A stretch of 64,000 nucleotides of DNA from Candidatus Photodesmus blepharonis (GTDB lineage: Bacteria > Pseudomonadota > Gammaproteobacteria > Enterobacterales > Vibrionaceae): positions 62,001-126,000 of the forward strand of contig NZ_JGVK01000006.1 in NCBI RefSeq assembly GCF_000731795.2, written 5' to 3'. Positions within the stretch are counted from its first letter, which is position 1, and each line of letters opens with the position of its first letter. Below the pieces are notes generated by a model. It saw nothing but the letters and a program-made list of their open reading frames with translations. It ran no database searches and was not told the origin of the DNA. The position numbers were made by a program, and so were the translations under genes. This document shows, piece by piece, positions 1 through 64,000 of the stretch.

Positions 1-2876
1 GACACACCGCGCGGAAAAGTAAAAATCGAACGCTCAGATTGCGTAGCATTTATTTTGTCTGATCGCTCATCCAAAGAAAAATCAGTCAACCGCAGTATTG
101 AATCATGCCTACTATGATACAAACTTTGCTTTATCAATCCAGAATAACTCGTGATGCCCCATAATCTGTCAATATGTTTCTTTAATTCTTTTGCTCTAAA
201 TAACTCAATAGGCTTGCTAACATCAATAAAAATTTCATCACTAACCGTAGGCACATCCGAAATCACAACTGCTAGATTACGATTTACATGAAACTGAATT
301 GAGTTCAACAAATCCTCAATATTACCTTCCTTACCATTTTGAAGTAGATATCCTATAGCGCTATTGTGAACTCCAGTTGGCTCTTTGGCTGAATATCCAT
401 TTCTAATCGGAGCAGCACCAATAAAGCAACCGTATACAGCACGTGTTAACGCCACATAAATCAGTCTCAAATCTTCTGCTAAGCGTTCTTTTTCAGCTTG
501 TTTAAGTACATTATGAGTACATGAAAAAATTCTTCGCTCACTTTTTTCATGGTAATACGTATTCTTATTCACTTTACGATAGCTAAATACAAAGGGCAAA
601 AATACCAAATTATATTCAAGACCTTTTGATTTATGAATAGTAACAATTCTTACTAAGTTTCTTTCTGACTCAAGACGTTGAGTATGCTCTTCAGCACAAT
701 CTAAACCATTTTGTGCACAACTAATCTTCTTCGTTAACCAACGCAACAAACTATGATTACTATCCAAATTATGACTTGCTTGCTGTAAAAGTTCCCCAAT
801 ATGCATTAAATCTGTAAGCATACGTTCACCATCGTCTTTTTTTAGTAAACACTCGGCTATGCAACGCTTACTCATTACTGAGCGAATCATTGAAAAAACT
901 CCACGTTGCATTAAAATTGTACGATAATTCCTAAACTCATTAACTATTTTATCCCACAGAATTTCATCTTTATTAAACGCGTCTAAATCAGCAATATTTA
1001 AAGCAAACAAGTCTGAAGCAAGACTAGATTTCAAAACCATATTATCTTCTGGCAATAACACAGCTTCTATTAAACGCTTTACATCTAGTGCAACCATGCT
1101 AGAAAAAACACTGACTGCATTTGAAAAAACACTAGCGATCCCTTGCTTAGCTAATGTTCTTTTCACTAAGTGACCTTCACTGATAGTACGTACTAAAACA
1201 GCAATATCAGCAGCCTGAATTTGCATTTTTTTATCACCAGAGACAAAGTAAGAATTATCTTTTTTGGCAACAGTTAAAATTGTCTGAATTTGACTTGCTG
1301 TGGCTTTGGACATCACATTAAGATATTCACTTTTAGATAGCAGTCTTTGGTTTTCTGAATGCAACCAATAGGTAATTGAAGGTTGTTTATCTCCGTTTAA
1401 CAACCAGTAACGTTGATTTGCATTTGAACTATAATCAACTTCTAAAAACGGAATATCATCATCGTATATAAATGGACTTGTTGGTTTAGAAAATATCTGA
1501 TTTACTGCTCTCACCATATCAGCACTTGAACGCCAATTTGTGTTTAAAGTGTAACGCGCTATAGCCTCATTTCGTGCCTTGATATAAGTAAAAATATCTG
1601 CTCCGCGGAAACCATAAATTGCTTGCTTCGGATCACCGATCATAAACAAACCACACTCAGAATAGTCCAAATAAATACGGCTAAAAATACTATATTGAAG
1701 AGGATCAATATCTTGAAACTCATCAATCATTACTACTGGATATAAAGTTCGAATACGTTCTGCTAATAAAGATTGATCATCCATATCAATCGATTCTGAA
1801 AGCTGAACCAGCAAATCATTGAATGATAAACACTGTTTTTGTTTTTTTACTCTAATCAATGATGCTCGGCAATGTGCTACTGCATGCGTTATCAACGGAA
1901 TTTTCAAACTTATTGGGTCCGTAAAAAAACTTGCGATGATATCAAATACAAAATGGGTTGGCGCATTACTACCTATCGCAGTTTTCTTAATCAAAACATT
2001 CTGTGCAAATTTTTCTAGCTTATCAGGAAAATTATATCCTGTATTTTCCATAGCGGACCATGCTGATATAGTATTAAACCACAGTTTTAAAGATTTCTCA
2101 GTGTAGCTATGTTTATTAACATCCGAATTCAAAATCAGATCTAACAAATGATCTTTATATTTCATCCAAAGAGTTTTTAGTTCATCGATTCGTTTTAAGT
2201 TCTTCTGATGAAGATCAATTAAATTTTCATTTATCATTTTAATGGACCAGGCAGATTGAGGATCACTCAAATAACTATCAATTTCATACAGCAAATCTAG
2301 AGGGCTGGCCCATAATTTCCTTACTTCGGACGCTAAACTTAGCGATAAGGGATAAAAATTTCTACGCCAATAGTCGGTCACAACTTGCAGTTTCAAGTGA
2401 CTTTCATTGGGAACAAATTCACTATTAAAAGGACTACCAGACTCAAATGCATTCTGAAAAAGCATACGCTGGCAAAAACCATGGATAGTATAAATCGCAG
2501 CTTCATCTATCTGCCGCTCTGCATTGAGCAAAATAGCTATGACTTGTTTGTGATCGCTTAAATCTTCTAAAATTCTTTTAATAAAAGGATCGCTAGTTTG
2601 ATTACGTAAAAAAGCTACTCGAACATCACGAATTTTTAAACGAATACGATTTTTCAATTCAGCTATAGCAGCTTCAGTAAAGGTTACAACTAAAATTTGA
2701 TCAACCCTTAACACTTCTTGATGCCGAGTTCGAAAATTACCATGACCAAGAAGCAAGCGTAAGTATAGCCCAACAATAGCAAATGTTTTACCTGTGCCTG
2801 CAGACGCTTCTATAATCCTTGCTCCGTGCAAAGGAAACGTCATAACTTCTAATGGAGCCGATTCTGAAGTTCTCAT
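1..2876 (-). CDS. recB: Exodeoxyribonuclease V subunit beta RecB (5' part, runs off the window)
   Basis: RecB is the 3'-5' helicase and nuclease subunit of RecBCD, which processes double-strand breaks for recombination. The reading frame is open from ATG at 2876 to base 1 (about 958 codons; I checked every codon for stops). Walker A ASAGTGKT lies at residues 24-31, directly after the typical PLHGAR segment. Further in, the superfamily 1 helicase motifs follow. The visible part ends at a FTFPRG segment that in the family precedes the C-terminal nuclease domain, so the nuclease catalytic residues lie outside the window. recC is 146 bases upstream on the same strand. A second in-frame ATG (residue 12) is a weaker start candidate. 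recD, the usual third gene, is not in view. Confidence 0.95.
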   Translation of the reverse strand, partial: MRTSESAPLEVMTFPLHGARIIEASAGTGKTFAIVGLYLRLLLGHGNFRTRHQEVLRVDQILVVTFTEAAIAELKNRIRLKIRDVRVAFLRNQTSDPFIKRILEDLSDHKQVIAILLNAERQIDEAAIYTIHGFCQRMLFQNAFESGSPFNSEFVPNESHLKLQVVTDYWRRNFYPLSLSLASEVRKLWASPLDLLYEIDSYLSDPQSAWSIKMINENLIDLHQKNLKRIDELKTLWMKYKDHLLDLILNSDVNKHSYTEKSLKLWFNTISAWSAMENTGYNFPDKLEKFAQNVLIKKTAIGSNAPTHFVFDIIASFFTDPISLKIPLITHAVAHCRASLIRVKKQKQCLSFNDLLVQLSESIDMDDQSLLAERIRTLYPVVMIDEFQDIDPLQYSIFSRIYLDYSECGLFMIGDPKQAIYGFRGADIFTYIKARNEAIARYTLNTNWRSSADMVRAVNQIFSKPTSPFIYDDDIPFLEVDYSSNANQRYWLLNGDKQPSITYWLHSENQRLLSKSEYLNVMSKATASQIQTILTVAKKDNSYFVSGDKKMQIQAADIAVLVRTISEGHLVKRTLAKQGIASVFSNAVSVFSSMVALDVKRLIEAVLLPEDNMVLKSSLASDLFALNIADLDAFNKDEILWDKIVNEFRNYRTILMQRGVFSMIRSVMSKRCIAECLLKKDDGERMLTDLMHIGELLQQASHNLDSNHSLLRWLTKKISCAQNGLDCAEEHTQRLESERNLVRIVTIHKSKGLEYNLVFLPFVFSYRKVNKNTYYHEKSERRIFSCTHNVLKQAEKERLAEDLRLIYVALTRAVYGCFIGAAPIRNGYSAKEPTGVHNSAIGYLLQNGKEGNIEDLLNSIQFHVNRNLAVVISDVPTVSDEIFIDVSKPIELFRAKELKKHIDRLWGITSYSGLIKQSLYHSRHDSILRLTDFSLDERSDKINATQSERSIFTFPRGV

Positions 2877-3022
2877 CGAAAAAAGATCGTAAAGATACTA
2901 TTCAATCCGATTATTGTTTATTCTTAAACGTATCTCTTACGTAGTTAAAATATTTAATTAAGACAAAATTTTAAACAAAAAGGAATTTACTAACATTTTA
3001 GTTCTATGTTCCCAAAATAATA

Positions 3023-6000
3023 TCACTTAATATCATCAATATTCTTTTTCATTAACCTAGGCGTTTTTATTACTAAATTTGACAATGACCTCGCTTGAAC
3101 TGCCAATTCGCTATTCCATTTCGGCCAAACGCGCGCGATATACACATTACTACCCTCACCAATAGAAGCATAACTATCATTAAACGTATCAGCCATTTTT
3201 TTCAACGATTTCCTTTCATCATTAACCCAACAACCACGGTGAAAACCTGCTTCTATACCCATTAATGCTGTCCTTGGAAAATAGGCTAAAGGCTGACTAA
3301 TTCCTTGATAAAATAAACATATCAATTCTTCAAGCAAACTTTTAGCCTGAGTCAAATCATCAATACGAGGATAGATAAAATGCTCCAAACCGTTCTTTCG
3401 ATCATAACCAACTATATGAGTCGATTTACTATAACCTATCGTACTCATGACCAAATGATCAATCCAAGCAGAAAGATAATCCTGAGATCGAATTTTACCG
3501 GTACGATAACGCACCAAACAAAACTGGTAATTTTGCTTTATACGTCCAGTTAAGTGAACACTTTTACCATTACGTGAAATATCTAGAATTATATTGACAT
3601 TAATATCCTCTTGTTTGAAATCGCATAAGCACATTACAGTGTTTAGTAAAACTTGTACTTGCATACGATTAATTTCAAATTCAATATCACCATAAACCCC
3701 AGGAGGAAGTCTACCTTGTGCACGCTGTCTTTTCATAAATTCAAGCACTACTCTATCTTCATCAAAAAATCTAGAATGCGTTTCTGACCATTTTTTAAAC
3801 AATGTATCTAGCAACTCAGTACGCATTCGGTAACTTTCTAAAGCAGAGAGTGAAAATGGCTCATCGTCTTCTACTATTGATAATACTGGATCAAGTTTTA
3901 TATTTAAACGACGATTGAAAAAATACTGAACTGGTAAAAACCAAAACTTTTGTAACTCTAGCAAATTAAGCTCTAATAGATAAGTTACTCCAAACAAAGG
4001 TTCACTAAACGACCTCTTTTGATTATCCTCAACTCTCTCCCCTTTTTGCACTTGAACACGTACAGCCGGTATCCATTCTTTAACGTAGCTACCAGTTCTA
4101 CCGGTAAACGAAGAAGGGCTGAATGCTGCTATTCCATACTGAAAGACTAATGATTGTAACAATTTTACAGCAGAATCATCACTTGAGAGTGCCTCAGTAC
4201 CTTTTAAGCAATAATTTTGACAACAATAGTCCATTAATTCAGATACTAATACCGAAGGGAAACACTCAGTATTATCTTGAATAGAGCGCCCGACATAACT
4301 AACGTAAAACACTTGTTGTGCCGATCGAATTGCTTCTAAAAATAAATAACAGTCTTCATCTCTTCGTGAGCGATCACCATGCTTAGTTCGTCCTATCATC
4401 AAATCAAAACTCTCTGGTGGAACTGAACGTGGGTAAACTCCATCGTTCATCCCAAGTAAACATACTACTTTAAATGGAATTGAACACATCGGTATCATAG
4501 TACAAAAATTAACCTGCCCAGTTAAAAAATGCTGACTAATATGTTCACTCGAAAATTTCTTCTCTAAATACTGAATAATAATGATTGGAGTTATATCTTG
4601 CTGGTAAGCAGCATGATTAATTTGTTCTTTAAGCTGACCAATAGAATCACGAATCAATTGCAATGCTATTTCTTCTTCAAGACCAACAGAAAAGAAATCG
4701 TTCAATAAATTAGATATAACTCTACACCAACTATCAATAGATTGAGTTTGACTAAGTAATCGACGATAAAGATTAATTTTTTCAATAAAATACGATAACT
4801 TACCTACTAGTTTTACTTCCGTACATTGCACTTCATCGTATGGAGAAACTAGAGTCCCTGCTAAATTAAACAATCCGCTACTTTCAGACATAGCATATCC
4901 CAATAGCATCCTTGCAATACCAAATTTCCATGTATTTTCCTCGCTGACAGGTAGATCAAATTCCCGTGCCATTTCTGAATCTAGTCCCCAACGAATGCCC
5001 GTTTCTCTGACCCATTTTTGAATAATCAGAAACTCATCTTCATCAATTTGAAATTTCTTCATAATAACTGGAATTTCGAGTAATGCTAACAATTCAGAGG
5101 CTAAACAACGCATATTAGGTAATGTAATCAATTGCATAAAAACCGATAGAATTGGATTTTCCTTCTTAGCATTATGATCGGAAATAGAATACGGGATATA
5201 ATGTTTACTTGACGCACTAGCAAATACTGCCTGAATTAGAGGAGCATAAGAATTTATATCCGCTACCATGACAACAATATCACGCGGCTTTATAGTAGAT
5301 TCAGAATCGAATATTGTTAGTAGTCTATCGTGTAATACTTCTATTTCGCGCATAGGAGTATGACAAACATGAACAGATAGAGAAAAATCACCCAATTTTA
5401 TAACTTTCTTGTGGTGGCTTGAATCCAACTGTTGATCATTTTGGTGCTCTTCTAAATTGAGAATGTCAGCTTGAATATGATGCAATAGAGTATCACGCTC
5501 AATATCAATAAAAAAATCATATCCTTCGGTTTCTACTTGTGATAGAAAGTAGAGACTGTCTCTCCCAAGCTTGCCCATTGAAGCAAGAAGACTATTGCCC
5601 ACGGCATGTTGCATATGTAGGCCATCTGAGTGAGTCCAAATGTTTTTAGAAGTTTTTTTAAACCGGGAACTTTCTCTATGAAAATGCACTCCTTGATTAT
5701 CACAGTGCTCGTAGCTTTTTTTAGTCAGATATTTCCTATCGCGAATATCACCCCAATAATACCGACAGGGATTATTAAACATTAAGTGTACGTCAATATG
5801 TTTTCCTAATGCCTTAAGTGTATCTAAATAATATGGTGGAAAAGATGCGATGCTAAAAACGAATAAGCGATTAGGAAGACTACTAATATCAATTGGATCA
5901 TTCATAATCTTTTTAATAAAACTACTGTATAAGTTAGCACGATGATAATGCAGCTGACCTTGATTTAGAGTATGTTGACACAATTTTCTCCATAAAATAG

Positions 6001-6496
6001 ATTGCCAAAAGTGTTCACCATCGAGTTCAAGTACTGGAATATTTTGTTCCCAGCTTATTATCCACTCAGGACGGTAAATCATATATCTATCGAAAATATC
6101 TGCAATTTTTTCTGAAAGTTGATACACCTTACAAGCATTGTCATCTTCTTTTAAATAACGTCTCACAGCATCAAACTCTGAATTGCCTAATACAGATGGC
6201 AAAATACTCATCAATTTCCAAGTTATAGCCTCTCTACTGAAGGCACTGTATTTAGGTACATAAGGCAAAAATTGAGTAAACATTTCCCAAATATAAGCTG
6301 ATGGAAGTGAAAAATGAATATTTGCAGCAACACCTAATTCTTTGGCTAACTCTATTTTCAACCATTGCGAAATACCTAAACTTTGTACCAGTATATGTTC
6401 TTTATCGAATGGATTACTAAGAGGTGCATTTTTTATTAAATTTACTAATAGTATCTTTAAACTTTCAACGCTATTGGAATGGTAAACAATGAACAA
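3023..6496 (-). CDS. recC: Exodeoxyribonuclease V subunit gamma RecC
   Basis: RecC is the Chi-recognising scaffold subunit of RecBCD. The product is 1157 aa, against about 1120-1160 in enterobacteria and vibrios. The N-terminus (VYHSN, then ILVQS and a WL.IELAKE..G segment) and the central NFCTMIPMCSIPFKVVCLLG segment are family signatures. The start is TTG at 6496: it aligns with the normal first codon of the family and has AGGT 5 nt upstream, and no ATG is near. recB follows. Upstream lies the divergent remnant of a reductase gene, so the two gene groups share a spacer of roughly 140 bases. Confidence 0.95.
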   Translation of the reverse strand: MFIVYHSNSVESLKILLVNLIKNAPLSNPFDKEHILVQSLGISQWLKIELAKELGVAANIHFSLPSAYIWEMFTQFLPYVPKYSAFSREAITWKLMSILPSVLGNSEFDAVRRYLKEDDNACKVYQLSEKIADIFDRYMIYRPEWIISWEQNIPVLELDGEHFWQSILWRKLCQHTLNQGQLHYHRANLYSSFIKKIMNDPIDISSLPNRLFVFSIASFPPYYLDTLKALGKHIDVHLMFNNPCRYYWGDIRDRKYLTKKSYEHCDNQGVHFHRESSRFKKTSKNIWTHSDGLHMQHAVGNSLLASMGKLGRDSLYFLSQVETEGYDFFIDIERDTLLHHIQADILNLEEHQNDQQLDSSHHKKVIKLGDFSLSVHVCHTPMREIEVLHDRLLTIFDSESTIKPRDIVVMVADINSYAPLIQAVFASASSKHYIPYSISDHNAKKENPILSVFMQLITLPNMRCLASELLALLEIPVIMKKFQIDEDEFLIIQKWVRETGIRWGLDSEMAREFDLPVSEENTWKFGIARMLLGYAMSESSGLFNLAGTLVSPYDEVQCTEVKLVGKLSYFIEKINLYRRLLSQTQSIDSWCRVISNLLNDFFSVGLEEEIALQLIRDSIGQLKEQINHAAYQQDITPIIIIQYLEKKFSSEHISQHFLTGQVNFCTMIPMCSIPFKVVCLLGMNDGVYPRSVPPESFDLMIGRTKHGDRSRRDEDCYLFLEAIRSAQQVFYVSYVGRSIQDNTECFPSVLVSELMDYCCQNYCLKGTEALSSDDSAVKLLQSLVFQYGIAAFSPSSFTGRTGSYVKEWIPAVRVQVQKGERVEDNQKRSFSEPLFGVTYLLELNLLELQKFWFLPVQYFFNRRLNIKLDPVLSIVEDDEPFSLSALESYRMRTELLDTLFKKWSETHSRFFDEDRVVLEFMKRQRAQGRLPPGVYGDIEFEINRMQVQVLLNTVMCLCDFKQEDINVNIILDISRNGKSVHLTGRIKQNYQFCLVRYRTGKIRSQDYLSAWIDHLVMSTIGYSKSTHIVGYDRKNGLEHFIYPRIDDLTQAKSLLEELICLFYQGISQPLAYFPRTALMGIEAGFHRGCWVNDERKSLKKMADTFNDSYASIGEGSNVYIARVWPKWNSELAVQARSLSNLVIKTPRLMKKNIDDIK

Positions 6497-6636
6497 AATA
6501 TACCTATGCTAATTTCTTTAACATTGTAAGATAAACACTTAACAATATAACATCAATGACACTAAATCGTGATATTATATGTGATGATTCTAACTTTTAG
6601 ATTCATACTTTAAAATCAGGTAACAACTTAGAGGAT

Positions 6637-6967
6637 ATCACTGTATATGGTATATCAAACTGCGATACCGTAAAACAACCAAGAAAACCACTAGAAAGTA
6701 AAGGTATTCACTACAATTTCTATGCTTACCGTAAGCACAGGGAGTTGATCAGCTTCTAGTAGAAGTTTCTTGCAAGGTATTCGATTGGAATAATGTAATC
6801 AATAAAAAGGGTAAACTTTACTTCTACTCACTCCAGAACAAAAAATACTTTAAATCAAGGAAATGTGGTGACTCTATTAGTGAAAAGCTAACTATCATCA
6901 AATACCCCATTTTACAGAATTTAAGGCTGAGCAATATTCCCTCATTTTCAGTCAAGTAATTATCTAA
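6637..6967 (+). pseudogene. yffB: Decayed YffB/ArsC-like (Spx family) reductase gene
   Basis: Three pieces in different frames reassemble into a YffB/ArsC-family protein. Frame 1 from 6637 reads ITVYGISNCDTVKQ and ends YRKH, including the family Cys, then hits a stop near 6750. After a +1 shift the text GVDQLL...FDWNNVINKKG continues the match. After a further shift, from 6917, [13 protein letters not shown] matches the C-terminal end. The middle part (TIIKYPIL) is also recognisable. No start codon remains in front of the first piece. In gammaproteobacteria this gene commonly sits directly upstream of dapE, exactly as here. At least two frameshifts plus the lost start mean it cannot make the protein. 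Confidence 0.85.
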
Positions 6968-6978
6968 GGAACTTAAAA

Positions 6979-8127
6979 ATGATAAATAGTTCAATTTTAG
7001 ATCTTGCAAAAGAACTCATTAGCCGAAAATCAGTGACTCCAGAGGATGCTGGTTGCCAAAAATTAATTATCGAACGATTAAAAAAACTCGGGTTTACCAT
7101 TGAAGTAATGATCTTTGAAGACACCACAAACTTATGGGCTCGCCGCGGTATAGAAACTCCCTTATTTGCTTTCGTCGGACATACTGATGTTGTTCCATCT
7201 GGTTCATTGGAACAATGGCATACTCCTCCATTTGAACCAACAATCATTAATAATAACCTACACGGTCGCGGTGCGGCAGACATGAAAGGAGCGCTAGCCT
7301 GTATGATCATCGCAGTCGAACAATTTGTTTCAGAAAGCCCTAATCACATAGGTTCAATTGCATTTTTAATTACTTCCAATGAGGAAGGTACCTTTATTAA
7401 TGGTACTAAACGTGTTGTAAACACTTTGATGAAACGTAATGAAAAAATTAATATGTGCATAGTTGGAGAACCATCAAGCCTACAAAAAGCGGGAGATGTT
7501 GTGAAAAATGGCCGTAGAGGTTCTATTAACGGTAATTTGCAAATAAAAGGCACTGAAGGACACATTGCTTACCCGCACCTTGCGAATAATCCAATACACC
7601 AAGCTTTACCAATTTTAGCTAAGTTTACTAAAACTAAGTGGGACGATGGCAACGAATTTTTTCCGCCAACAAGTTTCCAAATTTCAAATTTACACTCTGG
7701 CAACGGAACCTCAAACATGACTCCAAGTGAATTGAATGTACAATTCAACTTTCGTTTTAATACTGAACTTACCGATGAACAAATAAAACACCGCATTCAT
7801 TCCACACTAGATGCGCATGCCTTGAATTATAATCTAAAATGGAGTCTCAGTGGTCGTCCATTCTTAACTAAACATGGAAAACTACTCGAAGCAGTAAGCA
7901 AAGCTATTTATAAAGTTAATCAAAAAAATCCTAGGCTTCTAACAAATGGTGGCACTTCGGATGGTCGTTTTATTGCAAAAATGGGAGCTGAAGTCCTAGA
8001 GCTTGGTTTAACAAATACTACCATCCATAAAGTCAATGAGAACACAAGCGTGACAGACTTAAAAAGACTCACAGATATTTATCAAAAAACACTAGAAAAC
8101 CTGCTCACTGAAAAACAGCCTAATTAA
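6979..8127 (+). CDS. dapE: Succinyl-diaminopimelate desuccinylase DapE
   Basis: DapE hydrolyses N-succinyl-LL-diaminopimelate in the succinylase branch of lysine/meso-DAP synthesis, feeding peptidoglycan. It is an M20-family di-zinc enzyme of 382 aa. The metal and catalytic residues are all visible: H68 and D70 (VGHTDVV), D101 (GRGAADMKG), E135/E136 (SNEEG), E164 (GEPSS) and H350 (TTIHKVNE). The ATG at 6979 follows the yffB remnant by 11 bases. The stop overlaps the stop of the convergent clpP by 4 bases, a very tight junction. dapA, another enzyme of the pathway, lies at 14137. Confidence 0.97.
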
Positions 8128-8723
8128 TTCTTACGTCGCACCACATCATCAATTAGACCATATGCAACAGCTTCCTCTGCGCTCATAAAATTATCTCTTT
8201 CAGTATCCTGTTCAATTTGTTCTATCAATTTTCCAGTATGCTTAGACAATACCTTATTCAAATTACCTCGAATCTTTAGGATTTCATTAGCATGTATACC
8301 GATATCTGTGGCTTGTCCCTGAAATCCTCCTAAAGGCTGATGAATCATTACTCTTGAATTTGGCAAAGCCAGCCTCTTTCCAGGTTCTCCTGAAGCCAAA
8401 ATGAATGCCCCCATACTGGCAGCTTGACCAATACAAAGAGTTGAAACACTCGCTCTGATATGCTGTGCTGTATCATAAATTGCCAACCCAGCTGTCACAG
8501 ACCCACCAGGAGAGTTAATATATAAAAATATATCCTTTTTAGCACTCTCTGATTCAAGAAAAAGTAACTGAGCACAGACACTATTTGCTAGATGATCATC
8601 AATAGGACCTACCAAAAAAATTATACGCTCTTTCAAAAGTCTAGAATAAATATCATATGACCTTTCTCCTCTGTTTGTTTGCTCAACAACCATAGGTACA
8701 AGATTCGACAATAGGTCACTCAT
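8124..8723 (-). CDS. clpP: ATP-dependent Clp protease proteolytic subunit ClpP
   Basis: ClpP is the serine protease that forms the tetradecameric chamber fed by ClpX or ClpA. The product is 199 aa. The catalytic triad is S103 (GQAASMGA), H128 (VMIHQPLGG) and D177 (TERD), with the same spacings as in E. coli. In most gammaproteobacteria clpP lies in tig-clpP-clpX-lon. Here the gene upstream is a tRNA gene on the other strand and the downstream neighbour is convergent dapE, so neither trigger factor nor the ClpX partner is adjacent. An ATG with a GGGAAG element just upstream supports the start. Confidence 0.97.
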
Positions 8724-8960
8724 AATTCTTCCCTTGCTTTAAATAATCTTTTTTAACGACTAGGAAACCAGGGGAGTAATTCTAACACAATCGTTTTTTG
8801 TAAATTCGCTGCTATTATTGCAACCAGTACAAAATACAACTTATATCACATTTTTTTGAAAAAAAATAATTATCAAGTAATTTTTCGTTATAATTGGGTA
8901 ATAGGAGTGTTGCTACCCCTGATTATTCAAAGCAACCCTCCTAAAGATAAGTCGATTTTT

Positions 8961-9036
8961 GGCCCCTTAGCTCAGTGGTTAGAGCAGTCGACTCATAATC
9001 GATTGGTCAACAGTTCAAATCTGTTAAGGGCCACCA
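8961..9036 (+). tRNA. tRNA-Ile2 with CAU anticodon (lysidine-modified, ileX type)
   Basis: The 76-nt cloverleaf starts GGCCCCTTAGCTCAGTGG and ends with an encoded CCA. The anticodon loop CTCATAA gives CAT at 8994-8996. The sequence follows the E. coli minor tRNA-Ile (CAU) closely, rather than either tRNA-Met, so C34 should be converted to lysidine by TilS (gene at 45999-47312) to read AUA. T stem AACAG/CTGTT and anticodon stem GTCGA/TCGAT are intact (one G-T). The acceptor stem has a C6-A67 mismatch, because the 3' strand is AAGGGCC instead of AGGGGCC. An open frame across this locus is only a by-product of the tRNA sequence. Confidence 0.93.
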
Positions 9037-9284
9037 TATTGTTAAGTTAGAAAACGAAGAAAGCAAGGTTTGGAAGATTTAATCTAGTAAGAGCCGCTGT
9101 TTTTTGTTTCAAGTCGAAATTATGTTTGCGCTCTTAGTGTCTTTTTCTGCGTTATGATAAGGAACGCATTATTTAGTTGAAGCTTAGACACACTAAAAAA
9201 CTGGCTAGACGTATATGAAAACAGGGTTATGTCCTATTTTTATTAGAAAAGGCTTGTCGTAAATGGAGTTGGGAGCTCTTAAAC

Positions 9285-9632
9285 ATGGATGGAAAGTCTA
9301 ATACACAAAAACGTCAATATTATCGTCTCAAATACCCAAACCTGGCTAGGCCATCTATACATTTCAAGGGTAATCTGTACCCAGTTAGTGAGATATCTGA
9401 AAAGGGGATTAGAATCTTGATTGAAGGTTGTTGCGATTTACTGTACACCGGATTAGATGTGATAGGTACATTAAACCTACACAATGATAATCAAATTCAC
9501 ATAGAGGGTACTGTTTCACGTATTGATGATGATGAAGTCATATTGCAGTTAACTCGAGGACCAAGCTTTAGGGATATGCTTTTAGAACAAAGGTATATCC
9601 ATAATAAATACCCAACTTTTTTTAATAAGTAA
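9285..9632 (+). CDS. Small PilZ-domain protein
   Basis: This is a 115-aa single-domain protein of the PilZ type, which usually binds cyclic di-GMP and modulates motility or surface traits. The RxxxR motif is present as RQYYR (residues 10-14). The second motif, normally [D/N]xSxxG, reads EISEKG (residues 36-41), so the first position is Glu. The remainder is beta-rich and there is no signal peptide or output domain. The gene stands alone between the tRNA gene and convergent galE. The spacer of about 250 bases upstream holds no other gene that I can see. Exact partner and role cannot be told from sequence; ligand binding is plausible but not certain given the altered motif. Confidence 0.8.
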   Translation: MDGKSNTQKRQYYRLKYPNLARPSIHFKGNLYPVSEISEKGIRILIEGCCDLLYTGLDVIGTLNLHNDNQIHIEGTVSRIDDDEVILQLTRGPSFRDMLLEQRYIHNKYPTFFNK

Positions 9633-9681
9633 GATTTAGAAATTTCAAGAATAATAGAGATAGAAGATCGAATTCTACTAG

Positions 9682-10692
9682 TTAGTAACCGTCCGGGTTT
9701 TTTAGTTGCCAGCGCCAAGTATCCTCCATGATTTCTATCATACTACGCTTTGCTGTCCAACCAAGATCATGCTTAGCCTTTTCAGGGTTTGCCCAACATT
9801 CTGCAATATCTCCTAGTCGACGCTGACAAATTTGATAAGGAATACGAACACCACATACCTGATTGAATATTTCTATCATTTCAAAGACACTGAAACCTTT
9901 TCCTGTACCTAAATTATAGACACGCAACCCGGACTTTCCACTAATTGATTCTAATGCAACAACATGTCCTTCAACTAAATCCATAATATGAATATAATCT
10001 CGTATTCCAGTGCCGTCTGGCGTAGGGTAATCATTACCAAAAACAGAAAGATACTCACGACGACCTATTGCAACTTGGGTTATGATAGGCATCAAATTAC
10101 TTGGAATACCTTTCGGATCTTCCCCTATAACACCTGACGGATGCGCACCTACTGGATTAAAATAACGCAATAAAGTAATACTCCAATCGCTTTCCGATGC
10201 GAATAGATCAGTGAGGCACCTTTCAACTATGTACTTGGTACATGCGTATGGATTAGTTGTCATACCAGTCAAAAAACTTTCTGTCACCGGCATAACATCA
10301 GAATGACCATATACTACCGCTGATGAACTGAAAACAATACTTTTAACACCAGCTTTACGCATTGACCGTATCAACACCAAAGATCCATTGACATTATTAT
10401 CGTAATACCGCAGAGGCTCTAACACTGACTCACTAACTGATTTTAAACCAGCAAAATGTAATACAGACTGAATCTTATGACTTCTAAATACCATATCTAG
10501 AAAGATTTCATCACGAATGTCACCCTGATAGAAAATTGGTTTCTTTCCAGTTAATGCTTCAATTCGACTTAACACTTCAACTTTTGCATTTAAAAGACTG
10601 TCTACGATGATAGGTTGCATACCAGATTCAATCATTTTTACACAGGTATGACTGCCTATATATCCTATACCTCCAGCAACTAATACCTCCAA
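9682..10692 (-). CDS. galE: UDP-glucose 4-epimerase GalE
   Basis: GalE interconverts UDP-glucose and UDP-galactose, supplying galactose for envelope polysaccharide. It is a 336-aa short-chain dehydrogenase/reductase-type enzyme. The NAD-binding GGIGYIGSH lies at residues 7-15 and the catalytic S124, Y149 and K153 fall at the E. coli positions. The start is TTG at 10692, with AGAGG 5 nt upstream; it coincides with the normal family N-terminus (xxVLVxGGxGYIGSH). No galT/galK is nearby, so an envelope-sugar role is more likely than galactose catabolism (inference). Confidence 0.96.
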   Translation of the reverse strand: MEVLVAGGIGYIGSHTCVKMIESGMQPIIVDSLLNAKVEVLSRIEALTGKKPIFYQGDIRDEIFLDMVFRSHKIQSVLHFAGLKSVSESVLEPLRYYDNNVNGSLVLIRSMRKAGVKSIVFSSSAVVYGHSDVMPVTESFLTGMTTNPYACTKYIVERCLTDLFASESDWSITLLRYFNPVGAHPSGVIGEDPKGIPSNLMPIITQVAIGRREYLSVFGNDYPTPDGTGIRDYIHIMDLVEGHVVALESISGKSGLRVYNLGTGKGFSVFEMIEIFNQVCGVRIPYQICQRRLGDIAECWANPEKAKHDLGWTAKRSMIEIMEDTWRWQLKNPDGY

Positions 10693-10811
10693 TTTTGCCT
10701 CTCCAGCTTTAACTTTATATCATACTGTTTCATCTAAAAGATACAGCCAAGATTGGTATTCAAAAAAAACAATTTATTTTTTCCTTTCAAGAACTAAGAA
10801 AGAATTTAATA

Positions 10812-11888
10812 TTACAATACATCAACAGCGTTTAGGTCAGTAAACACTTTTTCAAGATGAGCAATCATAGAGACTTGAGCAGCACGTAGCCACACACGTG
10901 GATCGTAATACTTCTTATTTGGAATATCTGCGCCAGTTGGATTACCAATTTGACTCTGCAAATAGTCACGGTTTTCAATTTCATATACACGAATTCCATT
11001 CCAAGTCGCCCACTGCGTATCGGTATCGATATTTATTTTTACAACACCGTAATTAATAGACTCTTGTATTTCATCAGCACTGGAACCAGAACCACCGTGA
11101 AATACAAAATTTAGAGAGTTAGGAGCAATACCAAATTTTTTAGTACAATGTTCTTGCGAATCGCGAAGAATAGTCGGAGTTAAAACAACGTTACCAAGTT
11201 TATAAACACCATGTACATTCCCAAAAGAAGCAGCGATGCTAAAACGCGGACTAACAGAACTTAGTTTCTCATAAGCATAGGCTACATCTTCAGGAGAGGT
11301 ATAGAGTTCAGAAAAAATCATACCAGAGTTATCCACACCGTCTTCTTCACCGCCAGTACAACCGAGCTCAACTTCAATCGCCATACTAATTTTATTCATA
11401 CGTTCTAGATATCGAGAACAAATTGCAATATTATCCCTTAAAGGCTCCTTAGAAAGATCCAACATGTGAGAGGAAAATAGGGGCCTATTGTTTTTTTCAA
11501 AAAAATCTTCCCCAGCATCCAGCAAATCATCGATCCATGGAAGAAGCTCCTTAGAAGCATGATCAGTATGCAAAATCACTGGAATACCGTACGTTTCAGA
11601 AACAGCATGCACATACTTAGCCCCAACAATAGCACCCAAAACTTGAGCTCCTTGACCTTCAAGTTTAACTCCTTTTCCAACGAAGAAAGCAGCCCCACTA
11701 TTCGAAAACTGAAGGACAACTGGAGATTTAACTTTTGCAGCAGCTTCAAGCACAGCGTTGATAGAATCAGTCCCAATAACATTCACCGCAGGAAGAGCGA
11801 ATTTATTCTCCTTTGCTACTTGGAATACCTTTTGTACATCATCACCAAAAATTACACCAGGTTTCACGAAATCGAAAATCTTAGACAT
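10812..11888 (-). CDS. fbaA: Class II fructose-bisphosphate aldolase
   Basis: This zinc-dependent enzyme cleaves fructose-1,6-bisphosphate in glycolysis and makes it in gluconeogenesis. From ATG at 11888 the protein is 358 aa. D109, H110 (LHTDH), H226 (NVHGVY) and H264 (FHGGSG) coincide with the E. coli catalytic/zinc residues. The frame is open further upstream to 11945, but those 19 extra residues are not part of the family, so I place the start at MSKIFDF. It lies downstream of pgk on the same strand, the usual pgk-fbaA order. epd, which often heads this group, is absent. Confidence 0.96.
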   Translation of the reverse strand: MSKIFDFVKPGVIFGDDVQKVFQVAKENKFALPAVNVIGTDSINAVLEAAAKVKSPVVLQFSNSGAAFFVGKGVKLEGQGAQVLGAIVGAKYVHAVSETYGIPVILHTDHASKELLPWIDDLLDAGEDFFEKNNRPLFSSHMLDLSKEPLRDNIAICSRYLERMNKISMAIEVELGCTGGEEDGVDNSGMIFSELYTSPEDVAYAYEKLSSVSPRFSIAASFGNVHGVYKLGNVVLTPTILRDSQEHCTKKFGIAPNSLNFVFHGGSGSSADEIQESINYGVVKINIDTDTQWATWNGIRVYEIENRDYLQSQIGNPTGADIPNKKYYDPRVWLRAAQVSMIAHLEKVFTDLNAVDVL

Positions 11889-12043
11889 AGAATTAATCCC
11901 ATTTATATCTACTTTTCTAAAAATTTGCCGAAAAATGAACGTCATATCACTTCTTGTTAGCTACCTATCTATAAATTAAGGCTAACAGAAAAGCGCTCAC
12001 CATGCTAAAACAAACCTTGTTTTCTCTAATATTTGAGAAATAA

Positions 12044-13204
12044 TTACTTAGCGCGTTCTTCAAGCATCGCTACAACTGGAAGCACTTTTCCTTCAACGAA
12101 CTCAAGAAACGCACCACCACCAGTAGAAACATAAGAAACGTCAGCCTTAATACCAAATTTATCGATAGCCGACAAGGTATCGCCACCACCCGCTACAGAA
12201 AACCCTGTAGATTTCGCAATTGCTCTAGAAACACCAGCTGTACCTGCTTCAAAATTTTTGAATTCAAACACACCCATCGGACCATTCCAAAGAATAGTCC
12301 TAGCTTTACTAATAATTTTAGTCAAAGCAGCTATTGAATCAGGACCTAAATCAAAGATCATATCATCATCTTGCACATCAGCAACCTTTTTAATTTCTGC
12401 TTCTGAGTTTTCATCAAACGCTCTGGCGCATGCAACATCAATAGCTACTGGTATCGAACATTTTTTTGTCAACTCACTGGCTGTTTCAACTAAATCAGCT
12501 TCATATAGCGATTTACCTACATTGTAACCTTTAGCTGAAATAAAGGTGTTCGCAATACCTCCACCGACAACAAGTTGATCGGCAATCTCAGATAATGATT
12601 TAAGAACTGTCAATTTGGTAGAAACCTTAGCTCCGCCAACGATAGCAACTAAAGGTCGAGCTGGATTATCCATCGCTTTACTTAACGCTTCCAACTCAGA
12701 TAACAACAATAGACCGGCACAAGAGACAGGAGCTCTCATACCGATGCCATACGTTGAGGCTTGAGCGCGATGAGCTACACCAAATGCATCCATTACAAAA
12801 ACATCGCATAATACGGCATATTTTTTAGATAACTCTTCTTCATTCTTCTTTTCACCCTTATTGAAACGAACATTTTCCAAAACAACAAGTTCCTTAGCGT
12901 TCAGCTCTAGACCATTTACATAATCTCTAACTAATTTAACTTCACAACTTAGTAAACTATTTAAACGATCAACAATCGGAGACAAAGAAAAATCTTCGGC
13001 AAACTCACCTTCAGCTGGGCGACCTAAATGAGAAGCAACCATTACCTTTGCACCAGCTTCTAAACAATATTTAATGGTTGGCAAGGATGCAAGGATACGA
13101 GCATCCGAGGTTATCTTACCATCTTTGATTGGCACATTTAGATCAGCGCGAATAAAAACACGCTTATCTGCTAATTCCAGATCAGTGACTTTAATTACAG
13201 ACAT
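12044..13204 (-). CDS. pgk: Phosphoglycerate kinase
   Basis: Pgk transfers phosphate from 1,3-bisphosphoglycerate to ADP in glycolysis. The 386-aa length is typical (387 in E. coli). Family landmarks are the N-terminal RADLNVP, SHLGRP, the central GGAKVSTKL and the C-terminal nucleotide-binding GGGDTLSAI. It precedes fbaA in the same direction with about 155 bases between them. A short TTTCTC/GAGAAA inverted repeat (12021-12040) lies just after the stop; without a T run it is at most a weak mRNA-processing or attenuation element. The 246 bases upstream contain no sign of epd. Confidence 0.97.
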
Positions 13205-13450
13205 AGTCTGTCCTCTTAAGTATTAAATAAAGACCTCTAGGCTTTAAATTTAAGCCGAGAGCACGACAGATCACTCTTCTAAAATAAACAACTTACATGG
13301 AGGCAATGCTTATTTATTTCAAGGTTCGAAATTCTTCTTTTTCAAAATGAAACATAAATCAAATCTAAAAGCCAGAAATATATTTAAATATTGTGCATTT
13401 CAAATCAGTCAAAAATTTTTACCTGAATCGACATATATCCAAATTATAAA

Positions 13451-13930
13451 CTACCTATTTTTTTCTAGATAATCCAAAATCATCTTATGATGGCTCTTAA
13501 TTTTAAATCCTTTAAATATATGTTCAACCATACCTTGTTTATCAATTAAGAAACTAAATCGATATAAACCATCGTAAATCTTACCCATAAATTTTTTTTT
13601 GCCCCAGACACCAAATTGTTCCGCAACAATGTGATTTTCATCTGAAAGTAGAGTAAAAGTTAAATTGTTGTGTTCAATAAATTTTCTCAAACATTCTACA
13701 GGATCGGTACTAATTCCTAGAATCGTTACTCCATACATCTCTAACTTAGTTTTAACATCGCGTAAACACTTTGCTTGCAAAGTACAACCTGGACTCATTG
13801 CTTTGGGATAAAAATAGAGCAATACTTTTTTATCCAAAAACCCAGAGAGGCTAACTGTCTTTCCATCTTGATTCAACAGAAAAAAATCTGGGGCTACTAC
13901 ACCCGACTTTAATGTTCTCATCAATTTCAT
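13451..13930 (-). CDS. bcp: Thiol peroxidase, Bcp-type peroxiredoxin
   Basis: This AhpC/TSA-family peroxidase reduces hydroperoxides using thioredoxin. At 159 aa it has family-normal length. The peroxidatic Cys is C49 in FYPKAMSPGCT-type context (YPKAMSPGC). A second Cys is C55, six residues later; in E. coli Bcp the resolving Cys is five residues later and vibrio homologues commonly lack it, so this protein may work with one active-site Cys. Either the first ATG (13930, very close to GAGGAG) or the ATG three codons in could be the true start; the second matches relatives better. It is divergent from dapA, as in many gammaproteobacteria, but gcvR, often found between them, is missing. Confidence 0.93.
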   Translation of the reverse strand: MKLMRTLKSGVVAPDFFLLNQDGKTVSLSGFLDKKVLLYFYPKAMSPGCTLQAKCLRDVKTKLEMYGVTILGISTDPVECLRKFIEHNNLTFTLLSDENHIVAEQFGVWGKKKFMGKIYDGLYRFSFLIDKQGMVEHIFKGFKIKSHHKMILDYLEKNR

Positions 13931-14136
13931 CGCTCCTCTAACTATGTTCTATTTTTGTTTAAAACAATTTAAGTTATCATTCATCAAACAAAACTCTAAC
14001 TAGAAAAACACACCCTTTATTACCTACTATATTTATGAGGATATGCACCCAACGAATTAAACGAGCTTAATTGCTTGTATTAATCAAATGTCTTACAGTA
14101 ACATGCAGTTTGAACCTTTATCTAGAGATCTAATAA

Positions 14137-15015
14137 ATGTTTTCAGGAAGTATAGTTGCGCTAATTACACCATTTAATGCAAAGAATGAAATAGATTTTA
14201 GTAGCCTAAAAAAACTGGTTGATTACCATGTAGCAGCCGGTACAAATGCTATTGTATCCGTCGGCACAACGGGGGAATCTCCAACACTCACTCTTCAAGA
14301 GCACGTTGAAGTTGTAAGCAAAACCGTCGAGTACGCCAAAAATCGTATTCCTGTTATTGCTGGAATAGGGACAAATGCGACTCATAAATCGATAACCCTC
14401 AACCATCTTTTGAACGACATAGGCATTGCTGGCTTTCTGCATGTAACACCTTACTACAATAAGCCAACTCAAGAAGGTTTATACCAGCATTATAAGACAA
14501 TTGCGGAAAAAAGTGATATACCGCAAATTTTGTATAACGTTCCTACTCGTACTGGAGTTGATTTATTACCGGAAACAGTTGCCCGTCTCTCTCAAATTGA
14601 AAACATAATCGCTTTGAAGGACGCGACTGGTGATTTAAAAAGAATCTCGATTCACCGTAACCTTTGTGAAAAAAACTTCATCTTGCTTAGCGGTGACGAT
14701 AATTCGAGTTTCGATTTTTTAAAACAAGGTGGACAAGGTGTTATCTCTGTAACCAGCAACATTGCTGCCAAAGATATGGCAAAAATGTTTCATTTGGCAA
14801 AGGAGAAAAAGTTACAAAAAGCAGAAGCTATTAATCAGCGCTTAATGCCATTACATAAAAGTCTATTCGTAGAATCTAATCCAATTCCCGTTAAATGGGC
14901 AGCTCATAAAATGGGACTTATCGTAGAGAACAATTTACGTTTACCTCTAACAAAACTTTCCGAGAAATTTCATCCCATTGTTAAACGAGCAATGCATCAA
15001 GCTTGTATTTACTAA
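14137..15015 (+). CDS. dapA: 4-hydroxy-tetrahydrodipicolinate synthase DapA
   Basis: DapA condenses pyruvate with aspartate semialdehyde, the first step of the lysine/DAP branch. It is 292 aa. The Schiff-base lysine K161 (ALKDATG), T44/T45 (VGTTGES), Y107, Y133 (YNVP) and R138 are all at E. coli positions. It begins about 205 bases from the divergent bcp. The next gene downstream is ddlA, also a cell-wall precursor gene; bamC, often located after dapA, is not seen. Confidence 0.97.
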
Positions 15016-15179
15016 TATGTAATCTAGCTTCTAGCCTAGCTGGATATTGCAAAGTAAACCAACTAATTCTAAAAACAAAACTTCAATTTTATCTAACTTT
15101 AAAGCATGCAAATTATGTATGAGTGTATTACACTGTCGCAGTTTCGATGTTTTTAAGCCATACAAATGGAAATTTTTCA

Positions 15180-16202
15180 ATGAGGCCAGTGACTATCCTT
15201 CTTCTATGTGGCGGCAACTCAGCAGAGTATGCAGTATCACTAATGTCAGCCAATTACTTACAATCTCAACTCGAACTAACGCAATCCTTTTCCGTAATTT
15301 GCGTAAAAATTAAGAAAGATGGTTGGTATAATAGCAATGATGACTTAGTATATCTAGATACTAATAACTCTAAACTTAACAGTGAAGTAAGTTCGATACA
15401 AATAGATTTTGCCATACCATGCATACATGGATATCCAGGAGAAACGGGGGATATCCAATCTGTGCTTGAACTTGCAAGAATCCCTTACTTAGGTTCTCGA
15501 CCTGAAGCCAGCAGTAATAGCTTTAATAAAATAACATCAAAACTCTGGTATAAGGCACTAGATATCCCCAATACGCCATATCTCTTTCTTAACGAAAATA
15601 ATAGAGAAGCCTTCGAAAAGACTAGAAATGCCTTGAAACGTTGGAAAACAATATTTATAAAAGCAGCAAGACAAGGGTCTTCAGTTGGATGTTACAAAGT
15701 AACAGATGTCAAAAAGATACAAGAATCTATCAATTTTGCGTTTCAATACTCTAGTCAAGTGTTGGTTGAACAAGCAGTCAAATCAAGGGAACTAGAAGTA
15801 GCAGCATACGAGTTCAATGGAAAATTGCATATTTCAAAACCTGGTGAAATAATAACACCAAATGATGCATTCTATTCGTATGAAGAAAAATATGGAGCAA
15901 ACAGCGGTTCTGTTGTAGAAATTGAAGCTTCTAATTTAACACAAAAACAGAAAACTACCATTTCAAAAAATGCTCGAAAAATCTTTATTCAAATGCGTCT
16001 AAGACACTTATCACGAATAGATTTTTTCTTAACAGAAGATGAGCATATTTATTTGAACGAGATTAATACATTTCCTGGAATGACATTAATGTCAATGTTT
16101 CCTAAAATGCTTGAAAATAATGGACACAAATTTTCTAAATTCTTATCCAGCTGCATTTATGGCTCAATTAAAAAAGGCTGCTCTAAAAAATCTCTTTTTT
16201 AA
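15180..16202 (+). CDS. ddlA: D-alanine--D-alanine ligase
   Basis: Ddl joins two D-Ala for the peptidoglycan pentapeptide. The protein is an ATP-grasp enzyme of 340 aa counted from ATG at 15180. LLLCGGNSAE starts the N-terminal domain, PCIHGYPGETGDIQS the central signature, and KAARQGSSVG and EINTFPGMT mark the ATP/metal site. The frame is open to 15123, but the 19 added residues are not family-like, so the inner ATG is chosen. The long CIHGxxGETGDIQS-type N-lobe resembles vibrio DdlA more than DdlB of the mra/fts cluster. It is convergent with perM, with 8 bases between stops. Confidence 0.93.
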   Translation: MRPVTILLLCGGNSAEYAVSLMSANYLQSQLELTQSFSVICVKIKKDGWYNSNDDLVYLDTNNSKLNSEVSSIQIDFAIPCIHGYPGETGDIQSVLELARIPYLGSRPEASSNSFNKITSKLWYKALDIPNTPYLFLNENNREAFEKTRNALKRWKTIFIKAARQGSSVGCYKVTDVKKIQESINFAFQYSSQVLVEQAVKSRELEVAAYEFNGKLHISKPGEIITPNDAFYSYEEKYGANSGSVVEIEASNLTQKQKTTISKNARKIFIQMRLRHLSRIDFFLTEDEHIYLNEINTFPGMTLMSMFPKMLENNGHKFSKFLSSCIYGSIKKGCSKKSLF

Positions 16203-16210
16203 AAAAAGAA

Positions 16211-17281
16211 TCACTCTTCCGCGCTAACATCTTCGTCATGATTTGACAAGACATTCCATACTGCTTTAACCAAAGTTGCCAATGGTATCGCAAAAAATAC
16301 TCCCCAAAAACCCCAAAATCCTCCAAATACAAGAACAGAAGAAATAATCGCCACGGGATGCAAATTAACTGCCTCAGAAAACAGAACTGGAACTAAAATA
16401 TTACCATCCAAAGTTTGAATGCTGCTATAAATCAACATCAACCAATAAAATTGGGGCGTCAATCCCCATTGAAAAAGACCAATAATAGCTACTGGAACAG
16501 TAACTACTGCAGCACCAATATAGGGAACTAATACAGAAAATCCAATTGCAACAGAAAGTAATACAGCATAGCGCAAACCTAACACTGCTAAAGCGACATA
16601 ACTAATACCTCCTACAATTAGAATTTCTAAAACCTTACCACGAATATAATTCGAAATTTGATCATTCATCTCATACCAAACTTTATTTGCCAATTTACGA
16701 TTTTTTGGAAGTACAACAGTAACTATTGAAATCATTTCTTGCTTATCCTTTAATAAGAAAAAGACTAAAATCGGAACTAAGACAAGATAAACAACTAACG
16801 TTGCAATACTAAGTAATGATGCTACAGAACCTTTTAAGATACTTTCTCCAACCGCAATAACTTGATTTTTTATATTAGCTATCAATAATTCAACAATCTG
16901 TAAATTTGCCAATTCTGGATAACGCTTAGGGACAATAGATACAAAATTTTGCAAACCTATATACATGTTAGGCACATCGTTAGTAAAATTCCCAACTTGC
17001 TGCCAAATAGTAGGCACTAAGCCAAATACCGCCATCAGCATTAAACTCGTGAAAATTAGTATTACTAAAACAACCGACAAAGTACGAGAAATACCTAATC
17101 TGCTTAAGTTAACGACCGGCCACTCCAACAAATAAGCAAGCACCATTGCAACTAACAGAGGGGCAATGAGATTACCAAAAAAGTAAATAATAATAAAACC
17201 AAATACTAAAATAGCCGCAAGACTTACTGCATGAGGATCAGAAAAACGCTGTTTATACCAACAACTAACCATCTCTAACAT
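16211..17281 (-). CDS. perM: AI-2E/PerM-family membrane transporter
   Basis: This 356-aa inner-membrane protein has about seven or eight hydrophobic segments in the layout of the AI-2E transporter (UPF0118/PerM) family: two helices near the N-terminus, a soluble stretch around residues 100-150, then a C-terminal group ending in a GFWGFWGVFFAIPLATLVKAV-like family signature. The family includes the quorum-signal exporter TqsA and Na+/H+ antiporter-like proteins, so the substrate cannot be assigned. The start is ATG at 17281. It stands alone, downstream of nqrM on the same strand with about 140 bases of spacer. Confidence 0.88.
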   Translation of the reverse strand: MLEMVSCWYKQRFSDPHAVSLAAILVFGFIIIYFFGNLIAPLLVAMVLAYLLEWPVVNLSRLGISRTLSVVLVILIFTSLMLMAVFGLVPTIWQQVGNFTNDVPNMYIGLQNFVSIVPKRYPELANLQIVELLIANIKNQVIAVGESILKGSVASLLSIATLVVYLVLVPILVFFLLKDKQEMISIVTVVLPKNRKLANKVWYEMNDQISNYIRGKVLEILIVGGISYVALAVLGLRYAVLLSVAIGFSVLVPYIGAAVVTVPVAIIGLFQWGLTPQFYWLMLIYSSIQTLDGNILVPVLFSEAVNLHPVAIISSVLVFGGFWGFWGVFFAIPLATLVKAVWNVLSNHDEDVSAEE

Positions 17282-17419
17282 TATATAATATCTACCTAAT
17301 CACTTACAGTTAACAGGGAAACCACTCAAAATAACATACAAACACTGCTAAAACTTATAGGAGCTCGCGCAAATAACGGTACCAATGCAGGTACTATATT
17401 ACTTTCTGTTCAATTTACT

Positions 17420-17605
17420 TTAGACTTCATTACCATTCTTTCTAGCAGAATTACAGGGTTCAATACAATTACATATTTTATCTACACCGAGCGAACCTAA
17501 CCCACCACAACTACCCTTTACAACTTTTTTTTGTAGAATGTAACCAATTGCCATTCCGAAAATAACTATGGTAAAAAGAAAGAATGTCAAAAAAAATGTA
17601 CTCAT
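17420..17605 (-). CDS. nqrM: Na+-NQR maturation factor NqrM
   Basis: This 61-aa protein has one N-terminal membrane helix (residues about 4-24) and four cysteines: C33 in GSCGGLG, then C45, C47 and C51 in ICNCIEPC. This is the NqrM (DUF539) pattern. The factor is required, with ApbE, for assembly of Na+-NQR, probably in delivering iron to the NqrD/NqrE site; the first Cys is the essential one in studied vibrios. It closes the nqrABCDEF-apbE-nqrM unit, 11 bases after apbE. Confidence 0.93.
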   Translation of the reverse strand: MSTFFLTFFLFTIVIFGMAIGYILQKKVVKGSCGGLGSLGVDKICNCIEPCNSARKNGNEV

Positions 17606-17616
17606 AACCTATCCCT

Positions 17617-18630
17617 TCACTCTATTTCCTTAACGAATGTTTTATAAGCTTCAGAAACCACTTCTCGAAAACCATCTTCTGTTTTTACAATCATGTATAC
17701 AGGAATATTATGCCGATTCGCCACTTCCATACCTTTTATCTCCCCTAAAACCATTAATCCAGTAGCTAAACCATCAGCTGTCATCGACGATTTATCAAAA
17801 ACAGTTACAGAAACAACCGTATGCGTAATAGGTTTACCTGTTTTTGGATCTAGGATATGTGAATAACGAATCCCATCACGTTCGAAATAATTTCGGTAAT
17901 CACCTGATGTAGCAACTGCTGTATTGCCTGGTTCAATAATTTTTTGAATACTCCGTCTGTCTAGAGTAGGTTTCTCAACAGCGATTCGCCATGGAACTCC
18001 TTTTCGATTTACACCTTGCAGATACATTTCACCACCAATCTCTACCATATAGTTTTGAATACCCTTCGATTTCATGTGATTAGCGATGACATCTACTCCC
18101 CAACCTTTGACAATAGCGGAAAGATCAATATATAAACCTGGTAGTTTTTTGCTAATAGCGAGATCTGTCACATTTAAATGATGAATACCAATACTAGCTT
18201 GACACTCCTTTAGTTCAGCACTTGTAGGAACATCAACAAACTTAGCTTCCGGACCAAACCCCCATAGATTAACCAAAGGACCAAGGGTAATATCTAACGC
18301 TCCCAAAGTAAGATGATTAATACGAATAGCTTCTCTTAAAACGATCACAATTTGTGGCGATACTCTAAAAGGTAAATTACTCTGATACTGATTAAATTGA
18401 CTCAATTCAGAATCTTTGCGATAAGTCGACATCTGATTACTAATTTCTTCAAGCAGATAACTAATTTGAGCACCTAATTCTTCTGAGGCTAGAGTTTCTT
18501 CGGTTTCAAGATATTTGATATTATAAGTGGTACCCATTGTCGTACCATGCAGATATATTTGTTTAACTGCCTTTGTACAACCAGAAAAAATGAGCAAGAA
18601 GGTAAGCAGGAAAAGAGACCAGAATCTCAC
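17617..18630 (-). CDS. apbE: FAD:protein FMN transferase ApbE (lipoprotein)
   Basis: ApbE attaches FMN to threonines of NqrB and NqrC from FAD. I start it at GTG 18630, which has AGAGGGG 7 nt upstream; a TTG at 18663 would add 11 residues without a ribosome site. From GTG the protein is 337 aa, with a hydrophobic signal and the lipobox LIFSGC (Cys 18), indicating an exported lipoprotein. Flavin-transferase landmarks are TMGTTYNIKY, DLSAIVKGWGVD, GGEMYLQG, SHILDPKTGKP and MTADGLATG. It lies between nqrF and nqrM, next to its substrates. Confidence 0.94.
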   Translation of the reverse strand: MRFWSLFLLTFLLIFSGCTKAVKQIYLHGTTMGTTYNIKYLETEETLASEELGAQISYLLEEISNQMSTYRKDSELSQFNQYQSNLPFRVSPQIVIVLREAIRINHLTLGALDITLGPLVNLWGFGPEAKFVDVPTSAELKECQASIGIHHLNVTDLAISKKLPGLYIDLSAIVKGWGVDVIANHMKSKGIQNYMVEIGGEMYLQGVNRKGVPWRIAVEKPTLDRRSIQKIIEPGNTAVATSGDYRNYFERDGIRYSHILDPKTGKPITHTVVSVTVFDKSSMTADGLATGLMVLGEIKGMEVANRHNIPVYMIVKTEDGFREVVSEAYKTFVKEIE

Positions 18631-18697
18631 TTGGATGCCCCTCTGTTTTATCAAACAGAACAATTATAAACCAAGACTGAAATACTTACTGAATAAA

Positions 18698-19921
18698 TTA
18701 TGCACCAAAGTCATCAAGCATGATATTTTCGCTTTCAACACCAAGATTTTTTAACATATCAACAACAGCAGCATTCATCATAGGAGGACCACACATATAA
18801 TATTCGCAATCTTCAGGTGCCTCATGATATTTCAAATAATTTTCATAAATCACATCATGAATAAAACCTGTATAACCACACCAATTATCTTCAGGAAGAG
18901 GATCAGAGAGAGCAACATACCAAGAAAAATTGTCATTTTTTTCCTGCAAATTATCAAAATCTTCGATATAAAACATTTCACGTTTAGAACGTGCGCCATA
19001 CCAATAGGTTATCTTGCGCTTAGACTTAAGACGTAGCAGTTGATCGAATATATGTGAGCGCATCGGAGCCATACCAGCACCACCACCAATAAATACCATT
19101 TCATTATTGGTATCTTTAGCAAAGAAATCACCAAATGGACCGGAAATTGTACACTTATCACCGACTTTCAATGACCATACATATGAGGACATAATGCCAG
19201 GTGGCAACTTAGAACTATTTGCAGGTGGAATAGCAATACGAACGTTCAATTTAATACACCCTTTTTCTTCAGGATACGAAGCCATTGAGTAAGCACGAAC
19301 TGCAGACTCATTTACAATAGATTCATAGCGAAATAAGCGCAATTTTTCCCAATCACTACGATACTCTTCAGAAATGCTGAAATCAGCATATCTGATATGG
19401 TGTGGTCCAGCTTCAATTTGAATATAACTACCAGCACGAAATTGTAACTCTTCACCTGAAGAAATTTGAAGAACAAGCTCTTTAATAAAAGTAGCTTTAT
19501 TATCATTAGAGATAACAGTACATTCCCACTTTTTTACACCAAACACCTCTTCAGGTAGCTCTATATCCATATCTTGTTTCACAGAAACCTGGCAAGCAAG
19601 ACGTTCTCCTCTACGCGCCTGAATCTTTGTAATATGCTCAAGTTCAGTTGATAAAATATCACCTCCACCCTGTCTTACCTTTACACGACACTGACCACAA
19701 GAACCACCACCACCGCATGCAGATGAAACAAAGATCCCTTGGCTTATCATACTGCCAAGTAGCTTATTACCTGGAAAAGTTACAAAGCTCTTTTCCGGAT
19801 CAGAATTAACTGTAATTGTGACTCTACCTGCAGGTACCAATGTTTGTTTAGCTAAAAGAATCATCAAAACCAACGCTAATACAATTAAAGTAAACATTGC
19901 TACACCGAGAATAATATCCAT
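18698..19921 (-). CDS. nqrF: Na+-translocating NADH:quinone reductase subunit F
   Basis: NqrF takes electrons from NADH. The 407-aa protein has one N-terminal membrane helix (residues about 3-24), a [2Fe-2S] ferredoxin domain with C69, C75, C78 and C110, and a ferredoxin-reductase-like FAD/NADH module (RAYSMASYP for flavin binding, [11 protein letters not shown] and [10 protein letters not shown] for NADH). The C-terminus ILM(L)DDFGA is typical of the family. It is the last structural subunit of the operon, 37 bases after nqrE. Confidence 0.98.
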
Positions 19922-19958
19922 TGATCATATCCCTTATAAACTGCGCCGTTTACTTAAC

Positions 19959-20555
19959 TTATAATTGAATTCCAGAAAAAGACATAAAACCTAATGACAT
20001 CAAACCCACTGTGACGAAAGTAATACCTAAACCACGTAAACCATAAGGCACATTAGAATATTTCATTCTTTCACGAATACCTGCAAGTGCAACAATAGCT
20101 AGCATCCACCCTAAACCAGAACCAAAGCCGTAAACAAGTGACTCTACAAAATCGTAATCGCGCATTACCATAAATGAAACACCACCAAATATTGCACAAT
20201 TCACCGTGATTAATGGTAAAAAAATTCCTAAAGCATTATATAAAACTGGAAAAAAACGATCCAGAACCATTTCTAAAATTTGTACAAGCGCAGCGATAAC
20301 GCCAATAAACGCAATAAAGTTAAGAAAACTCAGATCTGTCCCTTCAATCAAAGCATTTTCTTTTAAAATCCAAACATAAACCAAGTTGTTTAATGGGACT
20401 GAAATGGTCAGTACAACAACGACCGCAATACCTAAGCCTAAAGCAGTTCTAACTTTCTTAGATACAGCAAGGAACGTACACATACCTAAAAAGAACGATA
20501 AAGCCATATTTTCGACAAAAATCGATCTAACTAGCAAACTAATGTAGTGCTCCAC
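19959..20555 (-). CDS. nqrE: Na+-NQR subunit E
   Basis: NqrE is a 198-aa, six-helix membrane subunit homologous to NqrD. The two share the buried iron-sulfur site; the conserved cysteines here are C26 (LGMCTFLAV) and C120 ([10 protein letters not shown]), the same numbers as in V. cholerae. The start is GTG at 20555, aligning with the family N-terminus ([12 protein letters not shown]). It follows nqrD by only 7 bases, implying translational coupling. Confidence 0.97.
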
Positions 20556-20562
20556 AGCTAGC

Positions 20563-21201
20563 TTACTCCTTCATCTCTATTTGTTCTGGTTTAAAAATCC
20601 GGATCACCCAAATTAAGAAACCGATCAAAAAGAATGCGGAAGGTGCCAGAAGCATTAAACCATTTGGCTGATACCAACCATTATTACTTACCAAAGGTAA
20701 CAATTCAAAACCAAAGACTTTACCTGAACCTAATAATTCACGGAAAAAACTAACAATAATGAGCACGAAACCATAGCCTAAACCATTCATAATACCATCA
20801 AGAAAAGATGGTAGTGGTCCCGACTTCATAGCGAAAGCTTCTGTGCGACCCATCACAATACAATTTGTAATAATCAGTCCAACAAACACTGATAACTGCT
20901 TAGAAATATTATAAAAATATGCTTTAAGAATTTGATCAACTACAATGACTAAAGACGCGATAATTGTCATTTGAACAATAATACGCACGCTGTTAGGTAT
21001 ACATTTACGAACAATTGAAACAAAAAAATTAGATAATGCTGTAACAAACATAACTGCCAGCGTCATAACAAACGCCGTCTCTAGCTTAGTCGTCACTGCA
21101 AGAGCAGAACACACACCAAGCACTTGTAACGCTATCGGATTATTATCTAATATAGGAGTCCAAACACTTTTTTTATTGATATTTCTTTGTGTAATAGACA
21201 T
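20563..21201 (-). CDS. nqrD: Na+-NQR subunit D
   Basis: NqrD is a 212-aa membrane subunit with about six helices. With NqrE it holds an intramembrane iron-sulfur centre; the cysteines are C31 (LGVCSALAV) and C114 ([10 protein letters not shown]). The ATG overlaps the nqrC stop (TAATG), so the two are translationally coupled. Length and helix layout are family-normal. Confidence 0.97.
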
Positions 21202-21968
21202 TAACTCAAACCTCCTTGACTACGAACCTTTGATAAAAATGGACCAAAACCCATATCACCTAACCAAAAGTTAAATGTACGCTGAACTGCATTGCTTGTA
21301 AGTGTTGCGCCTGAAATACCATCAACACTGTACTCAGATGTAATGCTACCTTTCTTAACAATCTTTATAGCGGGCTTATCTTCTACATCAAATAATTTTT
21401 TTCCAACAAATTTAGCAGACCATGTTGGATTTTCAACCTCACCACCAAGTCCAGGAGTTTCTCCTTGCTCATAATAAGTAACGGCAGCAACTGTATTACC
21501 ATCTATTTGTATCGCAACAAACGCATACATCATTGACCATAATCCACTACCATGAATTGGGATAATAACCCTAGATATCTTATGGTCATCTTTAACCAAA
21601 TACACAACACCAACGTTAGCTCTACGAAAAATCTTGGCCTCATCTTGCTCATATGTCAACTTAATAGAACGAGTTAGATCCTTAGCTGCTTGGCGTTGAT
21701 CGTAAATTTTAGCGTTTCCGTCTACAAAATCACCTGAATCGAAATCAACCAAACGAGGCTCAATATGCTTAGCAAACACTTCATGGACTTTTTTACCCAA
21801 AAAATCAATGCCAGAGATTTCAATAATTTTACTTTGTTTATCTAACACTGTATTTATCTTATGCTGACCACGTAAAACAACGGATACTGTTGATACAACC
21901 ATTGAACATACTAGGCTTAGTATGACAACAAAAAAAATCGTTTTCTCTACGCTATCATTGCCTACCAT
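21201..21968 (-). CDS. nqrC: Na+-NQR subunit C
   Basis: NqrC is a 255-aa subunit with one N-terminal helix (residues about 9-32) and a large periplasmic domain carrying covalent FMN. The FMN-attachment motif SGAT lies at residues 219-222, with T222 as the expected acceptor. The start overlaps the nqrB end by 14 bases. FMN is attached by the ApbE encoded downstream. Confidence 0.97.
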
Positions 21969-23199
21969 AACGAGCTAACCTCCTTTTGACGTTACTCTCA
22001 GCAACAACATAATCAAAAAGTGGTGCAAATAGGTTAGAAAATAAGATTGCTAACATCATACCTTCTGGATATGCTGGATTAACAACACGAATCATCACAC
22101 ACATACTACCAATTAGAATTCCGTATATGAATTTACCTTTATGAGTAAACGAAGCAGATACAGGATCTGTTGCCATAAAGAACATACCAAATGCAAAACC
22201 ACCCAAAACTAAGTGCCAATACCAAGGCATGTAGAACATTGGATTAGTATCTGAACCAAGTAGATTAAATAAAGTAGCAACGATAATCATACCAATCATC
22301 ACACCTATAATGATACGCCAGGAAGCAATCCCAACATACACGATCATGATAGCCCCAATCATTAACGCCAAAGTTGAGACTTCACCGAAAGAACCTGGAA
22401 TATTACCAAGAAATGCATCTATCCAACTGATTTTACCACTTGTGATAGAATTCATTAAAGCGTTTTGTCCACCTTGCATCCATTGAGTCAGTGCTGTTGC
22501 GCCAGAGAAACCATCAACTGCAACCCATACTGAATCACCTGAAATCTGTGCAGGATATGCAAAAAATAAGAATGCACGGCCAGCAAGCGCAGGATTTAAA
22601 AAATTACAACCAGTACCACCAAAAAGCTCTTTTGCAACAACGATACCAAAGGTAATACCCAAAGCTGCTTGGTATAGCGAAAGTGTTGGTGGAAGAATAA
22701 GCGAAAATAAGATTGCAGTGACAAAAAAACCTTCATTTACTTGATGTTTCCTTATCATGCAAAAAAGTATTTCCCAAAATCCTCCAACAACAAACACGGT
22801 TATATAGATCGGAAAAAAGTAAGTTGATCCAAGTAAAAGTTTACTTATCCATCCAGCGTCAGTACCAAGTGTTCCACCAAGCTTTTCAATTAACCAGTAA
22901 TGCCAATTATCATCTATGACAGCAACGAGTTCCGATCCTGAATACATGTGATGTAATGCTAATATAGCTTGTCCACCCGCATTGTAAATACCCCAAAACA
23001 TCGCTGGAAGTACCGCGAAACAAACCATGATCATTATGCGCTTCAAATCCAAACCATCACGGACATGAGAGCTTCTCTTCGTTACTAAACCTGGCGTGTA
23101 AAAAAACGTTGCTACAGCCTCATAAAGTACAAACCATTTCCCGTACTTAGCATCTGACTTGAAATGACGCTCCATATTTTCAAGGAATTTTCTAATCAT
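21955..23199 (-). CDS. nqrB: Na+-NQR subunit B
   Basis: NqrB is the 414-aa main membrane subunit with about ten helices. It binds riboflavin and covalent FMN and contributes the sodium path and quinone site. The FMN motif SGAT is at residues 232-235 ([10 protein letters not shown]), with T235 as acceptor. The paired glycines G139-G140, in the region known for quinone-site inhibitor resistance, are present. It starts 4 bases after nqrA ends. Confidence 0.97.
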
Positions 23200-23203
23200 G
23201 AAT

Positions 23204-24544
23204 TTACCCTTCTTTTAGAATTATATCGAGACATTCACGAAGTAATTGACCGTATTCACATTTACCAGGACATACAAAAGTACACAGCGCTAAATCTTCT
23301 TCATCTAACTCCAATGCTCCGAGACGTTGAGCACTATCCGTATCACCTGAACATAGGTCACGAAGAAGCAACGTTGGCTCTATATCAAATGGCATTACTT
23401 TCTCGTAGTTACCAATAGGAACCATAGCACGAGGGCTACCATTAGTAGTAGTTGTCATATGAAATAATTGATCTTTGAAAAAATGACTCAAAAAAGAACG
23501 AGTAATAGAAAATTTGCTTTTACCAGGCATAGCCCAACCAAATAGCTCTTTTTCTCCTCCTTCATGCAACACAGAAACTTGTACGTGATAACGACCCAAA
23601 TAAGCAAGAGGGCCAACAGCCTCAACACCATTTAAGACTGAGCCAGAAATTACGCGAAGATCACCAAATACTAACTCATTATTGGTTACCTCATCCAAGC
23701 TAGCACCCAAAATCGTACGAATAAGACGAGGGTTCTTTACTGCTGGACCAGCGAGCGAAATTACTCGATCAACGTGAAGTTCCCCTGTTAAAAACAATTT
23801 TCCAAACGCAATAACATCTTGATAATTAATGCTCCATGCTACATTCTCCACATTTACTGGATATAAAAAATGCATGTGGGTGCCAGTGAGACCTGCTGGA
23901 TGAGGACCATTAAAAACATGCTCTTCAACATTCAATCGATTGGAGTAAAGAGGGTGAGCATCAGATTTGCATACGTAAACCTTATCTTTCGTTAATACCG
24001 AAAGAACATCAAGACCGGCAATGAAGGCATCAACCTGCTCATTAATAACTAACTTAGGATCCGCGGCTAAAGGATTAGTATCTATAGCAGTGACAAAAAT
24101 TGCCTCGGTCGAAGAGTCAACACCTGGCACTCTGCTAAATGGACGAGTACGTAAAGCTGTCCAAAGACCTGATTTAATCAGTTGAGACTTGATGGTGTCA
24201 CAGTCCAAATAAACTAATTGACCAGCTTCAAACTTAGCGAACGTAATTTGTTCATCACCTATGGTTTCAATCACTACGGATTGTAGGATTCGCTTTAAAC
24301 CACGATTAATCTCAATTATTCTACCGCTTACTGGCGAAGTAAACTTAACACCTTGATTCTTCTTATCCTCAAAAAGAATTTGAGCCTTTTTAACCTTATC
24401 ACCTACTTGAACATGCATCGTAGGACGTAGGCCAAGATACTCTTCACCAAGCAGAGCAACCCTATTGATAGTTTTACCATTATTAATTATTTGGGAAGGA
24501 CCTCCTGAAATGGGAAGATCCAAACCCTTACTTATCGTAAACAT
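23204..24544 (-). CDS. nqrA: Na+-NQR subunit A
   Basis: NqrA is the 446-aa soluble subunit on the cytoplasmic side of the complex, involved in quinone reduction. The N-terminus ([11 protein letters not shown]) and the segments [11 protein letters not shown] and [10 protein letters not shown] are family signatures. It is the first gene of nqrABCDEF-apbE-nqrM. The complex oxidises NADH and pumps Na+, producing the gradient normally used by vibrio polar flagellar motors; the flagellar cluster begins 1.9 kb upstream. Confidence 0.98.
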
Positions 24545-24755
24545 ATTTGCATTACTTTTTATTTGGGAAAAATTCTAACAATGAACTCGCCAGACGTAAG
24601 TAACACCAGTGCTCCTGCTTCTAGCATTATTCTCAACACCCAAACCGCTGTGTTTTACGCCTATTAATAGCCCTACCTCAAAATTGAATCTAACTAGACT
24701 ATCCAGTTCTAGCATTTTTTCCAAACTCGATACTACACGAAAAAAAACAAAAATA

Positions 24756-24761
24756 ATTATA
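24756..24761 (-). promoter_or_regulatory. Possible -10 element for the nqr operon
   Basis: On the minus strand the 262-base bolA-nqrA spacer contains a perfect TATAAT at 24761-24756. The hexamer 17 nt upstream is a poor -35 (AGTTTG). It lies about 210 bases before the nqrA start. This is the best sigma-70-like element I see in the spacer; the spacer otherwise holds no gene. Confidence 0.3.
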
Positions 24762-24806
24762 ACCCGCTCTCCTATAAACAAACTATCTTTGCCAACATAC
24801 TCTCAT

Positions 24807-25112
24807 CTATTTTTGCTTATTCACACATACAGAACTGCAAGGAACGGTTTCTTTTTTTGATTTCCATTCTTCTGGAGTATATGCATGAATCGACAATGCA
24901 TGGATATGATTTGCTAATTCATCTGAAAGAATTTGGTTAATTGTACGATGACGGACAACTAACTGTTGATTTGCAAACTGATCGCTAACAACAACTAGCC
25001 TAAAGTGACTTTCATAACCAGAAACTTTATGTAAATGGCTTTCGTCAACTACTTGTAGTTCAATTGGAGCGAGGTTTCGTTTTAATTTTTCTTCAATCGT
25101 TTCTTGAAACAT
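24807..25112 (-). CDS. bolA: BolA family protein
   Basis: This 101-aa protein has the BolA fold pattern, including the conserved VSGYESHF, RHRTINQIL and HALSIHAYTPEEW segments, with the family His in RHR. BolA proteins pair with monothiol glutaredoxins in iron-sulfur handling and also affect cell shape and motility genes. The C-terminal tail (after PEEW) contains two Cys and is not conserved. bolA just upstream of nqrA is the usual vibrio arrangement, though a separate promoter for nqr is likely. Confidence 0.93.
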   Translation of the reverse strand: MFQETIEEKLKRNLAPIELQVVDESHLHKVSGYESHFRLVVVSDQFANQQLVVRHRTINQILSDELANHIHALSIHAYTPEEWKSKKETVPCSSVCVNKQK

Positions 25113-25298
25113 GACAATCCCCTAGCTTATCTCTTCATCCTATTTACATATCACAGACGCTACAGGTCGCTATCAAACGACCTTAACATATTAAAAACGC
25201 TCAGAACCAGCAATCCAACATCAGAGACTTCAAACTCTTCTTAACCTATAGGAGCACACAATTTGCCGAAGATGAAACATTAAATATGAACAATGCAT

Positions 25299-25778
25299 CT
25301 AAAATGGGATATCATCGTCAAAATCCACTGGTGGTTCATCATATTTCATCTTAGAAGTTGACTCTTGAGCCTTCTCAAAAACGCCACGTTTTTTATCTGT
25401 CGATTGTTCTGAAACATCATCTTGAGCACGTCCTCCAAGCATCTGCATTACACCGTTAAAACCTTGTACAACTACTTCAGTTGTATAACGATCTTGACCA
25501 CCTTGGTCTTGCCACTTACGTGTTTGCAATTGACCTTCAATATAAACCTGAGAACCTTTTCGTAAATATTCCCCTGAAATCTCAGCTAACTTACCGAATA
25601 GCACAACACGGTGCCACTCAGTTTTTTCACGTTGTTCACCAGTTGTCTTATCACGCCAAGATTCCGAAGTTGCGATCGTAATATTTGCTACAGCATTTCC
25701 ACTTGCCATATAACGGACTTCTGGATCAGCACCTAAATTCCCTACTAAAATAACCTTATTTATGCCACGACTTGCCAT
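25299..25778 (-). CDS. ssb: Single-stranded DNA-binding protein
   Basis: SSB coats single-stranded DNA in replication, repair and recombination. The 159-aa protein has the OB-fold N-terminus ([16 protein letters not shown]...DPEVRY), followed by a short linker and the acidic interaction tip DFDDDIPF. The linker is shorter and less Gly/Gln-rich than in free-living relatives, where the protein is about 175-180 aa. uvrA, often divergent from ssb, is not found in the following 636 bases. Confidence 0.97.
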
Positions 25779-26414
25779 ACTTTGTACACATCCCCCACCA
25801 GGTCAACAACTCAAGATTGTAACATGCTTTATGTACGACTAGGATAAATCAAATTGCCTAAAGTAATGAAAAAGCGAACAACATCATATTTTAATATGAT
25901 GAAATCAGTCTCATTGTTAAATTTAACTTTTAAAAAAACCGTTACTTTTTAAATCGTGCTCAATAAGTAACTAAAGAAAAATTTATTCGAACTGAGTTGA
26001 TTCAACATATCCAACAATGAAGTAGTAGAGCATTTCATAATTAAATTGACTATGATAAAAATCACAAAGCACTATTTTTTTCTAAAGCTTACCTTTTTTT
26101 AGCCGCTAAGATAGGTATTAGGTATGAAGAAGGCAAGGCGGATTCAAGAGCGCAGAAGACTATTATGATTTAACGGAAATAATATAGACAATATTCTGTG
26201 ATAATCGCGTAATACAACCTGAATATATTGCTACTGTATTTAAAAGATCAAAGAATCAATAGGATTTCTTCTTCTAGGCTACAGATCGAAATTTTGAATA
26301 TGTAATTTCATTATAAATATAAATAATAAGCTTTAGGAAAAATTCAATGAAAAAAAATACAACTTTTCTTAAATACAAATATCACTAAAAATTTAAGGTG
26401 ACAGGAAGATTGTT
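25779..26414. other. Long spacer with no recognisable gene
   Basis: This 636-base AT-rich stretch between the divergent ssb and flaG genes has no open frame of useful length in any of the frames I read, and I could not match short translated pieces to a family. uvrA or csrD/msh genes are common next to ssb in vibrios, so it may be erased sequence. It must hold the ssb and flaG promoters, but I see no convincing sigma-54 site. One clear palindrome is listed separately. Confidence 0.6.
25882..25901. repeat. 20-base inverted repeat (CATCATATT-TT-AATATGATG)
   Basis: Two perfect 9-base arms flank a TT centre, about 105 bases upstream of the ssb start. The shape is that of an operator or a small hairpin; there is no T run, so it is not a terminator. 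No regulator can be named. It could be chance in AT-rich DNA, but the arms include a TGATG that makes it less trivial. Confidence 0.4.
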
Positions 26415-26774
26415 ATGGAAATACCATCCGATACATCTAACATTCAGCCTTATGCATCAATAAATGGTATTAAAATTGCAGTTGAGGACAATAACGATGC
26501 ATCCAACATTACCGCTAATAAAGAGGATAGGAAAATACCGGAAACAGAGCGTGAAAAAATGGCAGAGCAAATTAGTGAGTTTATCTCTTCCATCAATACT
26601 GATTTATCTTTTCGTATTGATGAAAAAGCTAAGAGAAATGTTGTCACTATTTATGAAACTAGTACTGGTAAGATTATTCGTCAAATACCGGATGAAGCAA
26701 TGCTGGAAATATTACGAGATCTTAGAGATCAAGTAGCACGTTATACCTCTGGGCTGTTGATAGATAAGGTTTAA
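26415..26774 (+). CDS. flaG: Flagellar protein FlaG
   Basis: This 119-aa protein has an unconserved N-terminal half and the FlaG domain in residues about 50-117 (FISSINTDLSFRIDEKAK, then TGKIIRQIPDEAMLEILRDL). FlaG influences filament length in vibrios. It leads the flaG-fliD-flaI-fliS group, as in other Vibrionaceae, and fliD follows after 20 bases. GGTGACAGGAAG lies just upstream of the ATG as ribosome site. The flagellin genes that often precede it are absent. Confidence 0.9.
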   Translation: MEIPSDTSNIQPYASINGIKIAVEDNNDASNITANKEDRKIPETEREKMAEQISEFISSINTDLSFRIDEKAKRNVVTIYETSTGKIIRQIPDEAMLEILRDLRDQVARYTSGLLIDKV

Positions 26775-26794
26775 TATGTCTAGGAGACATTTTC

Positions 26795-28207
26795 ATGAAC
26801 TTAAATCCTTTAGGGATGGCTGCAAATATAGACTTAAATTCTATGGTTACGAAGATTGTTGACGCAGAACGATTACCCAAACAGAAACGTATTGATCGTG
26901 AAGTGGCTAATATTAATTCCAAAATTAGTGCATACGGACAACTTAAGGCGTCGTTGGATACTATGAAGGATTTAATGGTAGATTTTCGTCAAGAGAAGAC
27001 TTTTTCGGCAAGAAAAGCTCATACTTCTGATGAAAACGTTGTTGTGGCGATGGCAACAACAGGCGCCATTGCTGGTCAGTACACTATGAATGTACTGCAA
27101 CTTGCCAAAAAACATAAAATCGCATCCAGAGTTGTACCACAACAAGAAGATAGATTTGGTCCAGGAGATTTACAAATTCAACTTGGTAATAAAAGGTTTT
27201 TAATTAGCATAAAGAATAACTCTAAGCTAGTAGACATAGCAAAAAAAATAAACGGAAATCAAACTAATCCTGGAGTACAAGCATCTATCATTAATGAGAA
27301 CGAAGGAAAACGACTTGTTCTTACTTCAAATATATCTGGCAAAGAAAACACTATACGAGTATCAGCACATACACAATCAGACAATCCACTAAAGAAATTT
27401 GAGTATAAATATGAAATAGACGATACTGATCCCCAAGTTACAAAAAAGATACTAAGTACATACCAAGGCATGATTCAAGTTCAGCCCGCACAAAATTCAG
27501 AAGTTATAGTTGATGGTATCGCACGACTTTCTAGCCACAATAACATAATGGAAAATGCTATTAATGGAATTAACTTAACTTTAAAAAGAAAAATGGAACT
27601 TAACGAGCCACCGATAAAAATTGACATCAGATATAATACACAGAAAGTAGAAAAGAATATTGAACGTTTTATTGCTGCTTATAACCAATTTCACCAAACG
27701 TCGAAAGAACTGAGCTCTCTTGATCCTAAAACAGGGCAAGTAGGTCCTCTAGCCGGTGATAATGTTGCTATGAGCATTGCTTCTCGCCTGAAAAAAGTTT
27801 TTTCATCGCCAATTCTTCCAGCTCCTCAAGAAATCAAATCACTAACTGAATTTGGTATTACTACTACGCGCCAAGGTACACTTGAAGTTAACTACAGTAT
27901 TTTAAATCGAAAAATCAATGATAATTTTAATAAACTCAAAATGTTTTTCGGCGGAAATCAAGGATTTGCAAGAAAAATAGAAGATGCCATTCAAAATATA
28001 ACAGGAACAAGTGGAGCAATTCGTATTCAAGAGAAAAGTTTAATGGAAAAGAACTACCGACTCAAGGATGACAAAATGCTGCTTAAGCATCGCATGGATA
28101 ATCTAGAAAAACGTACTCATGCCCAATTTACTTCTATGCAAAATGCAACCAGAAAAATGCAGTATCAATTAACCAGTATGATGGAGGCAATAAAATTAAC
28201 AACATGA
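26795..28207 (+). CDS. fliD: Flagellar filament cap protein FliD
   Basis: FliD (also called FlaH/HAP2) caps the growing filament and folds flagellin. The N-terminal FliD_N region (residues about 5-105, including IVDAERLPKQKRID) and the C-terminal FliD_C region (from about 235, with DGIARLSSHNN and TLEVNYSILNRKINDN) are present, ending in a coiled-coil segment. At 470 aa it resembles the enterobacterial length; many vibrio homologues are, as I recall, well over 600 aa, so outer domains may have been lost. It overlaps flaI by 4 bases. Confidence 0.93.
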   Translation: MNLNPLGMAANIDLNSMVTKIVDAERLPKQKRIDREVANINSKISAYGQLKASLDTMKDLMVDFRQEKTFSARKAHTSDENVVVAMATTGAIAGQYTMNVLQLAKKHKIASRVVPQQEDRFGPGDLQIQLGNKRFLISIKNNSKLVDIAKKINGNQTNPGVQASIINENEGKRLVLTSNISGKENTIRVSAHTQSDNPLKKFEYKYEIDDTDPQVTKKILSTYQGMIQVQPAQNSEVIVDGIARLSSHNNIMENAINGINLTLKRKMELNEPPIKIDIRYNTQKVEKNIERFIAAYNQFHQTSKELSSLDPKTGQVGPLAGDNVAMSIASRLKKVFSSPILPAPQEIKSLTEFGITTTRQGTLEVNYSILNRKINDNFNKLKMFFGGNQGFARKIEDAIQNITGTSGAIRIQEKSLMEKNYRLKDDKMLLKHRMDNLEKRTHAQFTSMQNATRKMQYQLTSMMEAIKLTT

Positions 28208-28503
28208 TTGAATTAACGGATGTACGTAATTTAGATAATAAAATTAGATCAATTTTAAGCAACAAGGAGATTCATGCTAAAGAAATAATTAAACTTGTTG
28301 ATAATAGAGAACAAATATTGCTAAAAATTTTAAAATACATAAAAGAAACACCAAATCTTTCTAAATCCAAAAATTGGGTCTTACTGTTGGAAGAAACAAA
28401 GCAACTCACTAATCATTTACAACATAAAACCAACCAGATAGGAGAAAAATTAAAAACCTATCGATACGCTTGCAAATCCATTCAAAAGTATGAAAAAATT
28501 TAA
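28204..28503 (+). CDS. flaI: FlaI, small flagellar protein of the vibrio fliD-fliS group
   Basis: This is a 99-aa, lysine-rich, mostly helical protein with no recognisable catalytic motif. Its position between fliD and fliS with an ATGA overlap identifies it as vibrio FlaI, thought to be a FliT-like chaperone or accessory. Assignment rests on synteny and size rather than on sequence signature. No membrane segment or signal peptide is seen. Confidence 0.7.
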   Translation: MIELTDVRNLDNKIRSILSNKEIHAKEIIKLVDNREQILLKILKYIKETPNLSKSKNWVLLLEETKQLTNHLQHKTNQIGEKLKTYRYACKSIQKYEKI

Positions 28504-28533
28504 CGACACAATTATTTTTAAAAGAGGGAAATT

Positions 28534-28950
28534 ATGCGCGGTTCTTTGCAGGTATACAAGAAGGTATCTATTGATAGTCAACTGACTTTAGCGTCACCAC
28601 ACAAGGTTGTCCAAATGCTTATGGCTGGCTCAATAGAGCGTTTAATTCAAGGAAAAACCGCGATGCAGCAGGGCAATATTTCGGTAAAAGGCGAATGTTT
28701 GGGTAAAGCGTTAGACATCATAATTAGCTTAAGGAGTTGCTTATCAATGGATGATGGTGGAGACGTAGCAAAAAACTTAGACCAACTCTACGAGTTCATG
28801 ATAACGCAAATTTCAACAGCAAACAATAAAAATACCCCAAAGCCAATAGACGATGTCATCGAAATCATTCGTGAAATCAAGTCTGCTTGGGATCAAATCC
28901 CTCGGAAGTATCATAATCTAACTGTAACTGATATCAAGGTTTCATCTTAA
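28534..28950 (+). CDS. fliS: Flagellin export chaperone FliS
   Basis: FliS binds flagellin in the cytoplasm until export. The 138-aa helical-bundle protein begins LQVYKKVSIDSQLTLASPHKVVQMLMAGSIERL, which carries the family pattern of a P-H-K-(V/L)-(V/I)-x-(M/L)-L loop, and includes the GKALDIIISLRSCL helix. It is the last gene of the flaG unit; a spacer of about 150 bases follows before flrA. A GAGGGAAATT ribosome site precedes the ATG. Confidence 0.93.
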   Translation: MRGSLQVYKKVSIDSQLTLASPHKVVQMLMAGSIERLIQGKTAMQQGNISVKGECLGKALDIIISLRSCLSMDDGGDVAKNLDQLYEFMITQISTANNKNTPKPIDDVIEIIREIKSAWDQIPRKYHNLTVTDIKVSS

Positions 28951-29099
28951 ATTTTCCACTAATATCACATCCAGAAATTGCCTGGTTGCCTTATTTATTT
29001 TATCCAATAGAATGAATGCCGGCTCCAGTCGCTCCTTACTACTGGTTTCTGTTGATTGGCTATAAACTTAATTAAAACTTAAGGTAATTATCCCTGTTT

Positions 29100-30569
29100 A
29101 TGCAAGGTTTATCAAAAATACTTGTTATCGAAGATGACGCACAAGTACGTGTGAATCTTGAAAATATCTTAAAATTCCTCGGAGAACAATGTGAAGTCAT
29201 CACTCTAGAGCAGATTGAAGAACTAGACTGGTCAGCGCTCTGGTCAGGATGTGTTGTTGGTTCCTTGTATAGTAAAAAATTTCCCATTCAACTTATCCAA
29301 AAACTCGCCAACGCAGATCATATACCACTACTGATTGCCGGTAAACACTCATACCCCATAGAGAGCTATCCTCAATACGTAGGAAATTTGGAATTTCCTC
29401 TAAATTATCCTCAATTAAGCAAAGCTCTTCTCAATTGTAAAAATTTTGCGAATAAAAAAAAGAAACATCAATCGCACTTGTATAAAGATCCTCTCTTTTG
29501 TAAATTTGTTGGTCAAAGTTTGATTATCCAAGAAGTACGTCATTTAATCGAACAAGTATCAAATACTGAAGCCAACGTATTAATTTTAGGTGAATCAGGC
29601 ACCGGCAAAGAAGTTGTAGCCCGAAGTATTCATTACAATTCTGCTCGTCGTAGTGCTCCATTTGTACCGATAAATTGTGGAGCGATACCACAAGATCTCT
29701 TAGAAAGTGAACTATTTGGACATGAAAAAGGAGCTTTTACCGGTGCAATTACTTCCAGGAAAGGTCGTTTCGAACTCTCTGAAGGTGGTACGCTATTTTT
29801 AGATGAAATTGGCGATATGCCAATGTCCATGCAAATCAAGCTACTGCGTGTCCTTCAGGAGCGTAGTTTCGAGCGCGTCGGTGGAAATACAACTATCCAA
29901 GTCAATGTTCGTATTATTTCAGCAACACACCGAAACTTAGAAAATATGATTGCTAATGAGTCTTTTCGTGAAGATCTCTACTATCGCCTAAATGTTTTTC
30001 CTATCGATGTGCCAACATTACGAGATCGCAAAGAAGATATCCCACTGCTACTAAAAGAATTCATAACACGTACTGAAACTACAAATAACGAACCCACTCG
30101 CTTTACCCCTCGTGCTATGAACGCTTTAATAAAACATGATTGGCCAGGGAATGTTCGAGAACTTTCTAACCTGATTGAAAGAATGGTTATTTTATATCCA
30201 AACACCTTAATAGACATGAATCATTTACCCATTAAATATCGTTATAACGATACTTCTAAATTTCGATTGGGACAAAGAAAACTCATTGCTGCCGCAGAAG
30301 AAGAACGTAATGCGTTAGCTGACATTTTTTCTAAAAAATTTAATTCTGAAAACAAAAATTCTTTCCAAGATAGCCTAGATAAGTTCAGTACATCTCATCT
30401 ACCCCCAGAAGGCATTAATTTAAAAAAAATTCTCGCTAAATTGGAAGTAAAAATGATTAACCAAGCTCTAAAGGCTCAAGGTGGTATTGTTGCTAGAGCA
30501 GCCAATATGTTAGGTATACGTCGAACAACATTGGTAGAAAAAATACGTAAATATAATTTGCAACGATAA
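29100..30569 (+). CDS. flrA: Sigma-54-dependent flagellar master regulator FlrA
   Basis: FlrA (FleQ type) activates sigma-54 promoters of early flagellar genes and in V. cholerae is inhibited by cyclic di-GMP. The 489-aa protein has an N-terminal FleQ/receiver-like domain (about 1-110) lacking a clear phospho-acceptor set, an AAA+ domain with Walker A GESGTGKE at 164-171 and the sigma-54-contacting GAFTGA at 211-216, and a Fis-type helix-turn-helix at the C-terminus (about 450-489). It is monocistronic in vibrios, and here spacers of about 150 and 97 bases flank it. Confidence 0.96.
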
Positions 30570-30666
30570 CTCTCCGATCATTATCACTAATATTGAATCT
30601 ATTTTTGAATCCTCTAACTTACACTCTACCGATTAATTCACTTATATTTACCAATAGAAATATGAC

Positions 30667-31728
30667 ATGCAACCAATAACTCTAGAAAAAAAACGATCCT
30701 ATCTGGACAATCTTGAAGAGCAAGTCAAAAGATATAAACAAGTACTGGATATAATGCCTGCTGGTCTGATATTACTCGATACGCAAGGTATTGTGCAAGA
30801 GGCGAACCCAGAAGCGTTTAAATTGCTGAATGTCCCTCTGCTAGGAAAAAAATGGTTTTCAATCATTCAAACAGCATTTGCTCCAAAAGACGATGATGGA
30901 CATGAAATATCTTTACGAAATGGACGAAAAGTACAGTTAGCCATTTCACCATCGAGCACTGGCCAGCTAATATTCATAACTGATTTAACAGAAACACGTT
31001 TACTGCAATCTCGCATAAGTGATTTACAACGGCTTTCTTCACTAGGACGTATGGTTGCATCACTCGCTCATCAATTAAGGACACCACTTGCTAGCACTAT
31101 ACTTTATGCATCAAATCTCACAATTAGCAACTTATCACCTGAAATTAAACAACGTTTTCAATCAAAATTGATGGATCGACTCCATGATCTAGAAAAACAA
31201 ATAAATGATATGCTATTGTTCGCAAAGGGTGCTCAAAACAAAATTATCGAAACTTGCACTATTTCAGATCTAATAACTGAATTAACTCCTATGATCGAAA
31301 CATCTTTGACAAATAATCAAATCAATTATTCTCAAGAAGTCGAAAACGGAGGAGTCACACTCTTAGGTAATATTAATTCTATTGCTTCAGCGATAAGTAA
31401 TTTGGTGATAAATGCAATTCAAATAGCAGGTAAAAAATCAAAAATAAATGTTTTTTTTCGAACTATAAATAATGAACTTAAAATATCAGTACAAGACAAT
31501 GGCCCTGGTATACCTGAAAACATCCAAAGCAAAATTACAGAACCATTCTTTACTACCCGTTCCCAAGGAACTGGCCTTGGATTAACAGTTGTTCAAATGG
31601 TATGTACCGCTCATTCTGGACGCTTAGAAATAGTTTCAAAACTAGGGGATGGTGCGTGTTTTACTATGTATATTCCTCTTCAGTATAGTAGATCCAATAC
31701 TCCAGATTCTATCCGCGTAGGAAAATAA
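30667..31728 (+). CDS. flrB: Flagellar sensor histidine kinase FlrB
   Basis: FlrB phosphorylates FlrC. This soluble 353-aa kinase has an N-terminal PAS-like domain (about 15-110, from QVLDIMPAGLILLDTQG), the dimerisation/phospho-acceptor helix with H135 (LAHQLRTPLAS), and an ATPase domain with N box NLVINAIQ, G box DNGPGIPE and GTGLGL. No membrane segment is present, as expected for FlrB. It ends directly at the flrC start. Confidence 0.96.
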   Translation: MQPITLEKKRSYLDNLEEQVKRYKQVLDIMPAGLILLDTQGIVQEANPEAFKLLNVPLLGKKWFSIIQTAFAPKDDDGHEISLRNGRKVQLAISPSSTGQLIFITDLTETRLLQSRISDLQRLSSLGRMVASLAHQLRTPLASTILYASNLTISNLSPEIKQRFQSKLMDRLHDLEKQINDMLLFAKGAQNKIIETCTISDLITELTPMIETSLTNNQINYSQEVENGGVTLLGNINSIASAISNLVINAIQIAGKKSKINVFFRTINNELKISVQDNGPGIPENIQSKITEPFFTTRSQGTGLGLTVVQMVCTAHSGRLEIVSKLGDGACFTMYIPLQYSRSNTPDSIRVGK

Positions 31729-33132
31729 ATGATGATTCAAAATACAGTTCTAATTGTGGAAGATGATCCAGGTCTGCGAGAAGCACTAGTAGACACACTA
31801 ACCTTATCAGGCTATAAATGTCTAGAATCTTACAGCGCAGAAGACGCCTTAATAAAGCTTAAATCACATTCTATTGATATAGTTGTTTCCGATATACAAA
31901 TGGAGGGTGCAGACGGTTTAGCCCTGCTCAGAAATATTAAGCGAAACTATCTAAGCTTACCAGTGCTACTTATAACAGCTTACGCCAGCGTCGAAGACGC
32001 AGTTTCAGCAATAAAAGAAGGTGCTGTTGACTACATAACAAAACCATTTTCACCCGAAGTTTTACTCAATATGGTAAGTCGCTATACTCCCATAAAATCA
32101 GACAACAACGGTGATGTTATTGTAGCAGATAATAAAAGCTTAAAGTTAATGGCTCTAGCTGATAAAGTCTCGAAAACCAATGCTAATGTACTAATACTTG
32201 GGCCAAGTGGTTCTGGAAAAGAGATCATATCTCGATACATCCATAATGCTTCCAACCGTAAAAATGGTCCATTTATTGCCATTAATTGTGCAGCAATTCC
32301 AGATAGCATGTTAGAAGCAACGTTATTTGGTTACGAAAAAGGAGCTTTTACTGGAGCATTCAAAGCTTGCCCAGGTAAATTCGAACAAGCACAAGGAGGA
32401 ACTATTTTGCTCGATGAGGTCAGCGAAATGGACTTAAATCTACAGGCCAAACTGTTACGCGTTCTTCAAGAACGAGAAGTAGAACGTTTAGGCAGCCATA
32501 AAAGCATAAAGCTGGATATACGAGTTCTATCAACTAGCAATCGGGATCTTAAACAATACGTACAAGAAGCTAACTTCCGTGAAGACTTATACTATCGCTT
32601 AAACGTATTTCCAATTTCGTGGCCTGCGCTATGTGAGCGCAAAGGTGATATCGAGCCCCTTATTAGATATTTAATTGAACGTAACTGCAAAAAATTAGGA
32701 CTACCCATTCATAGCATTCATGCAAGCGCAATATCAAAACTACTTCGCTATTCTTGGCCAGGCAACGTGCGTGAGCTTGATAACGTGATACAACGAGCTT
32801 TAATACTTAGCAATAACAGATACATCACAAGCGAACATATTTTGTTGGAAAACATTGATTGGGAAAATGCAGGAAGTTTACAACAAATATTGGAGTCCAA
32901 CTCAAATTCCAAAACTACAAAAACAACATCCACTATGGACATTAAAGAGAGCAATTCAACAACGCTTGAAGGAGAGCTACAAGAACAAGAGCGTGTTATT
33001 ATACTTAAGACACTTTCTGAATGTAACGGTCGACGTAAGGAAATGGCTAAAAAACTTGGAATTAGTCCACGCACACTACGTTATAAGTTAGCAAAAATGA
33101 AAAAATTAGGGATAATTCCCATTAAGCTGTAA
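31729..33132 (+). CDS. flrC: Flagellar response regulator FlrC (sigma-54 activator)
   Basis: FlrC, when phosphorylated by FlrB, activates late sigma-54 flagellar promoters. The 467-aa protein has a receiver domain with phospho-acceptor D55 (VVSDIQME), AAA+ domain with Walker A GPSGSGKE at 158-165 and GAFTGA at 205-210, and a C-terminal Fis-type HTH (RRKEMAKKLGISPRTLRYKL). The ATG abuts the flrB stop. fliE follows after 93 bases in which I find no sigma-54 promoter, so read-through from flrBC is possible. Confidence 0.96.
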   Translation: MMIQNTVLIVEDDPGLREALVDTLTLSGYKCLESYSAEDALIKLKSHSIDIVVSDIQMEGADGLALLRNIKRNYLSLPVLLITAYASVEDAVSAIKEGAVDYITKPFSPEVLLNMVSRYTPIKSDNNGDVIVADNKSLKLMALADKVSKTNANVLILGPSGSGKEIISRYIHNASNRKNGPFIAINCAAIPDSMLEATLFGYEKGAFTGAFKACPGKFEQAQGGTILLDEVSEMDLNLQAKLLRVLQEREVERLGSHKSIKLDIRVLSTSNRDLKQYVQEANFREDLYYRLNVFPISWPALCERKGDIEPLIRYLIERNCKKLGLPIHSIHASAISKLLRYSWPGNVRELDNVIQRALILSNNRYITSEHILLENIDWENAGSLQQILESNSNSKTTKTTSTMDIKESNSTTLEGELQEQERVIILKTLSECNGRRKEMAKKLGISPRTLRYKLAKMKKLGIIPIKL

Positions 33133-33225
33133 CTTAAATTCAGAACAAGCAGCAACGATCCGTTATCTTATATTTAATTTTAGAAAGTAGTGCATAATTC
33201 AAAGCATGAAAAATGAGAGGAAAAA

Positions 33226-33537
33226 ATGGAAATCAACAATTTAGATAATAAAATTCAACCTTCGTTTATCAAATCTAGTATTTCGCAAGGTTCCTCAACC
33301 CTTCAAAGGGTAAATTCGAATTTCAGCAAAATGCTAACTGAAGCCATTAATAACGTAAATAAATTACAGAAAAATTCTAGTCATTTGCAAACAAGCTTTG
33401 ATCGTGGTGACAAAAACATATCGTTATCCGATGTTATGATTGCTCGTAATAAGTCTAGCATCGCATTTGAGGCAACCGTTCAGATACGCAACAAGCTTAT
33501 TGAAGCTTATAAAGAACTAATTAATATGCCAGTTTAA
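33226..33537 (+). CDS. fliE: Flagellar rod/MS-ring junction protein FliE
   Basis: FliE links the MS ring to the proximal rod and is an early export substrate. It is 103 aa. The C-terminal half is conserved (LSDVMIARNKSSIAFEATVQIRNKLIEAYKEL), while the N-terminal half is variable. A GAGAGGAA ribosome site precedes the ATG. It leads fliEFGHIJ in the usual order. Confidence 0.94.
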   Translation: MEINNLDNKIQPSFIKSSISQGSSTLQRVNSNFSKMLTEAINNVNKLQKNSSHLQTSFDRGDKNISLSDVMIARNKSSIAFEATVQIRNKLIEAYKELINMPV

Positions 33538-33556
33538 TGTTCTTGGGTAATTAGCA

Positions 33557-35293
33557 GTGGCAGATGCAAATCAAACAACAGATTTAACGCTCGCTGATTC
33601 ATCAGATAATCACGCAATGGTTTCGAGTTCAAATCCTAGCGTAGAAAAACAAAATTCTGGTTTAAATAGAAAAAACTTTGCTAAATTTAACTTAACAATA
33701 GGTAACCTAGACCTCTTACGCCAGATAGTTTCAATTTTATCCATTTCAATCTGTGTTGCATTAATCATTATGCTATTTTTCTGGGCTAAAGAATCAGAAA
33801 TGCGTCCTTTGGGTACGTATGAAACAAATGAACTTATTCCAATTTTGGACTATCTTGATCAAAGAAAAGCTAACTATAAACTAGAAGGCAATACTCTTTC
33901 AGTGCCTGTAAATAAGTATAGTAGTCTTAAACTTGATCTTGCTCGTGCAGGGTTAAACCAAGAAACGCAAGCCGGAGACGAAATACTATTAAAAGATATG
34001 GGATTTGGAGTTTCACAACGCTTAGAATCGGAGCGTCTTAAACTTAGCAGAGAACGTCAACTTTCTAAGGCTATTGAAGAAATGCAGCAGGTACGTAAAG
34101 CGCGTGTTCTTCTTGCTCTACCAAAACAAAGTGTTTTTGTCCGCCATCATCAAGAAGCATCAGCTTCAGTTTTTTTAACGTTACGAACTGGTTCACTTCT
34201 AAAACAAGAAGAAATTTACTCAGTAATTGATATGGTATCAAGCGCCGTTCCTGGTATGAAACCAAGCCGTATTACAGTCACCGATCAGCATGGTCGCCTA
34301 TTAAATTCTGGATCCCAAGATTCAGCATCTTCTGCACGCAGTAAAGAACATGAACTAGAACGTAAACAAGAACAGACACTACGTGAAAAAATTGATTCCG
34401 TGCTTATCCCTATATTAGGCTTTGGCAACTACACAGCTCAAGTTGATATTGAATTGGATTTTAGTACAATTGAACAAACGCGCAAACATTTTGATCCAAA
34501 ATCTCCATCAACTCGTAGCGAGCACACTTTAGAAGATTACAACAATGGTAATATAATTGGTGGTATACCAGGAGCACTTAGTAATCAACCTCCAGCTGAC
34601 GCATCAATTCCAGAAGATATAGCAAAAATGAAAAGTGATTCTATTGCTGACAAAGCTTCAACTCGCAAAGAAAGTACGCGTAATTTTGAACTAGACACTA
34701 CGGTCAGTCATGAAAGACGACAAACTGGTACTATTAGTCGTCAAACTATTTCAGTAGCAGTCAAAAATCGAGCATCAATTAACCCAGATAGTGGTCAAAC
34801 AAACTATACTCCCTTATCGAATAGCGAACTTGACTCAATTCGTCAATTGCTAATTGGCGCCGTCGGCTTCAATGAAATGCGCGGCGACTTACTAAATGTC
34901 CTCAGTATGCAGTTTGCAGTACCTGAAGTGGAATCAACAATCGATACTCCAATTTGGGAACATCCAAATTTTAATAATTGGATGCGTTGGATTACTAGCG
35001 CTCTAATCATTATTGTGATCGTAGTTGTTCTCCTACAGCCAGCCATGAAAAAATTACTTAACCCAACAACAAATGAAGAACAGCTTCATAAACCAGACAA
35101 TTTATCTATTAGCGACGATAGCAAAGCAAATTTTATCGATGATAATATCGAGAATAATGAACTATTAGAATTTACTTCCAACATTGATTTACCTAATTTG
35201 CATAAAGATGAAGACATACTTAAAGCGGTGCGATCTTTAGTCGCCAATGAACCTGAGTTAGCTGCTCAAGTAGTAAAAAATTGGATGAAATAA
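33557..35293 (+). CDS. fliF: Flagellar MS-ring protein FliF
   Basis: FliF forms the MS ring in the inner membrane. The 578-aa protein has a first membrane helix at about 56-77 (SISICVALIIMLFFW), the YscJ/FliF ring-building domains (MRPLGTYETNELIPILDYLDQ onwards), a second helix at about 475-495 and a cytoplasmic C-terminus that binds FliG. The start is GTG at 33557, matching the vibrio N-terminus (ADxxxTDLTLADSS). It begins 20 bases after fliE, and the stop overlaps the fliG ATG. Confidence 0.96.
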   Translation: MADANQTTDLTLADSSDNHAMVSSSNPSVEKQNSGLNRKNFAKFNLTIGNLDLLRQIVSILSISICVALIIMLFFWAKESEMRPLGTYETNELIPILDYLDQRKANYKLEGNTLSVPVNKYSSLKLDLARAGLNQETQAGDEILLKDMGFGVSQRLESERLKLSRERQLSKAIEEMQQVRKARVLLALPKQSVFVRHHQEASASVFLTLRTGSLLKQEEIYSVIDMVSSAVPGMKPSRITVTDQHGRLLNSGSQDSASSARSKEHELERKQEQTLREKIDSVLIPILGFGNYTAQVDIELDFSTIEQTRKHFDPKSPSTRSEHTLEDYNNGNIIGGIPGALSNQPPADASIPEDIAKMKSDSIADKASTRKESTRNFELDTTVSHERRQTGTISRQTISVAVKNRASINPDSGQTNYTPLSNSELDSIRQLLIGAVGFNEMRGDLLNVLSMQFAVPEVESTIDTPIWEHPNFNNWMRWITSALIIIVIVVVLLQPAMKKLLNPTTNEEQLHKPDNLSISDDSKANFIDDNIENNELLEFTSNIDLPNLHKDEDILKAVRSLVANEPELAAQVVKNWMK

Positions 35294-36351
35294 TGCCTAA
35301 CGAAATTACGAACCAAGAAAACACAAGCAAGAAAAAAAAACAAAACAGCGTGGATATCTCTAGCATTATTGGCGATGAAAAAGCCGCCATCCTACTACTT
35401 AGCTTAAATGAAGATGATGCCGCTGGAATTATTCGTCACTTAGAACCTAAGCAAGTTCAACGCGTAGGTAGTGCGATGGCACGCGCATCAAACTTAAATC
35501 AAGAAAAGGTAGGAGCTGTCTATCGTGCCTTTTTGGAAGATATCCAGAAATATACCAATATCGGTGTGAAAAGTGAAGATTTCATGCGTAACACCTTAAC
35601 GGCAGCACTTGGTGCAGACAAAGCTAATAATTTAGTTGATCAAATTTTATTAGGCACAGGATCAAAAGGACTGGATTCATTGAAATGGATGGACCCACGT
35701 CAAGTCGCTAGCATTATCATTAATGAACATCCTCAGATTCAAACAATTGTACTTTCATATCTAGAAGCTAATCAATCTGCTGAAATTTTATCTCAATTTT
35801 CTGAACGCGATCGTCTTGATCTCATGATGCGCATTGCTAATCTAGAAGAAGTCCAACCTTCTGCTTTAGCTGAATTAAACGAAATTATGGAAAAACAATT
35901 TGCAGGCCAAGCTGGCGCTCAAGCTGCTAAAATTGGTGGATTTAAAGCTGCTGCAGAAATTATGAACTACATGGATAACAGTCTTGAAAATGTCTTAATA
36001 GAACAGATCCGAGATCAAGATGAAGATATGGCAACTCAAATTCAAGATCTTATGTTCGTTTTCGAAAACCTTATAGAAATTAACGATCAAGGTATTCAAA
36101 AATTACTACGTGACATACCACAAGATATTCTAAAAAAATCGCTTAAAGGTGCTGATGACACCTTGCGTGATAAGATCTTTAAGAATATGTCGAAACGTGC
36201 AGCTGAAATGATGCAAGATGATTTAGACACTATGCCACCAGTGAAAATATCTGATGTGGAAGCCGCTCAAAAAGAGGTTCTAGCTATTGCTCGACGTATG
36301 GCTGATAAAGGTGAAATTATGCTTTCAAGCGGTGCAGATGAATTCTTGTAA
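35293..36351 (+). CDS. fliG: Flagellar motor switch protein FliG
   Basis: FliG couples stator force to rotor rotation and sets direction. I start it at ATG 35293, which overlaps the fliF stop (TAATG); a TTG four codons upstream is less likely. The 352-aa protein contains the FliG N, middle (with GGFKAAAEIMNYMD) and C-terminal domains. The charged torque helix region near residues 295-315 (LRDKIFKNMSKRAAEMMQDDL) is intact. Confidence 0.96.
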   Translation: MPNEITNQENTSKKKKQNSVDISSIIGDEKAAILLLSLNEDDAAGIIRHLEPKQVQRVGSAMARASNLNQEKVGAVYRAFLEDIQKYTNIGVKSEDFMRNTLTAALGADKANNLVDQILLGTGSKGLDSLKWMDPRQVASIIINEHPQIQTIVLSYLEANQSAEILSQFSERDRLDLMMRIANLEEVQPSALAELNEIMEKQFAGQAGAQAAKIGGFKAAAEIMNYMDNSLENVLIEQIRDQDEDMATQIQDLMFVFENLIEINDQGIQKLLRDIPQDILKKSLKGADDTLRDKIFKNMSKRAAEMMQDDLDTMPPVKISDVEAAQKEVLAIARRMADKGEIMLSSGADEFL

Positions 36352-36387
36352 TTGTATTGAAAATACTTAAATAATCAGGGAACAAAT

Positions 36388-37194
36388 ATGTTCAATAAGA
36401 AAAAGCTAGGCTTCTTGCGCCCTAACAAAAATCAGGCTATCGTTGAGGAAGCTAAAAAATGGAAGTTACCTGACTACAGCGATAAAACAAATAAAAAAAT
36501 TAGAAAGGAGACTGCAGTTAATTACAATCCTAAACGGACGCTAAACTTTAATGAACCAATAAAAAAAGAAATACCTCCTCTCACTGAAGAAGATATTGAA
36601 TCAATTAAAAAAAATGCTTATCAGGAAGGTGTGCTTAAAGGTAAGGAAACGGGTTTTAAGAAGGGATATGATAAAGGTAAAAAACAAGGCTTGGATGTAG
36701 GTTATCAGGAAGGCGTCGATCAAGGAAAAATCAAAGGCATAAAAGAAGGTCAAGAGTTTATTCAACAACAAGTACAGACTTTCATAAAATTAGCCGATAA
36801 GTTTAATCAACCTTTAGAAATGATAACTGATCAGATAGAAAAACAACTAATTGATATGATATTGATTTTAGTTAAAGAAATTGTTCATATCGAGGTGAAA
36901 ACCAATCCTAAAATTGTTCTAGATACGATTAAACAATCCATCAAAGCTTTACCGATTTCGGAACACACCACGATACTTAAACTTCATCCTGATGATATAG
37001 AAATTATCCACTCATTCTATAGTAAAAAAGAACTCGATTCTCGAAAATGGATATTGTCCGCTGAGTCAACACTTAATCGTGGTGATATTCAAATCAAAGT
37101 AAACGAATCAAATTTAGACTATAAAATAGAAGATAGAATTCAAAGTGTTATCCGTAATTTTTTGATCTCTAACAATATTAATAGTAATGAATAG
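36388..37194 (+). CDS. fliH: Flagellar export ATPase regulator FliH
   Basis: FliH binds the ATPase FliI and anchors it at the C ring. The 268-aa protein carries the tell-tale GxxxG-type repeat around residues 75-125 (EGVLKGKETG, GYDKGKKQG, GYQEGVDQG), followed by the conserved C-terminal domain (LVKEIVHIEVKTNPKIVLDTI). The N-terminal half is lysine-rich and poorly conserved. The stop overlaps the fliI GTG (TAGTG). Confidence 0.92.
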   Translation: MFNKKKLGFLRPNKNQAIVEEAKKWKLPDYSDKTNKKIRKETAVNYNPKRTLNFNEPIKKEIPPLTEEDIESIKKNAYQEGVLKGKETGFKKGYDKGKKQGLDVGYQEGVDQGKIKGIKEGQEFIQQQVQTFIKLADKFNQPLEMITDQIEKQLIDMILILVKEIVHIEVKTNPKIVLDTIKQSIKALPISEHTTILKLHPDDIEIIHSFYSKKELDSRKWILSAESTLNRGDIQIKVNESNLDYKIEDRIQSVIRNFLISNNINSNE

Positions 37195-38525
37195 TGTTAA
37201 AACTCGTTGAACGTCTCACTCGATATAAAATACAAGGACTCGATTCTCAACCTGTCGTATCTGGAAAATTAATTCGTGTTGTTGGTTTGACTCTGGAAGC
37301 AACAGGATGCCGAGCACCTATTGGTAGTTTGTGTAAAATTGAAACTGTGCATGGTGAAATGGAGGTAGAGGTCATCGGTTTTTCTGGCGAAGATTTATAT
37401 CTCATGCCAATGGAGCAAATAATTGAAGTTCTTCCAGGGGCTAAAATAACGCCGCTAACAGACAAAATAGGTCTACCTGTTGGTATGGAACTACTGGGAC
37501 GTGTAATTGACGGCGTTGGAAATCCATTAGATAACTTAGGTCCAATTTATACCGAAAAAAGAGCATCATTTAATACTGAACCTATCAATCCTCTTATCCG
37601 TAAACCAATTAGTGAACCACTTGATGTTGGATTAAAAGCAATTAATGGCCTACTAACTGTAGGAAAAGGTCAGCGTATAGGCTTATTTTCAGGCTCCGGT
37701 GTAGGGAAATCGGTTACATTGGGAATGATGACTCATGGTACAACTGCTCAAGTTACAATAGTAGGATTAATTGGAGAACGTGGGCGTGAAGTAAAAGAAT
37801 TCATCGAACAAATTTTAGGTGTTGAAGGTCGTAAGAATTCAGTAGTCATTGCAGCTCCAGCAGATACTTCGCCGCTTATGCGACTTAAAGGTTGTCAAAG
37901 CGCGCTGACTATTGCTGAATATTTTCGCGATCAGGGTTTTGATGTATTACTCTTGATGGACTCATTAACTCGTTTTGCACAAGCACAACGCGAAATTGCA
38001 TTATCCGTCGGGGAACTACCTGTGGCTAAGGGTTACCCACCTTCAGTATTCGCCAAACTTCGTGAACTTATTGAAAGAGCAGGCAATCGCGGTAAAGATG
38101 AGGGCTCCATCACAGCATTTTTTACCATCTTAACAGAAGGAGATGATTTACAAGATCCAATAGCAGACGCGTCATGTGCAATTCTTGACGGTCACATTAT
38201 TCTGTCCAGAGAAATGGCCAATGCAGGTCATTATCCTGCAATCGATATAGAAAAATCTGTTAGTCGCATTATGCCACGGATTACAACGGATAAACATATA
38301 CTGCTCTCAAAAAAAGTCAGAAGAATACTATCAATCTGCCGTCAAAATCAAGATTTGATTTCTATTGGTGCTTATCAACCAGGTAAAAACCCAATTATTG
38401 ATAATGCTCTTGCACTAAAAACTAAGCTTGACCAATACTTACAACAAGGTATAAAAGAGAGGGTGCCATATGATGTGTCTGTTAATATGCTGGAAAGCAT
38501 TCTTGAAACTGACCCAATTGAGTAA
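37194..38525 (+). CDS. fliI: Flagellum-specific ATPase FliI
   Basis: FliI is the F1-beta-like ATPase of the flagellar type III export apparatus. The 443-aa protein has Walker A GSGVGKS at residues 167-173, the GERGREVKEFIE segment and Walker B LLLMDSLTR. The GTG start at 37194 overlaps the fliH stop. It is followed by fliJ with 6 bases between. All key residues look intact. Confidence 0.97.
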   Translation: MLKLVERLTRYKIQGLDSQPVVSGKLIRVVGLTLEATGCRAPIGSLCKIETVHGEMEVEVIGFSGEDLYLMPMEQIIEVLPGAKITPLTDKIGLPVGMELLGRVIDGVGNPLDNLGPIYTEKRASFNTEPINPLIRKPISEPLDVGLKAINGLLTVGKGQRIGLFSGSGVGKSVTLGMMTHGTTAQVTIVGLIGERGREVKEFIEQILGVEGRKNSVVIAAPADTSPLMRLKGCQSALTIAEYFRDQGFDVLLLMDSLTRFAQAQREIALSVGELPVAKGYPPSVFAKLRELIERAGNRGKDEGSITAFFTILTEGDDLQDPIADASCAILDGHIILSREMANAGHYPAIDIEKSVSRIMPRITTDKHILLSKKVRRILSICRQNQDLISIGAYQPGKNPIIDNALALKTKLDQYLQQGIKERVPYDVSVNMLESILETDPIE

Positions 38526-38531
38526 AATGAG

Positions 38532-38972
38532 ATGAAAAAAAAACTGTTTTTTTTATTAAAACAATTTAGGAAACGAGAAAAACAAACCCTCTCAGCACTA
38601 AATACCGTTCATGCAGAACTAAAAAATTATCACCAAAAACTTTTAAAGATAAAAGAATATCGACTGGAGTACTGTAAACAACTAATCAAAAAAGGTATAG
38701 CTGGACTACCTGCTAATCAATATCAACATCTAAATTATTTTCTCATACAGCTTGATGAAACACTATCAAGAGAAGAACAAACTGAAGCTCATTTGCAATC
38801 ACGGATTAATAATTTTCAAAAATGCTTATTAGAAATTCGAAGACAATGCCGTTTTTGCGAAGAATTGATCGAAAAAAAGAAAGCTGAGTATCAAAAAAAC
38901 CAAGATCTTTGTGAAGAAAAGAAGATTGATGAACTTTTCACATCACAATTTAAACGTCATAAACTAAAATAA
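38532..38972 (+). CDS. fliJ: Flagellar export protein FliJ
   Basis: FliJ is the coiled-coil stalk that couples FliI to the FlhA export gate. This is a 146-aa, strongly helical, Lys/Glu/Gln-rich protein, as expected for the family, identified chiefly by position behind fliI and by the coiled-coil pattern. It ends the fliEFGHIJ unit; a sigma-54-type promoter for fliK follows 17 bases after its stop. Confidence 0.85.
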   Translation: MKKKLFFLLKQFRKREKQTLSALNTVHAELKNYHQKLLKIKEYRLEYCKQLIKKGIAGLPANQYQHLNYFLIQLDETLSREEQTEAHLQSRINNFQKCLLEIRRQCRFCEELIEKKKAEYQKNQDLCEEKKIDELFTSQFKRHKLK

Positions 38973-38988
38973 ACTTTATTTTTTTAAA

Positions 38989-39004
38989 TGGTGTATTTTT
39001 TGCT
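38989..39004 (+). promoter_or_regulatory. Sigma-54 promoter of the fliK-flhB unit
   Basis: TGGTGTATTTTTTGCT matches the -24/-12 pattern TGGCAC-N5-TTGCW with exact GG and GC spacing (10 bases between). It lies 58 bases before the fliK ATG, in the right direction, between fliJ and fliK. Vibrio fliK-flhB units are known to be sigma-54/FlrC dependent, so position and sequence agree. The third to sixth bases of the -24 box deviate from consensus (TGT for CAC). Confidence 0.75.
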
Positions 39005-39062
39005 TAGCAATTTAGTATTAGCTCAATCACATTTACCAGCAACAATATGAGCATCGTCTATT

Positions 39063-40580
39063 ATGAATGTAAGTTCAATTAAAATTGAAGAACAGTTTCA
39101 AGAAAATCAAACCGCAACAAAAAGAAACACTACTTCTAATTCAATAAAAAGTAATACTTTTTCAACGGAACTCATCACTCTACTAGCAGAAAGTTCAAGC
39201 AACAATAAAAAAGATGAAGAAACTAATGTCATCAAAAAAAAGATATTGGATAAAAATAAAGAGGCAAATATCAAGCTGAAGCTGAATATTAATAAAAAAA
39301 CAATACAAGCACCCACAGAATCACTTTTTTCTTCAGAAAAACAAGAAAAAGACGAGCTTTTAGGTGTATTAAATTCATGTGATCTTACTAATACATTTAA
39401 ACTCAAAGATGGCAAATTCTTGCCTAGCAATACAGAGATAAAAAAACTCTATAAAAATAAAAGTGATGGAGAAAACCTAGTCGCTATTGATTGCGTCCCA
39501 AATCAGAACCAAACACTTACTGAATATCCTAAATTTCAAGAGCAAGACAACGCATTTCAATCTTTAAAAACTGAAACCTCAAATATACAAAAAAAAGAGA
39601 AAACTGCAATACGATCAGCACAAAATACTGACGAAATTTCAACCGAAAAACTTGGAATAGAAGAGATTGGACAAGAACAAAGAGCGAAAACTGATCAACT
39701 AATTATGACGAAACAAATTGTTACTTTGTCTTCAGATCAACAAACAAAAAATTCTGTTTTGAATACAACAACTGCTGAAACCATTGATCAAAAAACTCAA
39801 GAAGCTATAACTGCTAAAAGAATCCAACAAAAAAACATTCAATTAATAACCTCTACCGACAACATGTCAGAATCAAAAACTGCTTTTGTAATACGAGTTG
39901 ATCTCAACCAACTGACACCTCAACCATTATCAATAACACCTCATGCATTGACAATACAGCAACTTAATAATCAAATACCATTGTCTAAAACAGCTTCAAA
40001 TTCTGAAATAATGAAGAATCTAAATGAAGAACATAACTTATTTATCGAACAAAAAAGCACAGCGTTAATCCAGCAATTCATCACTATTTTAAATCAACAA
40101 ACTCTCAATGACTCGCAAATGAGTTTAGAACAAATACCAATGACTCATATATCTTCGCAATTTAAAACAAGGATATCAGAGCAAGTTGCAGAACATATCT
40201 ATATGATAATGTCAAAAAACTTAAAGCATATTAACATTCAATTCGATCCTTCTGAATTAGGGAAAATACAAATTCGCATGAACGTAAGCAATGATAGCAC
40301 TACTGTAAATTTCACAGTAGTTAATCCACAAACTAAAGATATAATCGAGCAATCCATCCCTCGTTTACGTGAAATGTTAGCCCAACAGGGCATTCAGTTA
40401 AGTGACACCTCTGTTCAACAACAAAATTCTGAACAAGAAAATCGCTATTTAGAACAGAGCAGAATAAATTTTAATCCAGCTTCAAACGATATTATTAACA
40501 ATCAGAAAGATACTAAGGTAGATTTAGATTTAAGTTTGAATATTACAACAAAACATGATGGAATCAGCTGCTACGCTTAA
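39063..40580 (+). CDS. fliK: Flagellar hook-length control protein FliK
   Basis: FliK measures hook length and triggers the FlhB specificity switch. The 505-aa protein is low-complexity and Lys/Thr/Gln-rich through residue about 370. It then has the conserved C-terminal Flg_hook domain (NIQFDPSELGKIQIRM; SIPRLREMLAQQGIQL). The base composition of the N-terminal part is more AT-rich than its neighbours, typical of FliK linkers in AT-rich genomes. It begins downstream of the sigma-54 promoter and should belong to one unit through flhB. Confidence 0.92.
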   Translation: MNVSSIKIEEQFQENQTATKRNTTSNSIKSNTFSTELITLLAESSSNNKKDEETNVIKKKILDKNKEANIKLKLNINKKTIQAPTESLFSSEKQEKDELLGVLNSCDLTNTFKLKDGKFLPSNTEIKKLYKNKSDGENLVAIDCVPNQNQTLTEYPKFQEQDNAFQSLKTETSNIQKKEKTAIRSAQNTDEISTEKLGIEEIGQEQRAKTDQLIMTKQIVTLSSDQQTKNSVLNTTTAETIDQKTQEAITAKRIQQKNIQLITSTDNMSESKTAFVIRVDLNQLTPQPLSITPHALTIQQLNNQIPLSKTASNSEIMKNLNEEHNLFIEQKSTALIQQFITILNQQTLNDSQMSLEQIPMTHISSQFKTRISEQVAEHIYMIMSKNLKHINIQFDPSELGKIQIRMNVSNDSTTVNFTVVNPQTKDIIEQSIPRLREMLAQQGIQLSDTSVQQQNSEQENRYLEQSRINFNPASNDIINNQKDTKVDLDLSLNITTKHDGISCYA

Positions 40581-40621
40581 AATTCTATGTGAACTAGATT
40601 TAATGAAAGGGTTCCATTGTA

Positions 40622-40722
40622 GAAATAGTTGTTGAGATCTCACCTCATGGAAGCAAAGATGAAAAGATCTCAGTGATAGAACATTGACAATCATTGGACA
40701 TATGTGCCTGTTCAGAAATTAG
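40622..40722 (+). pseudogene. fliL: Probable remnant of fliL 3' end
   Basis: In vibrios fliL lies between fliK and fliM; here only 152 bases separate them. One frame from 40628 reads VVEISPHGSKDEKISVIE, resembling the FliL VEELRSPxGxxDELR region, then meets a stop. After a shift, LTIIGHMCLFRN (40684-40719) resembles the C-terminal GxP..EKVLFTNF region with residues missing. The N-terminal two thirds of the gene, including the membrane helix, are gone. The match is short and by eye only. Confidence 0.45.
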
Positions 40723-40732
40723 GTATTAGGAA

Positions 40733-41731
40733 ATGACCGAACTATTAAGTCAAGATGAAATTGATGCTCTGCTTCATGGAACAGATAAAGTAGAAGATGA
40801 AACGGAAAAGAAAAATAAAAATGGTTCTGTTATAGATTTTGATTTCTCTTCTCAAGATCGTATCGTACGTGGAAGGATGCCAACACTTGAGTTAATTAAC
40901 GAACGTTTTACCCGACATTTACGCATCAGCCTGTTTAACATGCTTCGTAAAACTGCTGAAGTATCAATTAATGGAGTACAAATGGTAAAATTTGGTGAAT
41001 ACCAAAATACCCTATATGTGCCAACAAGTCTAAATATGGTACGCTTTAGACCGCTGAAAGGAACTGCCTTGGTTACTATGGAAGCACGTTTAGTGTTCAT
41101 TTTGGTAGAAAATTTTTTTGGTGGTGACGGTCGATTCCATGCACGTATTGAAGGTCGTGAGTTCACTCCAACAGAACGCCGAATTATTCAGCTTTTGCTT
41201 AAAATCATTTTTGCAGATTACAAAGAAGCTTGGTCTCCAGTTATGGAAGTAGAATTTGAATACTTAGATTCTGAAGTAAATCCAAGCATGGCAAATATAG
41301 TTAGCCCAACCGAAATAATCGTCGTAAGTTCATTTCATATTGAAGTCGATGGAGGAGGTGGTGACTTCCATATCGTTATGCCATATTCGATGGTAGAACC
41401 AATACGTGAAATACTAGATGCAGGCGTGCAATCTGATAAGATGGAAACGGATATTCGCTGGAGTTCAGCACTGCGGGAAGAAATAATGGATGTCCCCGTT
41501 AACTTTAGAGTTAATTTACTTGATCAAGATATTTCCCTACGGGATTTAATGGAACTACAAGTTGATGATATCATCCCAATTACAATGCCGGAGTACGCCA
41601 CGATGTTTATCGAAGAATTACCGACATTCCGTGTAAAAATGGGGCGTGTTGGCGAAAATATGGCAATAAAAATTTCTGAAAAAATTAAACGTCCTGATGT
41701 AGTTAAAACAGATCTCATTTTTTCTGACTAA
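40733..41731 (+). CDS. fliM: Flagellar motor switch protein FliM
   Basis: FliM forms the C ring and binds CheY-P. The 332-aa protein has the N-terminal CheY-binding peptide (LSQDEIDALLHG), the central CheC-like domain with the VDGGGGDFHIVMPYS segment, and the C-terminal SpoA domain that packs with FliN. It is intact although the preceding fliL is lost. A TTAGGTATTAGGAA sequence provides the ribosome site. Confidence 0.96.
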   Translation: MTELLSQDEIDALLHGTDKVEDETEKKNKNGSVIDFDFSSQDRIVRGRMPTLELINERFTRHLRISLFNMLRKTAEVSINGVQMVKFGEYQNTLYVPTSLNMVRFRPLKGTALVTMEARLVFILVENFFGGDGRFHARIEGREFTPTERRIIQLLLKIIFADYKEAWSPVMEVEFEYLDSEVNPSMANIVSPTEIIVVSSFHIEVDGGGGDFHIVMPYSMVEPIREILDAGVQSDKMETDIRWSSALREEIMDVPVNFRVNLLDQDISLRDLMELQVDDIIPITMPEYATMFIEELPTFRVKMGRVGENMAIKISEKIKRPDVVKTDLIFSD

Positions 41732-41793
41732 TATAAAATCTCAAAACTTTCGGAAAATAGTAATCATGAATATTAAAGTAGGTGAATCAAAGA

Positions 41794-42204
41794 ATGGATC
41801 AAAATGACGACCAAAAACTGGCAGATGAATGGACTTCAGCCTTAGATGAAGATGCAAAAGCAGAAGAGATCGATGTTAATGATGCTATTTCAGCACCACT
41901 GGATGAATTAAAAGATACATCGTCACCAATTTCAGAAGATGAGCGTCGTAAGTTAGATGCTATTTTGGATATTCCAGTTACTATCTCTATGGAAGTTGGG
42001 CGATCTAAAATTAGCATTCGAAATCTATTACAACTTAACCAAGGTTCAGTTGTAGAATTGGGGAGAGTTGCTGGAGAATCTCTTGACGTCTTAGTTAATG
42101 GCACTCTAATTGCGCATGGTGAAGTCGTTGTCGTTAATGACAAGTTTGGTATTCGTTTAACAGACGTTATTAGTCAGACAGAACGCATTAAAAAACTTAG
42201 ATAA
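41794..42204 (+). CDS. fliN: Flagellar motor switch protein FliN
   Basis: FliN completes the C ring and docks the export ATPase complex. The ATG at 41794 is preferred over a GTG four codons upstream, because AGGTGA lies 8 nt before it and the resulting 136 aa begin like vibrio FliN (DQNDDQKLADEW). The C-terminal SpoA domain (PVTISMEVGRSKISIRNLLQL to the end) is well conserved. Confidence 0.95.
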   Translation: MDQNDDQKLADEWTSALDEDAKAEEIDVNDAISAPLDELKDTSSPISEDERRKLDAILDIPVTISMEVGRSKISIRNLLQLNQGSVVELGRVAGESLDVLVNGTLIAHGEVVVVNDKFGIRLTDVISQTERIKKLR

Positions 42205-42250
42205 ATAAATATTAGCTACTAAGAAAAAGTTTCTAACAGGTAAATAACTC

Positions 42251-42595
42251 ATGCAACCTAAAGTCTTATTATTTTCTTTACTTCCATCCAGTGCATTTTC
42301 TGCATCCGAAGATCAAATTAATCTAATGACAACTTTTGGCTCACTCTTATTCGTTATTGCACTCATGTTATTTTTAGCCTGGTTTTTTAAAAAAATGCGT
42401 CTTCCAATATTAATCAATCAAAAAAATTTAAGTATTATTCAGCAACTCCCTGTCGGGGCTAAAGAAAGAATTATGATAATCGAAGCAGGAGAAGAGAGAT
42501 TTCTTGTCGGAGTAACCAGCCGATCGATTAAGCTCATCTCTAAATTGGAAAAATCTATAACTCAAGAGCATTTACAATTTTCTAAAGAAAATTAG
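42251..42595 (+). CDS. fliO: Flagellar export protein FliO
   Basis: FliO is a small membrane protein that helps assemble FliP. The 114-aa product has an N-terminal hydrophobic stretch, a clear membrane helix at about residues 27-46 and a cytoplasmic part with [31 protein letters not shown], the family signature. It sits in order between fliN and fliP. Confidence 0.92.
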
Positions 42596-42599
42596 ACCA

Positions 42600-43469
42600 T
42601 TGAAAATAGAAAAAAAAAATAGTCATATCCTACACATAGCATGTATCGCTATACTCTCTCTTTTTACATTTTCAGCTTCTTCTCAACAAAGAATTAACAT
42701 TCCTACTCTGAATACTATTATTGCAAATTCTCAGAGTCTTTCTCTTAAGCCAGAAGAAAGACACAATCTATCATCCGATATAGTGATAAGAGATAATGGT
42801 ATTCCCGCTTTCACCATAACCACTAATCCGGATGGTAGAGAAGACTACTCAATAAATTTGCAAATCCTTGCATTAATGACGATACTTGGTTTTTTGCCGG
42901 CTATGGTCGTTTTGATGACATCATTTACACGCATTGTGGTAGTGATGTCTATCTTACGTCAAGCCATAGGTTTGCAACAAACCCCATCAAACCAAGTGAT
43001 TATTGGTATCGCAATATTCTTAACCTTTTTTATTATGTCTCCAGTAATCAATAAGGTTAATACGCAAGCTGTTCAACCTTACCTAAACGAAGAAATTTCA
43101 GCTCGTCAAGCCTTTAAAATCGCTCAAGAACCAATCAAAGCATTTATGCTTAAGCAAACTCGAATAAAAGATCTAGAAACCTTTGTTAATATCGCGGAAT
43201 CTAAGGCAGTAACACCAGAAGAAGTTTCAATGCAAATTTTAATTCCCGCTTTCATTACTTCTGAACTTAAAACTGCCTTCCAAATTGGTTTTATGCTATT
43301 TCTACCATTTTTGATTATTGATCTTGTAATTGCATCTATTTTGATGGCTATGGGTATGATGATGTTGTCACCAATGATTGTATCTCTACCATTTAAACTG
43401 ATATTGTTCGTTTTAGTGGATGGATGGAATTTGATTTTGTCTACGTTAGTTGGTAGCTTTGCTTTATAG
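42600..43469 (+). CDS. fliP: Flagellar export gate protein FliP
   Basis: FliP is the main protein of the FliPQR export gate. The 289-aa product has a cleavable signal (about residues 1-29) and the four-helix pattern with [26 protein letters not shown] and [15 protein letters not shown] segments. The start is TTG at 42600, 4 bases after fliO; the ribosome site is weak, suggesting coupling. No ATG alternative precedes the signal peptide. Confidence 0.96.
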
Positions 43470-43481
43470 TAACTAAAGTTT

Positions 43482-43751
43482 ATGGATCCTGAATTTTTTG
43501 TTGAAATATTCCGAGAAGCACTATGGGTAGTACTTATCATGGTGAGTGTTATTATTGTACCGAGCTTACTTATTGGTTTACTTATTGCCGTCTTCCAAGC
43601 TGCAACATCAATTAATGAACAAACATTAAGCTTCTTGCCTCGTTTAATTTTTACATTGCTAACATTGATGTTTTGTGCTCATTGGATGCTACAAATTTTA
43701 ACAGAATTTTTCTTTAATATTATTGATCGACTACCTCATATACTATATTAG
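43482..43751 (+). CDS. fliQ: Flagellar export gate protein FliQ
   Basis: This 89-aa protein has two membrane helices (about residues 15-37 and 55-75) and the conserved VPSLLIGLLIAVFQAATSINEQTLSFLPR segment. It is part of the FliPQR pore of the type III export apparatus. It lies 12 bases after fliP. Confidence 0.96.
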   Translation: MDPEFFVEIFREALWVVLIMVSVIIVPSLLIGLLIAVFQAATSINEQTLSFLPRLIFTLLTLMFCAHWMLQILTEFFFNIIDRLPHILY

Positions 43752-43764
43752 GATATAACAGACA

Positions 43765-44553
43765 ATGGAAGAGTATCCAAGTAACATAATTTTAAGTTGG
43801 ATATCGAATTATTTTTGGGTTTATGTACGAGTTTCATCAATGTTGATGGTTATGTCAGTAACAGGAGCTAGATTCGTTACTCCTCGAATTCGTCTTTACC
43901 TAGGACTCGCGATAACTTTTACTATAAGCACAACAATTCCAACAGTATCTAACGACATTTCTCCATTTTCTTTTAAAGGTTTAGAAATTATTCTAGAGCA
44001 AATTATTATTGGAATCTCTATGGGATTTATAACCCAGTTTATGATTCAAACTTTTGTAATTTTAGGTCAAATACTCGGTATGCAATCCAGTTTAGGTTTT
44101 GCCTCTATGGTTGATCCAGTGAATGGACAAAATACCCCATTACTTGGTCAATTATTTATGTTTTTATCAATAATGTTTTTTCTATCGACTGATGGACATT
44201 TGAAAATGATTCAACTCATGGCTATAAGTTTTAAAACCTTGCCAATAGAAAAAAGTTCACTCAGCGCTGTTGATTTTCGAGAAATAGCGTTGTGGCTCGG
44301 TATTATGTTCAAGACTGCGTTAAACATATCACTATCTGGAATCATTGTGCTACTAACTGTTAACTTATCCTTTGGGATGATGACCCGCACCGCACCGCAG
44401 TTAAACATCTATTCACTCAGTTTTGCTTTTACACTCTTAGTAGGACTTTTACTCTGTTGGTATATCCTCAGTAGTTTGCATAGCCATTATCACTTATTCA
44501 GAATTCAAATCGAACAACAAGTATGTCGTTTAATTCAATTAAATTGCTTATAA
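43765..44553 (+). CDS. fliR: Flagellar export gate protein FliR
   Basis: FliR completes the FliPQR gate and contacts FlhB. The 262-aa product has about six membrane segments. Family landmarks are the SLGFASMVDPVNGQNTPLLGQ stretch and the RTAPQLNIYSLSF loop. It starts 13 bases after fliQ and ends 22 before flhB. Confidence 0.95.
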   Translation: MEEYPSNIILSWISNYFWVYVRVSSMLMVMSVTGARFVTPRIRLYLGLAITFTISTTIPTVSNDISPFSFKGLEIILEQIIIGISMGFITQFMIQTFVILGQILGMQSSLGFASMVDPVNGQNTPLLGQLFMFLSIMFFLSTDGHLKMIQLMAISFKTLPIEKSSLSAVDFREIALWLGIMFKTALNISLSGIIVLLTVNLSFGMMTRTAPQLNIYSLSFAFTLLVGLLLCWYILSSLHSHYHLFRIQIEQQVCRLIQLNCL

Positions 44554-44575
44554 CGATTCTAGAAGAAAATGCACC

Positions 44576-45703
44576 ATGAAAAGTTCCGGCGAAGAACGCA
44601 CAGAAGAAGCCACACCCAGACACCTACAGCAGGCTAGATCGAAAGGACAAGTTGCGAGATCAAAAGAATTATCTTCGGTGCTAGTACTAATTTTTGGCGC
44701 AATTTCACTTATATGGTTTGGAGATGCCTTAGCCAAAGCACTGTTTCGCACTATGTATCGTTTATTTACACTTAGTCATGAGGAAATATTTAGTCTCTCT
44801 AAATTAAATCACATTATTTTAAACTCTTTATCAGATCTATTTAGTCAACTAATCCTTATTCTCATCACATTATTTATCGCCTCACTCGTCGGTACATTTG
44901 GGGTAGGAGGTCTGCACTTTTCGGCGCGAGCAGCAATGCCTAAGCTGTCTAAAATCAATCCATCAATCGGTTTTAAACGCATGATTGGACTTCATACTTG
45001 GGTAGAACTTATTAAATCAATTTTAAAAATATTAATAGTTTCCAGCATTGCATTTTATTTAATTAACACTTCTAAAAAAGAATTGTTTCAACTTAACATG
45101 GGTGCATTTCCAAAAAATATTTTCGATGCTCTGAGTACATTACTAAATTTCACCTTACTTATTAGTTGCTCGTTATTACCAATAGTAGCTATAGATGTTC
45201 CGTTTCAAATTTTACGACATACTGCTCAACTAAAAATGAGCAAACAAGAGGTTAAAGATGAATATAGAAATACAGAAGGTAGACCTGAAATCAAGGGTCG
45301 AATTCGTTTGTTGCAGCGAGAAATGGCTCAACGTAGAATGATGACAAACGTACTAGAAGCTGATGTTATTATCACTAATCCAAAATACTTTTCGGTTGCA
45401 CTTCGTTATAAACAAAATTTAGACAAAACACCAATTTTGATTGCTAAAGGTATTGACTATATGGCATTGAGAATAAAAAAAGTAGCGAATGAAAATAACA
45501 TCCAGATCGTTCCAGCTCCAACACTTGCTCGCTCTTTATACTACACAACAGAACTAGAAGAAAAAATCCCAGATGGTTTATTTACCGCAGTAGCCCAGGT
45601 ACTAGCGTATGTATTCCAATTAAAACAATATCGCAAGCATGGTGGAAGACGACCTACATTTAAATCAGAAAACATACCGATTCCATCAAATTTAAGGTAT
45701 TAG
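44576..45703 (+). CDS. flhB: Flagellar export switch protein FlhB (altered cleavage motif)
   Basis: FlhB gates export and switches substrate from hook to filament proteins after autocleavage of its cytoplasmic domain between Asn and Pro of NPTH. The 375-aa protein has the normal N-terminus (GEERTEEATPRHLQQAR), four membrane helices, and the EVKDEYRNTEGRPEIKGRIR linker. At the cleavage site, however, residues 268-271 read NPKY instead of NPTH (bases 45377-45388), followed by FSVALRY. Asn and Pro, the scissile pair, are kept; Thr and His are not. The C-terminal tail is otherwise normal. flhA, flhF, flhG and fliA, which usually follow, are absent here. Confidence 0.95.
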   Translation: MKSSGEERTEEATPRHLQQARSKGQVARSKELSSVLVLIFGAISLIWFGDALAKALFRTMYRLFTLSHEEIFSLSKLNHIILNSLSDLFSQLILILITLFIASLVGTFGVGGLHFSARAAMPKLSKINPSIGFKRMIGLHTWVELIKSILKILIVSSIAFYLINTSKKELFQLNMGAFPKNIFDALSTLLNFTLLISCSLLPIVAIDVPFQILRHTAQLKMSKQEVKDEYRNTEGRPEIKGRIRLLQREMAQRRMMTNVLEADVIITNPKYFSVALRYKQNLDKTPILIAKGIDYMALRIKKVANENNIQIVPAPTLARSLYYTTELEEKIPDGLFTAVAQVLAYVFQLKQYRKHGGRRPTFKSENIPIPSNLRY

Positions 45704-45776
45704 AAAACACTTAATATCAAACCAAATTCAATATTTTCCGATTCAAGGTTCTGTCATTCTAGCTTAGAAATAATAC

Positions 45777-45811
45777 ATTTCCTTTAAAAAGTTCAATGAA
45801 AAAAAGGAAAT
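45777..45811. repeat. Inverted repeat between convergent flhB and tilS
   Basis: ATTTCCTTT (45777-45785) and AAAGGAAAT (45803-45811) form 9-base arms around a 17-base loop in the 295-base spacer between the convergent genes. It could act as a weak terminator for either gene, but there is no GC core or T run. The remainder of the spacer holds no gene that I can see. Confidence 0.25.
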
Positions 45812-45998
45812 ATATAAACTTAATAGCTCAACGAAGCTTCAACGTTTTTTAAATTCGTATTTACATAGCTTCAATCTCTTCTATAACTAATATCTTAAAC
45901 CCAGAACTACAATATAACCATGAATAACTGCTATCGTTTATATCTTTAAAGGATGATAGTTATCAAAACTATAATCTTCCAGAGTTCATACCAAAAAA

Positions 45999-47312
45999 TT
46001 ATTTATTCCAAATAAGCTTACAATCTTGACCATAAAATTTTTTGTCAACAAAGACGCCAGCGACGGCAACCACCTTATAGGAAGCCGATACTAATATTGG
46101 AACTCGACGCCTCAACCAACTCGGAAGTTCATATTCCTGAAATAGTTTTTTTAGCTTACGAGAACAACCTCTTTCTACAGGATGAGCAGATAAGCCTGCT
46201 GGGTTAAAAATAACACTTAGGGTTTGTTGAGAAAGAGCCTTGAAAGATAAAGTGGCACCTTCACCATTCACAAGAGATAAATATCCCAAACTATCCGGTA
46301 ACTTAACACTACCTCCTAATTTCAACGGAGCACTCCAAGCGCTAATATCTTGCATATGATTAACTAAGTACAACTTTTTCTTAAATCTTCGCACTTGTGC
46401 ATCAACAAGGTTAAGTACTGGGTTTGCATCTCGCCTCGATAACGCGATCTCATTCCAAATCCTACTAAGATGATCTTTGCTAGGCATTAAGTAATCCTTG
46501 CTCTTAAACCACATCCGAATAACTCTATTCCTTACGACTTCGCTGTATTCGCCTAATGTTCTAATTGATAAACTTCCATCGACAGACATGGCGTTTTGAA
46601 ACGAACTCGCAAGTAAATCATCAAGTAAATTTTCTTGCTCCGCACACAGCATAGCGCTACGATTAACTGATTTATGAAATGAAGGCCAACGCTCAACAAT
46701 CACTGGCAGTACTCGGTGACGGATAAAATTACGATCGAAACGAGTATCATTATTGCTTTCATCTTCAATCCAACTAAACTTTTTCTGTTTAGCATACTGC
46801 TCAATTAGACTCCGAGTGATATTAAGAAAAGGCCGAACAATAAACCCAGAATTCCAAGGCATGCACTGCGCCATTGAAGAAAGTCCTCTGGGACCACTAC
46901 CTCTCTTGAGTGCTAAAAAAAAAGTTTCCAACTGATCATCACTATGATGCCCTGTTAGAAGAAGATCACCAATTTCAACGTGCTTTTTTAGAGCTTGATG
47001 GCGACCTTCTCGAGCGACCTTTTCTAAGCTAACAACTCCTAAAGTGTTTAATTCAATTCTTTCAACATAACAAGTAATAGATAAATTGGTGCACCAATTT
47101 AAACACTGATTAGCCCAGTTATCAGAGAACTGACTTAGGTTATGATGTACATGTACTGCAATACAATCAATTCTCTTAGCATTACGATATTGAACAAGCA
47201 AATCAAGCATGACGAGCGAATCTACACCACCGCTAAAACCCAACACAATTTTCGTACCTAAATTATAGTACTTATCAATAATACGAGAAAAATGATCATA
47301 CAGGCGACTCAT
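45999..47312 (-). CDS. tilS: tRNA(Ile)-lysidine synthetase TilS
   Basis: TilS converts C34 of tRNA-Ile2(CAU) to lysidine, making it read AUA. The 437-aa protein has the ATP-pyrophosphatase PP-loop SGGVDS at residues 27-32, the HHSDDQLETFFLALKRGSG segment and the C-terminal substrate-binding domains. Its substrate tRNA is at 8961-9036. It is the last gene of the frr-to-tilS run, 49 bases after accA. Confidence 0.96.
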   Translation of the reverse strand: MSRLYDHFSRIIDKYYNLGTKIVLGFSGGVDSLVMLDLLVQYRNAKRIDCIAVHVHHNLSQFSDNWANQCLNWCTNLSITCYVERIELNTLGVVSLEKVAREGRHQALKKHVEIGDLLLTGHHSDDQLETFFLALKRGSGPRGLSSMAQCMPWNSGFIVRPFLNITRSLIEQYAKQKKFSWIEDESNNDTRFDRNFIRHRVLPVIVERWPSFHKSVNRSAMLCAEQENLLDDLLASSFQNAMSVDGSLSIRTLGEYSEVVRNRVIRMWFKSKDYLMPSKDHLSRIWNEIALSRRDANPVLNLVDAQVRRFKKKLYLVNHMQDISAWSAPLKLGGSVKLPDSLGYLSLVNGEGATLSFKALSQQTLSVIFNPAGLSAHPVERGCSRKLKKLFQEYELPSWLRRRVPILVSASYKVVAVAGVFVDKKFYGQDCKLIWNK

Positions 47313-47361
47313 ACAGAATCCTAAAACTTCCTAGTAAAAAACAAAAACTCTTCTATCTAAA

Positions 47362-48318
47362 TCAACAGTAACCGTACTCCATAATTCGCTGATAGCGACG
47401 ATTTAGAAGAGAACATCTATCAAATTGTTCCAACTCATTCAATTGTTCCACTAGCATTACTTTTATATTTGCTGCCATTTTAAAGTAGTCTCGGTGTGCT
47501 CCACCTAAAGGTTCTTCAACAATTTCGTCGATAAGTCCAAGTTCCTTTAAACGTGGAGCAGTAAGACACATGGCTTCTGCCGCTTGAGGAGCCTTATCAG
47601 AATCACGCCATAAAATAGATGCGCAACCCTCTGGTGAGATTACTGAGTATGTTGAATATTGAAGCATATTTACATAATCTCCTACACCAACAGCTAATGC
47701 ACCACCAGATCCACCCTCACCTACAACGTTACAAATTACCGGAACCCTAAGACGTGCCATCACTTTTAAATTTTTAGCAATGGCCTCTGCCTGACCTCTC
47801 TTTTCAGCGTCAATACCAGGGTATGCACCCGCTGTATCTATGAAAGTCACAATTGGCATCTTAAAACGTTCTGCCATTTCCATCAATCGTAAGGCCTTAC
47901 GATAACCTTCAGGTTTTGGCATACCAAAATTACGTTTTATCTTTTCTTTTGTTTCACGACCTTTTTGATGACCTACAATCATCACCGGCGAACCCTCTAG
48001 ACGTGCAATCCCACCTACAATTGCTTTATCATCAGAAAATACACGATCACCAGCTAATTCATCAAACTCAGTAAATATATTTTCGATATAATCCAAAGTA
48101 TGCGGACGCAATGGATGACGAGCTAATTGGGCAGTTTCCCAAGCACTCAGATCACCAAAAATCTTTTTTTTTAACTCTCGACTTTTCTTCTCAAGCTGAT
48201 TAATTTCTTTTTCTAAGTCCATCATAGACTCATCTTGATGAGAGAGATTACGTAACGCTTCAATTTTTATTTCAAGCTCTACAATTGGCTTTTCAAATTC
48301 TAGAAAATTTAAACTCAT
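47362..48318 (-). CDS. accA: Acetyl-CoA carboxylase carboxyltransferase subunit alpha
   Basis: AccA with AccD transfers carboxyl from biotin to acetyl-CoA, making malonyl-CoA for fatty acids. The 318-aa product is family-normal, with an N-terminal helical region and the [23 protein letters not shown]-type and [10 protein letters not shown] segments of the carboxyltransferase. It follows dnaE by 24 bases, the standard order. Confidence 0.97.
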
Positions 48319-48342
48319 ATACCCGTTCTTCTGTAGTCGATT

Positions 48343-51300
48343 TTATTTAAAATTTTTAGAGCTGAACTCAAATTCAACCTGACTAGGACCTAACAACTTC
48401 CTTAATTCATCTAACAGTGCATCATTTGGACTCACTCTCCATCTGTCGCCAAGTGTCAAACACGCTTTCGCATCTAAACATTGGTAAAATACTTTAACAA
48501 TCGTGTTCCCTGCTTGATGCATCTTTAGTATGTGAATAAAAGATTTCCAAAATCGATCATCAATTTGTGATTCCTTAACTGTAATAGATAAACTAGAACC
48601 ATACCTCTCACGAGCAATCTTCAAATCCATAATTTCATGCGCCAACATCTTCGATTTACCACTAAAATCATCAACACTCACCTCTCCAGAAACAATCAAA
48701 ATTTTATTTTTTTCTAACAATTCAGCATACTTTTTTAATATGTCGGAAAACAATATAACCTCTATACGTCCAGAATGATCATCAAGTATCATTACACCAA
48801 CGCGCACACGACGCTTATTTGTATAAATGCGAAGTGCAGTAACAAGACCGGAAACAGTAATACGTTTGCTTGGAACTACGTCTTTCAATCGAAAATTAAT
48901 ACAATTATTAAGCTCTTTAAGGTAAGAATTAATTGGATGACCAGTCAAATAAACTCCAAGTGTGTCGTGCTCACCTTCTAAACAAACTTTTTCTGACCAA
49001 GGAGAGATCTCGATAGGATTATATCCTACTTCTTTAAACGCACTAGTCAAAACACCAAACATATCAACCTGACCCAATGCTTCATCCTTGCGGTATTGGC
49101 TAGCCACCTTAAATGCATCGCTTAATGATGCTATCATCGCAGCTCGATGAGGACCTAGTTTATCTAAAGCACCGGCATAAATTAATTTTTTAACTATGCG
49201 TTTATTCACTTTTTTAAGATCAATTCGAGTGCAAAAATCAAATAAATTCTTAAACTTTCCTCCCTTGTTACGAGCTTTAATGATAACGTCGATTGGATTT
49301 TTACCAACACCCTTAATAGCACCAAGGCCATAAAGAATTGATCCAGTTTGATCAACATCAAACTGATACAATCCCGAATTTATATCAGGAGAAAGCAATT
49401 TAATGTTCATACGGATACATTCTTCAACCAAACCAACAACTTTTTCAGTATTGTCCATATCAGCTGTCATTACTGCAGCCATAAACTCGGCAGGATAGTG
49501 TGCCTTTAGCCATAGTGTTTGATAAGAAACTAATGCATATGCAGCCGAATGAGATTTATTAAAACCATAACCTGCAAACTTTTCTACTAAATCGAAAATC
49601 TTCATAGCAAGTCTGCCATTGATACCATTTGCCTCAGAACCCTGCTTAAAAATAGAACGCTGCCTATTCATCTCTTCCGGATTTTTTTTACTCATCGCAC
49701 GACGCAGTATATCCGCACGACCAAGCGTATAACCAGCAAGAATCTGAGCAATTTGCATGACCTGCTCTTGATACAAAATGATGCCATAGGTTGAAGCAAG
49801 TATTTCCTTTAGTGATTCATGCTGCCAGACCTTATCCGGATACGATATCATTTCACGTCCATGCTTACGATCGATAAAATTATCGACCATACCTGATTGC
49901 AATGGACCAGGGCGAAATAAGGCTACTAAAGCGATAATATCCTCAAAACAATCAGGCTGAAGCCGTTTAATCAGATCTTTCATACCTCGCGATTCAAGCT
50001 GGAATATCGCGGTTGTTTCCGAGCTTTTTAACAAATTGAAAGACTTTTGATCATTGCGTGGAATAGATTTAATTTTGATTAACTCCTTACCTTCTCTCTT
50101 TAAACGAGAGTTAGCCAAGCCTAGAGCCCAATCGATAATAGTTAGGGTACGCAATCCTAAAAAGTCAAACTTTACCAAGCCTACCATCTCAACATCATTC
50201 TTATCGAATTGAGTAACTGGAAAATTGCCTGATGAATCACAGTAAATTGGTGCAAAATCGGTAATAGAAGTCGGCGAAATTACAACACCGCCGGCATGCT
50301 TACCAGCGTTGCGAGTGCAACCCTCCAAAATACGACACTTATCAATTAATTCTTTAACTTCTTGATTATTATCATAAAGTTTAAGTAATTCAGGTTCCGC
50401 ATCAAGTGCTTTCGAAAGCGTCATTCCAGGATCCAATGGTATTAATTTTGATATATGATCAACAAAACTAAATGGGTAACCGAGTACACGCCCAACATCT
50501 CGAATCACTGCTTTAGCAGCCATTGTACCAAAGGTAATAATTTGTGACACTGCGTTGCGACCATACATATCTGCTACATGATCAATAACTTGATCACGTT
50601 TATCCATACAAAAATCAATATCAAAATCTGGCATAGATATACGTTCAGGATTTAAAAAACGTTCAAATAGCAAGTCATATTCCAATGGATCCAAATCTGT
50701 AATACCTAAAGAATAAGCTACAAGAGAACCTGCGCCTGATCCACGCCCTGGACCTACAGGAACACCATTATCTTTAGACCATTGAATAAACTCCATTACG
50801 ATCAAGAAATAACCAGGAAAACCCATATTATTAATAACTTTTAATTCGGTTTTTAAACGCCTCTTATATTCTAATTGATGTTCGACATACGTTTTTTTGT
50901 TTGGAAATAGAAATTTTAACCGCCGCTCTAAGCCTTCTTCTGATTTTTTAATCAAAAAGTCTTCAATTTTCATTCCTTCTGTTGGAAAATTTGGAAGGAA
51001 ATATTGTCCCAATCGAACAGTTACATTACATCGTTTAGCAATTTCAACGCTATTCTGTAAGGCTTCTGGAATATCAGAAAAAAGCTCACACATCTCTGCT
51101 TCATTACGAAGATATTGCTTTGGGCTGTAATCTTTAGGACGATCCGGATCATCCAATGTGAAACCACAATGTATCGCAACACGAGTTTCATGAGCATCAA
51201 ATAACTCCTGATCTCGAAAAACTACCTCATTGGTTGCAACAACTGGCAAATCTAATTCTTCAGCTAAGTTCAAAACAAAATTCAAATAAGTTTCTTCATC

Positions 51301-51828
51301 AGAACGATCAGTACGAATTAATTCTAAATAAAAATAATTAGCAAAGTATTCTTGGTAAAACGCAAGGCATTCCCTTGCTAACGCAACGTTTCCTCTAAGT
51401 AAAGCTTTACCAACATCACCATTTCTACCACCAGATAAAACAATCAAACCTTTTGCATATTTAGTCAACCACTTCCTATCTATCACAGGTTGGTTTTGAA
51501 TATGACCACGTAAATATGCTCTTGAAATTAGCAAAGTCAGATTTTTATAACCATTATTGTCAGCTGCTAAAAGGGTTAATTTAGTTAATTCATCACCAAA
51601 ACAAAAAGATTGAACCAAAAAATCAGCGCCTATAATAGGCTTGACGCCAAAGTTATGTGCGGCAACATAAAATTTTACTAAGCCACATAAGTTAGTAAAA
51701 TCAGTTAGCGCCATAGCAGGCATATTTAATTCAGCAACTTTTTTGACTAATTCTGGAACCTTAGATAAACCATCAACCATCGAAAAATCACTATGGATTC
51801 GAAGATGAATAAATTTAGGATCTGACAT
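48343..51828 (-). CDS. dnaE: DNA polymerase III subunit alpha
   Basis: DnaE is the replicative polymerase. The 1161-aa length matches E. coli (1160). The N-terminal PHP domain begins [13 protein letters not shown]; the palm has PDFDIDF with catalytic D401 and D403; the [14 protein letters not shown] segment binds nucleotide; an OB domain and tau-binding C-terminus follow. It lies between rnhB and accA as in most gammaproteobacteria. Confidence 0.98.
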
Positions 51829-51854
51829 TAATTAATTCCAAGAAAAAAATTGAG

Positions 51855-52478
51855 TTATTCTAAACTCAATCTCGTTCTCACTGGCTTAAATTTTTTACGA
51901 TATTGATCAATCACACCTTTTTCCTTCAGTACAGCTAAATGGGCTTTAGTCGGATAACCTTTGTGCTTAGCAAAACCAAACTCAGGATACAGTTTGTCGA
52001 GTTCTTGCATATCCTGATCACGAGTAACCTTAGCAACAATGGAGGCGGCACTAACTTCCAATATCTTCGAATCTCCTTTCACTACTGAGATACTATCCAT
52101 CGATAATTTGGGTCCCTTATTACCGTCGATTAATACAAGATCCGGTCTAACACTAAGTGCAAATACGGCTCTCTGCATTGCGATCATCGTCGCTCTAAAA
52201 ATATTTAATTCATCAATCTCACGTGGTGAAGAACGACCGATTGCCCATGCTAGGGATTTTCTTTGAATTTCACGAAATAACATTAAACGTTTTTTATTAG
52301 ACAGCCTCTTAGAATCGTTTAAACCTTCAATTGAATTGTTCGAATCTAGCACAATAGCCGCTGCTACAACATCACCAACTAAACTACCACAGCCTACTTC
52401 ATCAACACCTGCAATAAATCGATATCCCTCAGGATATATAAAAGGTGGAAATATAGCTGTCTCTTTTCTTGTTGCCAT
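51855..52478 (-). CDS. rnhB: Ribonuclease HII with altered GRG motif
   Basis: RNase HII nicks DNA at single embedded ribonucleotides and removes RNA primers. The 207-aa product has the catalytic D26 and E27 (AGVDEVG) and downstream acidic residues ([10 protein letters not shown] and the [11 protein letters not shown] region). The substrate-recognition motif that is normally GRG reads GCG (residues 29-31): the codon is TGT where CGT would encode Arg, a single transition. The next residue, usually Pro, is Ser. The enzyme otherwise looks complete. It sits between lpxB and dnaE. Confidence 0.95.
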
Positions 52479-52486
52479 AATAATTT

Positions 52487-53626
52487 TTACTGATTGATTA
52501 GAGAGAAAACTGCTTGAACCGCTTTTTTATCAGCACCTTGTTGAAGTAGTTTATGCATATCGTTAAAGCGTTCAATCAGAATATGGTGATTACCTCTTAA
52601 CATGCAGTTCAGAGCAGAAAAAAGAAACTCAGACGAACATCGATCAAGAATATATTCTTTTACTAATTCTTCCCCAGCTAGGATATTCGGTAAAGAAACA
52701 AACTTTGTAATCGCTAATTTTTTCATTAGCCAACCTGTAATCCTACTCATTTTGTAACCAACTACCATCGGCCTTTTAAACAACATACACTCTAAAGCAA
52801 CCGTACCGGAAGTGAGCAATACACCATCTGAAGCAACGATAACATCATATGCTGCGTTCTCAAAAATAAGAAACTGCAACTCAGGCCTAGTAGCTTGCCA
52901 AATTCTTTCAAATTGCTTTCTACGCTTTTGGTTTACAGCAGCCACTATAAAACCAATATCTGGATACTTCCGTTTTATTTTACAACATGCTTCAATAAAT
53001 GGCTGAGCTATTAATTCAACCTCTCTTTCACGACTTCCTGGCATTACTGCTAACCACCGTTTATTACTATTCAGACACAGTTTTTTCTGAGCTTGAAATT
53101 GATCAGATTTCATAGGAATTTTATCAGCAAGAGGATGTCCAATAAACTTACAAGCAATTCGATGTTGATCATAAATTTTTTTTTCAAACGGTAAAATCGT
53201 CAAAACTAAATCTGTAGCAGCAGCGATCTTTAAAATGCGTTTTGATCTCCATGCCCATATTGAAGGACTAACATAATGCACGGTCTTAATTCCAACTTTT
53301 TTCAAAGCAAGCTCAAGTCTTAAATTAAAATCTGGTGCATCAATCCCAATAAAAATATCTGGTGGATTTTGTATGAAGTACTTTACTAGCTCAGCTTTTA
53401 TTTTTAATAGCCTAGGTAAATGACCAATCACTTCAAATAGTCCAATGCTAGCAAGCTCTTCAACATCATATAAAGATTTGCAACCTTGACTAATCATCCT
53501 AGGGCCACCAATACCCACAAATTTCGTGCCAGGGTATTTCTGTTTAACAGCTTTAATAAAACCTTCGCCTAAGTTATCACCTGATAATTCGCCAACAACA
53601 ATACCGATATTTAACAATCCTTCCAT
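52487..53626 (-). CDS. lpxB: Lipid-A-disaccharide synthase LpxB
   Basis: LpxB joins lipid X and UDP-diacylglucosamine to form the lipid A disaccharide at the inner membrane. From ATG 53626, preceded by AAGGTTG, the protein is 379 aa and starts like the family ([20 protein letters not shown]). The 13 residues further upstream in the open frame are not conserved. [12 protein letters not shown] and [11 protein letters not shown] are glycosyltransferase landmarks. It is followed by rnhB after 8 bases. Confidence 0.96.
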
Positions 53627-53707
53627 GATCGAAACAACCTTATAATTAGGTAATATAACCCGCAATAAACCATACTAACGGAAACGAAATAAAGTGAAGG
53701 CGTCATC

Positions 53708-54496
53708 TCATCGGATGATGCCTCGAGTAGAATTTTCAATCAACTGAGTGAATAAAGCAATCGAAGGATATTCTTTCGCCATTTCTTCCAGTATAGGCTT
53801 AACTTCGGCAATTCTCTTACCGCTGCGATAAATTTCTTTATATGCTTTACGGATTGCGTAAATTTCCTCTTTTTTAAAACCACGACGCTTTAAACCTTCT
53901 ATATTGATACCAAAGGGCTTGCAATGATTCCCTTGAGCCATAATATATGGTGGAACATCTTGTACAACTACAGAAGCACCACCAATAAAACTGTGTGCCC
54001 CAATTGTACAAAATTGGTGAACTGGCGAAAGAGCGGAAAGAATTGCATAATCTTCAATAGTCACATGACCAGCCAATGTAGCATTATTACCCATAATGAT
54101 GTTGTTGCCTATAATACAATCATGAGCGATATGCACATTAACGCAAAATAAGTTATCATTGCCAATAGTAGTAACCCCATGACCTTGTACTGTACCGCGA
54201 TGCATCTGAACACTCTCTCGGATAATATTTCGGTTACCAATAAGTAAAAGGGTATCTTCACCTTGGTATTTTTTATCTTGACAAACTTCACCAATAACAG
54301 CAAATGGAAAAATACGGTTATTTTTTCCGATAACCGTTGGCCCTTTAATAACAACATGAGACATAACCTCAGTACCTGAACCAATCTCAGCGTTAAATGT
54401 TATATAAGAAAAAGGGCCAACCAGCACATTAGCTCCAATTACTGCACCTTCTTCCACTACCGCATTTGGGTGAATTTTGGCGGTTTTATGAATCAT
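53708..54496 (-). CDS. lpxA: UDP-N-acetylglucosamine acyltransferase LpxA
   Basis: LpxA does the first step of lipid A synthesis. It is 262 aa from ATG 54496, one base after the fabZ stop. The protein is a left-handed beta-helix with hexapeptide repeats through residue about 190 and the catalytic H125 in NVHIAHDC, at the E. coli position. Seven residues upstream in the open frame are not part of the family. Confidence 0.97.
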
Positions 54497-54497
54497 A

Positions 54498-54950
54498 TTA
54501 AAACTCTCGGCGAGCACACTTTATTTCAGCAGAACAAACGACATCATTATCAACTTTCGCTAGGCAATTAAATGCAGCAATACCACGACGTTCTTTTACA
54601 AATCGAACCTCGATCATTAATCGATCGCCTGGTGTGACTGGCTTACGGAACCTTGCTTTATCAATACTAGCAAAATAATACAATTCATTATTTGCTGGTA
54701 TACCAAAGGATTTAAAACCCAATAAACCAGTCGCCTGAGCCATTGCCTCAAGAATAAATACACCAGGAAAAACAGGAAGCTGAGGGAAATGACCAAGAAA
54801 CTGGGATTCATTCACTGATACGTTTTTAATAGCTGTCAAATATTTCTTTTCTTGAAAATCTATAACACGATCAATCAATAAAAATGGGTAACGATGCGGA
54901 AGAAGATCCTGAATCTCAGTGATATCCATCGTTTTCTTTTTAGTAATCAA
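54498..54950 (-). CDS. fabZ: 3-hydroxyacyl-ACP dehydratase FabZ
   Basis: FabZ dehydrates 3-hydroxyacyl-ACP in fatty-acid elongation, competing with LpxA/LpxD for substrate. The open frame extends to 55100, which would overlap lpxD. I place the start at TTG 54950, with AGGA 8 nt upstream. This gives 150 aa, and H54 ([11 protein letters not shown]) and E68 fall exactly at E. coli numbers. An ATG at 54929 is the alternative. Sits between lpxD and lpxA as usual. Confidence 0.93.
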
Positions 54951-55044
54951 AGCGATATTCCTATATAAATCAAAAATTATTAACTGCGCAAAATATACAA
55001 AAAAAGACCCGCCATCTTGCGAGCCTTTAGAAAAAGAATCAGAA

Positions 55045-56082
55045 CTAAGATTTCTTTCCCTGTTCTTCAAATAATCTTTCAACCCTTTTAATGCGCTCAT
55101 TCATTTCATTAATACGATGAACTAGGGTCGCTGTTTTACGCCACTTTTTATTAGGCTGCAAAGGAACGCCAGATGAATACACACCTTTTTCAGAAATTCC
55201 TCGCATTACCATACTCATACCCGTAATTGTCACATCATCAGCAATTTTAATGTGCCCATTAATTACACTTCCTCCCCCGATTGTGCAATGCTTTCCTATA
55301 ATGGTACTTCCAGCGATAATTGTACCACCAGCAATTGCTGTACCATATCCAACGTGTACGTTATGTGCAATTTGTAATTGGTTGTCGAGAACAACATTAT
55401 CTTCAATAACTGTATTATCTAATGCACCACGATCAATCGTTGTACAAGCGCCAATCTCAACTCGATTTCCAATATGAACCGCACCAATCTGGGGGATTTT
55501 AATCCATTCACCGCTCTCATTCGCATAACCAAACCCATCCGCCCCTACAACAGCACCAGACTGAATTAAACAATTCTTCCCAACAATGACTCCATGATAC
55601 AGAGTAACATTAGCCCACAGCCTAGTATCACTACCAATTTTAGCGTTTTTACCGATAAAGCAACCCGCCCCGATTACAGCGTTATCGCTAATCTCAACAC
55701 CTAACTCAATCACTGAGTTTGCCCCAACGGAAACATTAGCTCCTAACTTAGCACTTTTGGATATAACAGCAGAACTTGAAATACCTTCTTCTGGTTTTGG
55801 AGTAGTATCTAAAACTTGCGCTATTTTCGCGAAGGCTACATATGGATCAGTAACAACCAACAAATTTCCTTTACAATTCGCTAGTTGCGCCCCTTTTTCA
55901 ACTATCACAATCCTAGCTTTACAGTCTTTTAAATACTTAGCATACTTAGGATTAGATAAAAAGGTTACACTCTCTTCTCCTGCTTTATCTATTGCCGACA
56001 CTGATGTTACGATTAAATGAGGATCACCAAGTAACACCCCTCCAGTAATACAGGCCAATTCGGCTAAAGTCAACTTCGTCAT
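55045..56082 (-). CDS. lpxD: UDP-3-O-(3-hydroxymyristoyl)glucosamine N-acyltransferase LpxD
   Basis: LpxD adds the third acyl chain of lipid A. The 345-aa product has an N-terminal uridine-binding domain, a hexapeptide beta-helix (about residues 100-310) with the catalytic region [13 protein letters not shown], and a C-terminal helix. It starts 11 bases after skp. Length and motif are family-normal (341 aa in E. coli). Confidence 0.96.
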
Positions 56083-56093
56083 AATTATTGATG

Positions 56094-56600
56094 CTATTTC
56101 AATATTTTGATTACTTTTTCAGAAATATCATACTCAGACTTAGCGTAAGATAGCGCCTTTACATCAATAATTAGATCATAGTTTTCTTCCTTTGCCACTT
56201 TTTTTACTGCGTCTTGAATCACTTCAAATAATTTTTTTTTCTCTTCTACCTCACGAAGAGCAGACGCTTTTTCTAGCGCTTGTGCTTTAATCTTATATTT
56301 ACTATCTAATTGACTAATTTCAATACGCAGTCTCTCCGTTTCATCTAAACTGAGCAATTCAGCATCACGTTTCAATTTTTCGATTTTAATCTTCAAATCC
56401 AATTGAATTGTTTCTAATTCGGCTACCTTGTCCTTAAACTCTTCCTGCATTTGCCTAAGTATAATTTCACGCTGTGGTAAAACGTGAAAAACCTTTCCAG
56501 TGTTGATGTAAGCTAATTTTTGCGAAGCTTGAACAACTATACTAAGGAGAAAGCAAACCAAAACAAAACTAACATGAGTAATTTCGATTATTTTTTTCAA
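56094..56600 (-). CDS. skp: Periplasmic chaperone Skp (OmpH)
   Basis: Skp holds unfolded outer-membrane proteins in the periplasm for BamA. The start is TTG at 56600, preceded by AGAAGG 9 nt upstream, overlapping the bamA end; this gives 168 aa with a signal peptide ([24 protein letters not shown]) before [12 protein letters not shown]. The open frame further upstream runs inside bamA and is not used. The remainder is a coiled-coil rich in Lys/Glu (residues about 50-130), as in the family. Confidence 0.9.
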
Positions 56601-56613
56601 AATATATTTCCTT

Positions 56614-59019
56614 CTAAAAAGCTTTACCGATAGTAAAAGTGAAAAATTCTTTATCATCGCTTTCATAAATTCGAATTGGTTTTGCTAATGAGAACACTAA
56701 AGGTCCTATTGGTGACATCCATTGAAGTGAAGCACCGTATGAAACACGATAACTCAATGGATCCGAATAATCATAATATTGATTACCATGGTCAGCACCG
56801 AAATCACGATAATCGAACTCAGTATCCCAAACACTCGCGGCATCAATAAAAACACTAGTTCGGACTTGGTTGCGAATTTCAGTCGATATAAATGGCATCG
56901 GTACGATCAATTCTAAACTAGCCAAAGCAATAGCATTACCTCCAACTGAATCATTAGTTGAAATATCAAATCCATTGTTTGAGTTTGAATAATCGCGATA
57001 TACTGCTTTTGGACCCACAGAATTTGAAGAAAAACCACGTAAGGTAGTAAATCCCCCTGCGTAATAATTTTCATAGAATGGAAACAAATTATCTTGTCCA
57101 TCTGTTTCTCCATAACCATTACCATAACCAATACGACCGCGCATTAAAAATGCAAATTCTTGTCCTCTACTCAACGGAATATACTGTCTAATATCATACT
57201 GCACCTTAAAGTATTGAATATCAGAACCAGGCAATGTCATTTTATAAAATATACGTTGATAATTACCTGAAGTTGGAAAATAAGTGCTATTTAGCTTATT
57301 TCGTGTCCAAGAGATATTGATGTCGAAATCATTAATGTTTAAAGAACCATAAGAATCAATATGACCAGCTTGTGAAACTAGAAACTGCTCCACTTGAAAG
57401 TAAGAGGGTAAGTCACCAATTCTGCTATGAATATATCCCATTCCAAATTCAAAAAAATTAAGTTCGTTAAATGGGAATCCCCATGTGAAGTTGGCACCAT
57501 AACTTTCGTTTGTATAGTCAACAATACCAGCTTCAAATGCTTCAAATTCATTATAAAAAATCTTACCACCTAAACTAATACCATCTAAATTTAAAAATGG
57601 GTCTCGATAGTCTAAAGTAATATTCTTCTGATAATCGTTAATCATGGCGTTGACGCCAACACGGTTTCCAGAACCCAAAAAGTTATTTTGCTGTAAACCA
57701 ATTTGGAAACTTAAACCAGATTCAGTACCATAACCGACCCCTAAGTTAATACTACCCGAATTAGCTTCCTTGACGCTGTAAACCAGATCTACCTGATCTT
57801 CGCTATCCGAAACACGTACAATTTGCACATTCACGCTTTCAAAAAAACCAAGACGATTAAGACGTATTTTACCCATATCAACTAATTTAGCATCTAACCA
57901 ACTACCCTCCATTTGACGCATTTCCCGACGAAGAACTTCATCTTTAGTCAAATGATTTCCAATAAAATGAATATTGCGTACATAAATACGATTACCTGTT
58001 TGAACACTAACAATTAAGGATACCTCATCAGTTTGACTGTCAAATTCTGGAACAGTACTAACTTGAGGATAGGCATAACCCACCTCACCAAGTATACGTT
58101 TAATATCTTCTTCAAGACGCGTTACTAAGGAAGAATTATAGTACTCTCCTTTCTCAAAAGGTACCATAGTTTGAAACTCCTCTTCTCTGCCAAGCAATGC
58201 ACCCTGAAATTTCACATCCTTAACCACATATGGCGAACCTTCATTAAGCCATAAAGTGATATAAACACCTTTTTTATCAGGAGAGATGGATACCTGAACT
58301 GAATTCACTTGAAATTTTAAGTAACCGCGATCTAAATAGAAAGATTTTAAAGCTTCAATATCACTAACTAAAACCCGTTTCTGGTACGTATTATCAGATA
58401 AAAAATTCCACCAAGAAGCATTGGAATTGAGTTTAAATTGACTTAATAACTCTTTATCACTGAAAATTTCATTTCCAATAAAATTGATCTGCTGAATCTT
58501 TGCAGATAACCCTTCTTCAAAAACAAATGTTAAGTCAGAACGATTATAAGATAAAGGCTTTACAACTACCTCAACTGTAGCATTATACTTACCGACACTA
58601 TAGTAAAAGTCTTCAACTTCTTTCTCAATGTTTGAGAGGGTCGCTTGCTCTAAAACCGCACCAACACGCACACCAAAAGTATCCAAACTATATCGAAGTT
58701 GTTCTTCTTTTATTACTTTATTACCAAGAAAAGAAATACTTGCTATCGTTGGACGTTCTTTAACTAAGATAATTAACGCATTATTATCGCGTAGAACTTT
58801 GATGTCTTCAAAATCACCTAATGCGTAAAGACTCCTAATAATGTTAGCTGCATCCTGAACATTAATGTTAGCGCCAATCTGAATGGGAATTTTTGATATT
58901 ACTTCATCAAATTGAACACGATGTAAACCTTCAATTCTAATATCTTGAACTACAAAGCTTTCAGCATTATCCGCTAGCACGCTTGTTGCAAACAACACCA
59001 TCAGTACAATATTTTTCAT
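56614..59019 (-). CDS. bamA: Outer membrane assembly factor BamA
   Basis: BamA is the outer-membrane insertase. The 801-aa protein has a signal peptide (cleavage near residue 16, after SVLA), five POTRA domains (about 20-420) and a beta-barrel with the LRGF loop-6 motif (in GGFTTLRGFSSNS) and a C-terminal Phe. The gene lies between rseP and skp, the conserved order. Confidence 0.97.
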   Translation of the reverse strand: MKNIVLMVLFATSVLADNAESFVVQDIRIEGLHRVQFDEVISKIPIQIGANINVQDAANIIRSLYALGDFEDIKVLRDNNALIILVKERPTIASISFLGNKVIKEEQLRYSLDTFGVRVGAVLEQATLSNIEKEVEDFYYSVGKYNATVEVVVKPLSYNRSDLTFVFEEGLSAKIQQINFIGNEIFSDKELLSQFKLNSNASWWNFLSDNTYQKRVLVSDIEALKSFYLDRGYLKFQVNSVQVSISPDKKGVYITLWLNEGSPYVVKDVKFQGALLGREEEFQTMVPFEKGEYYNSSLVTRLEEDIKRILGEVGYAYPQVSTVPEFDSQTDEVSLIVSVQTGNRIYVRNIHFIGNHLTKDEVLRREMRQMEGSWLDAKLVDMGKIRLNRLGFFESVNVQIVRVSDSEDQVDLVYSVKEANSGSINLGVGYGTESGLSFQIGLQQNNFLGSGNRVGVNAMINDYQKNITLDYRDPFLNLDGISLGGKIFYNEFEAFEAGIVDYTNESYGANFTWGFPFNELNFFEFGMGYIHSRIGDLPSYFQVEQFLVSQAGHIDSYGSLNINDFDINISWTRNKLNSTYFPTSGNYQRIFYKMTLPGSDIQYFKVQYDIRQYIPLSRGQEFAFLMRGRIGYGNGYGETDGQDNLFPFYENYYAGGFTTLRGFSSNSVGPKAVYRDYSNSNNGFDISTNDSVGGNAIALASLELIVPMPFISTEIRNQVRTSVFIDAASVWDTEFDYRDFGADHGNQYYDYSDPLSYRVSYGASLQWMSPIGPLVFSLAKPIRIYESDDKEFFTFTIGKAF

Positions 59020-59035
59020 CGCAATACTAAATATA

Positions 59036-60397
59036 TCATAACCGGTTTAAATCGTTCAGAATCGCTATAATCGTTAGAGAAAAAATAATGGCTCCACCAA
59101 TATAGTGTCCTATTTTTTGCGTATTTTCGGATAATGGTCGGCGAATAACTGCTTCTATGGACAAAAAGAGCAAATGACCACCATCTAGCATAGGAAATGG
59201 TAACAGATTGATAACAAATAAATTAATGCTCATTAAGGCCAAAAAACTAAGAAAATATACAAAACCGTAAGCAGCTGTTACTCCTGCACTTTGAGCAATT
59301 GATATCGGACCGCTGAGATTATCTAGACCAATATCTCCAATGATAAGCTTCTTGAGGATACCAATTGTTAAACTAAACACCTGCTTCGTCTTTTCTATCG
59401 ATTTTAAAATAGACTGAATAGCACTATATCTTTGTTCGAACCTATGGCTTTCAGGCCATTCTGCAATTTTAGGAACAATTCCGGCAAAACCTACTATTTC
59501 TCCTTGATTATTTTTTTTACCATCCGGTATTAAAGCCAATTTCAGTATTTCACCATCCCTCTCAATGGTAAGTGACAGAGTTTGATTTGGATGCAACTCT
59601 ATCATCCTAACTACTCTATTCCAATTATGATGAATTGATAATCCATTAATTGAAAGCAATGTATCTCCAACTCTTAATCCTGCTTTGTCGCCTGCTCCAC
59701 CTTTAGAAACACTAAGCAAGGTAACTAAAACTTTTGGCATATAAGGAACAAAACCAAGAGATTCCATAACAGATTTTTCTCCTGCTCCAAAGTTCCATGA
59801 ACTCAAATCTAGTATTTTACGTTCCTTAAGATCAATCTCATTCATAGAGCGAACTGTCAAAGCTACTCGTTCATTACCAACATGTGAAATCAACTCAACA
59901 TTGACCGATTCCCAATCTTCGGTTCTTTTATCTGAAATAGCAATGATTTCCATACCTGACTTTAATCCAGCATCGGCAGCAATCGACACAGGCTCAACAC
60001 TACCAATGATAGGCTTAACAGCTGGAATACCAACTAAAAATACCAACCAGTAAGCAAATATAGCAAAAACAAAGTTCAATGCTGGTCCTGCGGCTACAAT
60101 CATAGCTCGTTTCCATAAAGTCTTTTTATCAAAAGCAACATGATAGTTTTTTGGTTTCAGCTTATGAACTCGACTGTCGAGCATTTGAACATATCCACCC
60201 AAAGGAATTATAGAAAGGGTATACTCTGTACCATCTTTGCCTATTTTTTTAAAAATAGATCTACCTAAACCAATAGAAACTTTTTCTATTTTAACACCAA
60301 AATAGCGTGCTACTGTAAAGTGACCGAACTCATGCACTATGACTAAAATCCCTAATGCAATAACAAATGATGCAACATTCCAAAATATATTTGTCAT
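59036..60397 (-). CDS. rseP: RIP zinc protease RseP
   Basis: RseP is the site-2 protease that cleaves RseA to release sigma-E. The start is ATG 60397, overlapping the dxr stop (ATGA); an ATG five codons upstream is not family-like. The 453-aa product has the zinc motif HEFGH (H22, E23, H26), two PDZ domains (about 115-200 and 210-290), and the LDG motif in [11 protein letters not shown] near the C-terminus. About four membrane segments. Confidence 0.96.
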
Positions 60398-61608
60398 AAG
60401 GATCGCCCACATATGATTTCGTGTGCTAAGCGGCGGGACATTTCATCTAACTCAAATAACGTTTCTAACGTATGAGAGGAATATGATGAGTGAGTATCAA
60501 TTGCGCAAACTCTAGACATAACAAGTTCGTTAACTAATGCAATATCTGTAAATCGTAATCGCTTATTTAAAAATGCATCAACAGTAATTTCATTTGCAGC
60601 ATTAAGAACAGTGGTTAAATGCTGTCCTTCAGAACATGCATCTATAGCAAGCTTCAAACATGGATAACGAGCATAATCAGGTTCGATAAAAGTTAATTCT
60701 CTCATTTTAGAAAAATCAAGAGTAACCGCACCTACATCCACCCGTTTAGGATAAAACAAAGCTAGCCCAATTGGAATCGCCATATCTGATTTTCCCATTT
60801 GAGCAAGCACTGAACCATCTCGATACTGGACCATTGAGTGAATAATAGATTGAGGATGAATAATAACCTTTAATTGAGATTGAGAAGCATTGAATAACCA
60901 CTTAGCTTCAATAAACTCTAAACCTTTATTCATCATAGTTGCAGAGTCTACTGAAATTTTTTTTCCCATAGACCAATTAGGATGCTTAAGCGCTTGCGTT
61001 GGAGTCATATTTTTTAAAGCAGCTAAACTAGTATAACGAAAAGGACCACCAGAAGCTGTCAATAAAATTTCCTGAACACCATAAGTTTCCAAATCACAAG
61101 AACCTAGCTTAGTCTGAAGATCATTTGGCAAACACTGAAAAATCGCACTATGCTCACTGTCCACAGGTAAAAGCTCAGCACCATATTGACTGACAGCATC
61201 CATAAATAATCGCCCAGACATCACTAGGGCTTCTTTATTCGCAAGTAATATTCTCTTCCCTGCTCTTACTGCTGCCATAGTTGGAATCACACCTGAAACA
61301 CCAACAATTGCAGCCATTACAATATCAACTTCATCGATTGAAGCTACATAACACATACCTTCTGTTCCAGATAAAACCTCGGTATTCAATTCAAAAGAAG
61401 CTAATTCTTTTTTAAGTAAAAAAGCTGCATTGTCACTAGACATCACGGCATACCTAGGCTTCCACTTCAAACAAAATTGCAACATTTTTTGTACATTTGT
61501 GTCAGCTACTAAAGCAAAAATAGAGAAATGTTGTAGATTTTTTTCTACTACTTCTAAAGTTTTGGAACCTATGGAACCAGTCGCGCCAAGGATTGTTAAC
61601 TTATTCAT
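60394..61608 (-). CDS. dxr: 1-deoxy-D-xylulose-5-phosphate reductoisomerase Dxr
   Basis: Dxr makes 2-C-methyl-D-erythritol 4-phosphate in the MEP isoprenoid pathway. The 404-aa product begins with NADPH-binding GATGSIG (residues 8-14). D150 and E152 ([11 protein letters not shown]) bind the metal, with a third acidic ligand in [10 protein letters not shown]. Coupled to rseP by a 4-base overlap. Isoprenoid made here feeds the UppS product encoded two genes upstream. Confidence 0.97.
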
Positions 61609-61666
61609 AGAGTAAGAATAACCATAATTTTTTTTTAGACAGACAACAACACAGTACCTATCTAAC

Positions 61667-62512
61667 TTAAAATATAAAGTACAGAAGAGTAAATACTGGA
61701 AAAGCAGCAGTTAGGCTATCAATTCGATCTAAAACGCCACCATGACCAGGAATCATATTGCCGCTATCTTTAATACCCGAAACGCGTTTAAACATACTTT
61801 CGACAAGATCGCCAAAAACTGAAATGACCACGGTAACCAAAATAATTAACATCATAGACATAGGACTTGAAAACTCAATCTCAAACCACTGGGCAAGAAA
61901 CCAAGAAGCTATCCCTGCTGTAATGATACCACAAAGCAAGCCTTCAATCGTTTTGTTTGGACTGACTGATGGTGCCATTTTTCTTTTCCCCATACTTTTT
62001 CCGGCGAAGTAAGCTCCGCTGTCAACCAACCAGACAATAAGACACACAAACAACACAAGCTTAGCTCCATGGTAAGGAGAGGTTTCTGTACTTTCTGCTC
62101 TCAACAATAGCACACTCCAGAAAAATGGAATTAGAGTCAGAATTCCAAACAAATGATGCAAAATTTTTGAACCTTGCCAAAACTTGCTTGAGTGAGGATA
62201 TGTAACGGTTAACCCGCTAGCAGCTAACCACCATATCACTCCGATGGCGAGAACTAGATAGCGAACAGAAAGTTGGGCGTTAAAACTAACTGAATCAAAA
62301 GAAATAAGCAAAAAGCTGAAACTGCTAATAATCACAACTGCTGGCATAAGTGCTATAAATCGAAATTCCTCTTCAACAAATTGAGTCCACTCCCAAAAAC
62401 CAACTAATGTTATAATTGCTAAAGTTGTTACAAACGCAAACAAAGGAAGTACAAATATTCCTAGTATCACCAACGGAACTAAAACAAGTGCAGTAACAAT
62501 TCTTTGTTTCAA
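61667..62512 (-). CDS. cdsA: Phosphatidate cytidylyltransferase CdsA
   Basis: CdsA makes CDP-diacylglycerol for phospholipids. The 281-aa protein has about seven membrane helices and the family signature [20 protein letters not shown] followed by LDR. The start is TTG at 62512, with AGAGGG 9 nt upstream, aligning with the family N-terminus ([13 protein letters not shown]). Downstream is dxr after 58 bases. Confidence 0.95.
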
Positions 62513-62537
62513 GCTAATGAACCCTCTTAATTTTCCA

Positions 62538-63275
62538 TCAACTTATTTGTTCATCAGTACAACCAAAGCGTCTTTCACGATCAACAAACCACGTTACTGC
62601 CTCAATTAAACTATCTTCTCCAAAGTCTGGCCAACAAATCGGTATAAAGTATATTTCTGCATATGCCAACTGCCAAAGCACAAAGTTACTGATCCTACAT
62701 TCACCACTAGTCCTGATCAACAAATCAACCTCAGGTATATTTGATGTAGCTAGGTGATTCGTGATCAAATTCTCATCAATATCTGACGGTTGAAGCTCCT
62801 CAGATTGAACTTTAATGGCGATCTTTTTCATTGCTTCTGTAATATCCCACTTACCACCATAATTTGCCGCAATGTTTATCACCATCCCAGTATTCATCGC
62901 TGTCATTTGCTCAGCCTGAGCCATCTTTTTTTGCAAGTTCTCATTAAAGCGACTCTTATCGCCAATGATACGAAGACAAAAATTATTTTTATGTAATTTT
63001 TTTACTTCCGTGGAAAGAACTGTAACAAACAATCCCATTAATACCGCTACCTCTTCTTCAGGCCTACGCCAATTTTCACTACTAAACGCAAACAAAGTGA
63101 CTACACTAATTCCTAATTTAGCAGCAGCCGAAATTGTTTTTCGAACTGCTTCTACACCATTTTTATGACCAAAAATACGAGGCTTTCCCTGTGCTTTAGC
63201 CCAACGACCGTTTCCGTCCATAATGATTGCGACATGCTTAGGCAAAGCTTTGACAGAAAATCTGGAGTATTGCAT
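62538..63275 (-). CDS. uppS: Undecaprenyl diphosphate synthase UppS
   Basis: UppS builds the C55 carrier for peptidoglycan and O-antigen. The 245-aa cis-prenyltransferase has the catalytic D20 in [22 protein letters not shown], and the C-terminal [16 protein letters not shown] segment. It is followed by cdsA after 25 bases. Confidence 0.97.
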
Positions 63276-63374
63276 AGGAATGGTTTAGTAAAAATCAAAC
63301 ATCCAAATAACAACAAATAGCAAGTTAATATAGAACATAGAATACTGCAAAACCTTCAATTAAAGTTTAAATTC

Positions 63375-63932
63375 TTAAACTTCCATCAAATCCTTCTCTT
63401 TCAGAATTAAAACTGTATCAATTTTCTTTACTGCTAAATCTGTCATTTTTTGAATCTTTTCTTGCGTTTTGTGATCTACATCTTCTGAGATCTTTCTATC
63501 TCTCAGCAAAACTTTAAGATCACTATTTGCCTCACGGCGAATGTTACGGATAGCTATACGGGTATTTTCGGCTTCGCTGCGAACAAGCTTAACTAAATGT
63601 TTACGGCGCTCTTCAGTTAGTGGAGGAAGCGGCACGCGTACAGTTGTACCAGAAGACATCGGATTTAAACCCAATTCTGATTCCAAGATTGCTCTTTCTA
63701 CCTTTACAATTAAATCCTTATCAAAAACTGTAATTGTAAGTGTACGCGAATCTTCAGCAACAATATTACCAACCTGATTCAAAGGTACGACAGCACCATA
63801 GTATTCGATAGAAATTCCAAAGAGAAGGCTGGGATGCGCACGCCCCGTACGAATCTTAGCAAGTTTATCTTTCAGTGTTTCCACGCTTTTTTCCATGCGT
63901 TCTTGCGTATTATTTTTGATTTTATTAATCAC
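63375..63932 (-). CDS. frr: Ribosome recycling factor
   Basis: RRF with EF-G splits post-termination ribosomes. The 185-aa helical product matches the family throughout ([34 protein letters not shown]). The start is GTG at 63932, a common choice for frr in vibrios. pyrH, tsf and rpsB, expected upstream, lie outside the window. About 99 bases separate it from uppS. Confidence 0.97.
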
Positions 63933-64000
63933 AATTTCACCCTAAATTCATATTTTATTTCAAGAAAAGCTTAGCGCTGTAAATTTGAGAACACCGACTA

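Follow-up and report, generated by a model that had tools for sequence, protein, structure and literature searches.

The textbook cleavage motif of the flagellar export protein FlhB and its injectisome counterpart SctU is NPTH (Asn-Pro-Thr-His). According to the accessible part of the report on Xanthomonas HrcU (PMC3040844), N264A yielded no cleavage product and P265A little; T266A and H267A cleaved less efficiently, with more uncut protein remaining, and complemented partially. Protein Data Bank entries of EscU T264A (3bzv) and H265A (3bzx) contain chains of 54 aa and 83 aa, as does native EscU, the two separate chains presumably reflecting cleavage. The N262A and N262D entries are single chains of 94-109 residues, and of the two P263A entries 3bzt holds a single chain and 3c03 a mixture of an uncut chain and the 54 and 83 pair. 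For the motif His of YscU the pKa is about 6.3; protonation accompanies dissociation of the CC half, and mutation of this residue affects autoproteolysis according to another study cited in the same source (PMC3504009, accessible part). In the available text on Spa40, the PTH loop is described as flipping out once the protein is cleaved, with the side chains becoming exposed.

Here we describe an FlhB in which this motif reads NPKY, encoded in a stretch of 64,000 nucleotides from Candidatus Photodesmus blepharonis (the window). This bacterium of reduced genome most likely lives as a symbiont in the light organ of a flashlight fish. The features of the gene are as follows.

44576..45703, + strand: flhB, flagellar export switch protein, 375 aa (TIGR00328 above cut-off, PF01312; sole homologue found)
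45377..45388, + strand: self-cleavage motif N268-P269-K270-Y271 (NPKY), codons AAT CCA AAA TAC
45203..45700, + strand: FlhB-C, the cytoplasmic domain with linker, CN and CC halves (AlphaFold2 model, VIA-align)

The HrcU T266A and H267A and EscU T264A and H265A laboratory mutants resemble the window FlhB in that position 3 or 4 is altered and Asn-Pro kept, but they are single Ala changes in injectisome proteins whereas NPKY is a natural double change in a flagellar FlhB. No mutant with Lys and Tyr together was found in the partly accessible literature, in which the described mutants carry single Ala, Asp or Gly or triple Ala substitutions.

Identity of the flhB gene

Window bases 45377-45388 read AATCCAAAATAC and encode residues 268-271, NPKY, in an ORF open across 375 aa, in agreement with the initial annotation of this motif in an otherwise intact FlhB. 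The whole protein scored 394.3 bits with the flhB model TIGR00328, above the curated cut-off of 349.25, even with the customary His at motif position 4 absent (Tyr271); the catalytic Asn-Pro is present as N268-P269, and the PF01312 match spans the full profile. Identity as an injectisome SctU was rejected since the TIGR01404 score of 266.5 bits fell below the cut-off of 358. The window ORF was the only FlhB match in the whole genome, by which a second FlhB covering for it was also rejected.

The window FlhB is up to 68% identical to FlhBs of Vibrio genomes and has the length, domains, fold and Asn-Pro of Vibrionaceae polar-flagellum FlhBs (e.g. 6s3l and 8z5s, which we take to be from V. mimicus and V. 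alginolyticus), the difference being that these carry NPEH or NPDH. The AlphaFold2 model of FlhB-C had a mean pLDDT of 84.1, and its top VIA-align match among the Foldseek-ranked chains compared was the FlhB cytoplasmic domain of Shewanella putrefaciens (6z0w; Z 19.7, rmsd 1.2, 124 residues). The model indicates that FlhB-C keeps the predicted FlhB/SctU family fold and says nothing on cleavage.

The gene is the last of a flagellar run starting at fliG, the order of which is the same in a sister symbiont genome of 1.0 Mb and the same genus (G026). Directly after flhB, at window positions 45704-47312, both symbionts have an opposite-strand gene, presumably tilS, that breaks the flhB-flhA junction; adjacency of the two genes is usual in Vibrio. 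In the window genome flhA is on another contig together with flagellar and chemotaxis genes.

Motif variation and the path of change

Motif reading at 115 further loci (L002-L116, with some species represented twice), the sister symbiont among them, gave NPxH throughout and NPKY nowhere. Thus the comparison with relatives and the symbiont sibling proposed in the initial annotation found NPKY not to be common. Besides the window and L111, 114 loci were entered, and merging of duplicates left 93 distinct proteins plus the sister and the window. Fifteen of the 114 gave no ORF on single-strand reading (L002, L007-L011, L018, L019, L021, L022, L026, L112-L114, L116), and the motifs of these were all NPxH. 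Among the 93, position 3 was E in 73, T in 13, D in 6 and S in 1, while position 4 was H in every protein. Hence the motif described initially as a near-invariant NPTH proved not to be so at position 3, which is Glu or Asp in Vibrionaceae. On sequence comparison the proper reference is the Vibrionaceae NPEH or NPDH, against which only the His change appears unusual.

The aligned motif His is one of 45 columns identical across all 93 other proteins, of which three are partial, so that the N-terminal part could hardly yield such columns. At these 45 positions the window FlhB departs at two (K231R and H271Y) and the sister at none, numbers too few to weigh. A second highly conserved site of FlhB-C is changed by A285T (A in 91 of 93). 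Anglerfish symbionts recorded as Enterovibrio (L062, L066) have kept NPEH and NPDH.

A DNA pattern for NPxH in FlhB context matched 177 of 369 genomes of the class, these being pattern matches and not each confirmed as FlhB. The corresponding pattern with Tyr (NPxY) matched 3 of 369 class genomes and 3 of 394 order genomes, the window among both threes. The four other matches (L126, L127, L132, L133) were not FlhB, which rejects the idea that NPxY is common in FlhB; no FlhB with NPxY besides that of the window was found by the pattern in the 369 and 394 genomes surveyed. The pattern demands F/Y-(S/A)-V-A after the motif, and divergent FlhBs fall outside these counts. Tyr at position 4 was present in one eroded symbiont FlhB, which lacks Asn-Pro (NNNY).

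The sister genome is probably Candidatus Photodesmus katoptron. The assembly containing the window comprises 1,112,309 bp in 33 contigs, and the GC content of the window in 4-kb steps is 34-38%. In the accessible part of a 2017 source (PMC5649133), 'Candidatus Photodesmus blepharus' has 1.11231 Mbp at 35.6% GC, and 'Ca. P. katoptron' 1.01592 Mbp. The sister FlhB is 62% identical to that of the window, and the two genomes have in common the gene order, the opposite-strand neighbour and an undetected FliL; they differ in that the sister retains NPEH and intact cheR and cheB, whereas the window genome has NPKY and both genes broken. The motif codons are AAT CCA AAA TAC in the window and AAT CCG GAG CAT in the sister. 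From the sister state, a single transition at the first base of the codon suffices for Glu to Lys (G to A) and likewise for His to Tyr (C to T), both in the GC-to-AT direction, and the third-base differences are silent.

The rate of change was compared with that of other genes. NG86 dN/dS values between the two symbionts were 0.181 for flhB, 0.184 for dnaE, 0.117 for accA and 0.255 for tilS, all rough with dS above 1 in every gene. Of 212 FlhB positions invariant in 21 Vibrionaceae loci, 37 are changed in the window and 42 in the sister; by hand count the numbers are 21 and 24 before residue 214, and 16 and 18 from there on, which rejects faster evolution of FlhB-C in the window than in the sister. 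In 13 flagellar proteins (21 Vibrionaceae loci for most, 20 for fliR, 13 for fliG and 10 for flhA), 196 of 2044 invariant positions are changed in the window genome and 262 in the sister. The sequence counts indicate that flhB is no outlier relative to the sister. Invariant His is changed at 5 of 23 positions in the 13 proteins of the window genome, four of the five now being Tyr; as changed His in these proteins has mostly become Tyr, H271Y is one of many.

State of the flagellar and chemotaxis genes

The following flagellar features of the window accompany flhB.

35281..44553, + strand: fliG, fliH, fliI, fliJ, fliK, fliM, fliN, fliO, fliP, fliQ and fliR, all open (ORFs; fliL not found)
39063..40580, + strand: fliK, hook-length control and switch partner, 505 aa (PF02120, 82.4 bits)
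26795..28207, + strand: fliD, filament cap and late export substrate, open (PF02465, PF07195)

For each gene of the fliG-to-fliR run, homologues occur in flagellar loci of Vibrionaceae; apart from fliK, the names are our assignments from gene order and sequence. The remaining export-gate genes are open, in support of the initial annotation on this point. Two flagellins, FlgL, FlgK, FliD, FlgM, FlgN, FliA, FlhA and CheA are open in the window genome. In the textbook scheme, late export substrates need the FlhB switch; the open late substrates therefore argue for cleavage. At the 39 FliK positions that do not vary across 21 Vibrionaceae loci, the window protein agrees in 33, its six changes comparing with 12 in the sister. 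Accordingly there was no excess pointing to the compensating FliK change that had been raised, and an unusual FliK was rejected on the same count. FlhA A489E is a known suppressor in Salmonella, and a comparable compensating change in the FlhA of the window genome, which was aligned, is conceivable.

FliL gave no PF03748 match in either Photodesmus-like genome, whereas both Vibrio-type controls matched, and the interval between fliK and fliM (window 40581-40732) is without fliL. Stops and frame breaks interrupt both cheR and cheB of the window genome (L181 11790-12780, - strand, and L180 about 16036-17028, + strand); in the sister both are intact (L186:3760-4587 and L183:2738-3799), encoding a CheR of 275 aa and a CheB of 353 aa. 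Loss of these genes with CheA and an ORF we take to be CheV-like open suggests, from the sequence, chemotaxis without methylation-based adaptation. The sister has a presumed FlgJ-like ORF of 151 aa (L185 13707-14162, - strand) versus 286 aa in the window genome, possibly having lost one domain.

The broken cheR and cheB and the undetected FliL indicate an ongoing loss of part of the motility functions. The suspicion of a flagellum beginning to fail is thus upheld in part, by cheR and cheB (intact in the sister) and by fliL (undetected in both), and is opposed by the open late-substrate and filament genes. The accessible part of one source (PMC6020299, 2018) describes purifying selection as relaxed in Photodesmus genomes, and motility in seawater as a known property of flashlight-fish symbionts, species unspecified.

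Erosion in tiny genomes and interpretation

FlhB-type matches were found in 218 of 295 genomes of a family that is presumably Enterobacteriaceae-like, and the 35 of at most 1.6 Mb, probably Buchnera- and Wigglesworthia-like lineages, were taken further. The motif is eroded by degrees in this set (L134-L163, L187-L191). The motif was read in 29 of these and additionally in G897, with G838, consisting of fragments with stops, left out. The 29 motifs were NPxH in 17, NPxN in two (NPTN and NPVN), NATH in one and further degraded in nine (DVRG, NAKN, SSNS, DNIF, NNNY, DSNN, NTMN, DQIQ and NTIS). G897 has NIKK with the CC half kept, and the readable FlhB of G858, G973, G1005 and G907 stops before the motif, with no CC half in the stretch taken. 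Flagellin was detected in 3 of the 35 (G877, G898, G999); one of these, the 0.7-Mb symbiont G999, keeps flagellin and FliK with NPTN. These tiny-genome endosymbionts are like the window genome in being reduced and AT-rich with the motif relaxed in several; they differ in that Asn-Pro or the CC half is gone from several, with flagellin undetected and FliK mostly undetected, whereas the window genome keeps all of these.

Asn-Pro was kept in 11 of 12 genomes with FliK detected versus 8 of 17 without (Fisher p 0.019 with relatedness ignored; 0.018 with G897 added). With FliK counted as present only in the 9 of 12 genomes whose match passes the Pfam cut-off, the numbers were 8 of 9 versus 11 of 20 (p 0.107), and the link between Asn-Pro retention and the presence of FliK is therefore suggestive only; FliK is poorly conserved, so that absence by PF02120 is weak evidence. 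A literature search covering few subscription journals, judged in part from titles and abstract openings, found no paper on the FlhB motif or autocleavage in symbionts or endosymbionts, and one partly accessible source (PMC13063649, 2026) connects stronger divergence of flhB with host association.

We consider it probable that the window encodes an ordinary FlhB whose motif drifted, and is tolerated, in a single luminous symbiont living obligately with fish, with cleavage retained and the switch working. Direct evidence comes from the sequence, the state of the sister and relatives, the retained Asn-Pro, the fold model and the open FliK and late-substrate genes; drift as the cause, cleavage and its rate are inferred. 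NPEH, the state of the sister and most Vibrionaceae, would have become NPKY via two GC-to-AT transitions; Asn268 would still cyclise and cut before Pro269, splitting FlhB-C into CN and CC, and the hook-to-filament switch would still work, maybe slower or less pH-dependent, the latter because the titratable His is gone. By analogy with the related proteins cleavage is probably retained, with slow cleavage possible, as is slower or pH-insensitive switching. The initial suggestion that cleavage may be absent or replaced gained no evidence, as Asn and Pro are unchanged, the HrcU Thr and His Ala mutants cleave and EscU T264A and H265A are two chains. What speaks against drift with retained cleavage is the His in 93 of 93 other proteins, the reported effect of the YscU His on autoproteolysis and the lower efficiency and partial complementation of the HrcU mutants.

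The same reduced efficiency and the reported importance of the YscU His, together with tiny-genome symbionts that keep FlhB after the motif is gone, would also fit cleavage that is lost or very slow in a flagellum in early decay, in which hooks form but filament export is switched on late or not at all. The cheR and cheB pseudogenes, intact genes in the sister, and the undetected fliL point the same way, but Asn-Pro is retained, the late substrates and FliK are open, the dN/dS of flhB equals that of dnaE and fliL is undetected in the NPEH-keeping sister too; we regard this explanation as unlikely. Selection for Lys-Tyr, altering the post-cleavage surface by a charge reversal and the loss of a His with a pKa near 6 so as to retune docking of FliK or substrates or to remove pH dependence, seems less plausible still. 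It is consistent with the exposed side chains of the Spa40 PTH loop, the YscU His whose protonation tracks CC dissociation and A285T at another highly conserved FlhB-C position; it is at odds with FliK showing no excess of change, with each substitution being a single AT-ward transition and with His to Tyr being usual among the flagellar proteins of this genome. An error of base calling or assembly in either or both of the codons is the most improbable explanation, for although the assembly is a draft in 33 contigs, it would have to account for two separate substitutions in an open frame, both AT-ward as expected in a 36% GC genome.

Beyond drift with retained cleavage, we put forward tentatively, and with considerable doubt, that NPKY marks an early stage of an erosion of the FlhB switch that recurs in host-restricted bacteria, with a slower or pH-blind switch in P. 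blepharus flagella. Erosion would proceed from motif positions 3 and 4 to Pro and Asn and then to the CC half in its entirety, FliK and the filament being lost along with the last steps.

The comparisons indicate that the NPKY FlhB is a natural variant, both real and rare, of a known protein. The variant alone is a modest finding, mainly a test case and a possible early step of wider switch erosion. A Lys-Tyr FlhB with Asn-Pro kept beside an NPEH sister provides a clean test pair for what the motif His and cleavage itself contribute. FlhB frames that outlast the motif in tiny symbionts hint that cleavage may be needed for FliK-dependent late export and not for early export.
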